In this document: piece after piece, positions 1 through 64,000 of the stretch
Layout: the number at the start of each line of letters is the position of its first letter
How positions within the stretch are numbered: position 1 is the first letter of the stretch
NCBI RefSeq assembly: GCF_032116555.1
Contig: NZ_CP134949.1
Location: 558,001-622,000 of the forward strand
Length of the DNA: 64,000 bases
Source: Halobaculum sp. XH14
Lineage (GTDB): Archaea > Halobacteriota > Halobacteria > Halobacteriales > Haloferacaceae
Direction of reading: 5' to 3'
The notes under the pieces: model-generated
Told to the model about the DNA's origin: nothing
The model's database searches: none
What the model saw: the letters and a program-made list of their open reading frames with translations, nothing else
Translations under genes and position numbers: made by a program

Positions 1-1
1 C

Positions 2-940
<939 letters not shown>

Positions 941-1066
941 GCTGAGCCGAGGGCGGCGTGGTCGGCCGGGCGACCCGTTTTTCACCGACGAACGTCAGGC
1001 CGCTCGATCCCTTCGGCCGCTCGGTCGTGTCGACCGCTCGATCGCTCCTGTCCGTCCCCCGATTCC

Positions 1067-1384
1067 CTACGGTGCGCCGACGACGACCATCCGGCTCGGC
1101 TCCGCGAACTCGTAGTTCCGGGTGGCCGCGGGCGACACGCGGACCGCGTCCCCGACGTCGAGCGGGAGGGCCTCGCCGTCGACCGTGATGGTTCCCGAGC
1201 CCTCCAGCAGGAGGTACACCTCCTCCTGTCCGCCGTCCGCGTGGTCGTGTTCCATCCCGGTCCACTCGGAGTCGCCCTCGACGACCGTGATGCCGAGCGA
1301 GTCACAGTCCAGCGCGTCCCGGAGGAAGTGCATGCCGGGCGCTTTCGGTTCGACGTCGCCGTAGTTCTCCTTCGAGTATGCCAC
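1067..1384 (-). CDS. Cupin-domain protein
   Basis: A 105-residue single-domain cupin. The first cupin motif is visible as HDHADGGQEEVYLLLEG: the two His and the Glu would bind a metal. It is followed by the second strand set, with LDVGDAVRVSPAATRNYEF. I chose the GTG at 1384 because it gives a sequence beginning VAYSKENYGDVEPKAPG, typical of small haloarchaeal cupins; the long frame upstream is a shadow of pdaD. Ligand and reaction cannot be told from sequence. It diverges from pdaD, with about 115 bp between the starts. Confidence 0.85.
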   Translation of the reverse strand: MAYSKENYGDVEPKAPGMHFLRDALDCDSLGITVVEGDSEWTGMEHDHADGGQEEVYLLLEGSGTITVDGEALPLDVGDAVRVSPAATRNYEFAEPSRMVVVGAP

Positions 1385-1500
1385 GTCGGAGGGTGGGCGG
1401 AGCGGGCCAAAAGCGTTCGGCCGGGCCGCCGTCGGAACGAGTCCGCCGTCGGAGCGCCCGGCTTCGATACGCACTTCACCCGCCGCCCGCTGGTTCGGAT

Positions 1501-1983
1501 ATGGAGATCCACGTCGCCGGCGGCAGCGGGCGGGGCCCGACCGCCATGGCGGCTTACGACGCCGCGCTCGCGGACGCGAACCTCCACAACTACAACCTCG
1601 TGACGGTGTCCTCCGTCGTCCCCGCGGACGCCACGGTGCGGGCCGTCGAGGCGGTGCCGGACCTCGGCCCCGCGGGGAACCGCCTGACCGTCGTGCAGGC
1701 CCGCGCGGCCGCCACCCCGGCGGACGCACGCGAGACCGAGGAGGTCGTCGCCGGACTCGGCTGGGCGACCGGCCCCGGCCCGGGGCTGTTCTATGAGGCC
1801 GACGGCACGGATCCCGAGTCGGTCCGGACCACGGTCGAGGAGGGGCTTCGAGCGGGCGCGGCCCTCCGGGACTGGTCAATCGTGGACGAGCACACGCTGG
1901 TCGAGCGCGCCGACACCAGCGAGGACGCCTACACCTCCGCGGTCGTCCTCGCGGCCTACGGCGAGAGCGAGCCCATCGCGTGA
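1501..1983 (+). CDS. pdaD: Pyruvoyl-dependent arginine decarboxylase
   Basis: A 160-residue member of the PvlArgDC family, close to the usual length of about 160. The proenzyme cleaves itself between two serines to give a beta chain and an alpha chain whose new N-terminus becomes a pyruvoyl group. The expected Ser-Ser is at residues 37-38 in LVTVSSVVP. The family's GxGPTA-like N-terminus (GGSGRGPTAMAAYDAAL) and the C-terminal VVLAAYGES are present. It would make agmatine from arginine, the first step to archaeal polyamines and also a source of agmatine for agmatidine in tRNA-Ile. ATG at 1501. The DUF5811-like gene follows on the same strand after 66 bp with its own TATA box. Confidence 0.9.
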   Translation: MEIHVAGGSGRGPTAMAAYDAALADANLHNYNLVTVSSVVPADATVRAVEAVPDLGPAGNRLTVVQARAAATPADARETEEVVAGLGWATGPGPGLFYEADGTDPESVRTTVEEGLRAGAALRDWSIVDEHTLVERADTSEDAYTSAVVLAAYGESEPIA

Positions 1984-2010
1984 GGGGACTCCGCTTGCGG
2001 CCGCCGACGG

Positions 2011-2018
2011 CTTTATAC
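2011..2018 (+). promoter_or_regulatory. TATA box for the DUF5811-like gene
   Basis: CTTTATAC lies 32-39 nt before the ATG at 2050, which predicts a short leader of roughly ten bases. Confidence 0.55.
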
Positions 2019-2049
2019 ACGCCACACGCCAATCCCGCCTACATCCTCA

Positions 2050-2430
2050 ATGAACGGCAACAACCCGTACGCGGGGGCCCCTGGCGTCGTCGATGCCGGT
2101 CGACCGGAGGAGGTCGACCTCTCGATCGAGCAGAAGGACGCGCTGAGACGGGCGGTCGCCGGCATCGTCTCCCGGACCGAATCGTACCTCCCCGACGGCT
2201 ACGCCGTCGGCTCGGAACTCTCCTACGGGACGGAGGGTCCCCAGGCAACCGTCGCGGTCCGGCCGCCCGTGGGCCACGCCGTCAGCGCCGGCTTCACGCC
2301 CGATCTGGACGACCTGGAGGCCGGACTCGACGAGACCGACCACGGCGAGGTTGCCCGTGGGCTCGCTGCGAGTGCCGCGGCGCAGGTGATGAACGCCGTC
2401 GGCGACGACATCGAACCGACGGCTCGCTAG
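2050..2430 (+). CDS. Conserved haloarchaeal protein, DUF5811-like
   Basis: A 126-residue acidic soluble protein beginning MNGNNPYAG. There is no signal peptide, membrane segment or cysteine motif. From memory it resembles the haloarchaeal DUF5811 family; that name should be checked. Residues about 50-85 (SYLPDGYAVGSELSYGTEGPQ) look like a beta-rich core and the C-terminal third is helical. No function is known to me. It ends 360 bp before the end of the convergent infB, with repeat copy A between. Confidence 0.75.
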   Translation: MNGNNPYAGAPGVVDAGRPEEVDLSIEQKDALRRAVAGIVSRTESYLPDGYAVGSELSYGTEGPQATVAVRPPVGHAVSAGFTPDLDDLEAGLDETDHGEVARGLAASAAAQVMNAVGDDIEPTAR

Positions 2431-2610
2431 GGGCGACTTTCGGATTGCGACTCGTCGAGTACCGTTTCGTGGTTTTCTCGTGGTTATTCGTCGGTTTTGC
2501 GTAATGAAGTGGCTGAATAGGGGTCTCAACCGTCGGCTCTTCCGTTGATCCGGTCGTCTTACGAGCCACTACGGCTGTCGTCCCCGTCAGTTTAGTCGTC
2601 GCTTCGACCG

Positions 2611-2748
2611 CCTCGAAAGCCCCCGGCTGGCTCCGCTCCCGCGAACCACGCTGCGCTCCTCGGTTCACTCGCTGCGCTCGTTCACCTGCGGTGCTCGTCC
2701 CTCGCGCGCGTCGACTCACCCCACGAGGGGGTTCGCGTCACGCGCGCC
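2611..2748 (+). repeat. Dispersed modular repeat, copy A (outer module and type-1 tail)
   Basis: This fills much of the 359 bp gap between the DUF5811-like gene and infB, which converge. It starts with the outer module CCTCGAAAGCCCCCGG, runs through the GCTGCGCTCCTCG...CTGCGGTGCTCGTC segment, and ends with the type-1 tail. In the tail, arms GCGCGCGT (2704-2711) and ACGCGCGC (2740-2747) can pair around an inner CCCC/GGGG stem. It lacks the CCCCTTTCAGTCCC core of longer copies. The preceding 2431-2610 is AT-richer and holds no gene I can support. Confidence 0.75.
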
Positions 2749-2789
2749 ATCCGGCTGGGTCCCGGTCGACCCGACGAAAAATCGTCCCT

Positions 2790-4604
2790 CTACTTGCCCC
2801 AGAACGGATCCGACTTCCGGCGCGCGTTCAGGTAGGCGTTCAGCGCCTCCAGTTCGTCGGCTGGGATGTCCTCCGAGAGCTCCTGTTCGAGGATCTTCGC
2901 GTGCTTCTCGGGCAGTTCGATCCACAGTTCGTCGCCCTCCTCGATCTGTCTGCCCACCGTCGGCCCGTCGATGGCGATCGAGACGCGCTCGCCCGCTCGG
3001 GCCTCGTCCACGTCGTCGCCCTGGTGCTGGATGCCGGAAAGCTGGCCGACGCGCTTCGGGTCGTTCCCCTCGAACTTCGCCACGTGGCGGTTGTTCTGCA
3101 CGGTTCCCGAGACCACCTCGACGCCGACGACCGCGGGGTCGTTCTGCCGGAACGTGTGGTCCTCCAGGATTCGGAAGCGGGCGGGGCGGACGATGCGGTC
3201 GAGCACGGTCTCCTGCTGGGCGCGCTCCAGTTCGTCGACGTACTCCTCGTACTCCTCCACGAGCTGATAGATCACGTCGTCGGTGAACAGTTTCACCTCG
3301 CTCTCCTCCAGTTCGCGCTCAGCGTTCGAGAGGACGTCCACGTTGAACCCGAGGACGACCCGGTTCGTCTCCTCGTTCGCGGTCTCGGCGACCGCGACGT
3401 CCCGCGGCGCGACGTCGCCGACCTCGGCCCGGAGGATCGGGATCTCGGCCTCGTCCAGCGCGTTCGCCATCGCCTCCAGGCTCCCGAGCGTGTCGGCCTT
3501 GACGACGACGCCGTCCTCGGCGGTCTCGACTTCGATCCGGGCCAGTTCCTCGCGCACCTCCGCGAGAACCTCCGCCTCGGGCCGGTCGCGGACGACCCGC
3601 ACCGGCGCGCCCGCCATCGCCTCGTCGAGGTCCGGCGCGGCGATCTTCACCCCGGCCGCGGCCGAGACCGACTCGACCGTCTCGAACCGCTTTTCGGTCC
3701 GGATCTCGGCGTTCGGCCGCGGCTGGAGGAGCGCCCGAACCTCCGTGACGATGGGCTCGTTCTGCCCGCCGACGACGATGGTGTCGCCCGTCCGGATGAC
3801 GCCGTCGTACAGCACGACGTCCAGCGTCGCGCCGAACCCGCGTTCCTCCTTCACCTCGAGCACCGTCCCCTTCCCTGGGCCGGTCGCGTCCACCGACATC
3901 TCCGATTTCAGGTAGCGCTGTGAGAGCCCCATCAGGACGGTCAGCAGGTCCGGAATCCCCTCGCTCGTGAGCGCCGAGAGCGGGACGACGCCGATGTTCG
4001 CCTGGAAGTCCTGGACGCGCCAGTAGAAGTCCGCCGAGAAGCCGGCGTCCGAGAGGTCGCCGATGAGTTCGTAGAGGTTCTCGTTCAGCCGCGACTCCGC
4101 GCGGTCAGACTGGGCCTCCAGCGACCGCTGGATCGGCTCGCCCTCCTGCGGGTTCCACCCCGGCGTCGTGTCCACCTTGTTGGCGGCGACGACGAACGGC
4201 GTGCCCGTCCGCTTCAGGATGTCGATGGCTTCGACCGTCTGTGGCTGGAACCCGTCGTTCACGTCGACGACGAGCACCGCGATGTCCGCGAGCGCGCCGC
4301 CGCGGGCCCGGAGCGTCGAGAAGGAGTGGTGGCCCGGCGTGTCGATGAACAGCAGGCCCGGCAGGTCGAAGTCCGACGGGTCGACGAGCGCGCCGGCCAT
4401 CTCCGAGACGGTTTCGAGCGGGACGGCGGTCGCGCCGATGTGCTGGGTGATCGCTCCGGCCTCGCCCTCCTGGACTGCCGAGCCGCGGATGCGGTCGAGC
4501 AGCGTCGTCTTCCCGTGGTCGACGTGGCCCAGCACGGCGACGATGGGCGTGCGGAGGGCGTCGGCGTCCTCGTCCGTGGTCGTGTCGGCGTTAGTGTCTG
4601 ACAT
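2790..4604 (-). CDS. infB: Translation initiation factor aIF5B (IF2/eIF5B family)
   Basis: A GTPase of 604 residues, the usual archaeal size. The P-loop GHVDHGKT is at residues 26-33, the switch II motif DTPGHHS near 90, and the specificity motif NKVD near 140. Beta-barrel domains follow, with a C-terminal domain ending GDELWIELPEKHAK...LNAYLNARRKSDPFWGK. It promotes joining of the ribosomal subunits in translation initiation. The ATG at 4604 follows a short acidic N-terminus, as in other haloarchaea. It diverges from the PRC-barrel and Nob1 genes, giving a small translation and ribosome neighbourhood. Confidence 0.97.
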   Translation of the reverse strand: MSDTNADTTTDEDADALRTPIVAVLGHVDHGKTTLLDRIRGSAVQEGEAGAITQHIGATAVPLETVSEMAGALVDPSDFDLPGLLFIDTPGHHSFSTLRARGGALADIAVLVVDVNDGFQPQTVEAIDILKRTGTPFVVAANKVDTTPGWNPQEGEPIQRSLEAQSDRAESRLNENLYELIGDLSDAGFSADFYWRVQDFQANIGVVPLSALTSEGIPDLLTVLMGLSQRYLKSEMSVDATGPGKGTVLEVKEERGFGATLDVVLYDGVIRTGDTIVVGGQNEPIVTEVRALLQPRPNAEIRTEKRFETVESVSAAAGVKIAAPDLDEAMAGAPVRVVRDRPEAEVLAEVREELARIEVETAEDGVVVKADTLGSLEAMANALDEAEIPILRAEVGDVAPRDVAVAETANEETNRVVLGFNVDVLSNAERELEESEVKLFTDDVIYQLVEEYEEYVDELERAQQETVLDRIVRPARFRILEDHTFRQNDPAVVGVEVVSGTVQNNRHVAKFEGNDPKRVGQLSGIQHQGDDVDEARAGERVSIAIDGPTVGRQIEEGDELWIELPEKHAKILEQELSEDIPADELEALNAYLNARRKSDPFWGK

Positions 4605-4800
4605 GGCGAAATCCCCGAAGAACGGTCCTTGTCACCCTTCGTCCGGGCGGAGCCCTAAGCGCTTCGACTCGGCGGGGCCGCCGCTTCCGACCGACTGCTC
4701 TCCGATTCGACTCGCAGTCGGGTGGTTTCGGACACGCTCCGGGCCGGCATCGCTCCGGTGGCCGGGACCCGTGCGCCTCGCGTCAGACGTTGGCGTGGCG

Positions 4801-4806
4801 TTTATT
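4801..4806 (+). promoter_or_regulatory. TATA box for the PRC-barrel gene
   Basis: TTTATT lies 25-30 nt before the ATG at 4831, the spacing expected for a leaderless transcript. Confidence 0.6.
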
Positions 4807-4830
4807 GCGCCGCACCGAAATTGGCGATGT

Positions 4831-5079
4831 ATGGCCGATATCCTCGCCGAGAACCTCTCGGGCAAGGCAGTCATGGGTTCGGACGGCACCGAGCTCGGCA
4901 TGCTGTACAACATCACGATGGACCTGAAGACTGGGGCGCTCTCGGACCTGCTGGTCACGCCCAACGAGAACGTCTCGCCGGGCCGCATCCCGTTCGAACG
5001 AGACGAGGCCGGCCGCGTCCACATCCCCGTCTCGACGGTGCAGGCGGTGAAGGACTACATCGTCGTCGACACGTCGTAG
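4831..5079 (+). CDS. PRC-barrel domain protein
   Basis: An 82-residue protein that is a single PRC-barrel: MADILAENLSGKAVMGSDG, then LGMLYNITMDLKTGALSDLLV, typical of the archaeal family with similarity to RimM and photoreaction-centre H chains. The stop codon is one base before the Nob1 ATG, so the two are almost certainly one transcript. Since Nob1 matures 16S rRNA and RimM-type PRC-barrels act on the 30S head, a role in small-subunit assembly is plausible; this is inferred from context only. Confidence 0.88.
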   Translation: MADILAENLSGKAVMGSDGTELGMLYNITMDLKTGALSDLLVTPNENVSPGRIPFERDEAGRVHIPVSTVQAVKDYIVVDTS

Positions 5080-5080
5080 G

Positions 5081-5539
5081 ATGCGAGTGCTCGATTCGTC
5101 GGCGTTTATCCACGAGTATCACACCGACGAGCCGACGGCTTCGATCCCGAGGGTCCACGAGGAACTCGAGGGCGAGGCCGCGTTGCGCTTCGACGCGAAC
5201 GAGGGCGCGGGGATGCACATCCACGTCCCCGACGGCCAGACGGTCGATCAGGTGCGGCGCGCCTCCGGCGAGACGGGCGACGAGGAGACGCTCTCGGAGA
5301 CGGACACGCGCCTGCTCGCGGCCGCGTTCGAACTCGACGCGACGCTCGTGACCGACGACTACGCGATGCAGAACGTCGCCGGAAAGCTCGGCGTCGACGT
5401 CGAGGTCATCGCCCGCGACGGCATCGAGGAGCAGCGCGACTGGACGTTCCAGTGTGCGGGCTGTGGCCGCGAGTTCGACGAGGACCGCGACCGCTGTCCG
5501 GTCTGTGGCAGCGACCTCTCGCGGAAGAACCCGGCCTGA
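5081..5539 (+). CDS. nob1: rRNA maturation endonuclease Nob1 (PIN domain plus zinc ribbon)
   Basis: 152 residues. An N-terminal PIN nuclease domain has its first acidic residue in VLDSSAFIH (Asp5) and further acids in SETDTRLLAAAF and TLVTDDYAMQN. A C-terminal zinc ribbon has CAGC and CPVC near residues 125-142. This architecture is that of archaeal Nob1, which cuts the 3' end of pre-16S rRNA. The ATG begins one base after the PRC-barrel stop, so translation is probably coupled. Confidence 0.93.
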   Translation: MRVLDSSAFIHEYHTDEPTASIPRVHEELEGEAALRFDANEGAGMHIHVPDGQTVDQVRRASGETGDEETLSETDTRLLAAAFELDATLVTDDYAMQNVAGKLGVDVEVIARDGIEEQRDWTFQCAGCGREFDEDRDRCPVCGSDLSRKNPA

Positions 5540-5630
5540 CTCGGCCCACGGATTCTCCGATTCCTCACACAGTACTGCGATTCCTTCGAGAATCCCTCGT
5601 CCCGCCGGAACCCGGGGACGACGCGGGCAG

Positions 5631-5693
5631 ACTCTCAGTCTCGGGGTTCGATCCACGGCACGACTCTCGGTCTCCGGATTTCGATTCACAGCA
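5631..5693. repeat. Imperfect tandem duplication at the 3' end of the CPBF gene
   Basis: Two copies of about 31 bases lie head to tail: ACTCTCAGTCTCGGGGTTCG followed by ATCCACGGCA, and a second version reading ACTCTCGGTCTCCGGATTTCG followed by ATTCACAGCA. The second copy runs into the last codons and stop of the minus-strand CPBF gene. Nothing else is recognisable in the 146 bp between Nob1 and that gene. Confidence 0.6.
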
Positions 5694-6519
5694 TCCCGGT
5701 CGCGCCGCCGTACTGGATGGCGTACAGCGCGGCGTTGTACAGGCCGTGTGCGAGCGCGGGGACGACGAGGTTGCCGGTGTACTCGTAGAGGTAGCCGAGC
5801 GGGAGCGCGAGCAGCGTGACGACGAGGACGTAGGCCGACTGTTCGAGGACGGTGCCCGTGCCGGCGATGAAGTGGATGGAGCCGAAGAGGAACGCCGCCA
5901 GCGAGACGGCCGGGGCGGCGGGCAGCGCCTTCCTGAGTTCCCCCTGCACGACGCCGCGGAACACCAGTTCCTCGGCCGGGCCGACGACGAGGATCGACAC
6001 CGGGATCATGTAGAGGAAGTAGATCGGCGCGTCCCGGCCCGGCCCGAGCGCCCGGTTCGTCGCCACCTCGACGCCGACCGCCCCGAGCACGAGCAGCAGA
6101 GCGAACTGCGCGAGTACCATCCCGACGGCGGTCACCGATCCGAGGCTCCACCCGCGTGCGTCCGGGAGCCACGCCGTCACGAGCCCCCGGTCGTTCGCCG
6201 ACGTCATGAACGCGGCCGCCGCGAGCGCGAAGCCGACGAACTGCCCGACGTTCCGGATCGCCGCCAGTTCGGGCGATTCCGGCGCGACGCCGACCGCCAG
6301 CGCGAGGCGCTCGGACCAGGGGAGCACGGCCGCGGCCGCCAGATACGCCGCGACGACCATGAGGAGCGACTGGCCGAGCCTGATCGCGACCGCGTTCCCG
6401 TCCACCTCGGACGTCCTCGAGGTCGTCCCGCCCGCCGCGCTCCCCTCGCTCGTTCCGCTCCCCTCGCCCGTCCTGTTCCCCTCACTCGTCCCCCTTGGTC
6501 CCGACGCCCCCGACATCAT
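5686..6519 (-). CDS. CPBF-family intramembrane metalloprotease (Abi/Rce1-like)
   Basis: 277 residues. A Ser/Thr/Gly-rich hydrophilic head of about 40 residues is followed by roughly eight membrane segments. The family motifs are present: EELVFRGVVQGEL (EExxxR), FLFGSIHF (FxxxH) and LAHGLYNAALY (HxxxN). These are the Glu and His ligands of the CPBF/Rce1 glutamate proteases. Substrates are unknown; members cleave CAAX-type or membrane peptides, and some serve in immunity or bacteriocin self-protection. The ATG at 6519 overlaps the pgi stop (ATGA), so it is co-translated behind pgi; a functional link is not evident. Confidence 0.88.
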   Translation of the reverse strand: MMSGASGPRGTSEGNRTGEGSGTSEGSAAGGTTSRTSEVDGNAVAIRLGQSLLMVVAAYLAAAAVLPWSERLALAVGVAPESPELAAIRNVGQFVGFALAAAAFMTSANDRGLVTAWLPDARGWSLGSVTAVGMVLAQFALLLVLGAVGVEVATNRALGPGRDAPIYFLYMIPVSILVVGPAEELVFRGVVQGELRKALPAAPAVSLAAFLFGSIHFIAGTGTVLEQSAYVLVVTLLALPLGYLYEYTGNLVVPALAHGLYNAALYAIQYGGATGML

Positions 6520-7799
6520 TCGACCTCCAGCCGGCGCTTGCCCCGGACAGCCTCGGCCTCGGTGAACTCCCCGCCGCCCAGCAGCCCCCGCGCCGCCTTC
6601 TTGCCCCACTCGACGGCCGGCTGTGTAAACGTCGAGACGTCCGCGAGTTCGCCGTACAGCACGCAGGCGGCCTCCGTCGCGTACAGCAGTTCGCCGAGGC
6701 CGCGCTCGTCCACCCGGTCGATCTCGAGGCGGACGTTCTCGCGCCCGGCCGCCGCGAGGCTGGCCTCCGTCGCCCGGAACTCCGCGTCGAGCAGGTCGCC
6801 CAGCGTCGAGCCGCCCAGGTACGAGAGCCCCGCCAGGTCCGTCTCCGGGATGCTCGCGTCCGTCGATTCGCGCGGTCGGACGAGCGTGACGAGCTTGTCG
6901 GTGGGGCCGGCGCGGTACAGCTGGAGCTGGGAGTGCTGGTCGGTCGCGCCGAGCGCCCGCGCGGGGGTCTGCCCGCGGCCGTCCTTCCCGAGCGACTCGG
7001 CCCAGAGCTGTGCGTACCACTCGGCGAACCGTTCGAGCGACTCGGCGTACGGCATCATCGCGTTCACGGCCGCGCCGCGCTCGGCGAGGGCGTACGAGAC
7101 GGCGCCGTAGGCGTACGCGGGCGAGTCGTACAGCGACCCGGAGAGCTTCTCGGCCTCCGACGCGGCGCCCGCCAGGAGCGCGTCGAGGTCGTGGCCGGCC
7201 ACCGCCGCGGCGAACAGCCCCACGGTGGAGAGCGCGGAGAAGCGGCCGGGGACGCCGTCGGGGACGGTGAGGGCGGGCAGGTCGTGTCTGTCGGCCATCG
7301 CCCGCAGGTTGCCGGACTCGCCGGTGGTGACCACCGTCCGCTCGGTCCAGTCGACGCCCGCCGACGCCATCGCCTCGCGGACGACGAGGAAGTTCGCCAG
7401 CGTCTCGGCGGTCGTGCCCGAGCGGGAGACGACGTTCACGACCGTCTCGGAGAGGTCGAGGCCGCCGACGAGGTCCCGGACCCAGGCGGGGTCGACGTTG
7501 TCGAGATAGCGGGCCTCGACGGGCGAGTCGAGCGCGTCGGTGATCGTGGCCGCGCCGAGCGCGCTCCCGCCGATGCCGACCGTCAGGACGGTCTCGGGAT
7601 CGAAGCCGGCGGCCGCTCGGCGGACCGGCTCCGGGTCGCAGGTCTCGGGGAGATTCAGCGCGGCGTAGCCGTGCTCGGATTCCCGTCGCCCGCGTGCGAT
7701 CGTCTCGTGGGCGTCGGCGACGCGGTCGTCGAGGTCGTCGAGGGCCGCGCGGTCGAGGCCGAGTGCCCCGTCGAGCGCGTTCCCGATGTCCGCCTGCAT
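6516..7799 (-). CDS. pgi: Glucose-6-phosphate isomerase
   Basis: 427 residues, the haloarchaeal PGI size, shorter than the roughly 550 of enteric PGI. The sugar-isomerase region shows VGIGGSALGA (about residues 75-85), then NVVSRSGTTAETL and the C-terminal GATDQHSQLQLYRAGP with the catalytic His of the family. It interconverts glucose 6-phosphate and fructose 6-phosphate. I chose the ATG at 7799 (MQADIGNALDGALGLDR) because upstream codons run into repeat copy B and lose protein-like composition. The CPBF gene overlaps its 3' end. Confidence 0.96.
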   Translation of the reverse strand: MQADIGNALDGALGLDRAALDDLDDRVADAHETIARGRRESEHGYAALNLPETCDPEPVRRAAAGFDPETVLTVGIGGSALGAATITDALDSPVEARYLDNVDPAWVRDLVGGLDLSETVVNVVSRSGTTAETLANFLVVREAMASAGVDWTERTVVTTGESGNLRAMADRHDLPALTVPDGVPGRFSALSTVGLFAAAVAGHDLDALLAGAASEAEKLSGSLYDSPAYAYGAVSYALAERGAAVNAMMPYAESLERFAEWYAQLWAESLGKDGRGQTPARALGATDQHSQLQLYRAGPTDKLVTLVRPRESTDASIPETDLAGLSYLGGSTLGDLLDAEFRATEASLAAAGRENVRLEIDRVDERGLGELLYATEAACVLYGELADVSTFTQPAVEWGKKAARGLLGGGEFTEAEAVRGKRRLEVE

Positions 7800-7897
7800 G
7801 GTCGTGTGGCGGGGCCGGGGGCCGAAAACGATTGCCCCCTCATTCTGGGTGTTCGGCCTGGCCCTCCGGATGATGGGTAGTTTTGCTTCGGGGAACG

Positions 7898-8580
7898 GCT
7901 CGAAAGCCCCCGCGGCTCTCGACTCGGTGCGGCCGCTGCGCTCCTCGCTCCCTTCGGTCGCGCTGTCGTTCGAAAATCGAAGATTTCGTGATGACGAGAG
8001 AGCTCCGCTCTCTCGAACCACGGTGCTTGTCGGTCCGCGCCGTTCACGAGAGCAAAGCTCTCGTGAGCTCACGAGACGCCGTGCGTCTCGTGAACGTCGT
8101 CGAGAGCCACGGCCCCTTTCAGTCCCACCCGCCGCAACCGCCCCGCATCCACGGCCTCTCCAGCCGACGAGGTCCCGACCGGAGGGAGGGACCTCGTCCC
8201 TCGCGCGCGTCTGCTCGCCTTCCGGGCTCGCCGTCACGCGCGCCACGGCGTTGACCGACCGAGCCACGTGGCGCGCGGCGGCCGCGCTCCGCGCGGCCGC
8301 TCGTGCGAGGCTCACGCGAGCGCAGCGAGGGTGAGTTTCGAGGAGCTCGCTCCGAGAAAAGACGAGCACCGCAGGCGAACGAGCGAAGCAGTGAGCCGAG
8401 GAGCACAGGAGGCTGGGGAGGGTGAGGTTCGGGGCGGTGGTGTGGGTGGGACTGAAAGGGGCCACGGCGCTCGGCGAACCCCGAGGCCTCAAGCACCGCA
8501 GGAGGGAGGCCGCAGGCCGACCGACGAGGAGCGCAGAGCGTCTCGCGGGAGCCGAGCGCCGTGGGGGGGCTTTCGAGGCG
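7898..8580. repeat. Dispersed modular repeat, copy B: head-to-head pair of copies
   Basis: This fills most of the 933 bp between the divergent pgi and the 8733 membrane protein gene. The left copy (7898-8244, plus) has outer module, GC-rich segment, hairpins, CCCCTTTCAGTCCCACC core and a type-1 tail ending GTCACGCGCGCC. The right copy is inverted (about 8252-8580) and ends GGGGGGGCTTTCGAGG, with core GGTGGGACTGAAAGGGG and a type-2 tail. Hairpins: CGAGAGAGC/GCTCTCTCG around TCC (7995-8015), TCACGAGAGC/GCTCTCGTGA around AAA (8044-8066), TCACGAGACGC/GCGTCTCGTGA around CGT (8069-8093), GCGGCCGCGC/GCGCGGCCGC around TCC (8278-8300). A degenerate solo end lies further on at 8622-8638. Confidence 0.85.
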
Positions 8581-8702
8581 GTTGGAACGGTCCAACTCGC
8601 GGCTCGATCGACGTTGACGAGGACGGGGGCGTTCGAGACAGTCGCACCACGGTTGTCGCGAGGAGGACGACACCGACGATCACTGCGTCGAATGACGGGG
8701 TG

Positions 8703-8708
8703 CTTAAC
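8703..8708 (+). promoter_or_regulatory. TATA-like box for the 8733 gene
   Basis: CTTAAC lies 25-30 nt before the ATG at 8733, just outside copy B. A leaderless transcript is implied. Confidence 0.5.
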
Positions 8709-8732
8709 AGCCGCCACGCCCAAGCCCGGCCA

Positions 8733-9296
8733 ATGCCCGCGGAGACGAGCACCGAGGACCCCAAACCAACCGAGAAAGACACGTATCGGGGCCTGTTCGG
8801 CGCGTTCCCGTACGCGTTCCGCGCGAGCGACTCGTGGCTCTTCCGGAGCTACGTCGTCGTCGGCGGCCTCGCGGCGCTGCTCCTCTCGGTCGTGTTCGCG
8901 CTCGCGCTGATTCGGCTGTTCGGCGCGACCGCCCGCGCCCGCTTCTCGGTCGTCCGGGCGTTCTTCTTCCTCGTCGGCCTCGCAGCCGTCGCGCCGACTA
9001 TCGCGCCCGTGCTGCTGGTCGCCCGGTCACGCCGCCGGGAGATCGCCCGCGCCCCCGGCTACGAGGCGGGCCTCGCGCTCGCCGGCTACCTGTTTCTCGC
9101 CTCGCTGTACCTCGGACTCGTCGCGGCGATGCCCGAGACGTTCACGCTCGACGGCGAGACGATCACCCGCCCGCCGCCGACGGGCGCGTTCGCGCCGGCC
9201 ATCAGCTTCCTCTACGGCGTCCCGCAGGCCGTGGGAGCGCTGTTCCCGGTGCTCGGTGCGGCGCTGATCGCGCTGGTCCACCGGCTCCGCGGCTGA
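8733..9296 (+). CDS. Haloarchaeal four-helix membrane protein, function unknown
   Basis: 187 residues. A polar N-terminus of about 40 residues with many Glu, Thr and Lys is followed by hydrophobic stretches: YVVVGGLAALLLSVVFALAL, a second with FFFLVGLAAVAPTIAPVLLV, a third with LALAGYLFLASLYLGLVAAM, and a last with GALFPVLGAALIALVH. This predicts about four membrane segments with a short outer loop (DGETITRPPPTG). I chose the ATG at 8733 because the longer frame upstream lies within repeat copy B. No enzymatic motif is visible. Confidence 0.75.
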   Translation: MPAETSTEDPKPTEKDTYRGLFGAFPYAFRASDSWLFRSYVVVGGLAALLLSVVFALALIRLFGATARARFSVVRAFFFLVGLAAVAPTIAPVLLVARSRRREIARAPGYEAGLALAGYLFLASLYLGLVAAMPETFTLDGETITRPPPTGAFAPAISFLYGVPQAVGALFPVLGAALIALVHRLRG

Positions 9297-9383
9297 AGTC
9301 CCGGCCGGCGACCCGCCGAGCGGCCCGAACCACGTTCGCCCGGGAGCGAAACCCCGAAACCGCCCCGCCGCCTACCGGGTCCA

Positions 9384-9947
9384 ATGACCGACGACGAGTT
9401 CGACGTCGACGCGCTCGAACGGGCCCTGTCCGAAGCGGGGGAAGCCCCCGGGTCGAGCGAGACTGCGCAGGGAGCCGATCCCGAGCGGACGGAGGGAACG
9501 TTCCTCGTCACCCACGCCGAGGAGGAGTCGGCGGTCCTCCGGGAGGTGTCCACCGGGCGGGTGCTCACGCTCTCGGAGAACCCCGGCGTCGAGGCCGAGG
9601 AGGCGATCGAGGGCGTCCTCGCGCCCGAACCGCCGATGAACGTCACCTGGGAACTCGTCGAGGTGGCGGAGCGCCGGACGCTCTCGCTGGCGGAGGGCGA
9701 GGAGCCGCCGACGCGCGACAGCCTCGACACCGCGGCCGAACAGGAGGTGGGCGAACTGACGCGGACCGAACGGGCCGGCGTCGGCGAACTCCACGTCGTC
9801 ACCGTTCCCGAGGAGCGGACGGAACGGGCGGTGGCCGACGTGCTCGGGGACCGCGAGGCGACGCTCGCACGCGCCGCCCGTCTCGGGGTCAACCGCGTCG
9901 AGGTCCGGTCCGCGCCCGGCGTCGTCGTCGTCCGGTATCTGCCCTGA
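9384..9947 (+). CDS. Conserved haloarchaeal protein, DUF5812-like
   Basis: An acidic soluble protein of 187 residues. The central part, EGTFLVTHAEEESAVLREV followed by LTLSENPG, is recognisable as the family I remember as DUF5812 in haloarchaea; the number should be checked. About 40 disordered acidic residues precede an alpha/beta region ending VVVVRYLP. No catalytic motif or membrane segment is seen. It converges on the VOC gene at 9987. Confidence 0.75.
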   Translation: MTDDEFDVDALERALSEAGEAPGSSETAQGADPERTEGTFLVTHAEEESAVLREVSTGRVLTLSENPGVEAEEAIEGVLAPEPPMNVTWELVEVAERRTLSLAEGEEPPTRDSLDTAAEQEVGELTRTERAGVGELHVVTVPEERTERAVADVLGDREATLARAARLGVNRVEVRSAPGVVVVRYLP

Positions 9948-9986
9948 CCGTCCGGACGGCGACGGTTCGTCCGCCCGTGGCGGGCC

Positions 9987-10388
9987 TCAGTCTCGGGGCT
10001 CGTGGAGCTCTGCGAGGACGATGCGGTTCCCGTACGGGTCTTCGAAGTGGACGTTCGAGCCGGACGGCCCGGCTTCCGGCTCGCCGCTGAACTCGACGCC
10101 GCGCTCGGCCAGCGTCTCGTACGTCTCCCGGATCTCATCGGTGTAGAGCACGAACGCCGGCTGACTGCCCGTCTGGTTCCCGATCAGGGCGCGCTCCTCC
10201 TCCCCGGTCGCTTCCATGAGCCAGAGTCCCGAACCGGATTCGCCTGCCGGTCCGACGTGGAGTGCTCGAAAGCCGCCGTCGAGTTCCACGTCCGCGATCA
10301 CGTCAAACCCGAGCGTCCCCGTGTAGAACGCCAGCGCTTCCTCGTACTCCTCCACGAGCACGGTCGTCCGGCCGATCTGAGTGATCAT
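9987..10388 (-). CDS. VOC-family (glyoxalase/bleomycin-resistance-like) protein
   Basis: A 133-residue single VOC domain with two beta-alpha-beta-beta-beta repeats: GRTTVLVEEYEEALAFYTGTLGFDV and, at the end, SNVHFEDPYGNRIVLAEL. The DPYGN turn and final metal-ligand Glu region are typical. The start at 10388 (MITQIGRTTVLV) is preferred over an upstream codon that adds a non-conserved extension. Members may be lyases, dioxygenases or drug-binding proteins; the substrate cannot be told. Confidence 0.85.
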   Translation of the reverse strand: MITQIGRTTVLVEEYEEALAFYTGTLGFDVIADVELDGGFRALHVGPAGESGSGLWLMEATGEEERALIGNQTGSQPAFVLYTDEIRETYETLAERGVEFSGEPEAGPSGSNVHFEDPYGNRIVLAELHEPRD

Positions 10389-10499
10389 CGACTTCCACGA
10401 GACGGTACACGACGATAACCGCACAGGTTCCGGTCCCGCCCGGTGTTAACTGTTCGGTCGCCGAACTCGACGTCGTCCATCGAGTCTCGCGGCCCCGAG

Positions 10500-10811
10500 C
10501 TATCGAGGTCCGCCGGCGCTCTGGACCCGCCAGCCGCCCTCCACCTCACCCACGCGCGTGACGAGGTCGACGTCGGTGTCCTCCCCGACGCGCCCTCCGG
10601 CCTCGACTGCTTCGACGCGGAAGGTGAGATCCAGCGAACTCCCACAACAGCCGACGTCGACGAACTCCTCGCGCTCGTCGCCGACCGCCGGCGTCTCGAA
10701 GACGCGCCGGAGGTACCTGCGGTAGCGGCCCGTCTCGATCTGGTCGCGCCCCCACTCCGAGAGTCCGCTCGGGTACGAGAGCACGAGTCTGGTCGCCGTC
10801 TCACTGCTCAT
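10500..10811 (-). CDS. Conserved haloarchaeal hypothetical protein
   Basis: A 103-residue soluble acidic protein starting MSSETATRLVLSYPSGLSEWGRD. It has adjacent cysteines (DVGCCGSSLDL) near residue 53 and a C-terminal beta-rich half ending GGWRVQSAG. I do not recognise the family. The composition (acidic, few Lys) is that of a real haloarchaeal gene. A palindromic GGATTTAATCC near 10860, about 50 nt upstream, could be its promoter with a short leader. Confidence 0.65.
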   Translation of the reverse strand: MSSETATRLVLSYPSGLSEWGRDQIETGRYRRYLRRVFETPAVGDEREEFVDVGCCGSSLDLTFRVEAVEAGGRVGEDTDVDLVTRVGEVEGGWRVQSAGGPR

Positions 10812-11306
10812 GTGTCCACGGAGGAGTGGGAACTACATCGACCTGTCGCCGGCGGCGGCGGATTTAATCCGAAGAATAGAAGGGAGGAAAGCATTGGCTA
10901 AACGTCGATATTGTGGTTGCAGGAGGCTCGAACCGCTCGAATCGGCATTTCCCATTCCTCGTAGTAATGAACTGCAAGACGCTATATCGAATACTCGGGG
11001 GCGGCTATTTCACGACCACTTCTGGTGAATCAAATTCGAAAACTACGAAACAAGCTGGAGAAGAGTTCTACTGCCGAGAATGGCGGCTTGAGGGCTCGAG
11101 TGCACGTTCGGTGCGCCCGGTCATCGGCCGGGCGAGTCCGGCCACCGGCTGACCTGGCTCGTCCGGGGGGAGCGTGCTGGCCGGCGGACGGCCCGCCATC
11201 GGCGAGGGCAGGCTCGGGCCTCCTCTGGCGAGGACGAGCGACGTGGCCGCGCCGGCCGTCCTCGAACATAAGAAGGCTTATTCGGGCCGCGGGGGGAGTC
11301 GGCCCC
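10812..11306. other. Intergenic region with an AT-rich patch, no supported gene
   Basis: Within this 495 bp, roughly 10860-11090 is visibly richer in A and T than anything nearby. The rest returns to normal GC. It has a few short open frames, for example from the GTG at 10913, but their peptides lack haloarchaeal composition. I see no tRNA or inverted repeat. Confidence 0.6.
11277..11282 (+). promoter_or_regulatory. TATA box for secF-secD
   Basis: CTTATT lies 25-30 nt before the secF ATG at 11307, predicting a leaderless secF-secD transcript. Confidence 0.55.
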
Positions 11307-12176
11307 ATGGCTCGTTTCGAGGTACCGGAGGTCGATTACACCCGGTACACGAACCGACAACTCGCGGCGGTTCCCCTCGCCGTGCTCGCGGTCGCCCTCC
11401 TCGTCATCGGGGGGTTCTACGCCACGACGGGCTCGCCGGTCACGCCCGGCGTCGAGTTCACCGGCGGGACCGAACTCAGGGTCGCCGTCGACGGGGGGAA
11501 CGCCCAGGAACAGATCGACTCGGCGTTCTCTGCCGAGCCGGACAGCGTCCAGTCGGTCGTCGACAGCGACGTCTACATCCTGACGTTCAAGGAGGCCGAC
11601 GCCACGACCGCGGAGCTCGAATCGCAGGCGGAGGCGGCGGACTTCACCGTCCGGTCGACCAGCGACGTGTCCGCAAGCTTCGGCGAAGACACGCAGTTGC
11701 TCGCGCTGCTGGGTGTCGGCGTGGCGTTCGCCGGGATGGCGGTCCTCGTGTTCGCCCTGTTCCGGTCGTTCGTCCCCAGCATCGCGGTCGTCATCTCGGC
11801 GTTCTCGGACATCGTCATCCCGGTCGCGATGATGAACCTGTTCGGCATCGAACTGACGCTCGGGACCGTCGCCGCGCTCCTGATGCTCATCGGGTACTCG
11901 GTCGACTCGGACATCCTGTTGAACAACCACATCCTCCGGCGGTCGGGTGACTTCTACGAGTCGACCCACCGCGCGATGCGGACCGGCGTGACGATGACGC
12001 TCACCTCGCTCGCGGCGATGGCCGTGATGGCGCTCACCGCGTCGCTGTTCGGCATCGGCCTGCTCTCCAGCATCGGCATCATCCTGGTGTTCGGGCTGGC
12101 TGCCGACCTGATGAACACGTATCTGCTCAACCTCAGCCTGCTGCGCTGGTACCAGTTCGAGGGGGTGGCGCGATGA
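11307..12176 (+). CDS. secF: Protein translocase subunit SecF
   Basis: 289 residues. One N-terminal membrane helix is followed by an extracytoplasmic domain (TPGVEFTGGTELRV is the family's GGT motif), then five C-terminal helices with VVISAFSDIVIPVAMM, GYSVDSDILLNN and LAAMAVMALTASL. SecF works with SecD beside SecYE, using the ion gradient to help release exported proteins. Its stop overlaps the secD start (ATGA). The order secF-secD is the archaeal order, reverse of most bacterial operons. Confidence 0.95.
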   Translation: MARFEVPEVDYTRYTNRQLAAVPLAVLAVALLVIGGFYATTGSPVTPGVEFTGGTELRVAVDGGNAQEQIDSAFSAEPDSVQSVVDSDVYILTFKEADATTAELESQAEAADFTVRSTSDVSASFGEDTQLLALLGVGVAFAGMAVLVFALFRSFVPSIAVVISAFSDIVIPVAMMNLFGIELTLGTVAALLMLIGYSVDSDILLNNHILRRSGDFYESTHRAMRTGVTMTLTSLAAMAVMALTASLFGIGLLSSIGIILVFGLAADLMNTYLLNLSLLRWYQFEGVAR

Positions 12177-13726
12177 GCGTCCTCGACTCGGTGCGCGACA
12201 ACTGGCGCGTCGCGCTGCTCGTGGTCGTGCTGGTGCTCTCGGCGGGGTTCCTCTTCGCGCCGGGCTTCGGCCAGCAGGGCTCCTCGGCCCCCGACACGGC
12301 GACGAACCTGAAGTACGGGCTCGGGCTCTCGGGCGGCACCCAGGTCCGGGCGCCGGTGGTCGGCATCACCGCCGAGGACGTTCGCTTCGGCGGCGATAGC
12401 CTCTCGGAGGTCGAGATCGCCGTCGCGGGGAACCTCGAGGGCGTGGAATCGACCGACGTCATCGCCCGACAGACCACGGGCACGAACGGCACCGTCGAGG
12501 TCGTCAGCCGGAACGCGACGACCGACGAACTGGCGACGGCACTCGACGAAGCCGGCTATGCCCACGGCGAGGTCAGCGACGGCGTGACCCAGGCCACCAT
12601 CGACGACATGGTCAGCACGCTCGAGTCGAAGATCAACGCGGCCGGCCTCTCGGGCGGGAGCGTGACCGACACCACGACCGCCGGCGGCGAGACGTTCATC
12701 CTCGTGGAGGTGCCCAACGAGGACCGCTCGGAGGTGCTCGACCTGGTCAGCTCGCGCGGGAGCGTCAGCGTCGTCGCCTACCACCCCGCCGCGAACGGCT
12801 CCGGCTACACGAACACGACCGTCATCCGCCAGGAGGACTTCCAGCGCATCGGCAGCGCCCAGCGCGGCGAGCAGGGGCCCGGCCCGCACGTTCAGGTCTC
12901 GGTGCGGGCGGACCAGGCCGAACGCGTCCAGCGCCAGTTCGAGGAGACGGGCGTCGCCCAGCAGGGCGGCACCGTCTGTACCTTCGAGTCGAGCCCGCAG
13001 AACACCCAGCCGTGCATCCTCGTCGTCCGTGACGGGGCCGTGGTCTCCTCGTTCGGCATGGACGGGGACCTCGCCGGGTCGATGCGCTCGGGCGAGTGGG
13101 CCGAGAACCCGACGTTCATCCTGGTGACCGGGAACTACTCGGACGCACAGCAGGTCGCGGTCGACCTCGACGCCGGTGCGCTCCCCGCGCCGCTGGCGAT
13201 CGACCAGGGGACGACGACCTCGATCACGGCCGCCCAGGGTGAGACGTTCCGGACCGACTCGCTCATCATCGGCATCGTCGCCGTGCTCACGGTGAGCATC
13301 GTCGTCTTCTTCCGGTACGGCGACCTGCAGGTGGCGGCCCCGATGGTCGTCACCGCGATGTCCGAGGTGTTCGCGCTGCTCGGCTTCGCCGCGCTCATCC
13401 AGTACCCGCTGGATCTGGCGGTCATCGCCGGCTTCATCGCGGTCATCGGGACCGGGGTCGACGACCTGGTCATCATCGCCGACGAGGTGATGAGCGAGGG
13501 CGAGGTGAACTCCCGCCGGGTGTTCCAGTCGCGCTTCCGCAAGGCGTTCTGGGTCATCGGCGCGGCCGCCGCGACGACCATCATCGCCATGTCGCCGCTC
13601 GCGGTGCTCTCGCTGGGCGACCTGCAGGGGTTCGCCATCTTCACCATCCTCGGCGTGCTCGTCGGGGTGCTCATCACCCGGCCCGCCTACGGCGACATCC
13701 TGCGGGCGCTGCTGACCGAGCAGTGA
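12173..13726 (+). CDS. secD: Protein translocase subunit SecD
   Basis: 517 residues, typical for archaeal SecD. An N-terminal helix (VALLVVVLVLSAGFLFAPGF) is followed by LKYGLGLSGGTQV, the family's D1 motif. A large extracytoplasmic region runs from about residue 60 to 350, and five helices with GIVAVLTVSIVVFFRYG and AGFIAVIGTGVDDLVIIADE close the protein. It forms a complex with SecF, with which it overlaps by four bases. A 175 bp gap without recognisable features follows. Confidence 0.96.
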   Translation: MSVLDSVRDNWRVALLVVVLVLSAGFLFAPGFGQQGSSAPDTATNLKYGLGLSGGTQVRAPVVGITAEDVRFGGDSLSEVEIAVAGNLEGVESTDVIARQTTGTNGTVEVVSRNATTDELATALDEAGYAHGEVSDGVTQATIDDMVSTLESKINAAGLSGGSVTDTTTAGGETFILVEVPNEDRSEVLDLVSSRGSVSVVAYHPAANGSGYTNTTVIRQEDFQRIGSAQRGEQGPGPHVQVSVRADQAERVQRQFEETGVAQQGGTVCTFESSPQNTQPCILVVRDGAVVSSFGMDGDLAGSMRSGEWAENPTFILVTGNYSDAQQVAVDLDAGALPAPLAIDQGTTTSITAAQGETFRTDSLIIGIVAVLTVSIVVFFRYGDLQVAAPMVVTAMSEVFALLGFAALIQYPLDLAVIAGFIAVIGTGVDDLVIIADEVMSEGEVNSRRVFQSRFRKAFWVIGAAAATTIIAMSPLAVLSLGDLQGFAIFTILGVLVGVLITRPAYGDILRALLTEQ

Positions 13727-13902
13727 CCGGCTCGGGCTGACGCCCCGGGGTTCTTCGAGTTCGGATACGCTTCGAGAAATCACCGTACGGGAGCGGAGTT
13801 CGGAACGGACGCCCTCGACGTCCTCTGGACCCGGAAGCCGCCGGGCCGTCCGACCGCCGCGACGAAAACGACTACCGGACCGCCTTCCGTAGCGTGTGGT
13901 CG

Positions 13903-14373
13903 ATGGACGACCTCGAGGTCCGGCCGGCGCGGACGGCCGACGCCGACCGGCTCGCCGCGGTGTATCGGAGCGCCTACGAGCGGAATCGCGAACTCGGGTT
14001 CCCCGCAAAGGCTGAGTCAGCCACCGGGGCCGAGGTCGCCGAGTGGATCAGCGAACGTCGGGTGTACGTCGCCACGGTCGGGGACGACCCGGTTGGCGGG
14101 GTCAGGCTCGAGGAGACCGACCCCGGTCGCGTGAAACTGGGTCGGCTGGCGGTCCACGACCGCTGGAAGGGACGGGGAATCGGAGGGCGGCTGTTAGACC
14201 ACGCCGAGGAGGCGGGCCGCGACCTGGGTGCCGAAACCGTCCGGCTCACGACGCCCGAGGGCCACCCGTTCCTGCCGGCCCTGTATCGGGATCGTGGCTA
14301 CGAGAAGACGGGCGAGTACCCGCTGGCGTACCGCGAGTACGACGAAATCGTGCTGGAGAAACAGCTCCGGTAA
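13903..14373 (+). CDS. GNAT-family N-acetyltransferase
   Basis: A 156-residue GNAT fold. The acetyl-CoA pyrophosphate-binding motif is RWKGRGIGGRLLDHAEEAG (R/QxxGxG/A) after the beta-4 strand KLGRLAVHD, and the C-terminal LYRDRGYEKTGEYPL is typical. The start at 13903 (MDDLEVRPA) is preferred to a GTG nine bases upstream. The acceptor (small amine, antibiotic or protein N-terminus) is unknown. Confidence 0.9.
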   Translation: MDDLEVRPARTADADRLAAVYRSAYERNRELGFPAKAESATGAEVAEWISERRVYVATVGDDPVGGVRLEETDPGRVKLGRLAVHDRWKGRGIGGRLLDHAEEAGRDLGAETVRLTTPEGHPFLPALYRDRGYEKTGEYPLAYREYDEIVLEKQLR

Positions 14374-14467
14374 CGGAACGCGTACCGTCCGTTCACTCCC
14401 CCGTGGCCTCACGCGCCGGATCGGTGGCCGCAGGCGCGACCACGCGCGTCACGTCGCGGTCGCCGGT

Positions 14468-14779
14468 TCAGTCGTCGGCGGGGGTGCTCGGCGTCTCGAC
14501 CGTGCTCGCTGCCGTCGGAGTGACGGTGACCTCCCCCGCCGCGTGGACGCGGACCTCGTGTTCGGCGAACCCGAACTGCACGAACGCGTCGGTCCCACGT
14601 CCCTCGCTCCCGGGCGTGTCGAACAGCGACTCGATCGCGTCCGGGTCGACGGCGTCGTTCAGTCGCGTGTCCAGTTCGGTCGGGTCCGTCCGCTTCGCCG
14701 CCGCGACCGCGTCGACGATCGTCCCCACGAGCGTGTCGGTCCCCACTTCCCGCGTGATTTCGCGTGCCTCCGATGTCAT
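14468..14779 (-). CDS. HalOD1-domain output protein (halobacterial output domain 1)
   Basis: 103 residues. The pattern LVGTIVDAVAAAKRTDPTELDTRLNDAVDPDAIESLF, then a beta pair (VQFGFAEHEVRVHAAGEVTV), matches the HalOD1 domain common in haloarchaeal signalling genomes. HalOD1 proteins are often encoded near sensor or receiver proteins; here the neighbour across a 304 bp gap is the divergent MEDS/BAT regulator. The ATG at 14779 was chosen; an upstream GTG at 14818 would add 13 residues. The molecular role of HalOD1 is not established. Confidence 0.78.
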   Translation of the reverse strand: MTSEAREITREVGTDTLVGTIVDAVAAAKRTDPTELDTRLNDAVDPDAIESLFDTPGSEGRGTDAFVQFGFAEHEVRVHAAGEVTVTPTAASTVETPSTPADD

Positions 14780-15083
14780 CCACCGACGGTACGACCCACG
14801 GGAGTTTTCGGCTTTCACCTATCAGGATGTGCCGCCCCGAACTCGGTCCCTATCCAGATTTGGGCCGCGGCGTGACCCCGGCGGCTTCGCTCGGTTTCCT
14901 CGATCGCCCGAGTTCCCCGGGCGGCCGGTTTCCTCGATCACGTCCTCGCCGTTCCGTGACGGTCGCCGGTGGAAGCGTTCGTCCGCCCGGGTTCGGGACG
15001 CGCTCGCAAGCCACTCGCTAGTAGGTGGGGCGTGCTCCTTTTCAGCGTTCGGCGATAACGGGGTGGAGAGGCTTATTCGTTCG
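14780..15083. other. Divergent intergenic region, nothing distinct
   Basis: 304 bp between the HalOD1 protein and the MEDS/BAT regulator. I see only a short direct repeat (GGTTTCCTCGATC, twice, about 14894 and 14929) and no convincing TATA box for either gene. Confidence 0.5.
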
Positions 15084-17564
15084 ATGTCCCACAACTCACA
15101 GTCCGAGCCGACCGATGGCGACCCCGTCGGGACGGAGCCGAACGGCCCCGGCTCCCCCGGTCCCGCCCGACAGGGACACGAGCACGGACCGGACGGCGAC
15201 GGCGGCCCGGAGAACCACCGGGCGCTCATCTACGAGACCCGCGCCGAACAGCTCTCCGCGGTCGTCCCCTTCGTCCGACAGGGGCTCGAACGGAACGAGC
15301 GGGTGATGTACGTCCTCGACGAGAACTCGCGGGCGGACATCGTCGACGCGCTGGCGCGGGGCGGCGTCGACGTCGATGCGGCGCTCGAGTCGGGAGTGCT
15401 CACCTTCCACTCGAAGGCCGACACCTACGGGCGGAACGACGAGTTCGACGCCGAGGAGATGATCGAGTACGTCGACGAGACTGCCCGGGAGGTGATCCAC
15501 GACGAGGGCTACGACCGCTTCCGGATCACGGGCGAGATGACGTGGGCGCTCGAGGAGGACACCGACACGCTGGACCGGATCGTCGAGTACGAGGGAAAGC
15601 TCAACGACTACTTCCCCGAGAACCCCGTCATCGGCCTGTGCCAGTACGACCGGACCCGGTTCCCCGCGGACCTGCTGTACGACATCGTCCGGGCACACCC
15701 CCATCAGGTGTACAACGCCACCGTCACGCAGAACTTCGCGTACCTCCCGCCCGAGGAGTTCTTCGCAGCCGAGACCCCCTCGGCCGGCGTCGAGGAGTTC
15801 GTCGACGCTCACCTCGACCGGGTCCGGGCCCACGGCCGCCTGGAGGAACGGGAACGGACGCTCTCGGCGCTGGCCGACTCCGGCCGGGACCTGGTTCACG
15901 GCGACACGGACACCATCGTCGACCGGACGGTCACGACCGTCGACTGCGGGCTCTCCCCGTCGGTCGCGGCCGTGTTCTCCTACGACGAGGAGGCCGACGA
16001 ACTGCGCCCCGAGCGCGTGGCGCTCTCGGGGCGGGCGGACGCGGACGCCGTCTCGCTGCCCGGGAGCTACCGCGACCTCCTCCGGAACACGTTCGAGGCC
16101 GACGACGCGCGGGTGTTCTCGAACTTCCAGTCCGACGACGAACTCACGGAACTGAACGCGGTTCTCCAGAGCGGGATGGCGTTCCCGCTCGACCGCTACG
16201 GCGTCATGTTCGTCGGCTCCACGCGGGCGTACGCCTTCGACGAGGCCGACGTGGAGTTCGCGCGCACCGTCGCGCTCTCGGCTCACACCGCGCTCGAACG
16301 GGCCGAACACGAGCGCACGCTCGAACGCCGAAACGAGGAACTGCGCCACCTCGACGGGATCAACCGGACGATCCGACGGATCGATCAGGCGCTCGTCCGC
16401 GCCTCGAACCGCGAGGAGATCGAACGCGTCGTCTGTGACCGCCTGGCCGACGCCGACTCCTACCGGTTCGTCTGGATCGGCGACCGGGACCCGCTCTCGG
16501 AGCACGTCACTCCCCAGCAGTGGGCCGGCGACGGCGAGCAGTACCTCGACGAACTCTACTCGACGGCCGGCGCGGCGAGCGGGGCCGACGGATCGACCGA
16601 CGACCGCGACGTCGTCGAGCGTCCCGAACGCCGGGCGATGAACTCGGGGCAGGCCTGTCCGGTCCCGAACGTGTTGACGACCACCGAGTTCGACGACTGG
16701 CGACGGGTCGCACTGGAGAACGGCTTCAACTCGGCCATCAGCGTCCCGCTCGTGTACGAGGGGACCGAGTACGGCGTCCTGAACGTCTGTGCCGGGGATG
16801 CGAACGCGCTGACCGAGATGGAACGGACCGTGCTCGAGGAGCTCGGGGCGACCATCGCGTACGCCATCGACGCGACCGAGACGCGGGCGGGGCTCCAGGC
16901 GGACAGGCTGACGGAGGTTGGGCTACGGATCACCGACTCGCGGAGCCGCCTGCTCCGCTTTGCGGACCGGATCGGAGGCCCGCTCGACGTCGAGACCGTC
17001 CTGCCGGCGTCCGACGACGAGCTTCGGCTGTTCTTCACGGTCGCGGACGTGCCCTCCGAGACGGTGCTCTCGGTCGCCGACGAGTCGGTGAGCGTGACGT
17101 CGGCCCGGCTTGTCGCGGACCGCGAGGGGGCGTCACTGTTCGAGGCGGTGTTCAGCGTCGATTCGAGCGTCCTGACGACGGTGCGGTCGTTCACGGGCTC
17201 GGTGACCGAGTTCACCGTGAGCACCGACGCGGTCGAACTCGTCGTGGCCGTCCCGCAGACCGCGGACGTGCGCTCGTTCGTCGACCGGTTCCGGGAGGCG
17301 TACCCCGGGACTGCGGTGACGTCCGTCCAGTGGGTGACCGAGCGGTCGCCGACCCACGAGTCGTTCTACGAGGAGGTCGAGGACCGACTGACCGAGCGAC
17401 AACTGGAGTCGCTCCGGCTCGCGTACCACAGCGGCTACTTCGAGTGGCCACGCGAGAGCTCGGCCGAGGACGTCGGGCGGTCGCTCGGCGTCTCACAGCC
17501 GACGTTGAGCGGCCACCTCCGGGTCGGCCAGCGGAAACTCCTCTCGCTGCTGTTCGACGACTGA
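15084..17564 (+). CDS. MEDS/GAF/BAT/HTH_10 transcriptional regulator (bacterio-opsin activator-like)
   Basis: 826 residues in five parts. After a disordered head (about 1-45) comes a MEDS sensory domain (about 46-230: RALIYETRAEQLSAVVPFV, DRFRITGEMTWALE). Two GAF domains follow (about 260-410 and 430-590; the second holds ISVPLVYEGTEYGVLNVCAG), then the BAT domain (about 600-760) and a C-terminal HTH_10 (about 770-826: LTERQLESLRLAYHSGYFEWP, VGRSLGVSQPTLSGHLRVGQRKL). This is the layout of haloarchaeal Bat-like regulators, which bind DNA and may sense redox state, light or small molecules. No kinase or receiver domain is present. The target genes are unknown. Confidence 0.9.
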   Translation: MSHNSQSEPTDGDPVGTEPNGPGSPGPARQGHEHGPDGDGGPENHRALIYETRAEQLSAVVPFVRQGLERNERVMYVLDENSRADIVDALARGGVDVDAALESGVLTFHSKADTYGRNDEFDAEEMIEYVDETAREVIHDEGYDRFRITGEMTWALEEDTDTLDRIVEYEGKLNDYFPENPVIGLCQYDRTRFPADLLYDIVRAHPHQVYNATVTQNFAYLPPEEFFAAETPSAGVEEFVDAHLDRVRAHGRLEERERTLSALADSGRDLVHGDTDTIVDRTVTTVDCGLSPSVAAVFSYDEEADELRPERVALSGRADADAVSLPGSYRDLLRNTFEADDARVFSNFQSDDELTELNAVLQSGMAFPLDRYGVMFVGSTRAYAFDEADVEFARTVALSAHTALERAEHERTLERRNEELRHLDGINRTIRRIDQALVRASNREEIERVVCDRLADADSYRFVWIGDRDPLSEHVTPQQWAGDGEQYLDELYSTAGAASGADGSTDDRDVVERPERRAMNSGQACPVPNVLTTTEFDDWRRVALENGFNSAISVPLVYEGTEYGVLNVCAGDANALTEMERTVLEELGATIAYAIDATETRAGLQADRLTEVGLRITDSRSRLLRFADRIGGPLDVETVLPASDDELRLFFTVADVPSETVLSVADESVSVTSARLVADREGASLFEAVFSVDSSVLTTVRSFTGSVTEFTVSTDAVELVVAVPQTADVRSFVDRFREAYPGTAVTSVQWVTERSPTHESFYEEVEDRLTERQLESLRLAYHSGYFEWPRESSAEDVGRSLGVSQPTLSGHLRVGQRKLLSLLFDD

Positions 17565-17610
17565 TCGCGGGAACTCGGAACGCGCTCGCGGCGAAGGGTG
17601 CCGCGCGGGG

Positions 17611-18270
17611 TCAGAACTCCTCCAGTGCCGACTGCTCCGCGGCGGCGAGCACGTCCGCACACGTCGCCCACGAGCGCCGGGCGCAGTCGGGCAGGTCACC
17701 GGTCGCACCGACGTACTCGCGCAGGAACTCCCTCGTCGCCGGATCGGACGGGTAGCCGCTGCCGACGCCCCCGTAGTCGGCGTACTCCTCGTCGATGGCT
17801 GCGACCCGGCTGTCGCGCTCCACCTTGGCGACGATGCTCGCGGCCGCGACGACCGGGTACGACTCGTCCGCGCCGTGCTCGCCGCGGACCGCGATGTCGA
17901 CGCCCGGGTCCGCGTCGGCGACGCCCTCCCGGACCCGTCGCGCGAAGCGCGTCTCGCTCACGTCGCCGGCGTCGACGACGGCCTCCTCGCCGGCGTCCGC
18001 GACCTGGGCGAGCGCTTCGGCCTGCCCGGCGGCGGTGAGCCGGTTCATGTCCGTCTCCGGGGCGTCGATGCGCGTCGGCGTGACGAGAGCGACCCCGACG
18101 GACACGTCCGGGTGCTTCCGAAGCGCCGCGTCGAGTCGCTCGCGTCGCTCCGCGGGGAGGCGTTTCGAGTCGTCGACGCCGTCCGGGATGGCCTCCTCGG
18201 GCGCGCTGACCGCGGCCGCGACCATCGGCCCGAGCGCGGGTCCCTTGCCTGCCTCGTCGGCGCCGAGCAT
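17611..18270 (-). CDS. rnhB: Ribonuclease HII
   Basis: 219 residues. The N-terminal GADEAGKGPALGPMV holds the Asp-Glu pair of type 2 RNase H. The remaining acids are in VVDAGDVSETRF and in ADESYPVVAAASIVAKVERD. It removes RNA primers and misincorporated ribonucleotides from DNA. The start at 18270 places the motif at residue 3, as usual in archaea. It converges on the MEDS/BAT regulator. Confidence 0.96.
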   Translation of the reverse strand: MLGADEAGKGPALGPMVAAAVSAPEEAIPDGVDDSKRLPAERRERLDAALRKHPDVSVGVALVTPTRIDAPETDMNRLTAAGQAEALAQVADAGEEAVVDAGDVSETRFARRVREGVADADPGVDIAVRGEHGADESYPVVAAASIVAKVERDSRVAAIDEEYADYGGVGSGYPSDPATREFLREYVGATGDLPDCARRSWATCADVLAAAEQSALEEF

Positions 18271-18390
18271 GGGCGGGTGGTCGACGGGCGACGACTAAGC
18301 GGTTGTCATGCGGGCGCGGCTGCGACGTGGGATCCGGGCGGTGCGGCGAAAAACGGGGCTGGGTCCGATTCCGGGCGGCGTCCGGACCGC

Positions 18391-18588
18391 TCAGTCGCCG
18401 GCCGGCGACGTCGGCACGTCGGGCACCTCGGACTCCTCGCGCTCCTCCTCGGCATCCGGCGCTGTCTCCTCCGGTTTCGCCGGCTCGTCGGTCGGTTCCG
18501 CCGCCGGCTCGTCGGTCGGTTCCGCCGCCGCCTCGTCGAGCCGTTCCCGGATCGCCTCCCACTCCTCGATTTCACTGTGATGGCACAT
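18391..18588 (-). CDS. Small acidic haloarchaeal protein with an EPTDEPAA repeat
   Basis: 65 residues starting MCHHSEIEEWEAIRERLDE, then a low-complexity tail with EPTDEPAAEPTDEPAKPEE. GGGGAG lies about 6 nt before the ATG at 18588, a clear ribosome-binding site, so I prefer this start to the ATG at 18603. The Cys-His-His head could bind a metal; that is a guess. The tail repeat is also a direct DNA repeat of about 24 bp. The function is unknown. Confidence 0.7.
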   Translation of the reverse strand: MCHHSEIEEWEAIRERLDEAAAEPTDEPAAEPTDEPAKPEETAPDAEEEREESEVPDVPTSPAGD

Positions 18589-18754
18589 GGTATCTCCCCA
18601 CATGGCGTTCGGGAGTGTGGGTGAAAAAATCGGGGGTTTTCTCGGGCCTCAGTGGCTGATTCGGTTGAATTTGGTTACCAGAGGATGTCCGAGTGGGTGT
18701 CGGGATCCGTCGGGTTCGTCGGCTCTTCCGTCGACACGTTCCGTGCTTCGACTG

Positions 18755-18880
18755 CCTCGAACGCCCCCGTTCAGTCCCACCTGACCGCCACCGCACCCTC
18801 CCCAGCCGATTCGCTCCCTTCGGTCGCTCGTCCCTCGCGCGCGTTTGCTCGCCCCTGCGGGGCTCGCCGTCACGCGCGCC
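18755..18880 (+). repeat. Dispersed modular repeat, copy C (short form)
   Basis: A condensed copy in the 321 bp gap between the small acidic gene and pus10. Outer module CCTCGAACGCCCCC runs directly into the core remnant TTCAGTCCCACC, then CACCCTCCCCAGCC and a type-1 tail (CCCTCGCGCGCG ... CACGCGCGCC). The variable hairpin segment is missing. No gene is seen in the rest of the gap. Confidence 0.75.
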
Positions 18881-18909
18881 GTGGCGGCTCTCGGTATCGA
18901 CGCCCCCGG

Positions 18910-20193
18910 TCAGTCCAGGAAGAACGCCTCGTCCTCGAACGGTTCCTCCTCGCCCTCGACGGCCAGCACGTCGAGCGCGGTCACGACCGCGTCGACGCCG
19001 AGCAGGCCCGCCAGGCTCGGCTCCGTCCGGCCCTCGTCGCCGGAAATCAGCTCCTTGATGTACAGTCCGCCCTCGCCGTGGACGTCGACGGTCGCGTGCC
19101 GGGCGTCCGCGAGTTTGCCCTCGACGTCGTGGACGACGCGTGTCCGGGTCTTGGCGGCACGGCGGTGGTCCACCCGGTTGGGCGTGTACTGCTCGATGGT
19201 GGCCCCGTCGAGGCTGTCGAGCGCGTCCGCGAGTTCGTCGGCGGTCACGTCCCCGCCGAACTCGACCGCGGCGCGGTAGCGCTTGCTCGCGTCGTGCCGC
19301 TTCACGCGCTCGACCATCCCGTGGCCCGCGAGCCGCAGGCCCTCAACCTCGACTTTCCCCTCCGCGAGGGCGTTGACGTCGGCCTCCAGCCGCTCCACGT
19401 CGACGTCGCGCCGGCGGGGCTCCTCCACCTCGACGACGAACGGGCGGCCGGTGCCCAGCATCAGCGCGTCGACGTCCTCGCGGCCCGCGCCGTGGAACAC
19501 CGAGTCGACGCCGTCCATCACGTCCTCGACGACCGGCGCGGTGAGCTGCTGGACGCTCTCGGGGTACAGGAACCCCGTCCCCTCGCACGTGGGACACGGG
19601 TCCGCGCCGTCGCGTCCCGAGCCGCGGCAGTCCGAGCAGGGCCACTCAGTCTGGGGGATGTCCCGCTCCAGTTTCCGGTAGCGACCGTAGACGAACGCCG
19701 AGTTGACCTCGACGTCGACGCGGTCGGCCTCCAGGTCGAGGAGGAACTGCACGTCGGGCCGGCCCAGGTCGACCTCGGTGTCGGTGAGTCGCCCGAACCG
19801 CTTGCCGACCTCGCGGTTGCACTCCTTGCGCAGCGGCTCGCCGGCCTCGGGGTCCATGCCCGCGTCCTCGCGGAGCAGGGCCTCGTTCTCCTCCAGCAGC
19901 GGGGGGACGCGCGTGCCGACCTGGTAGGTGGCGAACTCCACGCCCTCGACGGCATCGACGGCGCGCTCGGCCCACTCGTCGAACCGGGCGGTCGCGCCCT
20001 CACAGACCCAGCACTCCGCGGGGTCGGGCGCGTCGTAGTCCTCGTCGTCGGCCAGCGCCAGCGCGACCCGGAGCCCGCGGCCGCGGTCGGCGTTGCCGAG
20101 GCCGAACGAGCGGTCGGCGAACGGCCGGCCGAGGCAGTGATCACAGAGCGGCCCGGTCGCGAGCAGGCCGCGGGCCGGCGAGAGAACGTCCAT
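18910..20193 (-). CDS. pus10: tRNA pseudouridine synthase Pus10
   Basis: 427 residues. The N-terminal half has three CxxC-type zinc sites (CDHCLGRPF; CWVCEG; CSDCRGSG with CPTCEGTG), typical of the archaeal Pus10 THUMP-like region. The catalytic Asp is in AGREDVDALMLGTGRPF and the C-terminal part ends ISGDEGRTEPSLAGLLG. It makes pseudouridines 54 and 55 in the T-arm of archaeal tRNAs. The ATG at 20193 (MDVLSPARGLL) is preferred over a GTG three codons upstream. Confidence 0.95.
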   Translation of the reverse strand: MDVLSPARGLLATGPLCDHCLGRPFADRSFGLGNADRGRGLRVALALADDEDYDAPDPAECWVCEGATARFDEWAERAVDAVEGVEFATYQVGTRVPPLLEENEALLREDAGMDPEAGEPLRKECNREVGKRFGRLTDTEVDLGRPDVQFLLDLEADRVDVEVNSAFVYGRYRKLERDIPQTEWPCSDCRGSGRDGADPCPTCEGTGFLYPESVQQLTAPVVEDVMDGVDSVFHGAGREDVDALMLGTGRPFVVEVEEPRRRDVDVERLEADVNALAEGKVEVEGLRLAGHGMVERVKRHDASKRYRAAVEFGGDVTADELADALDSLDGATIEQYTPNRVDHRRAAKTRTRVVHDVEGKLADARHATVDVHGEGGLYIKELISGDEGRTEPSLAGLLGVDAVVTALDVLAVEGEEEPFEDEAFFLD

Positions 20194-20267
20194 GCGGGCC
20201 ACTCCTCGGGGCGGCCACTACCGTCTTTCGTTCCGCGGGCTACGGGGTCGGCGTCGCCGAAAAGACC

Positions 20268-20309
20268 GCGTCGGCTGAACCGCAGTCGTGCTTGCGTCGG
20301 CTGAACCGC
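20268..20309. repeat. Short direct repeat downstream of the 20313 gene
   Basis: GCGTCGGCTGAACCGC occurs at 20268-20283 and again at 20294-20309. It lies in the 119 bp between the pus10 start and the end of the next minus-strand gene. Confidence 0.6.
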
Positions 20310-20312
20310 GGG

Positions 20313-20660
20313 TCAGGCCGCGTCGGCGGCGGTGCCGTCGGCAGCCTCGGCGGCGTCGGGCGGGACGCCGCGCGTCGCGTCGACGGTGACCGCCGAGACG
20401 CCGAAGGCGTCCTCGAAGTCGGCGGCCAGCGCCGCCGGCTCGTCGGGCAAGTCGGCGTCCAGCGCGAGCGTGGTCTCGACCTCGACGGTGAGGTCGTTCA
20501 GGCCGGGCTGGAGGCCGCACAGCTCGAGCGACTCCACGGCGCGGACGCCGTCGAGGCGGGCGAGCTTCGTTTCGACGCCCGCGGCGAGGTCGCCGGGGGC
20601 GGCACGGGACACCGCGACTGTCATGCTGGCATCGGCCAGTCGGGCCAGTTGGACCGACAT
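20313..20660 (-). CDS. Conserved haloarchaeal hypothetical protein
   Basis: 115 residues. An alpha/beta segment (PGDLAAGVETKLARLDGVRAVESLELCGLQPGLNDLTVEVETTLAL, read in two parts) repeats the pattern of a ferredoxin-like or ACT-like fold, and the tail is Ala/Asp-rich. GGGGAG stands three bases before the ATG at 20660; an internal ATG at 20624 (MTVAVSRAAPG) is an alternative start. No known family is recognised. It is on the same strand as pus10, 119 bp away. Confidence 0.6.
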   Translation of the reverse strand: MSVQLARLADASMTVAVSRAAPGDLAAGVETKLARLDGVRAVESLELCGLQPGLNDLTVEVETTLALDADLPDEPAALAADFEDAFGVSAVTVDATRGVPPDAAEAADGTAADAA

Positions 20661-20843
20661 AGGCTCCCCGCGCGAGTCGAACGCGCGTCGGGCCACTCCG
20701 CGTGGGTGCGGTTCGTGCACCCCGATGCGGTTCCGTGGGAGTGGCCGCGGGAACGTGGACGTCGCCGGGACGATGACCCGAACGGTAGGAAGGACAGGGA
20801 GAGTCCGCCTCCGTTCGGGCGTTCGCCCGAAGCGTCGTCGCGT

Positions 20844-20990
20844 TCACGCGGCGATGGAGGCGGACCGTACGTCGAACCGGAGTCCGTCCGCGTTCCCCTT
20901 CGGATTCGCCATCGGGGAATCGGACCGCCACTCGCCATAGCCGGCACTGGTCGCGTGAGCGAGCGTGCCGGTGGTGGTAGTGGCGGTCAT
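20844..20990 (-). CDS. Possible small protein (48 residues)
   Basis: A frame reading MTATTTTGTLAHATSAGYG then EWRSDSPMANPKGNADGLRF, ending SASIAA. Its composition is balanced (Ser, Thr, Gly, Ala, Asp), unlike the Arg/Pro-rich shadow frames here, and its third positions are mostly G or C. An upstream start at 21074 would extend it. No Shine-Dalgarno site or well-placed TATA box is seen and I do not know the family, so this is tentative. Confidence 0.4.
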   Translation of the reverse strand: MTATTTTGTLAHATSAGYGEWRSDSPMANPKGNADGLRFDVRSASIAA

Positions 20991-21125
20991 CGGAGTCCGG
21001 CCGACTTGCGTCGGTACCTGCCACGTTCGTGGGTGTTCACTTAACGATTCTCCCGCCGTGTTGCGGTGTGGCATGGGTTCGAGTGTGGGTCTGTGGTGGA
21101 TTTCCTTCCGCCGGGAGTACGGCTA

Positions 21126-21618
21126 CCTCGAAAGCCCCCGCGGCTGTCGGCTCGGGGGACCACGCCTGCGCTCCTCGCGCTCGCTTCGCTCGCGCTGTCG
21201 TTCGAAAATCGAAGATTTTCGTGATGCTGTCGGATTCCGACGGAATCCGACCGCTGACGGGGAACCGTCGGTTTCCCGTACTGACGAAAGACGCCCTGGC
21301 GTCTTTCGAACCACGAGGGTGCGTTCCGAGGAGCTCGCTCCGAGGTAAGACGAGCATCGCAGGCCAGCGAGCGGAGCGACCGAGGCGAGAAGCACAGGAG
21401 GCTGGGGAGGGAGAGGTGCGGTGCGGTGCCGTGCGGTGGGTGGGACTGAAAGGGGCCGCGGCGTTCACGGGCGCTTGCGCCCGTGAATTCGGGAGAGCGT
21501 GCTCTCCCGTAAGTCGACGCGGGCGCGGACCGACAAGCACCGCAGCCGAACGAGCGAAGCGAGTGAGGCGAGGAGCACAGCGGCCGCACCGAGTCGAGCG
21601 CCGCGGGGGCTTTCGAGG
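21126..21618. mobile_element. Dispersed modular repeat, copy D: complete unit with perfect inverted ends
   Basis: 493 bp bounded by CCTCGAAAGCCCCCGCGGC (21126-21144) and its exact reverse complement (21600-21618). There is no coding capacity I trust. Reading from the right end: GC-rich segment, two hairpins (GGGAGAGC/GCTCTCCC and ACGGGCGC/GCGCCCGT), core CCCCTTTCAGTCCCACC, then a type-2 tail with GAAAGACGCC/GGCGTCTTTC (21286-21307), TCGGATTCC/GGAATCCGA around GAC (21230-21250) and CGAAAATC/GATTTTCG around GAA (21203-21221). No clear target-site duplication flanks it. The shape resembles a non-autonomous miniature inverted-repeat element. The rest of the 20661-21682 gap holds only the tentative small frame at 20844. 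Confidence 0.7.
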
Positions 21619-21682
21619 TGTTCGCGTCGCCGAAAACCCTTCCACCGAACTCGAAACTCCGGGAAACCGAAACGAACCGACG

Positions 21683-22548
<866 letters not shown>

Positions 22549-22552
<4 letters not shown>

Positions 22553-23694
22553 TGGTTCACCTCCTCGGCGTTCGCGACCGCACGCTGGACGGCGTCCTCC
22601 AGCGTCGATTCGACCTGCACCAGGTCGGTGTTCAGGATCTCCATCCCCTCCTCGGCGTTCGTGCCAGCGAGGCGGACGACGACCGGCTTCGGGATCTCGT
22701 CGAACTGCTCGAGCGCCTCGTTGATCCCCTTGGCGACCTCGTCGCCGCGGGTGATGCCCCCGAAGATGTTGAACACGACCGAGTCGACGTTCTCGTCGGC
22801 GAACACCATGTCGAGCGCGTTCGCCACGCGCTCGGCCTTCGCGCCGCCGCCGATGTCGAGGAAGTTCGCGGGCGACCCGCCGTAGTGGTCCACGAGGTCG
22901 AGCGTCGTCATCACCAGGCCCGCGCCGTTGCCGATGATGCCGACGTTGCCCGAGAGGCGGACGTAGTCGAAGCCGTACTCGTTCGCCTTCGCCTCGAGGT
23001 CGTCCTCGGCGGCCTCCTCCTCCATCTCGGCCAGTTCGGGCTGGCGGAACAGCGCGTCCTCGTCGATGTTCATCACCGCGTCGGCCGCGACGACCTCGCG
23101 GTCGGCGGTGATCATGACGGGGTTGATCTCGATGTCCGCGGCGTCCTTCGCCTCGTAGAGATCGTAGAGCGTCGAGACGATGGAGGCGACGTCGCCGGCG
23201 ACGTCGCGCGGGATTCCGGCCTCGTAGACGACCTTCCGGGCCTGGTACGGGTGGAGCCCGAACGCGGGGTCGACGTGCTCGCGTGCGATGGCCTCCGGGG
23301 TCTCGGCGGCCACCTCCTCGATGTCGACGCCGCCCTCGGTCGACACCATGGCGACTGGCTCGCCCTCGCCGCGGTCCATCGTGATGCCGACGTACAGCTC
23401 GTTCTCGAAGTCGACGCCGGCCTCGACGAGGACCTTCTCGACCGTGTAGCCCTTCAGGTCCATGCCGAGGATGTCCTCGGCTGCCTCGCGCGCCTCGGCC
23501 TCGCTGGTCGCGATCTTGATCCCGCCGGCCTTGCCACGTCCCCCGACGTGTACCTGCGCCTTGATGGCGGCCGGGTAGCCGATCTCCGCGACCGCGTCCA
23601 CGACCTCCTCGACGGTGGACGCGAGCCGCGAGTCCGGGGTCGGAATCCCGGCGTCGGCGAAGACCTCCTTCGCCTGATACTCGTGAAGTTTCAT
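22549..23694 (-). CDS. sucC: Succinyl-CoA synthetase (ADP-forming) beta subunit
   Basis: 381 residues. The ATP-grasp domain starts [20 protein letters not shown] with [16 protein letters not shown] (about residues 45-60) for nucleotide binding. The C-terminal ligase domain has [16 protein letters not shown] and [11 protein letters not shown]. It forms the complex with SucD, encoded immediately downstream with a four-base overlap. Confidence 0.97.
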
Positions 23695-23720
23695 CCGTTT
23701 CGAAACCGGGTCCTCGCGCG

Positions 23721-23726
23721 CTTAAA
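23721..23726 (-). promoter_or_regulatory. TATA box for sucC-sucD
   Basis: On the minus strand GATTTAAG lies with its core 27-32 nt before the sucC ATG at 23694, as for a leaderless operon transcript. Confidence 0.6.
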
Positions 23727-23802
23727 TCCCGACGATTCGGTCACGTGCTGCCGCGGCAGCGCGGTCGATTACGGGGGGAGCCGTCACCCCAGCTCCGACC
23801 CG

Positions 23803-24096
23803 CTACTCCGTTCCGAGCGACGCCCGGACGTGGCCGGCCGCCGCGACGACGAGGCCGAACAGCGCGAGGAGGTACGCGAGCGCGAACGTCGGGTCGAGCG
23901 TCCTGGCGTTACAGCCGTTCGAGTAGAACACGCGCGGCGGCCAGACCTGCACGCCCTGGAGGACGTACTCGGAGAGCGACCGCTGGCCGGGACAGAACGC
24001 CTCGGTGGTGGCGAGAACCGGGTCGAGCACCAGCAGCACCGTTCCGACGAACAGCGCGGCCGCGAACGTCGTGAACCCGACCCGTCGGAGGGACAT
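23803..24096 (-). CDS. Small membrane protein, function unknown
   Basis: 97 residues starting MSLRRVGFTTFAAALFVGTVLLVL. It has a first hydrophobic helix, an extracytoplasmic part with two Cys (TEAFCPGQRS and FYSNGCNART) that could form a disulphide, and a second helix (FALAYLLALFGLVVAAAGHV). No family is recognised. It diverges from the 24187 dehydrogenase. Confidence 0.6.
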   Translation of the reverse strand: MSLRRVGFTTFAAALFVGTVLLVLDPVLATTEAFCPGQRSLSEYVLQGVQVWPPRVFYSNGCNARTLDPTFALAYLLALFGLVVAAAGHVRASLGTE

Positions 24097-24156
24097 GAGA
24101 CGCCCGTCTCGCGCACGGGAAATCAGTCCGTCGGTCCACCTCGCCTCGGCGGCCGG

Positions 24157-24164
24157 TTTTATGC
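24157..24164 (+). promoter_or_regulatory. TATA box for the 24187 dehydrogenase
   Basis: TTTTATGC lies 23-30 nt before the ATG at 24187. A GGGAGGA is also present 6 nt before the ATG, so either leaderless or SD-led initiation is possible. Confidence 0.55.
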
Positions 24165-24186
24165 CCGCTCCGCGGGAGGAGTGACC

Positions 24187-25152
24187 ATGCGCGCAGTCCG
24201 CTTTCACGAGCACGGCGACGAATCGGTGCTGGGGGTCGACGAGGTGGACCGACCGGATCCGGGTCCCGACGAGGTGCTCGTCGAGGTTGCCTCGGCCGGC
24301 GTCAACCCGGTGGACACGTACTTCCGCGAGGGGTCGTACACGCCGTACGCACTGCCCGCGGTTCCGGGCGTCGACGCCGCCGGCAAGGCGGTCGAAGTCG
24401 GCGAGGGAGTCGAGGGGATCGCCGAGGGGGACCTCGTGTACGCGACGGGGCTGAGCATGGCGATGCCCGGCGGCTACGCGGAGTACGTCGCGGTGCCGAC
24501 GGACCGTCTCGCGGTGCTCCCGGACGACGCGGACCTCCGGGCGGCCGGCGGCGCGGGCGTCGCCGCCGTCACGGCCTGGCGGGCGCTGATCGAGCACGCG
24601 GACCTCCGCCCCGCCGAGACCGCGCTGATCCACGGCGGCTCGGGCGGCGTCGGCCACGCCGCGGTCCAGGTCGCGGCGGCGACCGGCGCGCGGGTCCTCA
24701 CCACCGCCTCGCCGGCGTACCACGACCGGCTCCACGAACTCGGCGCGGACGCGGCGTTCGACTACGACCGCGACGACCTCGCGGACGCGGTGACGGACGC
24801 GACCGACGGCGACGGCGTCGACGTCGTCCTCGACCACCGGCTCGACGACTACCTCCAGTTCGACGCCGACGTCGCCGCCCACGGCGCCCGCGTCGTCGGC
24901 ATCGGCGAGAACGAGCAGGCGATCGGGTTCGACAGTTCGGCCGGCGCCCGTTCGAAGGACCTGCGGCTCCAGCTCATGTCGATGTTCAACACGCCGAGCC
25001 TCGCGGACGCGCTGGCCGAGCTGGCGACGCTCTGGGAGGCGGGCGACCTGACGGTCGAGGTGGATCGGAGCTACGACCTCGCGGAGGCGGGCGAGGCCCA
25101 GCGGGACGTGATGGCCGACAGCTTCCTCGGAAAGCTGGTCATCGAACCGTAG
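24187..25152 (+). CDS. Zinc-independent NADPH:quinone reductase-like dehydrogenase (MDR family)
   Basis: 321 residues in the medium-chain dehydrogenase fold. The N-terminal GroES-like part is MRAVRFHEHGDESVLGVDEV; the Rossmann motif is GGSGGVGHAAVQVA near residue 155. It lacks the Cys cluster and catalytic zinc ligands of alcohol dehydrogenases, which points to the quinone oxidoreductase (QOR) branch that reduces quinones or enones with NAD(P)H. The exact substrate is unknown. The SDR gene follows 79 bp downstream on the same strand. Confidence 0.88.
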   Translation: MRAVRFHEHGDESVLGVDEVDRPDPGPDEVLVEVASAGVNPVDTYFREGSYTPYALPAVPGVDAAGKAVEVGEGVEGIAEGDLVYATGLSMAMPGGYAEYVAVPTDRLAVLPDDADLRAAGGAGVAAVTAWRALIEHADLRPAETALIHGGSGGVGHAAVQVAAATGARVLTTASPAYHDRLHELGADAAFDYDRDDLADAVTDATDGDGVDVVLDHRLDDYLQFDADVAAHGARVVGIGENEQAIGFDSSAGARSKDLRLQLMSMFNTPSLADALAELATLWEAGDLTVEVDRSYDLAEAGEAQRDVMADSFLGKLVIEP

Positions 25153-25231
25153 CCGGTTCGGAACCGTTCGCGGGGCGTCGGAGCGGCCCACCGACGGTAC
25201 CTTTGTGGTCGGTCGCGCCGAACCACGCCCC

Positions 25232-25936
25232 ATGCACGCCGAGTTCGACTTCACGGATCGAGTCGCGCTGGTCACCGGCGCCTGCGGCGCGCTCGGCAGC
25301 GCCGTCGCGGAGGCGTTCGCCGACGCCGGCGCGACGGTCGCGGCCTGTGACGTGATCGACGTCGACGACGAGGACAGCCTGCTCGACCCCGGCGAGGACA
25401 CGACGTTCCACCGGGCGGACTTCACCGACGAGGCCGAGGTCGAGGCGACGATCGAGGACGTGATCGACCGACACGGTCGCCTCGACTGCCTGTTGAACGT
25501 CGCGGGCACCTGGCGCGGCGGCGATCCGGTCGGCGAGACGGACGGCGACCAGTTCGGGATGCTGTTCGACGTGAACCTGAAGACGGCGTTCCTCGCGACC
25601 AAGCACGCGCTGCCGCACCTCCGGGAGACGGAGGGGTCGATGGTGGCGGTGTCGGCCCGATCCGGGCTGGAGGGCGGCGAGGGCGACGCGCTCTACCGGG
25701 CGAGCAAGGCCGGCGTGCGCATCTTCACCGAGTCGGTCGCCGAGGAGAACCTGGGAACGGTACGTGCGAACTGCGTCATGCCGTCGGTGCTCGACACGCC
25801 GACGAACCGCGAGATGATGGAGTACAGCGACGAGTGGGTAAAGCCCGCGGAGGTGGCGCGGGTGATGCTGTTCCTCTGTTCGGACGCCGCGACGCCGACG
25901 AGCGGGGCCGCCGTTCCCGTGTACGGCGAGGCGTGA
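25232..25936 (+). CDS. Short-chain dehydrogenase/reductase (SDR)
   Basis: 234 residues. The cofactor motif is VTGACGALGSAVAEAF near residue 12 (TGxxxGxG with Cys in the variable place), then LNVAGTW (NAG-type motif). The catalytic Tyr and Lys are in ALYRASKAGV (YxxxK), with Ser in VAVSARSG. It is an NAD(P)-dependent oxidoreductase of unknown substrate. The ATG at 25232 gives the usual short lead before the first strand. Confidence 0.9.
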   Translation: MHAEFDFTDRVALVTGACGALGSAVAEAFADAGATVAACDVIDVDDEDSLLDPGEDTTFHRADFTDEAEVEATIEDVIDRHGRLDCLLNVAGTWRGGDPVGETDGDQFGMLFDVNLKTAFLATKHALPHLRETEGSMVAVSARSGLEGGEGDALYRASKAGVRIFTESVAEENLGTVRANCVMPSVLDTPTNREMMEYSDEWVKPAEVARVMLFLCSDAATPTSGAAVPVYGEA

Positions 25937-25937
25937 T

Positions 25938-26047
25938 CGCTAGCCGGCCGACCGGAGGCGAGGCCACCGATAGCGATCGCGTCTCGTTCGAAGCGTAGGT
26001 GCCAGCCGGCCGAACGGAGGTGAGGCCATCGCTTACACCTACGCTTC
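25938..26047. repeat. Two tandem hairpins sharing one loop sequence
   Basis: Hairpin 1 has stem GATCGCTA/TAGCGATC (about 25935-25978). Hairpin 2 has the perfect 12 bp stem GAAGCGTAGGTG (25990-26001) and CACCTACGCTTC (26036-26047). The stems are unrelated, but the loops are nearly the same: GCCGGCCGACCGGAGGCGAG then GCCACCG, against GCCGGCCGAACGGAGGTGAG then GCCATCG. Further on, GCTTCAGAGAGG(C/T)GTGA is duplicated at 26043 and 26103. The region lies between the convergent SDR and SHOCT genes, so a terminator role is possible. Confidence 0.7.
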
Positions 26048-26137
26048 AGAGAGGCGTGACCCGAACCCTGCGAGCGGATGCGAGCCCCCGGTCGGAGTCA
26101 GGCTTCAGAGAGGTGTGATCGCTGGCTGCCCACCCTG

Positions 26138-26635
26138 CTACCGTGAGGATTCGGTCTCGCGCCGTCGCGTCCGGGACCCCTCCCGACGGTCGGGTCCGGG
26201 TCGTCGGTCGTCGGCGTCGAACAGCGCGTCGAGCCGTTTCTCGAACTCCTCGCGCGAGATCTCGCCCTTCGCGTAGCGGCGCTTCAGCGTCGCCTCGGCG
26301 TTCTCGGCGGCCTCCCGGCGCACGTCGAACGACCGCTCCTGCTCGGGGTACGCGTCGGGCGACTCCACGTTCCCGATGAGCGAGAGGTAGACGGGCCAGA
26401 GGCAGACGACGCCGAGGAGGAGACTGAACGGCGACGCGAGCAGGAAGAGCAGTCCCATGAGGAAGACGAGAAGCGAGGTCGGCCCGCCGAGCATGGCGAA
26501 GCCGCCGATGAACAGAACCGGCGCGAGGGCGAGCATCGGAAGCCCGAGCAGTACTCTGCCGAGCAGGCCGTCGGGGGTGTAGTGTTCGAGGAGGCGATGG
26601 AGGCGTCGTGGGGTGGAGGCGTCGGGACCGGACAT
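26138..26635 (-). CDS. SHOCT-domain membrane protein
   Basis: 165 residues. Two hydrophobic stretches lie at about 28-52 and 55-85 (LLGLPMLALAPVLFIGGFAML; LLVFLMGLLFLLASPFSLLLG). A cytoplasmic part follows with the SHOCT motif RRYAKGEISREEFEKRLDAL near residue 118-137, then a charged tail with many Arg. SHOCT is a short oligomerisation-type domain of unclear role, common in haloarchaea. It is convergent with the SDR gene. Confidence 0.85.
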   Translation of the reverse strand: MSGPDASTPRRLHRLLEHYTPDGLLGRVLLGLPMLALAPVLFIGGFAMLGGPTSLLVFLMGLLFLLASPFSLLLGVVCLWPVYLSLIGNVESPDAYPEQERSFDVRREAAENAEATLKRRYAKGEISREEFEKRLDALFDADDRRPGPDRREGSRTRRRETESSR

Positions 26636-26698
26636 GATTCGAGAGTGTCAGACCGAGCGGCAAAGCCGTTCCGGTCCAGCCGCTGTCACGAGTCGGGC

Positions 26699-26845
26699 TC
26701 AGTTCTTCTTCGCGCGAACCGTCTTCCCGCGACGAACCATGTCCTCACAGTGCGGGCACGCCCGGGGGCTGGTGATCCCCTCGGGTTCGAACACCTTGAC
26801 GTACCGTTCCGTGACGAACGACTCGCAGTTCTGGCAGGTAGGCAT
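26699..26845 (-). CDS. Small CPxCG-type zinc-finger protein (DUF7563-like)
   Basis: 48 residues, read directly: MPTCQNCESFVTERYVKVFE, ..., RACPHCEDMVRRGKTVRAKKN. Two CxxC pairs (Cys4/Cys7 and ACPHC near 30-33) would bind one zinc ion. The family of tiny haloarchaeal zinc fingers ending MVRRGKTVR is one I recall as DUF7563; these are often regulatory or RNA/DNA-linked, but no role can be given here. It lies between the SHOCT gene and the divergent ABC exporter. Confidence 0.75.
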   Translation of the reverse strand: MPTCQNCESFVTERYVKVFEPEGITSPRACPHCEDMVRRGKTVRAKKN

Positions 26846-27055
26846 ACCACCTCCGCGGGCCGACCCGGATAAACCGTTTGTGGTCCACGGCGGGGGTGTG
26901 ACGAAGTTGCTTGGGGACCGTTCGCACGACGAGTACGGGTCGTGACTGGCGGATCTATCACTGACGTTTCACTCCCGACCCGGTGGCGCCCCGATCGGCC
27001 GGCTCGGCGATCGCCGCCGGGCACACGGTCGAACGATCGCCCCGTCCCAAGGTCT

Positions 27056-28150
27056 ATGCGAGCCCTCGCCGTTGCCGATGGCGTGAACGCAATCGACGCT
27101 CGCAACGTCGAGTTGACGTACGCCGACGGGACGGAGGCGGTCGAGGACGTGACCCTCGAGATCCCCGAGGGCGAGTTCTTCGGCTTCCTCGGCGCGAACG
27201 GCGCGGGAAAGACGACGACGATCAAGACGCTTGTCACGCTCCTGAAACCGACCGGCGGGGCGATCACGGTCAACGGCTACGACGTGGTCTCGGAGTCGCG
27301 CTCGGTCCGGGAGTCGATCGGCTACATGGCCCAGGAGACGAGCATCGACCCGGAGCTCACCGCGCGCGAGAACGTCCGGTTCGCCTGCGAGGCGTACGGC
27401 GTCCCCGCCGGACGGCGCGCCGACCGCATCGACGAACTGCTCGAACTGGTCGATCTCGCCGACGTCGCCGACAAGCAGGCGAAGGACTTCTCGGGCGGCA
27501 TGAAAAAGCGGCTCGACGTCGCGACAGCGCTTGCCCACGAGCCGCCGATCGTATTCCTCGACGAGCCGACGACCGGTCTCGACCCGAAGGCGCGCAACCG
27601 CCTCTGGGAGTACTTCGAGCGCATCAACGACGAGGGGACGACCGTGTTCCTCACGACCCAGTACCTCGAGGAAGCCGATCACCTCTGTGACCGAATCAGC
27701 GTCATCAGGGACGGCCGGATCGTCGCCTCCGGCTCCCCCGCGGAACTCAAGTCCCGGGTCGGGGGCGACGTCCTCGAGGTCACCCTCGCCGACCCCGACG
27801 AGGACTCGATCGAGCGCGCACGCGAGGTCGCGCGCGAGTCGGGGCTCTTCGACGCCGGGGAGCCCGTCGAGCCGATCGAGCAGGGGATCAGCGTTACGTC
27901 GGGCGACGCGAGGCGGCTGGGCACCGACCTGCTCGTCGCGCTGCGGGACGCGGGCTTTACCGTCACCGGGTTCAACGTCCGGAGCCCGACGCTCGACGAC
28001 GTGTTCCTGGCCGTCACCGACGAGGGGCTCGGCGACGACGGCAGCGGTCCCGACGACGGCGGTCCGGATGACGAGGGAGCGGCCGACCCTGCCGGCGAGG
28101 GATCGACGGGGGACTCGTCCGCGGAGACGGCCACGGAGGCAACGAAATGA
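27056..28150 (+). CDS. ABC transporter ATP-binding protein (DrrA/CcmA-like)
   Basis: 364 residues. Walker A GANGAGKTT at about 46-54, Q-loop in YMAQETSIDPELT, signature FSGGMKKRLDVA, Walker B IVFLDEPTTGLDP, and the H-loop region TTQYLEEADHLCDR. The C-terminal extension after about residue 230 matches the DrrA-type accessory region and ends in a Gly/Asp/Ala-rich tail. The ATG at 27056 is given; a GTG at 27083 (MNAIDARNVELTY) fits the family start better and has TCTATG 25-30 nt upstream. It pairs with the overlapping permease. Confidence 0.93.
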   Translation: MRALAVADGVNAIDARNVELTYADGTEAVEDVTLEIPEGEFFGFLGANGAGKTTTIKTLVTLLKPTGGAITVNGYDVVSESRSVRESIGYMAQETSIDPELTARENVRFACEAYGVPAGRRADRIDELLELVDLADVADKQAKDFSGGMKKRLDVATALAHEPPIVFLDEPTTGLDPKARNRLWEYFERINDEGTTVFLTTQYLEEADHLCDRISVIRDGRIVASGSPAELKSRVGGDVLEVTLADPDEDSIERAREVARESGLFDAGEPVEPIEQGISVTSGDARRLGTDLLVALRDAGFTVTGFNVRSPTLDDVFLAVTDEGLGDDGSGPDDGGPDDEGAADPAGEGSTGDSSAETATEATK

Positions 28151-29040
28151 GCGCCGGGACCGGAGGCGGTCGGACGGCACCCGGGACCGGGTTCCTCTCG
28201 GACACGTGGGTGAACCTGAAACGCTGGGTGCTGAAGACGACGCGGAACCCGTTCGTGATGACGGTCTCGCTGCTGAACCCGGTCATCTTCCTCGTCCTCT
28301 TCACCGAGGTGTTCGGCCAGATCACCGGCGCCGCCATCGGGCGGAGCCTCGGCGCGGACGTGAGCTACGTCACCTACCTCGTCCCCGCCATCGTCATCCA
28401 GGTGGCGCTCATCGCCGCGACGACGTCGGGCATCGGGCTGGTCGACGACATCGAGAACGGGATGTTCGAGAAGGTGCTCGTCTCACCGATGCACCGCGGC
28501 GCGGTGTTCCTCGGCAAGTCGCTCTCGGAGGTGCTGCGGGTCGTCGTCCAGATCTGTATCATCCTCACGCTCGGCTACGTGCTCCTCTGGTTCGACACCG
28601 GCGCGAGCCCCGGCGAGTACGTCGCCACCGGCCTCGCCGGCGCGGTCGGCATCGTCGCGGTCGGCATCGTCTTCTCCGTCTGGTTCACGGCGTTCTCGAA
28701 CATCACGGCGCTTTTGACCCGCGACCAGGAGTCGACCATCATCGCGGTGAACCTGCTCCAGTTCCCGCTGCTGTTCCTCTCGAGCGCGTTCCTCCCGCTC
28801 GACATCCTCCCGGGGTGGGTCCGGACGGTCGCCGCCCTCAACCCGATCACGTACGGCGTCGACGCCGCGCGGGCGCTGATGTTCGGGCAGGACGTCATGA
28901 CCGTCATCGAGGTCACCGTCTTCGGCGGGATGTGGAACACGCTCGTCCCGGCGCTCGCCGTGCTCGGCGCGCTCGACCTGGTGCTCGGCGCGGTCGCCGT
29001 CTACTTCCTGAACCGGGCGTCGAGTTCCGAGGTCGCGTAG
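28147..29040 (+). CDS. ABC-2 type permease (DrrB-like)
   Basis: 297 residues with about six membrane segments. Family features include LPLDILPGWVRTVAALNPITYGVDAARAL near the C-terminus (the ABC-2 signature region) and the extracytoplasmic loop before it. The ATG overlaps the stop of the ATPase gene (ATGA), so the pair encodes one exporter, likely for a lipid, drug or polysaccharide. The substrate cannot be named. Confidence 0.93.
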   Translation: MSAGTGGGRTAPGTGFLSDTWVNLKRWVLKTTRNPFVMTVSLLNPVIFLVLFTEVFGQITGAAIGRSLGADVSYVTYLVPAIVIQVALIAATTSGIGLVDDIENGMFEKVLVSPMHRGAVFLGKSLSEVLRVVVQICIILTLGYVLLWFDTGASPGEYVATGLAGAVGIVAVGIVFSVWFTAFSNITALLTRDQESTIIAVNLLQFPLLFLSSAFLPLDILPGWVRTVAALNPITYGVDAARALMFGQDVMTVIEVTVFGGMWNTLVPALAVLGALDLVLGAVAVYFLNRASSSEVA

Positions 29041-29043
29041 GGT

Positions 29044-29961
29044 TCAGCGGCGAAGCGTCGCCACCGTCTCCCCGTCGCGCTCGGCCAGTTCGACCAGCCC
29101 GTCGTCGGCCAGATCACTGAGCAACCCGCGGAGCCACTCCTCCCCGGTGTCGCCGCCGTAATCGACGCGGACGCGGGGTCCCAGTTCCGAGAGCGCGAGC
29201 GCGTCGTGTTCGCCGAGCGTCCCCACGACCCGGCCGCGGAACTGCCGCCTGCTCCCCTCGAAACTCGGCTGTTCGGGCACGTCGGGAGCGGTGAAGTCGC
29301 CCGTCTCGTAGGCGTGACACCAGCGCCGCCACGGACAGCCCGCCTCGTCACAGCGCGGGGTCCCGCCGCACGCGACCCCGCCGAGTTCCATGACGGCGTT
29401 GTTCCAGACGCGCGACTCGCCCTCGGGCATGAGAAACGTCGCGGCCTCCTCGAACGCCGCGTCGTCGTCGGGGACGCCGAACGCGCGGTGGAGCACGCGC
29501 TTTACGTTCGTGTCCACCACGGCGTCGCCGGCGTTGAACGCGAACGAGGCGACCGCGTTCGCGGTGTACGGGCCGACGCCCATCAGCTCCTGCAGTTCGT
29601 CGGGCGATTCGGGGAACTCGCCGTCGTACTCCGAAACGACTTGCCCGGCAGCCTCGTGGAGGTACTTCGCGCGGTTGTTGTAGCCGAGCGAGTGGTCCGA
29701 CCAGAACGCCACGACGTCGCCCCGGTCGGCGGCCGCGAGGTCGTCGACCGCGGGCCAGCGGTCGAGGAAGTCGGCGTAGGCTTGCTCGACCCGCGAGAGC
29801 TGCGTCTGCTGGCTCATCACCTCCGAGACGAGGATGCGGTACGGATCGTCGGTCCGCCGCCACGGGAACGCGCGGTGGTCGGCCTCGTACCACGACACCA
29901 GCGCCTCGCGGACGGCGTCCGGGTCCGCGTCGGCGGCCAGTTCCGGGAGGCGCTCGCTCAT
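29044..29961 (-). CDS. mutY: A/G-specific adenine glycosylase MutY
   Basis: 305 residues. The helix-hairpin-helix and catalytic region is ELMGVGPYTANAVASFAF followed by VVDTNVKRVLHR, with the catalytic Asp in VVDTN. The iron-sulphur cysteines are in CGGTPRCDEAGCPWRRWC, whose spacing (5, 4, 5) is a little different from the classical 6-2-5. The C-terminal part is short and winged-helix-like instead of the NUDIX-like domain of bacterial MutY. It removes adenine mispaired with 8-oxoguanine. It converges with the ABC permease with three bases between stops. Confidence 0.93.
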   Translation of the reverse strand: MSERLPELAADADPDAVREALVSWYEADHRAFPWRRTDDPYRILVSEVMSQQTQLSRVEQAYADFLDRWPAVDDLAAADRGDVVAFWSDHSLGYNNRAKYLHEAAGQVVSEYDGEFPESPDELQELMGVGPYTANAVASFAFNAGDAVVDTNVKRVLHRAFGVPDDDAAFEEAATFLMPEGESRVWNNAVMELGGVACGGTPRCDEAGCPWRRWCHAYETGDFTAPDVPEQPSFEGSRRQFRGRVVGTLGEHDALALSELGPRVRVDYGGDTGEEWLRGLLSDLADDGLVELAERDGETVATLRR

Positions 29962-29985
29962 CGTGGGAGCCTGGGGGGAGCGGGC

Positions 29986-29992
29986 GTTTATG
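29986..29992 (-). promoter_or_regulatory. TATA box for mutY
   Basis: On the minus strand CATAAACG lies 25-31 nt before the ATG at 29961, giving a leaderless start. Confidence 0.55.
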
Positions 29993-30088
29993 GCTCCCGG
30001 TTGTCCGGCGTGACGAGCGTCGGGCCGGGGTCGCGCCGCGGCCCCGGACGTGTCGTCGCCCGGACACCCCGCGGACCAGCACGGAAGA

Positions 30089-30096
30089 CTTACAAC
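30089..30096 (+). promoter_or_regulatory. TATA-like box for the 30119 small membrane protein
   Basis: CTTACAAC lies 23-30 nt before the GTG at 30119. Confidence 0.5.
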
Positions 30097-30118
30097 CGTC
30101 ACCCGGTTTCCCCCGCCC

Positions 30119-30271
30119 GTGTCCCGCTCCGCAGTGACCCTCGGTGCCGGCGTCGGCGTCGTCGCGGTCCCGCTCTCGCTCGTGGCCGGGTCGTCGTTCG
30201 GCGCGACGGCCGCCGTCGCCGCCATCGCCCTGATGGGAACGGCCGTCGCGGCCGCCATCAAGACGGCGTAG
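30119..30271 (+). CDS. Tiny membrane protein (50 residues)
   Basis: Start GTG at 30119, 23 nt behind a TATA-like box. The peptide SRSAVTLGAGVGVVAVPLSL continues through two hydrophobic stretches separated by AGSSFG and ends AAAIKTA. It is probably a two-helix hairpin or one long helix in the membrane. No family is recognised. It is followed 37 bp later by the 30309 gene. Confidence 0.6.
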   Translation: MSRSAVTLGAGVGVVAVPLSLVAGSSFGATAAVAAIALMGTAVAAAIKTA

Positions 30272-30308
30272 CGTAACTGGTATCCCGCGCTCGACCCTCG
30301 CGCTCCAC

Positions 30309-30629
30309 ATGGGACTCGACGACCTCGAGGACGCCGTCGGCGACGCCTACGCCGACCTGGACGAGGAGACGACCGTGGAACTCGACCGACAGAGTCGCAA
30401 CGAACTCGCGCTGCTGGCGGCCGCCTTCGACGCCGACCGCGACGAACTGGTCCGGCGCGGCATCCACGCGCTGTTCCGGCAGACGGTCGACACCGCGGAC
30501 CTGGATTTCAACCTGCGCGAGGGGTTCGACGTCACCTACGACGAGTATCTCGCGGGGATGACCTACGACGAGATGACCGGGCAGGACCAGTACCCGCAGC
30601 GCGACGACGAGCGACGGTACCAGATGTAG
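30309..30629 (+). CDS. Conserved haloarchaeal protein with ribbon-helix-helix-like core
   Basis: 106 residues, very acidic: MGLDDLEDAVGDAYADLDEE, then TVELDRQSRNELALLAAAFDADRDELVRRGIHALFR. That stretch has the strand-helix-helix pattern of CopG/Arc-like DNA-binding or partner-binding proteins, but the family is not certain. A Tyr/Asp-rich tail (DVTYDEYLAGMTYDEMTG) follows. I do not recognise a named family. Confidence 0.65.
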   Translation: MGLDDLEDAVGDAYADLDEETTVELDRQSRNELALLAAAFDADRDELVRRGIHALFRQTVDTADLDFNLREGFDVTYDEYLAGMTYDEMTGQDQYPQRDDERRYQM

Positions 30630-30827
30630 GAACGAACCACGACCTCTTTTCCGGGGGTCCTCCTCGCTCGGCCGTCGAACCCCCGCAAAACCCGTCGATG
30701 CCAAAATGCCGCGAGCCACGGTCGGCGCGGCTTCGCCGCGCTTCCCTCGCTCGCGGTACTGATGCTGGTGACTCCGCAGTCGGTTGGTCGGCAGTTGCGC
30801 GGAAACGGGGTTCGGCCCGATTCAGTT
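30630..30827. other. Intergenic, GC-rich inverted sequences
   Basis: 198 bp between convergent genes. GCGCGGCTTCGCCGCGC (about 30726-30742) is a short GC hairpin with a TTC-type loop, like the hairpins in the dispersed repeats. TCGAACCCCCGC near 30675 is a weak match to the outer module. No gene is seen. Confidence 0.4.
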
Positions 30828-32177
30828 CTACGCCGCGTCCTCGATCGCGTCGAGCAGCATGTGTGCGCCGACGTCGATCTCGCGCTCGGTGACGTCCAGC
30901 GGCGGGAGGATGCGCAGGACGGTGGTGCCACAGGCGAGCGTGAGCAGGCCCGAGGTGAGCGCCTGGTGCTGGACGTCGTCCCGGCGCTCGGTCGACTCGA
31001 ACTCGACGCCGAGCATCAGCCCCTTCCCGCGCACGTCGACCACGCCGTCCGGGTCGGCGTCGCGCAGCGTCTCCATGAACTGCTCGCCGCGGGCCGTCGC
31101 GTTGTCGAGCAGGTCGTACTCGTCGATGGCCTCCAGCGTGAAGGTGCCCTGCATCGACGCGACGACGTCGCCCGCGCCCCACGTCGAGGAGAGCCGGGAT
31201 CGCTCGTCCGGGAACAGTTCGTCCCTGCCGATCGTCGCGCCGACGCGGGCGCCCTTCGCGGCCGTGATGACGTCCGGTTCGATCGGGTAGTGGTCCGAGC
31301 CCCACAGCTCGCCCGTCCGGCCGATGCCCGACTGGATCTCGTCGGCGACGAGCGGGATGTCGTACTCGCCACACAGGTCCGCGACCTCGCGCATGAACGC
31401 CGGCGAGGGGAACCGATAGCCGCCCTCGCCCTGGATCGGCTCCATGATGAGGTAGGAGACCTCCTCCGGGTTGATGTGGCCGCGCTTGGGGTGGAGTTTC
31501 TCGCGGAGGACGGAGGTGTCGCCGCCGTCGACGAAGAAGCCGCAGTCGCAGGCGGCGGGGTCCTCGCCCGCGTCGTCACAGAACGGGACGTCGTGAACCC
31601 CCTGGATCTCGGGGAACCGCTTGCGGTAGACGGACTTCGACCGGTTGAGCGAGAGCGCGCCGAGCGTCCGGCCGTGGAACGCGCCGTCGAACGTGATGCC
31701 GTACTTCCCGCCGCCCGAGTCGTCATAGCAGATCTTGATGGCGTTCTCGACGGCCTCCGCGCCGGAGTTCGAGAGGAACACCGTGTCCATCCCGTAGTGG
31801 GACGTGACGTCGGTGAGGCGGTGCATCAGGTCGGCGGGGCCGGGGAGCGTCGAGTCGCCGGGGTCGCTGCCGTCCGAGACGTAGAAGTCCTGCCCGGCGA
31901 TCTTCGTCGGGTCGACGAGGTCGAACTCGGCCATCCGGTCCATGATCTTCGGGTTGTTGTACCCGAGCGGGGCGGCGGCGACGTGGGAGGTGAAATCCAG
32001 CAGGACGTTGCCGTCGACGTCGGTGACGAACGGTCCCTCGGCGTCGGCGGTGATGTCCCAGACGAAATCGTAGACGTACGTGCTCGTCGCGGCCGCGTCA
32101 CGGTGGTACTCGGCCCACTCCCGTGCCCGCTTTCCGGGCACGGTCGTGACGCTGGGTTCGACGGTGTCGCGGTCCAT
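30828..32177 (-). CDS. Class III pyridoxal-phosphate aminotransferase
   Basis: 449 residues. Typical motifs: FLSNSGAEAVENAIKI (PLP phosphate), FDGAFHGRTLGALSL (the FHGRT element), LVADEIQSGIGRTG, and the Schiff-base Lys in VITAAKGARVGATIG. A Cys cluster (DDAGEDPAACDCGFF) lies mid-protein. It is a 4-aminobutyrate, ornithine or other omega-aminotransferase; the acceptor cannot be fixed. The start at 32177 (MDRDTVEPSVTTVPG) is supported by TTTATT 24-29 nt upstream on the minus strand. Confidence 0.9.
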   Translation of the reverse strand: MDRDTVEPSVTTVPGKRAREWAEYHRDAAATSTYVYDFVWDITADAEGPFVTDVDGNVLLDFTSHVAAAPLGYNNPKIMDRMAEFDLVDPTKIAGQDFYVSDGSDPGDSTLPGPADLMHRLTDVTSHYGMDTVFLSNSGAEAVENAIKICYDDSGGGKYGITFDGAFHGRTLGALSLNRSKSVYRKRFPEIQGVHDVPFCDDAGEDPAACDCGFFVDGGDTSVLREKLHPKRGHINPEEVSYLIMEPIQGEGGYRFPSPAFMREVADLCGEYDIPLVADEIQSGIGRTGELWGSDHYPIEPDVITAAKGARVGATIGRDELFPDERSRLSSTWGAGDVVASMQGTFTLEAIDEYDLLDNATARGEQFMETLRDADPDGVVDVRGKGLMLGVEFESTERRDDVQHQALTSGLLTLACGTTVLRILPPLDVTEREIDVGAHMLLDAIEDAA

Positions 32178-32200
32178 GTCGGCGGGACGGCAGGCCCGGA

Positions 32201-32206
32201 AATAAA
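32201..32206 (-). promoter_or_regulatory. TATA box for the class III aminotransferase
   Basis: On the minus strand GTTTATTTC has its TTTATT core 24-29 nt before the ATG at 32177. Confidence 0.6.
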
Positions 32207-32297
32207 CTCGTTGTAATCGTTTCCCTCCCGACAGTGATTGCCGGGCGGGCGCGCCGTCGTCGTCCGTTTCGTCGGGGCTCGCGCCCACCCCGCGCGG

Positions 32298-33584
32298 TCA
32301 GACGATCGCCAGCACGACGGTCGCGCCGCCCGCGACGACGAGCAGCGTCGCGCTCCATCCCGCGACCCGCCGCCCGAACCCTGGCGGGCCGGCCAGCGCC
32401 AGCCCCGCCTTGACGGCCACGCTCGCGGCGGTTGCGAGCAGGATGGCGACGACGGCCGCCTCCTCGCCGATGCTGCCCGCACGGTAGAGGAGCACGGCCG
32501 AGGTCGTCGCGCCCGCCGAGGAGACGAGTCCCGAGACGAACGCGGTGATGTAGAGCCCGGCGGTGCCCAGTTGTGCCTGTGCCACGCTGCTCCCGGCGAG
32601 GATGAACAGGAACACCGAGCCGAACGCGAGCGCGTTCTTCAGCGAGAACGGCGACTCCAGGTCCACGTCGACGTGCTCGGTCCAGTCTGCGGTCAGCCCG
32701 GCGACGGCGAAACTACCCAGCACGAGCAGCCCGAGCGGGACGAACACCCCGGTCAACATCGGCCCGTCGTGGCCGACCGTGAACGCCACGGCGATGGCGA
32801 GGTTCCGCACGGCCATCGCGGCGTTGGCGAGCAGCACCGCGGCGACGGCGTAGGACGCCCCGGTCGACTGGTCCCGGACGTAATCGAGCATCGTGCCGAC
32901 GACGGCCGTCGAGGAGGCGAGCCCGCCCAGGAACCCCGTGACCGCGATGCCGCGGCCGCCGTACGTCCGGACGAGCGCGTAGTTCACGATGCCGATGCCG
33001 GCGACGGTCACCACCATCAGCCAGGCGACGCGCGGTTCGAACGTGATCCCGAGGACCGTCTGGCTGCCGGCCGGAAGCAGCGGGTAGACGACGAACGCGA
33101 GGATGGCGAACTCGATCATCGAACGGAGCTCCTCGCGGGAGAGGTCGCCGGCGAACGAGTGGAGTTCCCGCTTCAACACGAGCAGCGCCGAGGAGACGAA
33201 CGCCACGGTCACGCCCTCGAGCACGTAGCCCGCGGCGACGAGCGCGCCGACGCCGTACGCGGCCATCAGCGACACGGAGGTCGTGAGCGAGAGCGACTCG
33301 TCCTCGCGGTCCCTGCGCAGACCCCGCACCGCCAGCAACACCCCCTGGACGATGACGAGCACGCCCCCGACGGCGAGCAACGCCTCGCCGAAGCGGGTCT
33401 GCAGGGCGAACAGCGTGAACACCGCGGCGACGAGGCTCGTCAGCGAGAACGTCCGGATGCCGGCGGTCTTCTGTGACCACTCGCGTTCCAGTCCGAGGAA
33501 CAGCCCGAGGACGGCCGCGAGCACCAGCCGGACGACGGGCTGTGAGAGCGAGCCGGCGAGGGCGTCAGCCTGCAGGGGGACCAT
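32298..33584 (-). CDS. MgtC/SapB and DUF4010 membrane protein
   Basis: 428 residues with about twelve membrane segments. The MgtC/SapB part is at the N-terminus (VLAAVLGLFLGLEREWSQKTAGIRTFSLTSL; GxERE-type motif) and the DUF4010 part follows, with GFLGGLASSTAVVGTM and AGLYITAFVSGLVSSAGATTS. Such proteins are linked to magnesium stress or envelope homeostasis in bacteria; the role in haloarchaea is unknown. It is upstream of, and on the same strand as, the aminotransferase. Confidence 0.9.
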   Translation of the reverse strand: MVPLQADALAGSLSQPVVRLVLAAVLGLFLGLEREWSQKTAGIRTFSLTSLVAAVFTLFALQTRFGEALLAVGGVLVIVQGVLLAVRGLRRDREDESLSLTTSVSLMAAYGVGALVAAGYVLEGVTVAFVSSALLVLKRELHSFAGDLSREELRSMIEFAILAFVVYPLLPAGSQTVLGITFEPRVAWLMVVTVAGIGIVNYALVRTYGGRGIAVTGFLGGLASSTAVVGTMLDYVRDQSTGASYAVAAVLLANAAMAVRNLAIAVAFTVGHDGPMLTGVFVPLGLLVLGSFAVAGLTADWTEHVDVDLESPFSLKNALAFGSVFLFILAGSSVAQAQLGTAGLYITAFVSGLVSSAGATTSAVLLYRAGSIGEEAAVVAILLATAASVAVKAGLALAGPPGFGRRVAGWSATLLVVAGGATVVLAIV

Positions 33585-33612
33585 GATGGCTATGTAGTAC
33601 TCAATAGCACTC

Positions 33613-33619
33613 CTTAAAT
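33613..33619 (-). promoter_or_regulatory. TATA box for the MgtC/DUF4010 gene
   Basis: On the minus strand GATTTAAG lies 29-35 nt before the ATG at 33584. Confidence 0.55.
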
Positions 33620-33717
33620 CTCTCCCCGGACGGCGGTTCGTTCGGCTCGGGCTTGCGGCCGGTTCGTTCCGATCACGTCCACGACACGCTTTTGTCGGTT
33701 CCGCGACGGAAGGGGGT

Positions 33718-34932
33718 ATGGGAATCTCGGCGATCGACCGCGGCCGCGCGACCTGGTGGGGCGTCGGTGCCGTCCTGGCCGCCGCGGTGCTGTTCGTCGT
33801 CTACTCGTTCGTCGGGACGTTCGTCTTCGGGGTGTTCATCTACTACTCGACCCGGCCGGTCTACAGGCGGATCCGCCGACGGATCCCCCAGCCGAGCATC
33901 GCCGCCGGGGTCGCCATCTTCGCGCTCGCGCTCCCGGCGATGGTGCTCGTCGCCTACGCGCTGCTCATCGTCGCAGACCAGGTGTCGACGCTGGCGGGCA
34001 ACGGGGTGTTCGACCCCACGGACCTCCCGGGCGTCGATCGGGAGCTACTCGAGTCCGTCTCCGACCCGGAGGTGCTGCTGGCGATGGACTGGCAGCAGTA
34101 CATGACGGCCGACACGCTCCAGAGCGTGCTGGACTCGCTGTCGGGGGCGATCGACACGATCGCGCTGCTGGGCACGGCCCTGATTCACCTGTTCGTGATG
34201 CTCGCGCTCGCGTTCTACCTGCTCAGGGACGGAAGTCGGCTGTGGCGGTACGTCGTCCGGTACGCGGACCAGGGCGGCGTCGCCGAGGCGTACGGGCGAG
34301 CGATCGACAGGGACTACAACAGCATCTTCTTCGGCAACATCCTGAACGCCGTCCTCACGGGAACCATCGGCGTCATCGTCTACTCCGTGCTCAACGTGGT
34401 CGCCCCGCAGGGCGCGGCGATCCCGGCCGCGGCGCTGGTCGGCCTGCTCGCGGGCGCTGCGAGCCTCATCCCCATCGTCGGCATGAAGCTCGTCTACTTC
34501 CCGGTCGGCATCTTCATGGCCGGCCGCGCGGTAGCGCTGGGTGCGACCGAGACGCTCTGGTTCGTCCTCCTGTTCGCGCTCGCCTCGTTCGTCGTCGTCG
34601 ACACCATCCCCGACCTCGTGCTTCGCCCCTACGTCTCGGGACGGTCGCTGCACGTGGGCGCGGTGATGGTCGCCTACACGCTCGGACCGCTGCTGTTCGG
34701 CTGGTACGGCATCTTCCTGCTGCCGATGCTGCTCGTGCTCGTGGTCCACTTCGTCAGGATCGTCCTCCCGGAGCTGATCTCCGGGACCGAGATCAAGCCG
34801 TACGCGGTCGACCCGTCGTACCTGACGGTCGATGAACCGTTCGTCTACGGGGACGTAGAGAGCGCCGACGGGGGAACCGCGGACGGCCCGTCGGACGCGT
34901 CGGTGGGGTCAGGCGGGCAAGAGGAGGCGTGA
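33718..34932 (+). CDS. AI-2E family transporter (YdiK/PerM-like)
   Basis: 404 residues with about eight membrane segments. It opens with MGISAIDRGRATWWGVGAVLAA and a YYSTRPVYRRIRRRI loop. The family region GTIGVIVYSVLNVVAPQGAAIPAAALVGLLAGAASLIPIVGMK (read in parts) and DTIPDLVLRPYVSGRSLHVG are present. The C-terminal tail is acidic, Gly/Ser-rich and probably disordered. Homologues export autoinducer-2 or act as Na+/H+ antiporters in halophiles. It ends 22 bp before the convergent PadR gene. Confidence 0.9.
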   Translation: MGISAIDRGRATWWGVGAVLAAAVLFVVYSFVGTFVFGVFIYYSTRPVYRRIRRRIPQPSIAAGVAIFALALPAMVLVAYALLIVADQVSTLAGNGVFDPTDLPGVDRELLESVSDPEVLLAMDWQQYMTADTLQSVLDSLSGAIDTIALLGTALIHLFVMLALAFYLLRDGSRLWRYVVRYADQGGVAEAYGRAIDRDYNSIFFGNILNAVLTGTIGVIVYSVLNVVAPQGAAIPAAALVGLLAGAASLIPIVGMKLVYFPVGIFMAGRAVALGATETLWFVLLFALASFVVVDTIPDLVLRPYVSGRSLHVGAVMVAYTLGPLLFGWYGIFLLPMLLVLVVHFVRIVLPELISGTEIKPYAVDPSYLTVDEPFVYGDVESADGGTADGPSDASVGSGGQEEA

Positions 34933-34954
34933 GCCCCGCCTCCCGACCGGGTCC

Positions 34955-35236
34955 TCACTCCTCGAGGTCGACGTACTGGTCCTCCCACTCGCGACGGGCC
35001 TCGATCTCGCGGCGGCCGCGGCGCGTGAGGGTGTAGTAGTTCGTTCGGCGGTCGCGCTCGCCCTTCTCGACGAGCCCCTTGTCGACCAGCGTGTCGAGGT
35101 TCGGGTAGAGTCGGCCGTGGTGAATCTCCTTCTCGTAGTAGTCCTCGAGTTCGTCCTTGATCGCCAGCCCGTGCGGCTCCTCCTGTCCGGCGATGGTGTA
35201 CAGCAGGTCCCGCTGGAACCCGGTCAGGTCGTACAT
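34955..35236 (-). CDS. PadR-family transcriptional regulator
   Basis: 93 residues, a winged helix with short C-terminus: FQRDLLYTIAGQEEPHGLAIKDELEDYY, then HHGRLYPNLDTLVDKGLVEKGE and RTNYYTLTRRGRREI, the PadR signature. There is no long dimerisation helix pair, so it is the minimal haloarchaeal PadR type. Its leader holds GTAC twice, 17 bases apart (35231 and 35248), a possible autoregulatory site (weak). Targets are unknown. Confidence 0.92.
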   Translation of the reverse strand: MYDLTGFQRDLLYTIAGQEEPHGLAIKDELEDYYEKEIHHGRLYPNLDTLVDKGLVEKGERDRRTNYYTLTRRGRREIEARREWEDQYVDLEE

Positions 35237-35270
35237 TGGTAAGTTCTGTACGACGGTTATTGTCGGTTCG

Positions 35271-35278
35271 AAATAAAC
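35271..35278 (-). promoter_or_regulatory. TATA box for the PadR gene
   Basis: GTTTATTT on the minus strand, 35-42 nt before the ATG at 35236; a leader of about 10 nt is predicted. Confidence 0.6.
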
Positions 35279-35408
35279 ATATCGGCCTCCCGCCGGAAGC
35301 CGGCCGTCCGTGGCTGATTTCGGAGGGTTCCACCCGCCGAGGACACGTAATCCGACTGTAACGTTCGCCGATCGGACCGTATCCGCCTGCCGACAGGCCG
35401 GCGGGGGG

Positions 35409-35414
35409 CTTATG
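35409..35414 (+). promoter_or_regulatory. TATA-like box for the amphi-Trp gene
   Basis: CTTATG lies 26-31 nt before the ATG at 35440. Confidence 0.5.
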
Positions 35415-35439
35415 CCGGTCCGGAGCGTAAAACCGTCCC

Positions 35440-35715
35440 ATGCCCGAGGAAGTCATCTTCGAGACGGAGCGTCGCCGGAGCAGAGCCGACGTCGCCGCAC
35501 TGTTGCGCGACGTTGCCGACAAACTCGACGGCGGTGGGGACCTCACCCTCTCGGCCGGCGAGGAGTCGCTCACGCTCGACGTTCCCGCGGAGGTGACGTT
35601 CGAGGTGAAAGCCGAGCGGGAGACGGGCGGCGGGGAGGACGAGTTGAGCGTCGAGTTCGAGCTGGAGTGGGACGAGGGCGACCACACCGCTGACGGCGCG
35701 TTCAGCGTCGAATAG
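35440..35715 (+). CDS. Amphi-Trp domain protein
   Basis: 91 residues. The haloarchaeal amphi-Trp domain is recognisable by EVIFETERRRSRADVAALLRDVADKLDGGGDLTLSAGEES and by the alternating ELEWDEGD strand at the end. It is a small, very acidic beta-rich protein of unknown function, often next to membrane or stress genes. The start is placed by the leaderless TATA spacing. Confidence 0.82.
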   Translation: MPEEVIFETERRRSRADVAALLRDVADKLDGGGDLTLSAGEESLTLDVPAEVTFEVKAERETGGGEDELSVEFELEWDEGDHTADGAFSVE

Positions 35716-35864
35716 CGTCGTCAGAGGTAGTCACGTCGTCAAAAAGATGGCGCCGCGTGAAATCCGACGCCGCGGTCGTCGACGGCGCCGTGGCTCACGA
35801 ATCTGAGAAACCAGGGGCGGCGGGCCGCAAAAACGCGGCCGGCCGCCCGTGAATTGGTCCCCGC

Positions 35865-35894
35865 TGACGCTTCGGCCCTCCAGACGAAGCGTCA
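35865..35894. terminator. Hairpin in the convergent gap after the amphi-Trp gene
   Basis: TGACGCTTCG (35865-35874) and CGAAGCGTCA (35885-35894) form a 10 bp perfect stem with a 10 nt loop. It stands between the convergent amphi-Trp gene and the 35947 gene, a typical terminator position. No T-run is next to it, so the role is a guess. Confidence 0.45.
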
Positions 35895-35946
35895 CCTACC
35901 GCTATCGGAGTATTCCACTTAAAGCTACCGGGCCATCATGGTCGGT

Positions 35947-36093
35947 CTATATGTACTCTTCCTCAAGCACCCAGCCCAGCGCCCGCTTGTAGTAGGTGAA
36001 CATCCCCCTGATCCGCTCGTGGCGCATCTCGTCGGACTCTAGCTGTTCGGCCAGGAACTCGTACTGCTCGCGGATCTCCTCCTCGTCTCGCAT
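35947..36093 (-). CDS. Small acidic haloarchaeal protein (48 residues)
   Basis: MRDEEEIREQYEFLAEQLES continues DEMRHERIRGMFTYYKRALGW and ends VLEEEYI. It is a likely helical, coiled-coil-like peptide with no cysteines or membrane segment. It lies 70 bp downstream of coxB on the same strand and could be its companion. The start is the first ATG; the longer frame upstream is a shadow of coxB. The family is not known to me. Confidence 0.7.
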   Translation of the reverse strand: MRDEEEIREQYEFLAEQLESDEMRHERIRGMFTYYKRALGWVLEEEYI

Positions 36094-36163
36094 GCCTTCG
36101 ACTACGGGCGTGGAGAACTTGAAAGGGGAGCCACTCGGGTCGCCCGGCGTGCCGGACCGGCGC

Positions 36164-36928
36164 TCAGGCGGACGCGTTCGCCGACGTCGCGTTCTGGTTC
36201 GACAGGAACGACTGGTAGTCGTCCTGCGGGACGACGACGACGCTGAAGTACATCTGGGAGTGGGCGACGCCGCAGTACTCCGCACAGTAGCCCTGGTAGA
36301 CGCCGGTGTCGAGGGTGTGGGTCTTGATGGTGTTCGTCTGGCCGGGGACCGCGTCCTGTTTCAGCCCCATGTCAGGGACGTGGAGCGCGTGGATGACGTC
36401 CTGGGACGTCACCGAGATGTAGACGTCGCGGTCGGCCGGCAGGACGATCACCGGTCCTTCCACCCCGTCGGCCTGTGCGAGTTCGACGTCACCCGCCGTG
36501 AGCGCGCTGACGTTCTCCTCGGGGTAGTTCATCTCCCAGTTCCACTGGTAGGCGTCCGCCTGGACGTGGACGTCGCTCTCGTTGGGCGCGATCTCGTCGC
36601 CGGTGTAGGTGACGTCCTCGTGGGCCAGCACGCCGTAGGAGGCGACGCCGACGAACAGGAGGATGATGGCCGTCGCCACCGTCCAGGTGATCTCGAGTCG
36701 ACGGTTCTCGCGGGTCGGTTTCGCCTCGTCGGCGTCCTTGAAGTTCAGGACGGTGTAGATGAGGATGACCTCGACCAGCAGCGTGATGGGAACCCCGATG
36801 TAGAGGAGCCGATCGTTGAGCTGATTGATGAGCTCGGCTGTGGTGGACGGCTGGGCCGCCGCCGTTCCGACGAACAGCGTGAGGCCGCCCAGCGTCGCAA
36901 GGAGGGTCCCGAGACGCGTGCCCTTCAT
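36164..36928 (-). CDS. coxB: Cytochrome c oxidase subunit II
   Basis: 254 residues. A signal-like N-terminus (LLATLGGLTLFVGTAAAQ) and two membrane helices lead to an extracytoplasmic cupredoxin domain. The CuA ligands are visible: C215-x3-C219-x3-H223-x2-M226 in CAEYCGVAHSQM, with the first His in VIHALHVPDMG. It accepts electrons for a haem-copper oxidase. TATTTAC lies 26-33 nt upstream of the ATG. Subunit I is not in the window. It diverges from the CtaA-CtaB fusion. Confidence 0.95.
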   Translation of the reverse strand: MKGTRLGTLLATLGGLTLFVGTAAAQPSTTAELINQLNDRLLYIGVPITLLVEVILIYTVLNFKDADEAKPTRENRRLEITWTVATAIILLFVGVASYGVLAHEDVTYTGDEIAPNESDVHVQADAYQWNWEMNYPEENVSALTAGDVELAQADGVEGPVIVLPADRDVYISVTSQDVIHALHVPDMGLKQDAVPGQTNTIKTHTLDTGVYQGYCAEYCGVAHSQMYFSVVVVPQDDYQSFLSNQNATSANASA

Positions 36929-36953
36929 GTGTTCCCGGGTTCGGCCAGGCGAC

Positions 36954-36961
36954 GTAAATAC
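36954..36961 (-). promoter_or_regulatory. TATA box for coxB
   Basis: On the minus strand GTATTTAC lies 26-33 nt before the ATG at 36928. Confidence 0.6.
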
Positions 36962-37144
36962 CTGCTGTCTTCCGTCGAATCCGACCGCGTCCGTGCGGTT
37001 TCGCCACCCCCGCCGAGCCGCCAGTTCGCGCGTCTCACACCCGTTCGCGGCTCGCTGGCTCCCGCCCGTCCCGGTAGCGCTTCCCGCCGGCTCCCGCTCG
37101 TGTACCCGCTTGTCCGCGACCGCGACGTTCCCCGAAGCGGGGGG

Positions 37145-37152
37145 TTGATATG
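37145..37152 (+). promoter_or_regulatory. TATA box for ctaB
   Basis: TTGATATG lies 24-31 nt before the GTG at 37176. Confidence 0.5.
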
Positions 37153-37175
37153 CGACGCGTGGATACCCCCCGCTA

Positions 37176-38612
37176 GTGCACACGAAGCGGCTCCCCGCCC
37201 TGCTCGCCGCGACGGCGATGGGGGTGTACCTCCTGCTGGTCGTCGGTGCCACGACGGCCGTCACCGACGCGGCGGCGGCCTGTAGCGCCTGGCCGGCGTG
37301 TGGCGACGGGCTCGCGGCACCGACCTCGCTCGCGGGGTGGGTCGCGCTCGGCCACCGCGCGGTCGCGCTCGCGGTCGGGGTGCTCGTCCTCGCCACCGGC
37401 GTCCTCGCGCTCCGCGAACGTCCGTCCGGCCGCGTCGCCGTCTCGCTCCTCGTTGCCGTCCTGCTCTACCCCCTCCAGTCGACGCTCGGCGCGTCGATCG
37501 CGCTCGGCGGCGGCGGCACGGTCGGCACCCTCGCGGGCGTCACGCTCTCGACCTCCGGGCTCCACCTCGTCGTCGGCCTGTTCATCTTCGGCGGCCTGCT
37601 CGCCGCGCTCGCGTGGCAACTGGAGGCCGAGACGGGCGAGCCGGACGGGGTCGCCGACACCCCATCCGACGGCCCGAAGCCGGCCGCCGAACCGATCGCC
37701 TCGACCGGCCGACCGACCCCGCCGACGTGGCGCGAGGCCCCGGTCCGGCGCGCGCGACTCACCGTCGGGGCGTACTTCCGGCTGATGAAGCCGCGGCTGA
37801 TGTGGCTGCTCTGTCTCGTCGCCTCGGCGGCGATGGCGCTGGCCGGCGGTGCGGACCTCTCGCCCGCCGTCGTCGTCACGACGCTCACGGCGGGCGCGCT
37901 CTCCATCGGCGCGTCGGGGACGTTCAACCACGTGCTCGAACGCGACGTGGACCGGAAGATGCAGCGCACGAGCGACCGACCGCTCGCGGTCGACCTCGTC
38001 TCGGTACGGAACGCGACCGCGTTCGGCCTGCTGCTCACGGTCGTCTCGGTCGGCCTGTTCGCCTCGGTGAACCTCCTCGCGGCGGCGCTCGGGCTGACGG
38101 CGATCCTGTTCTACTCGGTCGTGTACACGCTCGTCCTGAAGCCGAACACGGTCCAGAACACGGTGCTCGGCGGCGCGGCCGGCGCGCTTCCGGCGCTCAT
38201 CGGCTGGGCCGCGGTGACGGGGACGGTCGGGCTGGGCGGCGTCGCCCTGGCGACGTTCATCTTCCTCTGGACGCCCGCGCACTTCTACAACCTCGCGCTC
38301 GCGTACCGCGACGACTACGAGCGCGGCGGCTTCCCGATGATGCCGGTCGTCCGCGGCGAGACGGCGACCCGCCGGCACATCCTCTGGTACTTCGCGGGCA
38401 CGCTCGCGGTCGGCGCGGCCCTCGTGGGGTTCGCCAGCCTCGACTGGCTGTACGCGCTCTCGGGGGTCGCGGTCGGCGCGGTCTTCCTCTGGACCATCGT
38501 CCGCCTCCACTACGAGCGCGACGAGTCGGCCGCGTTCCGCGCGTTCCACGCCTCGAACCTCTATCTCGGCACCGCCCTGCTCGCCATCGTCGTCGACGCG
38601 CTCGCCGTCTGA
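37176..38612 (+). CDS. ctaB: CtaA-half/CtaB fusion: haem o synthase with haem A synthase-like N-terminal half
   Basis: 478 residues, GTG start. Residues 1 to about 150 form four membrane helices with a Cys pair (AAACSAWPACGDGL) and conserved His (WVALGHRAVALAVG; TSGLHLVVGLFIF), like one half of CtaA. After a hydrophilic Pro-rich linker (about 155-200) comes the UbiA/CtaB domain, with FNHVLERDVDRKMQRTSDRPL and DDYERGGFPMMPVVRG giving the two Asp-rich prenyl-diphosphate motifs. CtaB adds a farnesyl group to haem b. Since archaeal CtaA can be a four-helix half, the fusion may carry out two successive steps. It overlaps none of its neighbours; the next gene starts 1 bp after its stop. Confidence 0.92.
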   Translation: MHTKRLPALLAATAMGVYLLLVVGATTAVTDAAAACSAWPACGDGLAAPTSLAGWVALGHRAVALAVGVLVLATGVLALRERPSGRVAVSLLVAVLLYPLQSTLGASIALGGGGTVGTLAGVTLSTSGLHLVVGLFIFGGLLAALAWQLEAETGEPDGVADTPSDGPKPAAEPIASTGRPTPPTWREAPVRRARLTVGAYFRLMKPRLMWLLCLVASAAMALAGGADLSPAVVVTTLTAGALSIGASGTFNHVLERDVDRKMQRTSDRPLAVDLVSVRNATAFGLLLTVVSVGLFASVNLLAAALGLTAILFYSVVYTLVLKPNTVQNTVLGGAAGALPALIGWAAVTGTVGLGGVALATFIFLWTPAHFYNLALAYRDDYERGGFPMMPVVRGETATRRHILWYFAGTLAVGAALVGFASLDWLYALSGVAVGAVFLWTIVRLHYERDESAAFRAFHASNLYLGTALLAIVVDALAV

Positions 38613-38613
38613 G

Positions 38614-39294
38614 ATGGCTGTTCGGCTGGCGGGCCGTCGGGTCGACGTCTCCCGGGCGGACCTCCTGACGGCGACGCTCGTCGTCAACCTCGAACTCGCG
38701 CTGGCGGTCGCCTACTTCGCGGTCACGAACGCGAGGCTCACCTCGCCGCTGTTCACGCTCTACGGGCTGGTCTGGGTGAACGCCGCGCTGCTGGTCCTCG
38801 CGCGGTACTCGCCACCCGGCGGCACGGCCTCGGAGCGACGTCGTGCCGGCGTCGTTGCCGTCGGCTACCTCGCGCTCCTGGCCACGTTCGGGGGCGTCGT
38901 CGGCCCCCCGACGCCCACGACGCCGACCGGCCTCGGCGTCGCGCTCCTCCCGCCCGGCTGGGGGCCGGCACTCACCTACGGCGGGACCGTCGTCGCGGCG
39001 GTGTTGATGCCGGCGAAGGTGCTCGGCTACGCGGCGCTGGCGTACCTGCTGTACGGGACGGTCGTGGAAGCCTCCGGCGCGGGCGTCGCCGGCCTGCTCG
39101 GAATCTTCTCGTGCGTCTCCTGTGCGCTCCCCATCCTCGCCACGGTCGTCGCCTCGACGCTGGGCGGTGGCGGCGCGCTGCTGGCGGCCGCCGCGGGCGT
39201 CGGCTACGGCCCCTCGACGCTGGTGTTTCTGGTGACCGTGGCGCTGCTGTGGTGGCGGCCGGGGTTCGATGCGATCGCTGCGTGGCGGTCCTGA
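38614..39294 (+). CDS. Membrane protein following ctaB
   Basis: 226 residues with about seven helices. The ATG starts one base after the ctaB stop, so it is in the same transcript. It has LLGIFSCVSCALPILATVVASTLGGGGALLAAAAG, a CxxC-like pair (Cys-Val-Ser-Cys) in a membrane segment. From memory a related haloarchaeal family is DUF7546; this needs checking. A role in copper delivery or haem handling for the oxidase is suggested by position only. Confidence 0.75.
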   Translation: MAVRLAGRRVDVSRADLLTATLVVNLELALAVAYFAVTNARLTSPLFTLYGLVWVNAALLVLARYSPPGGTASERRRAGVVAVGYLALLATFGGVVGPPTPTTPTGLGVALLPPGWGPALTYGGTVVAAVLMPAKVLGYAALAYLLYGTVVEASGAGVAGLLGIFSCVSCALPILATVVASTLGGGGALLAAAAGVGYGPSTLVFLVTVALLWWRPGFDAIAAWRS

Positions 39295-39339
39295 GCGACT
39301 GGACGCGGTACTGCTGGCTCGGGGATGAATCGACAGCAT

Positions 39340-39355
39340 GGGGCTTTCGAGGCGG
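39340..39355 (-). repeat. Solo outer module of the dispersed repeat
   Basis: GGGGCTTTCGAGGCGG is the inverted outer module alone, in the 148 bp between the ctaB companion and the 39443 gene. No other modules accompany it. Confidence 0.6.
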
Positions 39356-39408
39356 TCACAGCAGCAGTGGCTCGGGCGCTTCGATCCGATCCCCCGAATG
39401 TGCCACGA

Positions 39409-39416
39409 GCTTTAGG
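39409..39416 (+). promoter_or_regulatory. TATA box for the 39443 gene
   Basis: GCTTTAGG lies 27-34 nt before the ATG at 39443. Confidence 0.5.
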
Positions 39417-39442
39417 GCGTCCCGCGACAACACGAGAACGGA

Positions 39443-39685
39443 ATGACCGAAGTCGAAATCGAGTACTGCGTCCCCTGCGGGATGCTCGGCCGCGCACAGG
39501 ACATCCAGCAGGATATCCTCGAGGAGTTCGGCGAGGAGGTCGACCGCGTCGCGCTCGTCACGGGCGACGCCGGGGTCTTCGAGGTGCGCGCGAACGACGA
39601 GGTCGTCTTCGACAAGGAGGCCGACGAGTTCGATCGGGCCGCCATCGTCGACGGCGTCCGCTCGCACGTCGGCGCGACCGCGTAG
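39443..39685 (+). CDS. Rdx-family SelT/SelW-like thioredoxin-fold protein
   Basis: 80 residues. It starts MTEVEIEYCVPCGMLGRAQ with the CxxC redox motif (C9-VP-C12) and has the beta-alpha-beta pattern of Rdx proteins. It ends with VFEVRANDEVVFDKEADEF, the family's second half. Relatives in animals are selenoproteins; here both positions are Cys. It is likely a small thiol redox factor. It converges on the methyltransferase 29 bp away. Confidence 0.85.
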   Translation: MTEVEIEYCVPCGMLGRAQDIQQDILEEFGEEVDRVALVTGDAGVFEVRANDEVVFDKEADEFDRAAIVDGVRSHVGATA

Positions 39686-39714
39686 GGACGACCCGCAAAC
39701 GCCCCACCGTCGTC

Positions 39715-40353
39715 TCACTCGCCCCGCTTCTGAGCGGTCAGAAACAGCCAGGCTGCGTCGTCGTCTCCCTCGGCCAGTTCGTCCGCCACCAGTTCCTCCT
39801 CGACCACCTCGAAACCGGCGGCCCGGAGCTGTTCGCGGGTCTCCTCGACGCCAGGAAACGACCACTCCATGCGCGCGCCTCCCCCGAGCCAGTCGTCGTT
39901 CGCGCCCGCCCACCCGTCAGAGTTCGCGGTGAGCAGCAGTTTCGCGTCCGGGCCCGTGATGCGCCCGAACTCCCGAACCACGGCGGGATGCTGCTCGGTC
40001 GGGACGTGGATGAGCGAGTGGAGCGCGGTGAGGGCGTCCGCGCTATCGTTCGCCACGGGGAGCGCGGTCATGTCCGCCTGCAGGAGGTCGGCGTCGGTGG
40101 CCTCGCGGGCGTATCGAAGCTGTTCGATCGAGAAGTCGAGCCCCGCGGCGTCGACGGCGTCGGGGAGGCGATCGAGCACCGGAGACCCCTGTCCGCAGCC
40201 GACGTCGAGCAGTCGGCTCCCGTCGGGCAGCGAGTCGAGGAACGACTCGACGAGTGGGGCCTCCGGGGGGTCGCGCGACTTTCCGTAGTCTCCGGCCAGC
40301 GCGTCGTAGCCCTCGCGGACCGTCCGCCGCTGGGCGTCGTCGTCGTCGGTCAC
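39715..40353 (-). CDS. SAM-dependent methyltransferase (class I)
   Basis: 212 residues. Motif I is RLLDVGCGQGSPVLDRL near residue 46, followed by AAGLDFSIEQLRYA, DLLQADMTALPVANDSAD and EWSFPGVEETREQLRAAGF, the pattern of ubiquinone/menaquinone and small-molecule methyltransferases. The start is a GTG at 40353 (VTDDDDAQRRTVREGYDAL). The substrate is not predictable. Confidence 0.85.
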   Translation of the reverse strand: MTDDDDAQRRTVREGYDALAGDYGKSRDPPEAPLVESFLDSLPDGSRLLDVGCGQGSPVLDRLPDAVDAAGLDFSIEQLRYAREATDADLLQADMTALPVANDSADALTALHSLIHVPTEQHPAVVREFGRITGPDAKLLLTANSDGWAGANDDWLGGGARMEWSFPGVEETREQLRAAGFEVVEEELVADELAEGDDDAAWLFLTAQKRGE

Positions 40354-40455
40354 TATCCGTCCCTGGACGAGTGTCGACAAGTGCCTTCGGGTGGTCCGTC
40401 GGTCGATGACACCGGCGGGGAGCCCCGCCACGACGCGACCGCTCGGCGGGGGACG

Positions 40456-41463
40456 CTACTCGACGTCCGGTTCCGCTTCCCGCGCGTCGGTGATTCGTCC
40501 TCGCTGGTCGTCCGAGAGCGAGATGGTGACGGCGCCGAGGTTGTCCTCGAGCTGGTCGACCGTCCGAGCGCCGACGATCGGGATGCAGGCGTAGTCCGGG
40601 CGCTCGACCAGCCAGCGGAGCGCGACCTGGGGCGGCGTCGCGTCGAGTTCGTCTGCGACCGACCGGATCTCGTCGAGGACGCGCCAGCTTCGCTCGTCGA
40701 CGTAGTACTCCTGGAACGAGTCGACGAGGTCGGCGCGCGAGCCCTCCGGGCCGACCGCGGAGCCGTCCTCGGCGCGCTCGTACTTCCCGGTGAGGAAGCC
40801 GCCGGCGAGCGGGGAGTACGGGCAGACCGCCAGATCCTGATCGGCTGCGACGTCGAGGTACTCCTCCGTGTCGCGGTAGGCGGCGTGGAACAGCGGCTGG
40901 GTCACCTCGAACCGTTCGAGGTCGTGGACCTCCGACTTCCAGAGCATCTTCGTCAGCTGCCAGGCGGCCATCGAGGAGGCGCCGAGGTAGTTGACCCGGC
41001 CGTCCTCGACCAGCCCGGAAAGCGTCGAGAGCGTCTCCTCGACGGGCGTCTCCTCGTCGAACCGGTGGACGTAGTAGACGTCGAGGTAGTCCGTGCCGAG
41101 CCGGTCGAGCGTGCCCTCGATCTGCCGGCGGATGTGCGTGCGCGAGAGGCCCGAGCCGTTGGGGTTCTCGGGGTCGAAGCCGAAGTACACCTTCGAGGCG
41201 AGGACGAACTCGTCGCGGTCGCGCCCGGCGAGCCAGTCGCCGACGTACTCCTCGCCGGTGCCGTTCGGGTCGCCGTACACGTTCGCCGTGTCGATGAAGT
41301 TCCCGCCCGCGTTCGCGTAGGCGTCGAGCAGGTCGTGGGCCTCTCCGCGGTCGGTCTCGACGACGCCGTCCGAGCGCTTGCCGAAGCGCCAGGTGCCGAA
41401 ACAGAGCTGCGAGACCTTCGTTCCGGTCGAGCCGAGTCGTCGGTACTGCATGTCGGTGGTCAT
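40456..41463 (-). CDS. Aldo/keto reductase
   Basis: 335 residues of the (beta/alpha)8 AKR fold. The catalytic residues fall in FIDTANVYG (Asp, Tyr), FVLASKVYFG (Lys) and YYVHRFD (His). The C-terminal cofactor region is IPIVGARTVDQLEDNL. It reduces aldehydes or ketones with NAD(P)H. The ATG at 41463 is used; the internal MQYRRLGSTG at 41451 is nearly as good. A divergent gap of 534 bp containing repeat copy E follows. Confidence 0.92.
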   Translation of the reverse strand: MTTDMQYRRLGSTGTKVSQLCFGTWRFGKRSDGVVETDRGEAHDLLDAYANAGGNFIDTANVYGDPNGTGEEYVGDWLAGRDRDEFVLASKVYFGFDPENPNGSGLSRTHIRRQIEGTLDRLGTDYLDVYYVHRFDEETPVEETLSTLSGLVEDGRVNYLGASSMAAWQLTKMLWKSEVHDLERFEVTQPLFHAAYRDTEEYLDVAADQDLAVCPYSPLAGGFLTGKYERAEDGSAVGPEGSRADLVDSFQEYYVDERSWRVLDEIRSVADELDATPPQVALRWLVERPDYACIPIVGARTVDQLEDNLGAVTISLSDDQRGRITDAREAEPDVE

Positions 41464-41604
41464 CGGTTTCCGGTTGGGTTCGCGGTGACTAAAACGCGGG
41501 TGCTCCGGCGAGATGGGTGCTCCTCGGAGAGTCCTCGGACCGTCGTGCTTGCAGTGGCTGTGACGGAGTCGAATCACTACCCCTGGCGGTGATTTCTGCC
41601 TCGC

Positions 41605-41833
41605 CCTCCCCAGCCGATTCGCTCGCTGTCGGCGCGCCACAGGGGCGCGCCGGCTCGCTCACCCCTCGCGCGCGTCGACTCACCCCACGAAGGGGGTTTG
41701 CGTCGCGCGCGCCACCCGCCAGCACGCGTCGACCACTCACCTGCTGCCAACTCACCCGCCGGCTGACCGGGCGACCGTCACGGCCGACCAACCGATGGGT
41801 GGGACTGAAACGAGCCGCGGGGGCTTTCGCGGT
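41605..41833. repeat. Dispersed modular repeat, copy E (rearranged)
   Basis: In the 534 bp between the aldo/keto reductase and ribH. CCTCCCCAGCCGATTCGCTC (41605-41624) leads into a hairpin (GGCGCGCC/GGCGCGCC, 41631-41652) and a type-1 tail with GCGCGCGT and GGGGG(TTTG)CGTCGCGCGCGCC. The inverted core and outer module follow at 41797-41833 (GGGTGGGACTGAAACGAGCC, then GGGGGCTTTCGCGG). So the modules are present but in another order than in copies B and D. The rest of the gap holds no gene. Confidence 0.65.
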
Positions 41834-41966
41834 CTACACCACGGCGTTCTCGGGCCCGCGAACGACCAGCTACCGTTCCGGCTACTGGAGTTCCCGCACG
41901 AAATTCCGACGAACGCTGCTCCACACCGAACCGAAGCCGATGGGCGACATCGGCCCCGAGCGGTAC

Positions 41967-41974
41967 GCCTTTCA
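41967..41974 (+). promoter_or_regulatory. TATA-like box for ribH
   Basis: GCCTTTCA lies 24-31 nt before the ATG at 41998; a weak match. Confidence 0.35.
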
Positions 41975-41997
41975 CCGGCGACGCCGACCGCTCGCGT

Positions 41998-42408
41998 ATG
42001 ACAGTCACACTCGGACTGGTGGTGGCACGCTTCAACGCGTCCGTCACCGAGCCGATGGCCGAAACCGCCCGGGAGGCGGCCGAGGACCGCGGCGTCGAAC
42101 TCGCCGAGACCGTCGAGATACCGGGAGTGTACGACGCGCCGCTCGCGGCCGACCGCCTCGCGCGCCGGGACGCAGTGGACGCCGTCGCCGTCGTCGGCGC
42201 CATCGTCTCGGGCGACACGGACCACGATCGGGTCATCGGCCACGCGACCGCGCGGAAACTGACCGACGTGAGCCTGGAGCGGGACAAGCCGGTCACGTTC
42301 GGCGTCTCGGGGCCGGGCCAGAGCGGGGCCGTCGCGCGCGAACGGATCCACAAGGGTGCGGAGGCCGTCGACGCCGCGGTCGACCTCGCGGAGGGGCTCC
42401 CGGCATGA
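41998..42408 (+). CDS. ribH: 6,7-dimethyl-8-ribityllumazine synthase
   Basis: 136 residues, an archaeal-length lumazine synthase. The N-terminal strand is LGLVVARFNASVTEPM; the catalytic His is in VSGDTDHDRVIGHATAR, and VEIPGVYDAPLA matches the substrate-binding P-G/S motif. It makes the riboflavin precursor from the ribityl pyrimidine and a four-carbon phosphate. It overlaps the aminotransferase by four bases (ATGA). Confidence 0.93.
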   Translation: MTVTLGLVVARFNASVTEPMAETAREAAEDRGVELAETVEIPGVYDAPLAADRLARRDAVDAVAVVGAIVSGDTDHDRVIGHATARKLTDVSLERDKPVTFGVSGPGQSGAVARERIHKGAEAVDAAVDLAEGLPA

Positions 42409-43556
42409 CGGCGTTCGACTTCTCCGCGCGCGTCGAGCGCGTCGAGCCGTCGGCGACGCTGGCGATCAGCAACGCCGCGACGGAACTGGAGGCCGACGGG
42501 ATCGACGTCGTGAACCTCTCGGTGGGCGAGCCCGACTTCCCGACGCCCGAGAACGTCGTCCGGGCCGGCAAGGAGGCGATGGACGCCGGGAACACCGGCT
42601 ACACCTCCTCGAACGGGATCCCGGAGCTGAAGGGCGCGATCGCCGACAAGCTTCGCGCGGACGGCGTGGCGGCCGACGCGGACGACGTGATCGTCACGCC
42701 CGGCGCGAAGCAGGCGCTCTACGAGGTCGTCCAGACCCTGATCGACGACGGCGACGAGGTGGTCCTGCTGGACCCCGCGTGGGTGTCCTACGAGGCTATG
42801 GTGAAACTCGCCGGCGGCGACCTCGGCCGCGTCGACCTCGCGCCCCACGACTTCCAGCTCGAACCCGCGCTCGACGCGCTCGGCGAGGCGGTCTCGGACG
42901 ACACCGAACTGCTCGTCGTGAACTCCCCGGCGAACCCGACGGGCGCGGTGTTCTCCGAGGCCGCGCTGGAGGGCGTCCGCGACCTCGCGGTCGAGCACGA
43001 CGTCGCCGTGATCTCGGACGAGATCTACGAGCAGATCACCTACGGCGTCGAGCCGACGAGCCTGGCGAGCCTGGACGGGATGGCCGACCGCACGATCACC
43101 GTGAACGGCTTCTCGAAGGCGTACTCGATGACCGGCTGGCGGCTCGGCTACTTCCACGCGACGGGCGACCTCGTCTCCCAGGCCGGCAAACTCCACAGCC
43201 ACTCCGTCTCCTGTGCGACGAACTTCGTCCAGCACGCCGGCGTCGAGGCGCTCTCGAACACGGAGACCGCCGTCGACCAGATGGTCGAGGCGTTCCGCGA
43301 CCGGCGCGACCTCGTGCTCGACCTGCTTGCCGACCACGGCGTCGAACCCCCGGAACCGGACGGCGCGTTCTACGTGATGCTTCCGGTCGACGAGGACGAC
43401 GCCGCCTGGGCCGAGTCCGCCATCCAGGACGCCCACGTCGCCACGGTCCCCGGCTCCGCCTTCGGCGCGCCGGGCTACGCGCGCATCTCCTACGCCGCGA
43501 GCGAGGAGCGCCTCCGCGAGGGCGTCGAACGACTCGCGGAGCACGGCCTGTTCTGA
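42405..43556 (+). CDS. Class I aminotransferase (aspartate-type)
   Basis: 383 residues, fold type I. Substrate and PLP motifs are NLSVGEPDFPTPENV, VTPGAKQALYEVVQ, NSPANPTGAVFS, ISDEIYEQITYG and the Schiff-base Lys in VNGFSKAYSMTGWRLGYF. This resembles thermophilic and archaeal aspartate or broad-specificity aminotransferases. The ATG overlaps the ribH stop, so the two are co-translated; no metabolic link is obvious. Confidence 0.93.
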   Translation: MTAFDFSARVERVEPSATLAISNAATELEADGIDVVNLSVGEPDFPTPENVVRAGKEAMDAGNTGYTSSNGIPELKGAIADKLRADGVAADADDVIVTPGAKQALYEVVQTLIDDGDEVVLLDPAWVSYEAMVKLAGGDLGRVDLAPHDFQLEPALDALGEAVSDDTELLVVNSPANPTGAVFSEAALEGVRDLAVEHDVAVISDEIYEQITYGVEPTSLASLDGMADRTITVNGFSKAYSMTGWRLGYFHATGDLVSQAGKLHSHSVSCATNFVQHAGVEALSNTETAVDQMVEAFRDRRDLVLDLLADHGVEPPEPDGAFYVMLPVDEDDAAWAESAIQDAHVATVPGSAFGAPGYARISYAASEERLREGVERLAEHGLF

Positions 43557-43604
43557 AGGCGGGCGACGAATGGCTCCGCCGTCGGTCTTTCGTGTCCCCC
43601 GTGA

Positions 43605-43622
43605 CCGGGGGCTTTCGCGGTC
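43605..43622 (-). repeat. Solo outer module of the dispersed repeat
   Basis: ACCGGGGGCTTTCGCGGT is the inverted outer module alone, 50 bp after the aminotransferase and 83 bp before nthB. Confidence 0.5.
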
Positions 43623-43673
43623 GTGGTGGCGGTTGCGGTCGGGGTTCCGTTGACCGTGCCAAGAGTTGACAAC

Positions 43674-43680
43674 GTTTTAG
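43674..43680 (+). promoter_or_regulatory. TATA box for nthB
   Basis: GTTTTAG lies 25-31 nt before the nthB ATG at 43705, a strong match. Confidence 0.6.
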
Positions 43681-43704
43681 ACCGGACGGCGCGACGAACC
43701 GATC

Positions 43705-44379
43705 ATGGACGGCATCCACGACGTCGGCGGGATGGACACCTTCCACGACCTGCCCGCCGACGAACCCGACGACGCCAGCCCGTTCCACCACGAGTGGGAG
43801 GGCGTCGTTCAGGCGCTCTACCTCGCCGGCCTGGGGTCGGACACGTTCGAACTCGACCGCTTCCGGTACGAACTGGAGAGCCTCGACCCGGAGTACTACC
43901 TCGGGACGCCGTACTACGAGCGCTGGTTGACTGCGGCCGAATCGCTGTTCGCAGAGGCCGGCGTCGTCGATGCCGACGAACTGCTCGAACGCGCTCGCGC
44001 CATCGAGGCGGGCGAGGCCGAGGCGACCGAACGGACCGACCCCGAGCGCCTCCCGGAACTCCTCGAGGGCGTCCGCGAGGTGTACATGAGCGGGCGCGAC
44101 GGCGGGGAGCCAGCGTTCGAGGTGGGCGACCGGGTTCGGGTTCGAAAGGAGCACCCGAAACGGCACACCCGCTGCCCGCGCTACGTCCGCGGCGCGGAGG
44201 GCGAGGTCGTGGCGTATCGCGGGTCGTACGTCTACCCCGACGCGAACGCACACGGCGAGGAGCGGGCCGAGCCACTGTACAACGTCCGCTTCGGTTCTGG
44301 TGAGTTATGGGGCGAGGCCAACACTGACGGGGACTGGTTGCACGTCGAACTCTGGGAACCGTACCTGGATTCGGTCTGA
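43705..44379 (+). CDS. nthB: Nitrile hydratase beta subunit
   Basis: 224 residues, normal for the family (about 220-235). The N-terminus MDGIHDVGGMDTFHDLP is the NHase beta signature, followed by YYERWLTAAESLF. The C-terminal SH3-like domain reads GDRVRVRKEHPKRHTRCPRYVRGAEGEVVAYRG, then LYNVRFGSGELWGE and VELWEPYLDSV. With the alpha subunit it hydrates nitriles to amides in the cytoplasm. The order beta, alpha, accessory is that of the cobalt-type operons. nthA is 636 bp downstream instead of adjacent, because a dispersed repeat lies between. Confidence 0.93.
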   Translation: MDGIHDVGGMDTFHDLPADEPDDASPFHHEWEGVVQALYLAGLGSDTFELDRFRYELESLDPEYYLGTPYYERWLTAAESLFAEAGVVDADELLERARAIEAGEAEATERTDPERLPELLEGVREVYMSGRDGGEPAFEVGDRVRVRKEHPKRHTRCPRYVRGAEGEVVAYRGSYVYPDANAHGEERAEPLYNVRFGSGELWGEANTDGDWLHVELWEPYLDSV

Positions 44380-44509
44380 GTTCTCCGTCCGGCGGACTAC
44401 GAAACCTCCCCAACTGTCAGCTCCTGCGTCGGTTCATTCATCGTTTCGACCGCCTCGCCAGACCCCGTGGCGCTATCTATTGGAACTTGTTCGGTTGTCG
44501 TGACCACCG

Positions 44510-44912
44510 CCTCGAAAGCCCCCGTGGCGCTGGACTCGGTGCGGCCGCTGCGCTCCTCAGTCGCTCGCTTCGCTCGCTCCCTGCGGTGCTTGACGGTCCG
44601 CGCCGTTCACGAGAGCAAAGCTCTCGTGAGCTCACGAGACGCCGTGCGTCTCGTGAACGTCGTCCAGCGCCGCGGCCCCTTTCAGTCCCACCCACCGCAC
44701 CCGCACCGCAGCCACGGCCTCCCCAGCCGACGAGGCCCCTCCCTCCGGTCGGGACCTCGCCTTACCTCGGAGCACGCTCCTCGGAACTCACCCTCGTGGT
44801 TCGAAAGACGCCAGGGCGTCTTTCGTCATCACGAAAATCTCCGATTTTCGAACGACTGCGCTCGCGTGAGCCTCGCACGAGCGGCCGCGCTCCGCGCGGC
44901 CGCCGCGCGCCA
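44510..44912 (+). repeat. Dispersed modular repeat, copy F, between nthB and nthA
   Basis: This nearly fills the 636 bp between the two nitrile hydratase subunit genes. Order: outer module CCTCGAAAGCCCCCGTGGC, GC-rich segment, hairpins TCACGAGAGC/GCTCTCGTGA around AAA (44607-44629) and TCACGAGACGC/GCGTCTCGTGA around CGT (44632-44656), core CCCCTTTCAGTCCCACCC, and a type-2 tail. Tail hairpins: GAAAGACGCC/GGCGTCTTTC (44803-44824), GAAAATC/GATTTTC around TCC (44833-44849), GCGGCCGCGC/GCGCGGCCGC around TCC (44881-44903). The hairpin segment is identical over about 60 nt to copy B, 36 kb away. A degenerate extra end (CGCCTCGCCAGACCCCGTGG) stands at 44451. Confidence 0.85.
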
Positions 44913-44984
44913 GGCGGCTGATCTCGTATCGACGCCCCGAAGCGTCCACGTTCGCGGCCGTTCGCGGACCACCCCGAGGCCAAC

Positions 44985-44991
44985 GGCTAAG
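44985..44991 (+). promoter_or_regulatory. TATA-like box for nthA
   Basis: GGCTAAG lies 25-31 nt before the ATG at 45016, just after copy F, so nthA may have its own promoter. Confidence 0.4.
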
Positions 44992-45015
44992 TCCGCGCGA
45001 CCGCCACCGACTCAC

Positions 45016-45651
45016 ATGAAAGAGGACGCGGGAGAACGAACGAGCACCGCCGCGCGTGACCTCCGCGACGTCGACCCACAGGCGCGGGCGCGGGCGCTCC
45101 AGTCGCTGCTCGTGGAGGAGGGCATCCTGAGCACCGACGCCGTGGACGAGGTCGTCTCCACCTACGAGAGCGAGGTGGGACCGATGAACGGCGCGCGGGT
45201 CATCGCGCGGGCCTGGACCGACCCCGACTACCGCGAGCGGCTGCTCGAGGACGGCATCTCGGCGGTCGCCGAACTCGACATCGGCGTCAACGACGAGGTG
45301 ATGGAGCTCCGGGTCGTCGAGAACGCGCCCGACGTCCACAACGTCGTCGTCTGCACGCTCTGCTCGTGTTACCCCTGGGCCGTGCTGGGCCTCCCGCCGA
45401 CGTGGTACAAGTCGCCGGCGTACCGCTCCCGCGTCGTCGACGAACCGCGGGCCCTCCTGCGCGAGGAGTTCGACACCGACCTCCCGGATTCGGTCGACGT
45501 GGAGGTGTGGGACTCCAACTCGGAGATCAGGTACATGGTGCTTCCACAGCGCCCCGGGGGGACCGACGACCTGAGCGAGGACGAACTCGCCGACCTCGTC
45601 ACGCGGAACGCGATGATCGGCGTCGAACGGCTCGGGGGTGTCGAGGCGTGA
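45016..45651 (+). CDS. nthA: Nitrile hydratase alpha subunit (cobalt-type)
   Basis: 211 residues. The metal site is VVCTLCSCYPWAVLG: C113-T-L-C116-S-C118. A Thr in the second position is the mark of cobalt-type enzymes (Ser in iron-type). The two later Cys become sulphinic and sulphenic acids in the mature enzyme. Downstream, WYKSPAYRSRVV and YMVLPQRPGGT are typical. The start ATG at 45016 is preferred; upstream codons lie in repeat copy F. The accessory gene overlaps the stop by three bases. Confidence 0.94.
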   Translation: MKEDAGERTSTAARDLRDVDPQARARALQSLLVEEGILSTDAVDEVVSTYESEVGPMNGARVIARAWTDPDYRERLLEDGISAVAELDIGVNDEVMELRVVENAPDVHNVVVCTLCSCYPWAVLGLPPTWYKSPAYRSRVVDEPRALLREEFDTDLPDSVDVEVWDSNSEIRYMVLPQRPGGTDDLSEDELADLVTRNAMIGVERLGGVEA

Positions 45652-46160
45652 GCGCCGGGGACGACCGGCGAGGCGCGGGCGAGCGGGACCACCGACGACC
45701 GCTCGGCGACGGCGATTCGGACGGCCCGACGTTCGCGGAACCGTGGCAGGCCCGCGCATTCGCGCTCGCCGTGGCGCTCACCGACGAGGAGGAACGGGAC
45801 CGGAACTGGGACGACTTCCAGGGGGAACTCGTCGCGGAACTCGACCGGACGCCCGGCGCCGACGACGGCGACGAGGACGACTACTACGGCGCCTGGCTCG
45901 CGGCGCTCGAACGGTTCCTCGTGGAGCGCGACCTCGTCGACCCCGACGCGTTCGCCGAGCGCGCGGCCGAGTTCGCGGGCGGCGACCGCGACGCCCACGA
46001 GTTCGTCGAGGGCGACCCGCACGCACACGCCGACGGCCTGCCGGACGGCCACGCCGACGGGTCGGACCACCATCACGAGCACCTCCAGCACGGCGGCGAC
46101 GGACACCACCACGTCGACCATCGGCGCCACGGCGACGGCCACGCTCACGAGGGCCACTAG
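45648..46160 (+). CDS. Nitrile hydratase accessory protein with a histidine-rich tail
   Basis: 170 residues, GTG start overlapping the nthA stop. Residues about 27-115 match the accessory family by TFAEPWQARAFALAVALTDEEE, NWDDFQGELVAELDRT and YYGAWLAALERFLVERDLVD. From about residue 115 a low-complexity tail follows, with about 17 His in 55 residues (for example DGSDHHHEHLQHGGDGHHH). Accessory proteins help insert cobalt into the alpha subunit; the tail looks like a metal-storing or metal-handing segment. Usual members are about 100-150 residues, so the tail is extra. Confidence 0.85.
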   Translation: MSAGDDRRGAGERDHRRPLGDGDSDGPTFAEPWQARAFALAVALTDEEERDRNWDDFQGELVAELDRTPGADDGDEDDYYGAWLAALERFLVERDLVDPDAFAERAAEFAGGDRDAHEFVEGDPHAHADGLPDGHADGSDHHHEHLQHGGDGHHHVDHRRHGDGHAHEGH

Positions 46161-46203
46161 CGCCGTCTCGGTCGCGACCACTGACGCCACGGTCCACGAC
46201 ACG

Positions 46204-46210
46204 TTTTTAC
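46204..46210 (+). promoter_or_regulatory. TATA-like box for the helicase gene
   Basis: TTTTTAC lies 27-33 nt before the GTG at 46237. Confidence 0.5.
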
Positions 46211-46236
46211 CCGATACCGACCCAGTACCGCCAACC

Positions 46237-48228
46237 GTGCGCGTCGACTCCCTCCCGCTCGCTCCCCAGTTCGTCGACCACTTCCGGGAGGAGGGTATCG
46301 AGGAACTGTACCCGCCGCAGGCCGCCGCCGTCGAGGCCGGCGTCTGCGAGGGCGACAACGTCGTCGCCGCCATCCCGACCGCCTCGGGCAAGACGTTCGT
46401 CGCCGAACTCGGCCTGCTCACCGCCGACGGCCCCGGCCTCTACATCTGCCCGCTCCGCGCGCTCGCCCGCGAGAAGTACGAGGAGTTCGACGCCCTGCCC
46501 GGCGTGGACGTCGGCATCTCGACGGGCGATTACGACTCCGCGGCGAGCGACCTCGCCGACCACGACGTCGTCGTCGCCACCTCCGAGAAGGTCGACTCGG
46601 CCATCCGGAACGGCGCCGACTGGGTCGCCGACCTCGCCTGCGTCGTCGTCGACGAGGTCCACCTGCTCGGCGAGGCCGAGCGCGGCCCGACCCTGGAGGT
46701 GACGCTCGCGACGCTCCGCCGCCGCGCGGGCGACGCCCAGGTCGTCGCGCTGTCGGCGACCGTCGACAACCCCGAGGCCGTCGCGGCGTGGCTCGACGCC
46801 GAACTCGTCGAGTCCGAGTGGCGACCCGTCGACCTCCGGACGGGCGTGTACGCCGAGGCGTCCGTCCGGTTCGACGACGACACCGAACTCGCGGTCGACG
46901 GCATCGACGTCGACGACCCCGCGAGCGAGGCCGACGCCGAGGCGACCGCCGCGCTCGTCCGCGATGCGGTGGCCAACGGCGGGCAGGCGCTCGCGTTCGT
47001 CCGCTCGCGGCGGGAGGCCGAACGGCTGGCCGACCGTCTCCGACAGGCGGGGCTCGCCGAGGCGGCCGGCATCGGGGTGGAAGCGGCCGCCGTCGCCGAG
47101 GAGGTCCGGGACGCCGGCGGCACCGACGTCGGCGAACGGCTCGCCGAGAGCGCCGCCTGGGGCGTCGCGTTCCACCACGCGGGCCTCCGCTCGGAACACC
47201 GCGCGGTCGTGGAGAACGCGTTTCGGGACCGCCGACTTGCGGTCATCTGCGCGACGCCGACGCTCGCCGCCGGGGTAAACGTCCCCGCGCGCCGGGTCGT
47301 CGTCCGGGACCAGCAGCGCTACACCGGCACGGGGACCGAGTGGCTGCCCGTCCTCGAGGTCCACCAGATGTGCGGGCGCGCCGGCAGGCCGCACCTCGAC
47401 CCCTACGGCGAGGCGGTGCTCGTCGGCGACGCGGACGACCGCGACGAGCTCTGGACGCGCTACGTCGAGGGCGAATCCGAGGCCGTCGAGTCACAGCTTC
47501 GCGACCGGGCCGCGCTCCGGACCCACACGCTCGCGCTCGTCGCCACCGGCATCGCCGGCTCGCAGGCCGGCGTCCTCGACGCGCTCGGCGGGACGTTCTA
47601 CGCCTCGCGGACGCCGAACCCGGATCTGGGGGGCGTCGTCGGCGACGTGATCGCCGAACTCATCGACATGGACATGCTCGAACCCGACGGCGACGGCATC
47701 GCCGCGACGCCGCTCGGCTCGCAGGTGTCCAGACAGTACGTCAAGCCCGCCACCGGCCGCGACCTGGTCGCCGGCATCCGAACCGCGGCGGCGATGGACC
47801 CCGGGGACGTGACCGCGCTCACCGCGCTGGAACTCGTCTGTTCGACCCCGGACATGCACGACACGTACCTCGGCGAGCGCGAGCGGGCCGCCATGTACCA
47901 GTTCGCCCGCGAGCATGACGCCGAGTTCACGACGGGGATGCGGGAGGCAGACGACTTCGAGGCGTGGCTCGAGTCGGTGAAGACCGCGAGAATCCTCGCC
48001 GAGTGGGTCGAGGGCGCCACCGCCGAGGAACTGGTCGAGGGGTACCGCATCGGCCCGGGCGACCTCGAATCACGAATCGAGCGCGCGGAGTGGCTCCTCG
48101 GCGCCGCCGAGGCCATCGCCGACGTCGTCGACGTCGAACTGCCGGCGCTCGAGTCGACGCGGGAACGGCTCGTTCCCGAGGGTGCCGCGCCCGATGAAAC
48201 GGTCGAGTCGGTCGACCCGAACAGCTAA
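46237..48228 (+). CDS. Ski2-like DNA/RNA helicase, Hel308-related
   Basis: 663 residues, GTG start. Motif I IPTASGKT (about 46-53), Ia ICPLRALAREK, II VVDEVHLLG, III LSATVDNPE, IV region LAFVRSRREAERL, V/VI ATPTLAAGVNVPARRVVV and HQMCGRAGRPHLDPYG. The C-terminal part has a winged helix and a helical ratchet-like region (AMDPGDVTALTALELVCSTPDM), then GYRIGPGDLESRIERAEWLL. Hel308 is 700-830 residues; this is the shorter haloarchaeal paralogue type. It probably acts on stalled forks or in repair. It stands alone downstream of the nitrile hydratase genes. Confidence 0.9.
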   Translation: MRVDSLPLAPQFVDHFREEGIEELYPPQAAAVEAGVCEGDNVVAAIPTASGKTFVAELGLLTADGPGLYICPLRALAREKYEEFDALPGVDVGISTGDYDSAASDLADHDVVVATSEKVDSAIRNGADWVADLACVVVDEVHLLGEAERGPTLEVTLATLRRRAGDAQVVALSATVDNPEAVAAWLDAELVESEWRPVDLRTGVYAEASVRFDDDTELAVDGIDVDDPASEADAEATAALVRDAVANGGQALAFVRSRREAERLADRLRQAGLAEAAGIGVEAAAVAEEVRDAGGTDVGERLAESAAWGVAFHHAGLRSEHRAVVENAFRDRRLAVICATPTLAAGVNVPARRVVVRDQQRYTGTGTEWLPVLEVHQMCGRAGRPHLDPYGEAVLVGDADDRDELWTRYVEGESEAVESQLRDRAALRTHTLALVATGIAGSQAGVLDALGGTFYASRTPNPDLGGVVGDVIAELIDMDMLEPDGDGIAATPLGSQVSRQYVKPATGRDLVAGIRTAAAMDPGDVTALTALELVCSTPDMHDTYLGERERAAMYQFAREHDAEFTTGMREADDFEAWLESVKTARILAEWVEGATAEELVEGYRIGPGDLESRIERAEWLLGAAEAIADVVDVELPALESTRERLVPEGAAPDETVESVDPNS

Positions 48229-49604
48229 TCGGACCCGTCCGGGCGGTCGTACTCGTCGGCCGCACGACGCTCCCCCACGCGGCCCAGCACGGCCGGCGTC
48301 CGGCAGACGCCGGCCTCGCCGGCGGCCTGCGGGACGACGCAGTTGTTGCAGTTCTCGCAGGCGACCGCCACCTGGCCGTCGGTCGCGTCCCCGGACCCGC
48401 CCGTCCCGTCGCGTGCTGCTGCACCGGATCCGGTCGCCCGGTCGAGCAGGCGGGCGGGCAGCCGCGGTTCCGCGTAGAACGGTCGTCCCATCCCGACGGC
48501 GTCGCAGGCGTCGCCGAGGAGTCGGTCGATCGTGGCCCCGTCCCGGACGCCGCCCTCACAGAGCACCGGCACGTCGACGCGCTCGCGGACCCGCCGGCAG
48601 AGCGCCTCGTTCCACGCCGGGTCGAACCCGTAGCCCAGCGACTCGACCCAGTTCGCCAGCGCGACGAGCGCCGCGCGCGGCCGGGAGCCGAAGGCGGCGG
48701 CGTACCCCTCGCGGAACCGCTCGTCGCGCCAGGACCGGGCCGGAAACTCGCCCCTGACGATGCTCATGTCCCAGAAGACGGAGCCGGAGACGGGGACGAG
48801 CGCGTCGTAGCCGGCGGCGTCGAGCCGCTCGCAGAGCCGGACGCAGTCGTCGGCCGAGAGCCGGCGGCGGACGAACGGCGGCGCGTCGGTCTCGGCGGGC
48901 ACCTTGGTCATCACCGGGACGTCGCCGGCACGGTCGCCGATCTCCTCGCGAACGAGTTCGAGGAAGCGCGCGCCGTCGCCGAACTCGTCGTCGCGCCGGT
49001 TGTAGAACGGGGAGAGGAACTGGTGGACGATGCCCATGTTCGCGCCGGCGAGGTGAATCAGGTCGTAGCCGGCGTCGACCGCCATCGCCGCGGAGCGGCC
49101 GAAGTCGGCCGCCAGGTCGTACACCTCGCTCGTGGAGAGCACGTGCGGGTCGTACGAGAGGAGTCCCGCCCCGTCGAGTGCGCGAAGGACGAACGGCGGC
49201 TCCGAGACGGCGAGCTGGTGCAGGTCCGGATTGGCTCGGCGGAACTCGCGGTGCCACGTCTCCATCGAGCGCAGCCCGCCGTGTTCGAGCTGGACGGCGA
49301 TCTTCCCGCCGTGGGCGTGGATCGCATCGGTGAGCCGCTCGAGTTCGGCGACGAACTCCGGGTCGTGGACGCGGGTCATCCCCGGCGCGGCACAGCCGCC
49401 CTCGGGCCGGACGATGGTCGCCCCCTGGCAGACGAGCCCCGCTCCGGCCGCGGCGGCCGGCTCCAGTTCGGCGACGAGCGCGTCGACCGCGCCGGGGCCG
49501 TTCCCGGCGCACTCGAGCAGCGGGGCGCGGTAGAGCCGGTTCGGGACGGTGACCCCGCCGATCTCGAACGGCGTGTCGAGCGCCGGAGGTCGCGCGTTTG
49601 CCAT
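48225..49604 (-). CDS. Old yellow enzyme-family NADH:flavin oxidoreductase
   Basis: 459 residues with a TIM barrel of about 360. FMN-binding motifs are VTVPNRLYRAPLLECAGN, GKIAVQLEHGG, and LSPFYNRRDDEFGD (a variant of the SPxxNxRxDxxGG signature). The C-terminal extension has the Cys cluster CENCNNCVVPQAAGEAGVC typical of the iron-sulphur OYE class, such as 2,4-dienoyl-CoA reductase. It probably reduces C=C bonds with NADH. It overlaps the end of the helicase gene, tail to tail. Confidence 0.9.
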   Translation of the reverse strand: MANARPPALDTPFEIGGVTVPNRLYRAPLLECAGNGPGAVDALVAELEPAAAAGAGLVCQGATIVRPEGGCAAPGMTRVHDPEFVAELERLTDAIHAHGGKIAVQLEHGGLRSMETWHREFRRANPDLHQLAVSEPPFVLRALDGAGLLSYDPHVLSTSEVYDLAADFGRSAAMAVDAGYDLIHLAGANMGIVHQFLSPFYNRRDDEFGDGARFLELVREEIGDRAGDVPVMTKVPAETDAPPFVRRRLSADDCVRLCERLDAAGYDALVPVSGSVFWDMSIVRGEFPARSWRDERFREGYAAAFGSRPRAALVALANWVESLGYGFDPAWNEALCRRVRERVDVPVLCEGGVRDGATIDRLLGDACDAVGMGRPFYAEPRLPARLLDRATGSGAAARDGTGGSGDATDGQVAVACENCNNCVVPQAAGEAGVCRTPAVLGRVGERRAADEYDRPDGSD

Positions 49605-49697
49605 CGGCCCTCGTTCGGACCGACGACGGTTCAAGCCACCTGTGGTCCGTGCGGGAAGCCACGCGGTCGTCGCGGTACCCCCGCGACCGGCCCACCG

Positions 49698-49704
49698 AAT
49701 TAAC
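49698..49704 (+). promoter_or_regulatory. TATA box for the FNT gene
   Basis: AATTAAC lies 25-31 nt before the ATG at 49729. Confidence 0.55.
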
Positions 49705-49728
49705 CCGCCTCGCGGCGAATTCGTCCCC

Positions 49729-50574
49729 ATGGACTCGGCCGACTCGTCGGACGAGAGCGACCCGTCCGGGGCCACGCTCTCGTATCGGAACATCCTCGAG
49801 CGGGAGATGGAGAACGCGCTCCGGGAGATGGACCGCCCCCTGTCGGGGCTGTTCCTCTCGGGCGTCTCGGCGGGGTTGAACCTCAGCTTCGGGGCGCTGT
49901 TCATGGCGCTGGTGCTGACGCTCTCGGGCGGGTTCGACTCGGCGCTGGTTCGACAGACCGCGCTCGCGGCCGCCTCCTCGGTCGCGTTCCTGTTCGTCGT
50001 CGTCGGGCAGACGGAGCTGTTCACGGCCCACTCCACGCTCGGCGTGCTGCCGGTGCTCGACGGGCGCTCCTCGACCCGCGACCTCGGTCGGCTGTGGGCG
50101 GTCACGTACGCGTCGAACCTCGTCGGCTGTGCCGTCTTCTCCGTGCTGCTTGCCGGCGTCGTCGCCTCGCGTGACGTCGTCTCGGCCACGGCGTTCGGCA
50201 CGCTCGCCGGGGCGCTCGTGCCGCTATCCTGGTGGGCGATACTGCTGAGCGGCGTGCTCGCGGGCTGGCTGATGGGGCTCGTGACGTGGCTCTCGGCGGC
50301 CAGCCGCGACACCATCGGTCGCGCGGCGTTCGTCCTACTCGGCACGGGCGCCATCGGGTTCGGCCCGTTCCACCACAGCATCCTCGGCACGACGGAGGTG
50401 CTGACCGCGCTGCTGCTGGGGCAGGGAATCACGGCCGGGGGCTTCGGCCACTTCCTGCTCTGGACGACGCTCGGGAACGTCGTCGGCGGGACGGTGTTCG
50501 TCGGACTGCTCAACTACGGCCACGTCGCGCTGGTCGGCCGCGACGTCGATCTCGAACCCGAGGAGGAGGCGTGA
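49729..50574 (+). CDS. Formate/nitrite transporter (FNT) family channel
   Basis: 281 residues with six membrane helices. A charged N-terminus (EREMENALREMDRPLSGLFLSG) is followed by AGLNLSFGALFMALVL and the conserved pore segment VVGQTELFTAHSTLGVLPVL. GFGPFHHSILGTTEVL carries the central histidines, and GGFGHFLLWTTLGNVVGGTVFV ends the fold. It moves formate, nitrite or another small anion with proton coupling; the substrate is not clear. It diverges from the OYE gene. Confidence 0.9.
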   Translation: MDSADSSDESDPSGATLSYRNILEREMENALREMDRPLSGLFLSGVSAGLNLSFGALFMALVLTLSGGFDSALVRQTALAAASSVAFLFVVVGQTELFTAHSTLGVLPVLDGRSSTRDLGRLWAVTYASNLVGCAVFSVLLAGVVASRDVVSATAFGTLAGALVPLSWWAILLSGVLAGWLMGLVTWLSAASRDTIGRAAFVLLGTGAIGFGPFHHSILGTTEVLTALLLGQGITAGGFGHFLLWTTLGNVVGGTVFVGLLNYGHVALVGRDVDLEPEEEA

Positions 50575-50641
50575 CCGAGGACCTGAGAGATGGCCGCCGG
50601 AGCCGGGTCGGTGAGCGGCCCGCGACGGGTCCCGTGGCGAC

Positions 50642-51874
50642 CTACCCCAGATAGCGGTTCCGGAGGTACTTCGCCAGTAGCGGCGCGTCGCCCGGCCTCA
50701 GCAGGTTCAGGATGGCCCGGACGTTCCCCTGGTTCGCCTTCGTGAGCGTGTCCGGTCCGAGCCGGTTCAGGTCCGCGACCAGCCGGTCGTACCGGTCGTT
50801 CGAGGCGAGATAGAGCAGTTCCGTCATGACCAGCCGCGTCCGGGCCTTCGGCGCGACCTCGTCGTGCCAGAGCCGGTCGTACACGGAGACGGCCTCGGCG
50901 CTCGTGTCCGGCTCTTCGGGGGTGAGGCAGGCGTCGACCGTGGCCGCGGCGGCCCGGCCCGAGCGCATGCACTTGTCGATTCCCTCGCCCCACAGCGGGT
51001 CGAGCGTGGGCACGGTGTCGCCGATGGCCATGAAGCCGTCCGTCGACATGCTCGTCGGCGGCTGGATGTGCGCGGAGCCGCGGTGCTGCTTCCCTTCGAG
51101 GCGCTCCGCGTCCGCGAACCGGGGGTCCGAATCGACCCAGTTGGTGAGGTAGTCGTCGATGGTGAAATCCTCGCGGGCGTTCTCCCGGTGGGCCGCGTTC
51201 TGGATGTAGCAGACGCCGACCTTCGCGGTGTCCCCGCCCGTGTGGAACAGCCACGAGTAGCCGCCGGGCGCCATCCGATGGTCGAGCCTGAGCATCATCG
51301 CGTCGGTCAGGTTGGCGTAGCCGTCCGGGTCCACGTCGACGCCCTCGTACTCGTACTCGACGCCGATGGCCTGCTTCTCCCGCTGGAGGTCGACGACGCC
51401 GAGTTTCTTCGCCAGCGGGGCGCTCGGCCCCGTGGCGTCGATGATCACCTCGCCGCGCACCTCCTCGTCGCCGTCGTAGACGACGCCCACGATCTCGCCG
51501 CCCTCCATCAGCGGCTTCGAGACGCGCGCGTCGAAGCGGTACTCGGCCCCGTCGGCGCGACCCTCCTCGACGAGCCAGTTCTTGAAGTCGGCGAACTCCA
51601 GGACTGCGCCCGACTGCGTCCGGTCGAAGTGACCCGTCGGGGACTCGATGACGACGCTGTCGGTGAAGTTCATCACCACGTCGTCCGGCACCCCGAACGA
51701 GGTCATGGTGGAGGGGAACGTCCCCGCCGTGGACTTGTTGCTCCTGCTCGGGAACTCGTCTTCGCCCTCGGTCTCGAGGACGACCACGTCGTAGCCGCGT
51801 GCGGCGATGTCGCGGGCACACTGGGCCCCCGCTGGCCCCGCGCCGGCGATCACCGCGTCGTATGTCTCACTCAT
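50642..51874 (-). CDS. Geranylgeranyl reductase family protein
   Basis: 410 residues. The FAD-binding N-terminus is YDAVIAGAGPAGAQCARDIA, the second FAD motif is MAIGDTVPTLDPLWGEGIDKCMRSGR, and the PxxYxWxFP-like segment is APGGYSWLFHTGG. Family members saturate the isoprenoid chains of archaeal membrane lipids (digeranylgeranylglycerophospholipid reductase) or quinones. The C-terminal tail (LLYLASNDRYDRLV...) is of the halobacterial type. Confidence 0.88.
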   Translation of the reverse strand: MSETYDAVIAGAGPAGAQCARDIAARGYDVVVLETEGEDEFPSRSNKSTAGTFPSTMTSFGVPDDVVMNFTDSVVIESPTGHFDRTQSGAVLEFADFKNWLVEEGRADGAEYRFDARVSKPLMEGGEIVGVVYDGDEEVRGEVIIDATGPSAPLAKKLGVVDLQREKQAIGVEYEYEGVDVDPDGYANLTDAMMLRLDHRMAPGGYSWLFHTGGDTAKVGVCYIQNAAHRENAREDFTIDDYLTNWVDSDPRFADAERLEGKQHRGSAHIQPPTSMSTDGFMAIGDTVPTLDPLWGEGIDKCMRSGRAAAATVDACLTPEEPDTSAEAVSVYDRLWHDEVAPKARTRLVMTELLYLASNDRYDRLVADLNRLGPDTLTKANQGNVRAILNLLRPGDAPLLAKYLRNRYLG

Positions 51875-51976
51875 GGATATGGCTGCGGACTGGACGCCCG
51901 CGACGCTGGATTAGCGGCTTCTTCTCGTCGGCCCCTGTAAGGTATTCCCATTTGTCCGTCGGTGCCCGAGTGGCGA

Positions 51977-52477
51977 TCAGTTCGTCCCGACCGAGTTCCG
52001 AATCGTCCGATGCTCCCCGTCCGAGTACGCGATGAACCGGACGTCGCGGAGCGAGTCGGGGTCGAACCCGCGGATCTCCTCGGCGATGAGCCGCGCCCCC
52101 TCCCGGAGGTCGAACCCCGCGACGCCACAGCCGAGCGCCGGGAGCACCAGCGACTCACAGCCGCGTTCGTCGGCCGCGGCGAGCGCGTTCCGCGTCGCCT
52201 CGCGGATGCTCCCCTCGGTTGCCTTCCCGTCCCCGTAGTGGGGCATCGCGGCGGCGTGGATCACGTACCCGGCGTCGAGGCCGAACGCGTCGGTGACGGC
52301 GACCGCGCCGAGGTCGACCGGTCCCAGTTCCATCGCGGCCTCGTTCAGTTCCTCGCCGCCCCGTTCTCTGAGCGCGCCGGCCACACCGCTGCCCATCCGG
52401 AGGCTCGTGCCGGCCGCGTTCACGAGCGCGTCCGCCGACTGGTCGGCGATGTCGCCCCGGACGACGGTGAACTCCAT
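51977..52477 (-). CDS. Macrodomain (ADP-ribose-binding) protein
   Basis: 166 residues, a single macrodomain. MEFTVVRGDIADQSADALVNAAGTSLRMGSGVAGALRERGG has the adenosine Asp (GDI), the NAAG loop and GSGVAGA; SLVLPALGCGVAGFDLREGARLIAEE has the second loop. It may remove ADP-ribose from proteins or nucleic acids, or hydrolyse O-acetyl-ADP-ribose. The next 331 bp hold repeat copy H. Confidence 0.92.
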   Translation of the reverse strand: MEFTVVRGDIADQSADALVNAAGTSLRMGSGVAGALRERGGEELNEAAMELGPVDLGAVAVTDAFGLDAGYVIHAAAMPHYGDGKATEGSIREATRNALAAADERGCESLVLPALGCGVAGFDLREGARLIAEEIRGFDPDSLRDVRFIAYSDGEHRTIRNSVGTN

Positions 52478-52578
52478 GCCTGTCGTGTTTGGACGTCGGG
52501 CGGAAAATCGTATCGTCGGTTGGGTGTGGTGCAGTTCTGGATCGGATGTCGGTTCTGGTAGCTAGATCCGGTGGCACC

Positions 52579-52781
52579 GTCTCGAAAGCCTCCGCGGCGA
52601 CCGCTCCAGGAGCTAGTTCGGCCGTCGTGACGCACTCCTCGAAAGCCCCCGCGGCCCCGCTCAGTCCCACCCGACGCACCGCATCCGCACCACGGCCTCC
52701 CCAGCCGACGAGGACCCTCCCTCCGGTCGGGACCTCGTCCCTCGCGCGCGGCTGCTCGCTTCGCTCGCCGTCACGCGCGCC
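52579..52781 (+). repeat. Dispersed modular repeat, copy H with two tandem outer modules
   Basis: In the 331 bp upstream of the macrodomain gene. A first end TCTCGAAAGCCTCCGCGGC (52580-52598) is followed 39 bp later by a second, CCTCGAAAGCCCCCGCGGC (52637-52655). Then come the core remnant CTCAGTCCCACCC, CACGGCCTCCCCAGCC, and a type-1 tail ending GTCACGCGCGCC. The hairpin segment is missing. GTTCGGCCGTCGTGAC before the second end also precedes the end of copy F in similar form (GTTCGGTTGTCGTGAC). Confidence 0.75.
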
Positions 52782-52808
52782 GGAGAGAAAAATCGACCGC
52801 GCCGCGTC

Positions 52809-54977
52809 CTACTCCTCGTCGGCCCGTCCGTGCGGATCCGTCGCGTCGGCCGAATCCACTGCGGGGTCGTGGCGCTCGTACCACGCGGTCAGTTCCTCCA
52901 GGCGGTGGATCGCCCGGTCGGGCGTGCCGATGTCGTGGTGCTCGTCCTCGTAGAGAATCAGTCGCGCGTCGACGCCCTGGGCCTTCGCCGCGACGTAGAG
53001 CTGTTCGGACTGCGAGGGCGGGCAGCGCCAGTCCTCCCCGCCCGCCGTGACGAGCAGCGGCGTCTCGATGTTGCCCGCGTCGGTGATGGCCGAGGAGGCG
53101 TCGATCTCCTCGGGCACCTCCCACGGGTAGCCGTACTCGTTTTCCATCCAGAGGTGCGCGTCGTCGGTGCCGTACGCCGACCGGAGGTCGTAGATGCCGT
53201 GCTCGGGCGCGGCGGCGGTGAACAGCTCCGGCTCCTGGGTGACGAGGAAGCCCTGCGCGATGCCGCCGTAGGAGAAGCCGTAGCCGAACACGCGTTCGGG
53301 GTCGACCCAGCCCCGCTCGACCATCGACGCCACGCCGTTGGCGACGTCGGTCACCTCGTGGGTGCCCCACTGGCCGTGGAGCGCCTCGCAGAAGTCGCGG
53401 CCGAACGAGGAGCCGCCGCGGTAGTTCGGCCGGAGGACGACGTACCCCCGCGAGGTGAGCACCGCGTGGTCGAACGAGAAGACCGGCTCGTCGTAGCTCA
53501 CCGGCCCGCCGTGGATGGCGACGACGAGCGGGTGGTCGCCGTCGGCCGGGTCGACGTCGGGGTCGTGGTACACGATTCCCGAGATGGACTCGCCGTCGCT
53601 CTCCCACTCCACGCGCCGCGCCTCGGGCATCGCGTACTCGTCGGTGAGGCCGGCGTTCACCGCCGAGAGCCGGACGAGCGAGTCGGGCTCCTCCCCCGCG
53701 CCGGCGTCCAGGTCGGTGGCCGAGTCGGCCCCGGAACCACCGGCGAGGTCCGCGGTGTCGACCGCGTACACGTCCTGGCCCTCGCCCGGGTGCGAGAAGG
53801 TGAACGCGGTCCGCTCGTCGCCCACGTCGACGGTCGCCAGCGCGCGACCGTCGCCCTGCGCCTCGAACGTGCGGTCGACCGCGCCGTCGGTCGAGACCCG
53901 CACCAGCCGGGTCCGGGCCTCGTCGCCGATGGTCGTGTACAGCGTGTCGTCGTCTGCCCAGTCGAGCGGCGCGCCGCGGGCGAGCGTCCGGTCCAGGTCG
54001 GCCGTCAGCGACTCGGAGCCCGCGTCAGCCTCGTCGGCGGTGACGTGCGCCTGCGTCGGGATGCACCAGTTCACCGGGTCGCCGCCGGCGAACGCCAGCC
54101 GTTCTCCCGAGGGCGACCACGAGGGGGAGTCCACCGAGAGCTCCGAGTCCGTGAGTTTCCGCAGGTCGCCCCCGCCGGGGTCGACCGTGAACAGGTCCGT
54201 GACGAGCGTCGCGTCCCCGTCCTCGCCGTGGTACGCGCAGAAGGCGATGCGGTCGGTCGGCCCCCAGGCCGGCTGGAGTCCACTCAGGTCCGCGAACGCG
54301 CCGCCGTCGTGGGCGCCCTCGAGTTTCTCCGCCTCGCCGGAGTCGACGTCGACCATGTGGAGGTACGTCCGGACGGTGTCGGTGTAGCCGACGCCGTCGA
54401 GCTTGTGCTGGAGGCGCTCGGTCTCGAGCGGGCCGCCCTCCGTCCGCTCGTCGAGGTAGGCCGACTCCTCGTCGGTCGGGTCGCGCGCGGCGACGACGAG
54501 CCGCTCGCCCTCGGGGCCCCAGTCGAACTCCTTTGCACCCTCCTCGAACTCGGTGACCTGGCGGGCGTCGCCGCCGAGCGCGAGGTCGAACAGCCACACC
54601 TGCTGTTTCGGCTCCTCGTCGTCGCCCGCCTGCCCGCCCGGCTCGTCCCCGGCGTCGTCCCCGTCCGTCCCGTCATCCGCGTCCGATTCCGCGTCGTCCC
54701 CGCCGACGCGTCGTTCGGTGTCCTCCTCGCGCGGGGCGAGGAACGCGAGCCGGTCGCCGTCGGGCCCCCACGTCGGGCTTCCCGCGCCCGGGACCCGGGT
54801 GAGCCGGTGGGGCTCGCGCGAGCCGTCGGCCGGAACGACGAACAGGGAGGCGACGCGCTCGTCCGCGTCGGCGTCGAACTCGTCGGCCAGGTACGCGACC
54901 CGGTCACCGTCCGGGGAGAGGACGACGTCGAGGACCTGCGTCAGGTCGTAGTAGGCGTCGATGGGGAGTTCGCTCAT
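52809..54977 (-). CDS. S9-family serine peptidase (acylaminoacyl-peptidase-like)
   Basis: 722 residues: an N-terminal beta-propeller (about 1-420, with WD40/TolB-like repeats such as WGPDGDRLAFLAPRE and SPSWSPSGERLAFAGG) and a C-terminal alpha/beta hydrolase. The catalytic Ser is in GYGFSYGGIAQGF, the Asp in TAGGEDWRCPPSQS and the His in DEHHDIGTPDR. A disordered acidic insert lies near residues 75-110. No signal peptide is seen, so it is probably intracellular; it trims acylated or prolyl peptides. It stands 331 bp downstream of the macrodomain gene on the same strand. Confidence 0.93.
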   Translation of the reverse strand: MSELPIDAYYDLTQVLDVVLSPDGDRVAYLADEFDADADERVASLFVVPADGSREPHRLTRVPGAGSPTWGPDGDRLAFLAPREEDTERRVGGDDAESDADDGTDGDDAGDEPGGQAGDDEEPKQQVWLFDLALGGDARQVTEFEEGAKEFDWGPEGERLVVAARDPTDEESAYLDERTEGGPLETERLQHKLDGVGYTDTVRTYLHMVDVDSGEAEKLEGAHDGGAFADLSGLQPAWGPTDRIAFCAYHGEDGDATLVTDLFTVDPGGGDLRKLTDSELSVDSPSWSPSGERLAFAGGDPVNWCIPTQAHVTADEADAGSESLTADLDRTLARGAPLDWADDDTLYTTIGDEARTRLVRVSTDGAVDRTFEAQGDGRALATVDVGDERTAFTFSHPGEGQDVYAVDTADLAGGSGADSATDLDAGAGEEPDSLVRLSAVNAGLTDEYAMPEARRVEWESDGESISGIVYHDPDVDPADGDHPLVVAIHGGPVSYDEPVFSFDHAVLTSRGYVVLRPNYRGGSSFGRDFCEALHGQWGTHEVTDVANGVASMVERGWVDPERVFGYGFSYGGIAQGFLVTQEPELFTAAAPEHGIYDLRSAYGTDDAHLWMENEYGYPWEVPEEIDASSAITDAGNIETPLLVTAGGEDWRCPPSQSEQLYVAAKAQGVDARLILYEDEHHDIGTPDRAIHRLEELTAWYERHDPAVDSADATDPHGRADEE

Positions 54978-55122
54978 CGCCCGTGGGTGGGCCGCGCCGT
55001 CGAAAATAGCTTCCCCAAGCGGCCGTCGCGGCCGCTTCGGCCGTGCGTCCGACGTCGCCCCGTCAGCGTCGTCCGCCCGCGCTCACCGTTCGCCCACGAC
55101 CGCCATCGCTTCTCCGCGACCG

Positions 55123-56010
55123 CTACCGGATGTCGGGTCCGCGCAGGTACAGCGCCACGACGGCGACGGCGGGAATCCCGACGAGCATGGCGTACGGCAG
55201 CGCGTACGCCGAGAACACCACGAGCGAGCGGACCAGCACGACGACGCCGTTCACCGACGCGAGGAACGCCTGGAGCAGCGGCGTCTCGTGGAACTCCGTC
55301 CGTTCGAGCGGCTGGGGGTCGGGTCGGGGCTCCTCAAGCCGAACCGTGATGGTGCTGTAGGCGACCTGCCGTTCGAGGCTCTGTAGCTGCGCCTCGGTGC
55401 GTTCGATCTCGGTCTGGACGTCCGAGAGCTCCCGCTGGACGGCCAGCACGTCCTCGGTGTCGTTCGCCCGCTCGTACAGTTCCCGGAGGCGGTCCCGCTC
55501 GGCGCGGAGGCTCTCCAGTCGCGCCTCGAGGTCGACGATCCGGTTCGTCACGTCGTTCGTGTCCTCGGTCGAGCGGAGCACCGTGCCGGTGCCGTTCACC
55601 GCCGCCATCGCGCCCGAGTAGTTGCCGGAGGGCACCCGCAGGGTCACCGTGCCGACGGTGTACGTGTCGTTGCCGCTGCCCCGGACCTCGCGGCTCGCGT
55701 CGCCGACGTAACCGCCCCGCTCCTGGACGGCCCCGGTGAGTCGCTCGCGGGCCGTCCCGTAGTCGTCGACCCGCAGGGTCACTTCGGCGGTGTAGATGAT
55801 CTCGCGGTTCTGGATGTTGGCCTGGACGCCCGCGCCCGCGTCCTCGGCCTCGCCCCCGGACCCGCCGTCGCTCGCGGGCGTCGACTCGGGCGCGCCGGTC
55901 GTGCCGCCGGCCTGGGGACCCATCCCGGCGTCGCCGCTTCCGGCACCCGAACAGCCGGCGAGGACGACCGCGAGGACGCAGACGACCGCGAGGAGGTGTC
56001 TTCGGCGCAT
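55123..56010 (-). CDS. DUF4349 lipoprotein with a coiled coil and one membrane helix
   Basis: 295 residues. The lipobox is VLAVVLAGCSGAG near residue 20 (Cys20). A Gly/Ser-rich linker follows, then the DUF4349 domain (EIIYTAEVTLRVDDYGTARERLTGAVQERGGYVG) with a long helical part (RIVDLEARLESLRAERDRLRELYERANDTEDVLAVQRELSDVQTEIERTEAQL, read in parts). A C-terminal helix near residue 265 ends VVAVVALYLRGPDIR. The function is unknown; such proteins act in the cell envelope. Confidence 0.88.
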   Translation of the reverse strand: MRRRHLLAVVCVLAVVLAGCSGAGSGDAGMGPQAGGTTGAPESTPASDGGSGGEAEDAGAGVQANIQNREIIYTAEVTLRVDDYGTARERLTGAVQERGGYVGDASREVRGSGNDTYTVGTVTLRVPSGNYSGAMAAVNGTGTVLRSTEDTNDVTNRIVDLEARLESLRAERDRLRELYERANDTEDVLAVQRELSDVQTEIERTEAQLQSLERQVAYSTITVRLEEPRPDPQPLERTEFHETPLLQAFLASVNGVVVLVRSLVVFSAYALPYAMLVGIPAVAVVALYLRGPDIR

Positions 56011-56034
56011 ACCCCCCAGTCCAGTTCGACCGTC

Positions 56035-56041
56035 CTAATGA
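56035..56041 (-). promoter_or_regulatory. TATA-like box for the DUF4349 gene
   Basis: On the minus strand ATCATTAGG lies 25-31 nt before the ATG at 56010; a weak match. Confidence 0.4.
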
Positions 56042-56156
56042 TTCGGAAATATGAAAGAGCCGTTTGACCCATCGTGCGCGCGTCGGTGGTACGCCCGCGG
56101 GGGTCGGCGTGGCACCCGTCTCCGGCCGTCCTCGACGCGCGCAAGCCGGTCGCCGA

Positions 56157-56510
56157 TCAGCCCAGCGAACCGTCGTCCGCGAGGAACGTCTGGAACTCCG
56201 CGGTCCGGCCGTCCGGGTCGTCCGCGAAGAACTGGTAGATGTCGTACGTCTCGTTGACGTGGGGCCCCTCGCGGGCGGCGTCGCCGACGCGGTCGTGCAT
56301 CCGGTCGACGCCCTCCCGGTCAGGGTACACGAACGTGAGGATGCCACAGTTTTCCGTCCCGTCGGCGTCACAGAAGCCGAACCGGAAGCCGTCGAACGAG
56401 CAGATGGTGCAGCCGGGCTGTTCGAGCCACACGTCCGCGCCGACGACGTCGGCGTACCACTCGACGACCGCCGGGCGCGACTCGGTGCGGAAGAAGACGA
56501 TGCCGGACAT
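56157..56510 (-). CDS. VOC-family protein
   Basis: 117 residues, a single VOC module: SGIVFFRTESRPAVVEWYADVVGADVWLEQPGCTICSFD, then FGFCDADGTENCGILTFVYPDREGVDRMH and FFADDPDGRTAEFQTFL. Three Cys (GCTIC, FC, NC) are unusual for this fold. It resembles small haloarchaeal glyoxalase-like proteins. The eda stop is 8 bp away from its start, so it is co-transcribed with eda. Confidence 0.8.
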   Translation of the reverse strand: MSGIVFFRTESRPAVVEWYADVVGADVWLEQPGCTICSFDGFRFGFCDADGTENCGILTFVYPDREGVDRMHDRVGDAAREGPHVNETYDIYQFFADDPDGRTAEFQTFLADDGSLG

Positions 56511-56518
56511 CCGGCCCG

Positions 56519-57151
56519 CTACCGCGCGTCCTCGATGACGCCGCGGAACGTCCGGGCGCGCTCGGTGATCGCCCCGAACTCGCCGGCCTCGACCGCCTCG
56601 CGGTCCACGAGCGCTGAGCCGGCACCGACGGCGACCGCGCCGGCCTCGACGTAGGCCCCGGCGTTGTCCGGCGAGACGCCGCCGGTCGGGAGCATCGGGA
56701 TCTGTCCGAGCGGCCCCTTCATCGCGGCGACGTGGTCAGGACCGAGCGTCGTGGCGGGGAACACCTTCACCACGTCCGCGCCGGCCTCGTAGGCCTCGAC
56801 GGCCTCGGTCGGGGTCATGACGCCGGGCGCGACGAGGACGCCGTAGCGGTTGCACGTCGCCACCACGTCCTCGTGGAACGACGGCGAGACGACGAACTCC
56901 GCGCCGGCGGCGATGGCCGACTGGGCGGTCGCCGCGTCGAGCACCGTGCCCGCGCCGACGAGCACGTCGTCGTCCAGTTCCGCCGAGAGCGTTCGGATCA
57001 TCTCGGCCGAGCCGTCGGTGTCGGCCGTCACCTCCAGCGCGGTGACGCCGCCCTCCACGAGCGCCCTCGCGGTGTCCACGACCGTCTCCGACTCCGCGCC
57101 GCGCAGCACGGCGACCACCCCGCTCTCGCGCAGCGTTTCGAGCGTACTCAT
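56519..57151 (-). CDS. KDPG-type aldolase (2-dehydro-3-deoxy-phosphogluconate aldolase family)
   Basis: 210 residues, the bacterial-type KDPG/KHG aldolase TIM barrel. The catalytic Glu is in ALEVTADTDGSAEMI, and the Schiff-base Lys in DVVKVFPATTLGPDHVAAMKGPL. LPTGGVSPDNAGAYVEAGAVAVGAGSALV is the phosphate-binding end. It cleaves KDPG (or a related acid) to pyruvate and glyceraldehyde 3-phosphate in the Entner-Doudoroff route. The start at 57151 has GAGTTTATGG 25-31 nt upstream on the minus strand. The upstream frame is in repeat copy I. Confidence 0.9.
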   Translation of the reverse strand: MSTLETLRESGVVAVLRGAESETVVDTARALVEGGVTALEVTADTDGSAEMIRTLSAELDDDVLVGAGTVLDAATAQSAIAAGAEFVVSPSFHEDVVATCNRYGVLVAPGVMTPTEAVEAYEAGADVVKVFPATTLGPDHVAAMKGPLGQIPMLPTGGVSPDNAGAYVEAGAVAVGAGSALVDREAVEAGEFGAITERARTFRGVIEDAR

Positions 57152-57175
57152 ACGCGAGTGAACTCTCGCGCCGGC

Positions 57176-57184
57176 CATAAACTC
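57176..57184 (-). promoter_or_regulatory. TATA box for the KDPG aldolase gene
   Basis: On the minus strand GAGTTTATG has TTTAT 25-31 nt before the ATG at 57151. Confidence 0.55.
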
Positions 57185-57245
57185 GGGGGTTGCGGGCCAC
57201 GTTTTGCCCGAAGTCGGCACGAGAAGAAGGGGGGAGTTCCCGGAC

Positions 57246-57473
57246 GGCGCGCGGCGGTCGCGCGCCAGCGCGACCGCTCGTGCGAGGCTCACGCGAGCGC
57301 AGTCGTTCGAAAATCGAAGAGTTTCGTGATGCTGTCGGATTCCGACGGAATCCGACCGCTGACGGGAAACCGTCGGTTTCCCGTACTGACGAAAATCCAC
57401 GATTTTCGAACCACGAGCGGGAAGCGCACAGCAGCTGTCGCGGAAGCCGAGCGCCGCGGGGACTTTCGAGACG
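57246..57473 (-). repeat. Dispersed modular repeat, copy I (type-2 tail and outer module)
   Basis: In the 427 bp between the divergent aldolase and dehydrogenase genes. It carries the inner part of the type-2 tail and the inverted outer module GCCGCGGGGACTTTCGAG (57453-57470), but not the CCCCTTTCAGTCCC core. Hairpins: TCGGATTCC/GGAATCCGA around GAC (57335-57355), ACGGGAAACC/GGTTTCCCGT around GTC (57362-57384), GAAAATC/GATTTTC around CAC (57391-57407). The TCGGATTCC hairpin is the same as in copy D, and CTCGTGCGAGGCTCACGCGA (57278-57297) is shared with B and F. Confidence 0.75.
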
Positions 57474-57548
57474 GACGAACCGACGACCGGCCCGACGGAC
57501 GAACGGTTTCGAAAACCCACACCCATCAGCATCGCCGCGGGGGGTAGG

Positions 57549-57556
57549 GTTTAGTC
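57549..57556 (+). promoter_or_regulatory. TATA box for the 57579 dehydrogenase
   Basis: GTTTAGTC lies 23-30 nt before the ATG at 57579, just outside copy I. Confidence 0.55.
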
Positions 57557-57578
57557 CCCGGCCGCGTCAACACGACCC

Positions 57579-58619
57579 ATGCAGGCAGTCCAGTTCTCGG
57601 AGCACGGCGACCGCGACGTGATCGAGTACGGCGAGTTCCCGGACCCGGAACCCGGGCGAGACGAGGTGCTCGTCGACGTGAAGGCGGGCGCGCTGAACCA
57701 CCTCGACGTCTGGACGCGAAAGGGCCTCCCCGGCGTCGACCTGGAGATGCCACACATCCCCGGCAGCGACGGGGCCGGCGTCGTCCTCGAGACCGGCGAG
57801 GACGTGACCCGGTTCGAGGAGGGCGACCACGTCGCCGTCAGCGCCGGCGTCTCCTGTGGCGTCTGTGAGTTCTGCCGCGACGGCGAGGAGTCGCTGTGTG
57901 TCCGCTACAGCATCATCGGCGAGCACCAGCGCGGCGTCCACTCCGAGCGGACCGTCGTGCCCGAGGACAACCTCGTCCCCGTTCCCGACCACGTCGACTG
58001 GGAAATCGCCGGCTCCGCGTCGCTCGTGTTCCAGACCGCCTGGCGGATGCTGCTCCACCGCGGCGGGCTCGAACCAGGCGAGAAGGTCCTGGTGCTCGGC
58101 GCCTCGGGCGGCGTCGGCCACGCTGCCGTCCAGATCGCCGACCACGCCGGGGCCGAGGTGTACGCGACCGCCTCCACCGACGAGAAACTCGCCTACGCCG
58201 AGGACTGCGGCGCGGAGCACGTCATCAACTACGAGGCCGAGGACTTCGCCGCGGAGATCCGCGAGCACACCGGCCGCCGCGGCGTCGACATGGTCGTCGA
58301 CCACGTCGGGGCGGCGACGTGGCGCGACTCGCTGAAGTCGCTGGCGAAGGGCGGCCGCGTCGTCACCTGCGGGGCGACCACCGGCGGCAATCCGGAGACG
58401 GACATCAACCGCATCTTCTGGAACCAGCTGTCGGTCATCGGCTCGACGATGGCGACGCCGGGCGAGGTCGACGACGTGCTCGAACTCGTCTGGGACGGCA
58501 CGTTCGAACCACGCATCCGCGAGGTGCTGCCGATGTCCGAGGCCGCACGGGCCCACGAGCTGCTCGAAAACCGTGAGGGCTTTGGCAAGGTGGTCGTAAG
58601 ACCGGACAGTGAGCTCTGA
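57579..58619 (+). CDS. Zinc-binding medium-chain alcohol dehydrogenase family protein
   Basis: 346 residues. The GroES-like N-terminus is MQAVQFSEHGDRDVIEYGEF. The structural-zinc-type Cys cluster CGVCEFCRDGEESLC is at about residues 91-105, and the Rossmann motif is LGASGGVGHAAVQIA near residue 175. PHIPGSDGAGVVLETG is typical of the crotonyl-CoA reductase/QOR branch. Its relation to the divergent aldolase, across repeat copy I, is not clear. The next gene overlaps its stop by 11 bases. Confidence 0.9.
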   Translation: MQAVQFSEHGDRDVIEYGEFPDPEPGRDEVLVDVKAGALNHLDVWTRKGLPGVDLEMPHIPGSDGAGVVLETGEDVTRFEEGDHVAVSAGVSCGVCEFCRDGEESLCVRYSIIGEHQRGVHSERTVVPEDNLVPVPDHVDWEIAGSASLVFQTAWRMLLHRGGLEPGEKVLVLGASGGVGHAAVQIADHAGAEVYATASTDEKLAYAEDCGAEHVINYEAEDFAAEIREHTGRRGVDMVVDHVGAATWRDSLKSLAKGGRVVTCGATTGGNPETDINRIFWNQLSVIGSTMATPGEVDDVLELVWDGTFEPRIREVLPMSEAARAHELLENREGFGKVVVRPDSEL

Positions 58620-58953
58620 GCGCGCGAGGACCGGACGCGCCGTCGGCGACGGCGCGGGAGCCGGGAACGGCGAGGAGGGGACCGGGGACGACGAGTTCGC
58701 GGTCGACGCCGACGGCGGCTACGTCCACCGCCCGGACGGCCCCCCGGAGTCCCCCGACGGGGTCGGCTGGACGCTCGTCGCCGTCGTCGTCCTCGCGTTC
58801 CTCGTGATCCCGGGCGTGATCTACCTCCGGCCCGCGACGCCGGGCGAGTTCGGTTTCGGCTTCCTCGTCTCCATGCTCGTCCTGCCGATGGTGCCGGCGG
58901 CCCTGCTCGGCGCGACCGCGGTCTGGAGCGCCGTTCGGGACCGCGGGGACTGA
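58609..58953 (+). CDS. Small membrane protein (114 residues)
   Basis: GTG start inside the end of the dehydrogenase gene. The peptide has a polar Gly/Asp/Glu-rich head of about 50 residues, then two membrane helices (GWTLVAVVVLAFLVIPGVIYL and GFLVSMLVLPMVPAALLGATAVW). Translation coupling is likely. The family is not recognised. Confidence 0.65.
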   Translation: MSSERARTGRAVGDGAGAGNGEEGTGDDEFAVDADGGYVHRPDGPPESPDGVGWTLVAVVVLAFLVIPGVIYLRPATPGEFGFGFLVSMLVLPMVPAALLGATAVWSAVRDRGD

Positions 58954-58996
58954 TCGACGGGCGTCCCGGCGGTACGTTTTCGCCCCCGGCGAGGCC

Positions 58997-59833
58997 CGGT
59001 ACGTCGAGGCGAACGACCGCCGGTTCCACGTCGTCGAGGCGGGCCCCGCCGACGGCGACCTGCTCCTCCTGCTCCACGGGTTCCCCGAGTTCTGGTACGG
59101 CTGGCGCGACCAGATCCGGCCGCTGGCGAACGCGGGCTACCGCGTCGTCGTCCCCGACCAGCGTGGCTACAACCGCAGCGAGAAGCCCGACGGGGTGCGC
59201 GAGTACGACCTTGGAGCGCTCGCGGCCGACGTCACCGGATTCATCGACGCCTACGGCCGCGAGACCGCCGCACTCGTCGGCCACGACTCGGGCGGCGTCG
59301 TCGGCTGGTGGGTCGCCATCCACCACCCCGAGCGGCTCTCGGCGTTCGTCGCCGCCAACGCCCCGCACCCGACGGTGATCCGGGACACCCTGCGTAGTGA
59401 TCCGGAACAGCTGCTGAAGAGCTCCTACGCGGCGTTCTTCCCGCTCCCGGCGCTCCCCGAGGTCGTCAGTCGCGCGCTGAACTGGCGGCTCCCGACCCGC
59501 ATGATGCGCGCGTCGGCGATGCCGGGCACGTTCTCGACGGCCGACTTCGACCGCTACCGTGCGGCCTGGTCGCGGCCGGGCGCGTTCACGGCGATGCTGA
59601 ACTGGTACCGGGCCGCCGCCCGGGAGCGTCCGAAGCCGAACTCGCCCCGCGTGAGCGTGCCGACGCGGATCATCTGGGGGACCGGCGACGGGTTCCTCAA
59701 GACGCGCATGGCCCACGACAGCCTCGCGTACTGTGCCGACGGCCGGTTCTCGCACGTCGACGAGGCGACCCACCGGGTCCAGCACGAGCAGCCGGTCGCG
59801 GTGGCGGACCTCATCCTGGACGAACTGGCGTGA
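58997..59833 (+). CDS. Alpha/beta hydrolase (epoxide-hydrolase-like), start codon unresolved
   Basis: About 280 residues can be read as a good member of the family: the oxyanion motif LLHGFPEFWYGWRDQIRPL, then RVVVPDQRGYNRSEKP, the nucleophile region LVGHDSGGVVGWWVA (Asp-Ser), IIWGTGDGFL and a final His in HVDEATHRVQHEQP. The frame is open from 58820 without any ATG, GTG or TTG before 59195, which is after the HGFPEFW motif. No such codon occurs in any frame between 58920 and 59000. So the gene either starts at a rare codon, or has lost its start, or has a base error. The beginning given is only where similarity starts. The 212-residue frame from 59195 would lack the oxyanion loop. Confidence 0.75.
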   Translation, partial: RYVEANDRRFHVVEAGPADGDLLLLLHGFPEFWYGWRDQIRPLANAGYRVVVPDQRGYNRSEKPDGVREYDLGALAADVTGFIDAYGRETAALVGHDSGGVVGWWVAIHHPERLSAFVAANAPHPTVIRDTLRSDPEQLLKSSYAAFFPLPALPEVVSRALNWRLPTRMMRASAMPGTFSTADFDRYRAAWSRPGAFTAMLNWYRAAARERPKPNSPRVSVPTRIIWGTGDGFLKTRMAHDSLAYCADGRFSHVDEATHRVQHEQPVAVADLILDELA

Positions 59834-59887
59834 TCGCCGAGGGGTCGCGGCGGGCCGCGGCGCGGGGAGGAACCCGAGCGCCCGGGT

Positions 59888-60529
59888 TCAGAGCTCGAAC
59901 TGCAGCACGTCGCCCGCCTCGACCCCGCGCTCGGTCGTCCAGTCGTAGTTGACCTCCAGCACGTACTGCCCGCGACCGGGGTACCGCTGGTCGTTGCCGT
60001 CCTCGTTCGGCCCGGGCGCCTCTGCGTGGTGAATCTTCGTGATCGTCCCGTCGGCGTCCGCGTAGACGATGTCGATGCCGAAGTCCATCCGCCGCATGAC
60101 GAAATTCCGGTCCCCCACCCCCCCGAAGACGAACAACATCCCGCGGTCCTCGGGGAGCGACTCCGTGTCGCTGAGTCCGAGACGCCGGAGTTCGGACGTG
60201 TCCGCGATCGCAGCGGCGACCGCCCCCAGCGTCTCGCCGTCCGCGGTCACCCGGACCTCCGTGGTCTCGTATCCGGGGTGGACCGGCGTGGACTCGGTTC
60301 CCGCGGCGTCGGTTCCGGTCGAGTCCGTCCCGGTCGGGTCGTCGGTCCCGGACGAACCGTCGGTCGCGTCCGGCGATCCGGTTCCCGTGGGATCGGCCGA
60401 CCGTGTCGGTTCCCGCGTCGCCGTCGCTCGCTCGTCGGCCGAACAGCCGGCGAGCCCGGCGGCGAGGGCAGCGCCCAGCCCTCGCAGGTACCGCCGTCGG
60501 CTCCGGGCGGAACGTCGTCGATCACTCAT
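59888..60529 (-). CDS. DUF192 lipoprotein, Tat-type signal
   Basis: 213 residues. RSRRRYLRGLGAALAAGLAGCS is a twin-arginine signal with a lipobox Cys near residue 29, the usual haloarchaeal export route. A Thr/Asp/Gly-rich linker follows, with repeats such as TGTDSTGTDAAGT (about 40-80), then the DUF192 domain (VAAAIADTSELRRLGLSDTESLPEDRGMLFVFGGVGDRNFVMRRMDFGIDIVYADADG, read in parts). It stays in the membrane facing outside. The role is unknown. It is convergent with the hydrolase. Confidence 0.88.
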   Translation of the reverse strand: MSDRRRSARSRRRYLRGLGAALAAGLAGCSADERATATREPTRSADPTGTGSPDATDGSSGTDDPTGTDSTGTDAAGTESTPVHPGYETTEVRVTADGETLGAVAAAIADTSELRRLGLSDTESLPEDRGMLFVFGGVGDRNFVMRRMDFGIDIVYADADGTITKIHHAEAPGPNEDGNDQRYPGRGQYVLEVNYDWTTERGVEAGDVLQFEL

Positions 60530-60583
60530 TCGGTAGCCGGGTACGGCTCCGGCCGTGAAAAACTCGCGCCCGGAGCCGGGGAG

Positions 60584-62422
60584 TCACTCGCCCCGCACGT
60601 CGCTTCCCTCGCCGGCCTCGCCGACCTCCGCGCGGTTCGAGGCCCCCGGGAGCATCGTGCCGTCGCCGCCGTTTCCGCCCGGCCCGTCTCCGCCGTACCC
60701 ATCACCGCCGTACCCGTTTCCGTCCCCGACATCGTCGGCGGGCGGCCCCCGTTCGCGCATGCTCTGTCGGGTGAACTGCGGCCGGGCCTGGATGCCGCGG
60801 CGCTTCGTCCGGAACGAGCGGTAGAGGAAGAACGCCATCGGGAGCGTGAGGAGGACGATGCCGACGGCGAGGTACGTCTCGAGCGTCGTGTCGCCGAAGG
60901 AGTAGATGATGGAGGCGGACAGCAGGCCGACCGCGGTGAGGATGGAGTAGGCGAGTCGCTTGGCCAACTTGTCGATGATGCTGCTCTCGTCGGTCAGCGT
61001 GACGTTCACCGTCAGGTCCTCGCGCTGAACCGAGTCGAGCACGGAGTCGAGCTTCGGCGGAACGGTGACGGCGGCCTCCGCGCTCTCTCGGATCCGGTTC
61101 ACCGCGTCGCGCACGAGCCGCTCTGCGGTCTCCTCCAGATAGCCCTGCTTCTGGAGGAAGTCAGTCGCCACCTCGATGAAGTCGAAGTTCGAGTCGAGCG
61201 TGACACAGACCCCCTCGACGACGGTGGCGACCCGGAGGACGAGCGCCATGTTCTGGGGGAGCCGCAGCGGGAAGTCGTAGATGGTCGACTCGACCTGTTC
61301 GATCACCTGCTGGACGCGGTACTGCTCGATTTCCTCCCCGCGCACGTCGGCGATGGCCAGTTCCATCACGTCGGCCATGACGGCGCGGTCCGCCTCCGGC
61401 GAGAGCGTCCCCATCGCCACCAGCGCGTCGAGGATGCCGTCGATGTCCTGGTTGGCGATGGCGACGTAGAAGTCGACGATGCGGTCCTGGACGAACGGGT
61501 CGACGTGGCCCGACATGCCGAAGTCGTAGAAGATGATGCGCCCGTCGTCGGTGACCGAGAGGTTCCCCGGGTGCGGGTCGGCGTGGAAGGTGCCGTCCTC
61601 GATGATCATCTGGAGGTACACCTCCTGGAGCGTCCGCGCGAGGTCGGTGCGGTCGATGCCGGCCCGGTCGAGCGCCTCGACGTCGCTGATCTTGATGCCC
61701 GGCCGGTACTCCATCGTGAGCACGCGCGGGCCCGAGGCCTCGCCGACCGTCCGCGGGATGACGATGCGGTCGTCCTCGGCGAAGTTGGCGCGGATGGTTT
61801 CGAGCATCGCCCGCTCGCGCTCGTAGTCCATCTCCTGGTTGATCGTCCGGTCGAACTCCTCGGCGAGGTTCTCCAGCGAGAACGACTGGCCCTGTCCGAC
61901 GAACCGCGAGATGACCGGCAGGGACCACTTGATCACCCGCAGGTCGGCGTTCACGAGCGCTTCGATGCCGGGCCGTCGGACCTTCACCGCGACCTCCCGG
62001 CCCTCGTAGGTGCCGACGTACACCTGGCCGAGGCTCGCCCCGGAGATTGGGTCGGCGTCGAACTCGTCGAACGTCTCCTCGACTGGACCGAGTTCCGATT
62101 CGAGCACCGTCCGCGTCTCGTCCCACGGCGCGGGCGGCACCTCGTCCTGGAGCGTCGACAGCACGTCGATGTACTCGGGCGGGAGCACGTCCGGCCGGGT
62201 CGAGAGGATCTGGCCGAGCTTGATGAACGTCGGTCCGAGCGTCAACAGCGTGTCGAGCAGCACCCGGGCGCGCTCGCGGCGCATCCCGGGCGAGACGTCG
62301 CGGGACCCCCCGAACAGGAGGAAGCGGCGGCGGTCGCGTGCGTAGGCGACGATGAGGGGGAGAAAGCGATACACCACCAGCGGGAACCGCCAGTAGGCGC
62401 GGGGAGAGACCAGCGTGACCAC
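60584..62422 (-). CDS. AarF/ABC1/UbiB-family atypical kinase
   Basis: 612 residues. The ABC1 motif is GPTFIKLGQILSTRPDVLPPEYIDVLSTLQDEVPP (KxGQ), then the Ala-rich nucleotide loop PISGASLGQVYVGTYEGREVAVKVRRPG. The ExD and metal residues are in FHADPHPGNLSV and IIFYDFGMSGH. Two C-terminal membrane helices (about 505-560) and a Gly-rich tail follow. Relatives act as ATPases in ubiquinone and membrane-lipid metabolism. The start is a GTG at 62422; the Hsp20-like gene ends 6 bp upstream, so they form one operon. Confidence 0.9.
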   Translation of the reverse strand: MVTLVSPRAYWRFPLVVYRFLPLIVAYARDRRRFLLFGGSRDVSPGMRRERARVLLDTLLTLGPTFIKLGQILSTRPDVLPPEYIDVLSTLQDEVPPAPWDETRTVLESELGPVEETFDEFDADPISGASLGQVYVGTYEGREVAVKVRRPGIEALVNADLRVIKWSLPVISRFVGQGQSFSLENLAEEFDRTINQEMDYERERAMLETIRANFAEDDRIVIPRTVGEASGPRVLTMEYRPGIKISDVEALDRAGIDRTDLARTLQEVYLQMIIEDGTFHADPHPGNLSVTDDGRIIFYDFGMSGHVDPFVQDRIVDFYVAIANQDIDGILDALVAMGTLSPEADRAVMADVMELAIADVRGEEIEQYRVQQVIEQVESTIYDFPLRLPQNMALVLRVATVVEGVCVTLDSNFDFIEVATDFLQKQGYLEETAERLVRDAVNRIRESAEAAVTVPPKLDSVLDSVQREDLTVNVTLTDESSIIDKLAKRLAYSILTAVGLLSASIIYSFGDTTLETYLAVGIVLLTLPMAFFLYRSFRTKRRGIQARPQFTRQSMRERGPPADDVGDGNGYGGDGYGGDGPGGNGGDGTMLPGASNRAEVGEAGEGSDVRGE

Positions 62423-62428
62423 CCCGCC

Positions 62429-62785
62429 TTACGCGTCCGAGATCGGGATGGTTCGTTCCGTGGCGGCGGCCCGCTTGCGGAGTCGGACCTCCAGCACCCC
62501 CCTGTCCATCGACGCGTTCGCGTCCTCGTCGGTCGCGTCCGGCGGGAGCGGGAGGTCGGCGTCGAGAAACAGCGTCCGGTCCTCGTCGACGTACTCGAAC
62601 TCGGCCGGGACGTCCTTCTCGCGGCGCGCTTCGACGTGCAGGCGACCGCCCTCGAAGGTCACCTCGGTCGTCCCGGCGGTCGCGCCGGGCAGGTCGACCA
62701 CGAGGAGGTACTCGTCGTCGCTCTCCAGCACGTCCGCGAACACGGCCGCGGGAAGTTCCTTCAGCGCCTCGCGCAGTGTCGACAT
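62429..62785 (-). CDS. Hsp20/alpha-crystallin-like protein
   Basis: 118 residues. The alpha-crystallin domain is visible as DEYLLVVDLPGATAGTTEVTFEGGRLHVEARREK, then FLDADLPLPPDATDEDANASMDRGVLEVRLRKR, ending with the short C-terminal TERTIPISD, which holds an I-x-I motif. Small heat-shock proteins keep unfolding proteins soluble. The ATG at 62785 has CTTTTTCG 23-30 nt upstream on the minus strand. It precedes the AarF gene in the same operon. Confidence 0.85.
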   Translation of the reverse strand: MSTLREALKELPAAVFADVLESDDEYLLVVDLPGATAGTTEVTFEGGRLHVEARREKDVPAEFEYVDEDRTLFLDADLPLPPDATDEDANASMDRGVLEVRLRKRAAATERTIPISDA

Positions 62786-62927
62786 GGATGGGAGTAGGGG
62801 TGGACGGTCGAAAAAGGCCGCGGTCACTTCCGGGCGGGATCGCTCGTGAAATCTCCGAACGCGATCGTCGCCGACGACGCCGTCCGTGTCGGGACAGGGG
62901 CTCGAAACCGGACGGTCGAGAGCAACC

Positions 62928-62943
62928 GGGGATTTCGAGGCGT
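62928..62943 (-). repeat. Degenerate solo outer module
   Basis: GGGGATTTCGAGGCGT differs from the outer module GGGGCTTTCGAGGCGG by few bases. It is alone in the 293 bp between the Hsp20 gene and the last aminotransferase. Confidence 0.35.
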
Positions 62944-63048
62944 CCGGCACGACGGCCGGACACGTTTCCGATCACGACCGCCGAACGGGCCAGCGGTCAC
63001 CGCACGTCCCGACACTCGACTCGAATCCAGATCACCGGGACCCCCATC

Positions 63049-63056
63049 GTTTAGCG
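63049..63056 (+). promoter_or_regulatory. TATA box for the last aminotransferase
   Basis: GTTTAGCG lies 23-30 nt before the ATG at 63079. Confidence 0.5.
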
Positions 63057-63078
63057 TTCCTCGGACACACTCTCGTCC

Positions 63079-64000
63079 ATGGAGATCGCACCGTTCGAAC
63101 TCGAACGATGGTTCGCCGAGTACGAGCACGAGGCGGATATCATGCTCGCCGAATCCGGCATCAGATCGCTGCACGCCGACCGGTTCGACCTCGACGTGGG
63201 CGAACTGGGGTACGTCATCCCGACGAACGGCGACCCGGACCTGCGGGCCGACCTCGGGGCGCGCTACGACCGGAGCGCGGACGAGGTGCTGTTCACCTGT
63301 GGCACCCAGGAGGCGAACTTCCTGACGTTCATGGCGCTGCTGGGCTCCGAACACGGCGACGAGGCGGTCGTCGTCACGCCGACGTACCAGGCGCTCGACG
63401 GCCTCCCCGAGGCGTTCGGCGAGGTGACCCGCGTCGGTCTCGAACCGCCCGAATGGGAACTCGACGTCGACGCCGTCGCCGAGGCCGTCACCGACGACAC
63501 CGCGGTCGTGGTGCTGGCGAACCCGAACAACCCGACCGGGCGCTACCATCCCGAGGCGACCGTGAGAGAGCTCTACGACGTGGCGGCCGCCCACGACGCC
63601 TACCTGCTCTGTGACGAGGTGTACCGACTGCTCACGGAGGACCCGCTCCCGCCGGTCGCGTCGTTCGGCGAGCGGGGGCTCTCGACCGCGAGCCTCACGA
63701 AGGCGTACGGGCTCGCGGGCACCCGGTTCGGCTGGCTCGTCGGCGACGGGTCGGTCGTCGATGCGGCCTGGGAGTGGAAGGACTACACGACCATCTCGCC
63801 CTCGGCGTTCGGCCAGCACCTCGCGCGGCAGGCGCTGGGCGAGCAGGAGGACGAAATCTTGCGTGAGAACCGCCACCTGGCCCGGAAACACCACGACATG
63901 GTCGCGGCGTGGCTCGACGAGCACGGCCTCGACTGGCACGACCCGGTCGGCGTCAACGGGTTCGTCACGGTGCCGGACGGGTTCGACGGGTCCCGCGAGT
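63079..64000 (+). CDS. Class I/II aminotransferase, 3' end outside window
   Basis: The frame runs from the ATG at 63079 (MEIAPFELERWFAEYEHEAD) to the window end without a stop, 307 codons. PLP motifs are LFTCGTQEANFLTF, VVVTPTYQALDGLP, VLANPNNPTGRYHP, LCDEVYRLL and the Schiff-base Lys in SLTKAYGLAGTRFGWL. It resembles archaeal aminotransferases of the aspartate/capreomycidine-synthase-like branch. The acceptor is unknown, and about 60-80 residues are missing at the C-terminus. Confidence 0.9.
   Translation, partial: MEIAPFELERWFAEYEHEADIMLAESGIRSLHADRFDLDVGELGYVIPTNGDPDLRADLGARYDRSADEVLFTCGTQEANFLTFMALLGSEHGDEAVVVTPTYQALDGLPEAFGEVTRVGLEPPEWELDVDAVAEAVTDDTAVVVLANPNNPTGRYHPEATVRELYDVAAAHDAYLLCDEVYRLLTEDPLPPVASFGERGLSTASLTKAYGLAGTRFGWLVGDGSVVDAAWEWKDYTTISPSAFGQHLARQALGEQEDEILRENRHLARKHHDMVAAWLDEHGLDWHDPVGVNGFVTVPDGFDGSRE

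Follow-up and report, generated by a model that had tools for sequence, protein, structure and literature searches.

The 493-bp unit and related copies in the window

The window analyzed here, a 64-kb stretch of DNA from Halobaculum sp. XH14, contains a protein-free unit of 493 bp after sucD (window positions 21126 to 21618). A preliminary description, in which this unit is copy D, reported perfect 19-bp inverted ends (CCTCGAAAGCCCCCGCGGC at 21126-21144, matched by its exact reverse complement at 21600-21618), one further symmetric base outside them (A21125/T21619), and the absence of both a protein and a target-site duplication. All of these observations were confirmed, and no direct repeat flanks the unit (GTACGGCTA | ... 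| TGTTCGCGT). In a repeat search, the symmetry of the ends reaches 31 nt at 90% identity. The 19-bp end has 8 matches in the window at up to 3 mismatches, versus 0.18 expected, and genome-wide, at up to 2 mismatches, it is found at 118 places divided about equally between the strands (60 + 58), with none for the reversed control. In a comparison of at least 30 copies, CCTCGAAAGCCCCCGCGGC emerged as the outer end of an element, with GCCGCGGCCCCTTTCAGTCCCACCC as its opposite end. At each 19-bp end of the unit a separate element begins, palindromic in its interior, and the right-hand element has another conserved end, GGTGGGACTGAAAGGGG, at 21439-21455; both features were overlooked in the preliminary description.

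The 493-bp unit is an inverted doublet of one repeat, with an intact right copy and a truncated left copy. The 19-bp symmetry arises because two like ends face outward, rather than from one transposon, which matches an alternative that the preliminary description had raised, namely, ends contributed by two oppositely oriented copies. Its reading of the 19 bp as the terminal repeats of a single miniature transposon was not supported, since the repeat also occurs singly, with nonidentical ends. What survives of the comparison with miniature inverted-repeat transposable elements (MITEs) is that the unit is protein-free and repeated, lacks a target-site duplication, and recurs in pairs; what lacks support is a single transposon with 19-bp terminal inverted repeats and a parent transposase.

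The left copy (21126-21197, minus strand, delimited by comparison with the consensus) comprises the outer end, which is the left 19-bp end (21126-21144, plus strand) and consists of GAAAGCCCCC and the base of the variable stem, followed by a single arm of the stem and the core strand CTGCGCTCCTCG (21166-21177). It lacks the second stem arm and the GTCCCACC end, and its folded strand is the window minus strand. Four palindromic hairpin modules occupy 21198-21310 (21198-21226, 21229-21251, 21257-21280, and 21284-21310); similar modules are also nested in other copies and in other genera. The region from 21311 to 21437 (plus strand) is a 5′ extension of the right copy that contains GAGGCTGGGGAGGG and is common to other copies in the genome. 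The right copy (21438-21618, plus strand) is intact except for inserted modules and folds on its G-rich strand, the plus strand of the window; it is matched by a covariance model (CM) of the repeat at 21487-21617 with 51.5 bits. Its conserved inner end, also recovered by genome scan, lies on the plus strand (complement core, CCCTTTCAGTCCCACC). In the alignment, GAAAG at 21448-21452 (plus strand) is the 5′ arm of the basal stem, P0, and pairs with CTTTC at 21610-21614. Two palindromic modules (21464-21487 and 21488-21512, together 21464-21512) lie inside the 5′ arm of the variable stem, and the arm sequence on either side of them has kept its match to the 3′ arm at 21593-21606. The conserved upper part (21534-21580, plus strand) contains CAAGCACCGCAG at 21534-21545, an apical GCGAAGC with a GAA triloop at about 21554-21560, and CGAGGAGCACAG at 21569-21580. 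The outer end of this copy is the right 19-bp end (21600-21618, minus strand).

Elsewhere in the window, end matches and the CM identify a second inverted pair of about 680 bp (7898-8577; copies at 7898-8130 and 8444-8577), which holds several nested palindromic modules, and a short form with a degenerate left end 57 bp outward (52581-52672, minus strand). The CM also detects a single copy at 44511-44693 (minus strand, 67.7 bits) and a short form without the hairpin at 41797-41831 (plus strand). The two element ends either join directly, giving a short form of 33 to 35 bp, or have a hairpin of about 90 nt between them, which lengthens where palindromic modules are nested inside it. Exact loss of the hairpin yields the short form.

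Hairpin structure and covariation

The G-rich strand of the repeat can fold into a hairpin of about 125 nt; on this strand, base-form elements of 112 to 146 bp from several genera align well. From the base, the consensus consists of GAAAG/CTTTC, a GGG/GGG internal loop, a variable stem of 12 to 14 bp, and a GAA/A loop; above these, short G-C steps alternate with purine-rich loops (GCA/GA, GA/GA, and A/A) up to the apical triloop. The sequence of the variable stem differs from copy to copy while pairing is kept. Covariation is very strong, with 365 double-change cells versus 88.9 expected; such counts are inflated and do not represent independent events, the copies being related to one another. 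In a first set of 36 sequences, 95.6% of cells are paired, and 18 of 29 pairs show double changes. The covariation score for this set is 0.403 versus 0.114 when shuffled, and covariation is lost when the partner is slid by 1 to 3 columns. A second set, of 59 distinct matches spanning many genera, scores 0.575 versus 0.146 when shuffled, in an alignment that was fitted to the model and hence leans towards it. Although its neighbors vary, one position of the variable stem is T:A throughout the first set of 36 sequences.

Two features indicate that a single strand is the folded one: G.T wobble exceeds A.C wobble in the variable stem, and GNA triloops occur without TNC. Read on the G-rich strand, the variable stem has 25 G.T and 4 A.C wobble pairs (binomial P = 1e-4); the corresponding numbers in the first set are 15 and 2 (binomial P = 0.002). 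On these counts, the C-rich strand was rejected as the folded one. They supersede a whole-arm count (GT 74, AC 52, on the C-rich strand) in which fixed loop positions were mixed in. Apical triloops are GNA in 75 of 97 cases and TNC in none, and four-base apical loops are rare (4/119). Mini-hairpins of the form C(GNA)G, such as GCGAAGC, are exceptionally stable as DNA. Extraordinarily stable mini-hairpins are known as a general concept for both DNA and RNA (PMC10527192). The tolerance of G.U and the fold fit RNA as well as single-stranded DNA (ssDNA), and folding energies alone do not decide between the two. The folded strand of most copies also carries four conserved G-tracts (GGG T GGG ... 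GGGG ... GGGGG), exemplified by window positions 21437-21455 and 21605-21609, which might allow a G-quadruplex to surround the hairpin.

Distribution and genomic context

The 16-mer of the inner end occurs in 87 of 194 haloarchaeal genomes and 40 of 65 genera, with none in the control. A calibrated covariance model, R1, detects the repeat in 117 of 145 haloarchaeal genomes, representing 49 of 58 genera; many of these genomes contain at least 24 copies. In a phylum-wide draw of 120 genomes, matches were found in 16, all inside the haloarchaeal order; 19 of the genomes listed are members of this order, and none of the approximately 101 others, 84 of which are not listed individually, gave a match. 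Related genomes differ in copy number, from none to at least 29. The repeat is also present in records of haloarchaeal plasmids, those of Halobaculum being among the closest. An exact scan of contigs with the 19-mer returned only 12 loci, mostly chance matches in bacteria, because the stem part of the 19-mer varies. Scanning of the unit and ten other loci against Rfam gave no family at the gathering score, and three matches within the unit at E values of 2 to 5 were dismissed as chance. A literature search for a class-wide haloarchaeal repeat returned only the Haloquadratum elements and papers on palindrome-associated elements of the kind termed PATEs.

Genes were placed with a purpose-made codon-usage gene caller. 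The copies placed in this genome are all intergenic, and so are 60 of the 61 placed in other genomes. With the folded strand as reference, neighboring genes are divergent in 19 cases, codirectional in 17, opposite in 15, and convergent in 9, resembling the background of gaps in the window (12 divergent, 18 tandem, and 6 convergent). A cis-regulatory or terminator role was rejected on the basis of this lack of orientation bias. Where a gene starts 3′ of a copy, the start tends to be about 90 to 115 bp away.

Paired ends of the kind noted in the preliminary description recur: 15 pairs in this genome lie within 1 kb and face outward, counted after removal of one doubly listed locus, versus 2 of the opposite kind. 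The arrangement extends beyond this genome, with 12 of 13 pairs facing outward in a set sampled mostly from other genera, in which two of the pairs (L178 and L205) represent one locus in two related species; the spacer is 21 to 28 bp in 11 of these 12. Same-sense neighbors within 1 kb in this genome are spaced by 56 to 57 bp in 12 of 15 cases. Degenerate copies of the outer end are seen 56 to 57 bp outward at window positions 52580-52655, at G000:C1:437405, 443506, and 828747, and at many more places, and they also lie 51 or 57 bp outward in a second genus, that of genome G046. The copies in genome G147 (L071-L099) have GTGTTCAGATAAG inverted ends, with a short form of about 121 bp and a form of 200 to 210 bp that includes the hairpin; these could represent a MITE that captured the hairpin.

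The preliminary description proposed looking for strains that lack the unit after sucD. This site holds nothing in 25 other genera. Both sister species retain the element or part of it: G001 has a full element and an inverted short form, and G002 keeps about 45 bp, a remnant that includes both ends. The stems of this genome (G000) and G001 at the site are wholly different, and both are still paired. In the genus of G046, a convergent gene pair holds the element in one orientation in most species and inverted in two, and three species have only 35 to 54 bp between the genes. The unit in that genus has different ends, which are putative termini, with hairpins at both. Presence, absence, and inversion at this locus form the best comparative evidence pointing to mobility, and the inversion within the genus could reflect local recombination. 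The variable locus (L233-L262) adjoins a gene that appears by eye to be ScpA-like.

Interpretation and related elements

We think it fairly probable that the unit is an inverted doublet of a nonautonomous mobile hairpin repeat found across haloarchaea. Both the mobility of the repeat and its action as ssDNA are inferred, the former from comparative differences between genomes. Turnover of the stem with pairing kept suggests that the repeat is mobile and that an enzyme moves it in trans. The G-rich hairpin may be recognized as ssDNA, by analogy with the ends of IS200/IS605 elements, REP elements, and attC sites; we infer this because the fold is strand specific yet independent of transcription. 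In such a mechanism, an enzyme supplied in trans would recognize the hairpin as ssDNA, cut near its foot, and move or reinsert the element without a target duplication. Single copies, the 33- to 35-bp short forms, and the degenerate ends 57 bp outward would be products of decay or reinsertion, and the palindromic modules would be later insertions into stems.

Regarding the enzyme, the parent transposase that the preliminary description anticipated between such ends was absent from the one long interval read, in which paired ends 3.3 kb apart enclose ordinary genes, including sulfatase and GtrA genes, and this candidate for an autonomous parent was rejected. The IS200/IS605 transposase TnpA (PF01797; Y1_Tnp/RAYT) is absent from G000, G001, and G002, all three genomes of the genus, which contain 1, 0, and 1 TnpB genes, respectively. 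At 10 TnpA loci, no CM match was better than an E value of 0.3. The hairpin was present at 1 of 29 TnpB loci, about the chance level, given that the genome concerned has at least 44 copies. IS200/IS605 was rejected as the parent on these grounds, and mobility may have ceased in this genus. We raise tentatively, as a possibility that we do not favor, that this is a class-wide family of hairpins recognized by structure, with a stem constrained only in pairing, that would be moved as ssDNA by a type of enzyme to which no element has so far been assigned, neither an IS200/IS605-type TnpA nor a DDE transposase.

The repeat might instead be a structured RNA family, the G-rich strand being transcribed and the hairpin serving as a noncoding RNA or part of an untranslated region. 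The strong covariation, the tolerance of G.U on one strand, the better folding in an RNA model of the G-rich strand than of its complement in all tested cases, and the reported expression of a PATE in a halovirus-host system (PMC10544981) are consistent with this. We nevertheless regard it as unlikely, given that orientation is unbiased relative to neighboring genes, that outward hairpins with a spacer of 21 to 28 bp leave little room for a promoter, that the apical loops are C(GNA)G triloops rather than GNRA or UUCG, and that an Rfam match is absent. It is quite unlikely that the repeat is a classical MITE, on which a DDE transposase acts through terminal inverted repeats and the hairpin is cargo: the G147 copies are bounded by GTGTTCAGATAAG ... 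CTTATCTGAACAC, and in other genomes doublets lie between short outer repeats, GAACAGCCRGAAAGCCCC among them, but the hairpin is conserved while the outer flanks differ between lineages, the target duplication is missing at 21126-21618, and the single long interval read between such ends lacks a transposase.

Near-perfect stems with free sequence turnover, and the frequency of nested palindromes, would also be produced if template-switch mutation or gene conversion, not selection, kept the stems perfect. Neither wobble asymmetry between the strands, nor the near-invariant T:A in the variable stem (36/36), nor conserved loops with GNA caps would follow from such a neutral quasi-palindrome, which we consider very unlikely. 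Least credible is a site for chromosome architecture or putative protein binding, akin to roles proposed for bacterial REP/BIME sequences; this accords with strictly intergenic location, many copies, independence of orientation, and four G-tracts that would allow a G-quadruplex, and it is opposed by the range from none to at least 29 copies between related genomes and by presence that varies between sister species.

Returning to the reading as a nonautonomous mobile hairpin, the repeat is closest to the small mobile repeats (SMRs) and PATEs of Haloquadratum, which it resembles in behavior, and is REPIN-like in layout; the likeness to SMRs is drawn from published descriptions. Dyall-Smith and colleagues reported SMRs in Haloquadratum, without target duplication and with enigmatic mobilization, as well as PATEs, which have a relation to IS605-type ends and show core deletions and, at fixed positions, switches of orientation (PMC3119063). 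SMR-A of Haloquadratum walsbyi is about 110 bp long with inverted arms, is present in up to 54 copies, and inserts into palindromes of other elements; SMR copies are nearly identical (>95%) and have inverted terminal repeats (PMC3119063). The present repeat is likewise short and transposase-free, with inverted arms and no target duplication at the unit. It differs from SMRs, as known by description, in a stem that varies by copy and in a class-wide hairpin with conserved noncanonical motifs. PATEs are noncoding and sequence heterogeneous, with near-terminal palindromes, core deletions, and no target duplication, and they are insertion targets of other repeats (PMC3119063, PMC10544981). The present repeat shares with them its noncoding, palindromic, and heterogeneous nature, the missing target duplication at the unit, the loss of core sequence in some copies, and its use as a target by other repeats; unlike their IS605-type palindromes, its hairpin is absent from the tested TnpA loci and at chance level at TnpB loci.

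REPINs are high-copy extragenic hairpins, often arranged as inverted doublets with a short spacer. The present repeat is an inverted doublet of extragenic hairpins of this type and resembles REP/BIME sequences in copy number and in its frequent short-spacer doublets. Its hairpin of about 125 nt contrasts with the 20 to 40 nt of REP, REPIN, and BIME hairpins, and, unlike for REPINs, a Y1/RAYT gene is missing from the three genomes of the genus. ERIC sequences of enterobacteria are intergenic imperfect palindromes of about 127 bp with many copies and a conserved sequence. The present repeat is similarly intergenic, palindromic, multicopy, and close in length, but its stem is conserved in structure only, and the lineages are unrelated. 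Integron attC sites combine variable sequence with a conserved fold and strand-specific recognition, and the present repeat shares the variable sequence and the conserved folded structure and may share the strand-specific recognition.

How small haloarchaeal repeats move has been called enigmatic (PMC3119063), and a hairpin that can be aligned across the class, together with a calibrated model, provides a handle on this question. The model allows copies to be counted, dated, and tracked and co-occurring genes to be sought, and the G-rich family lets ssDNA binding be tested. A further benefit is a large natural collection of covarying hairpins that have G-A ladders and GNA caps and come from organisms living at very high potassium.

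Two further observations concern the nested palindromic modules. At L110, L136, L020, and window position 8000, the loop of module hairpins is found in both orientations (GAGAGCTCCGCTCTC and GAGAGCGGAGCTCTC), as though the hairpins flip. In genome G021 (L072-L100), long copies are built of many nested palindromic modules, and these share junction words, among them TCGTGATGACG and CGAACCACG.
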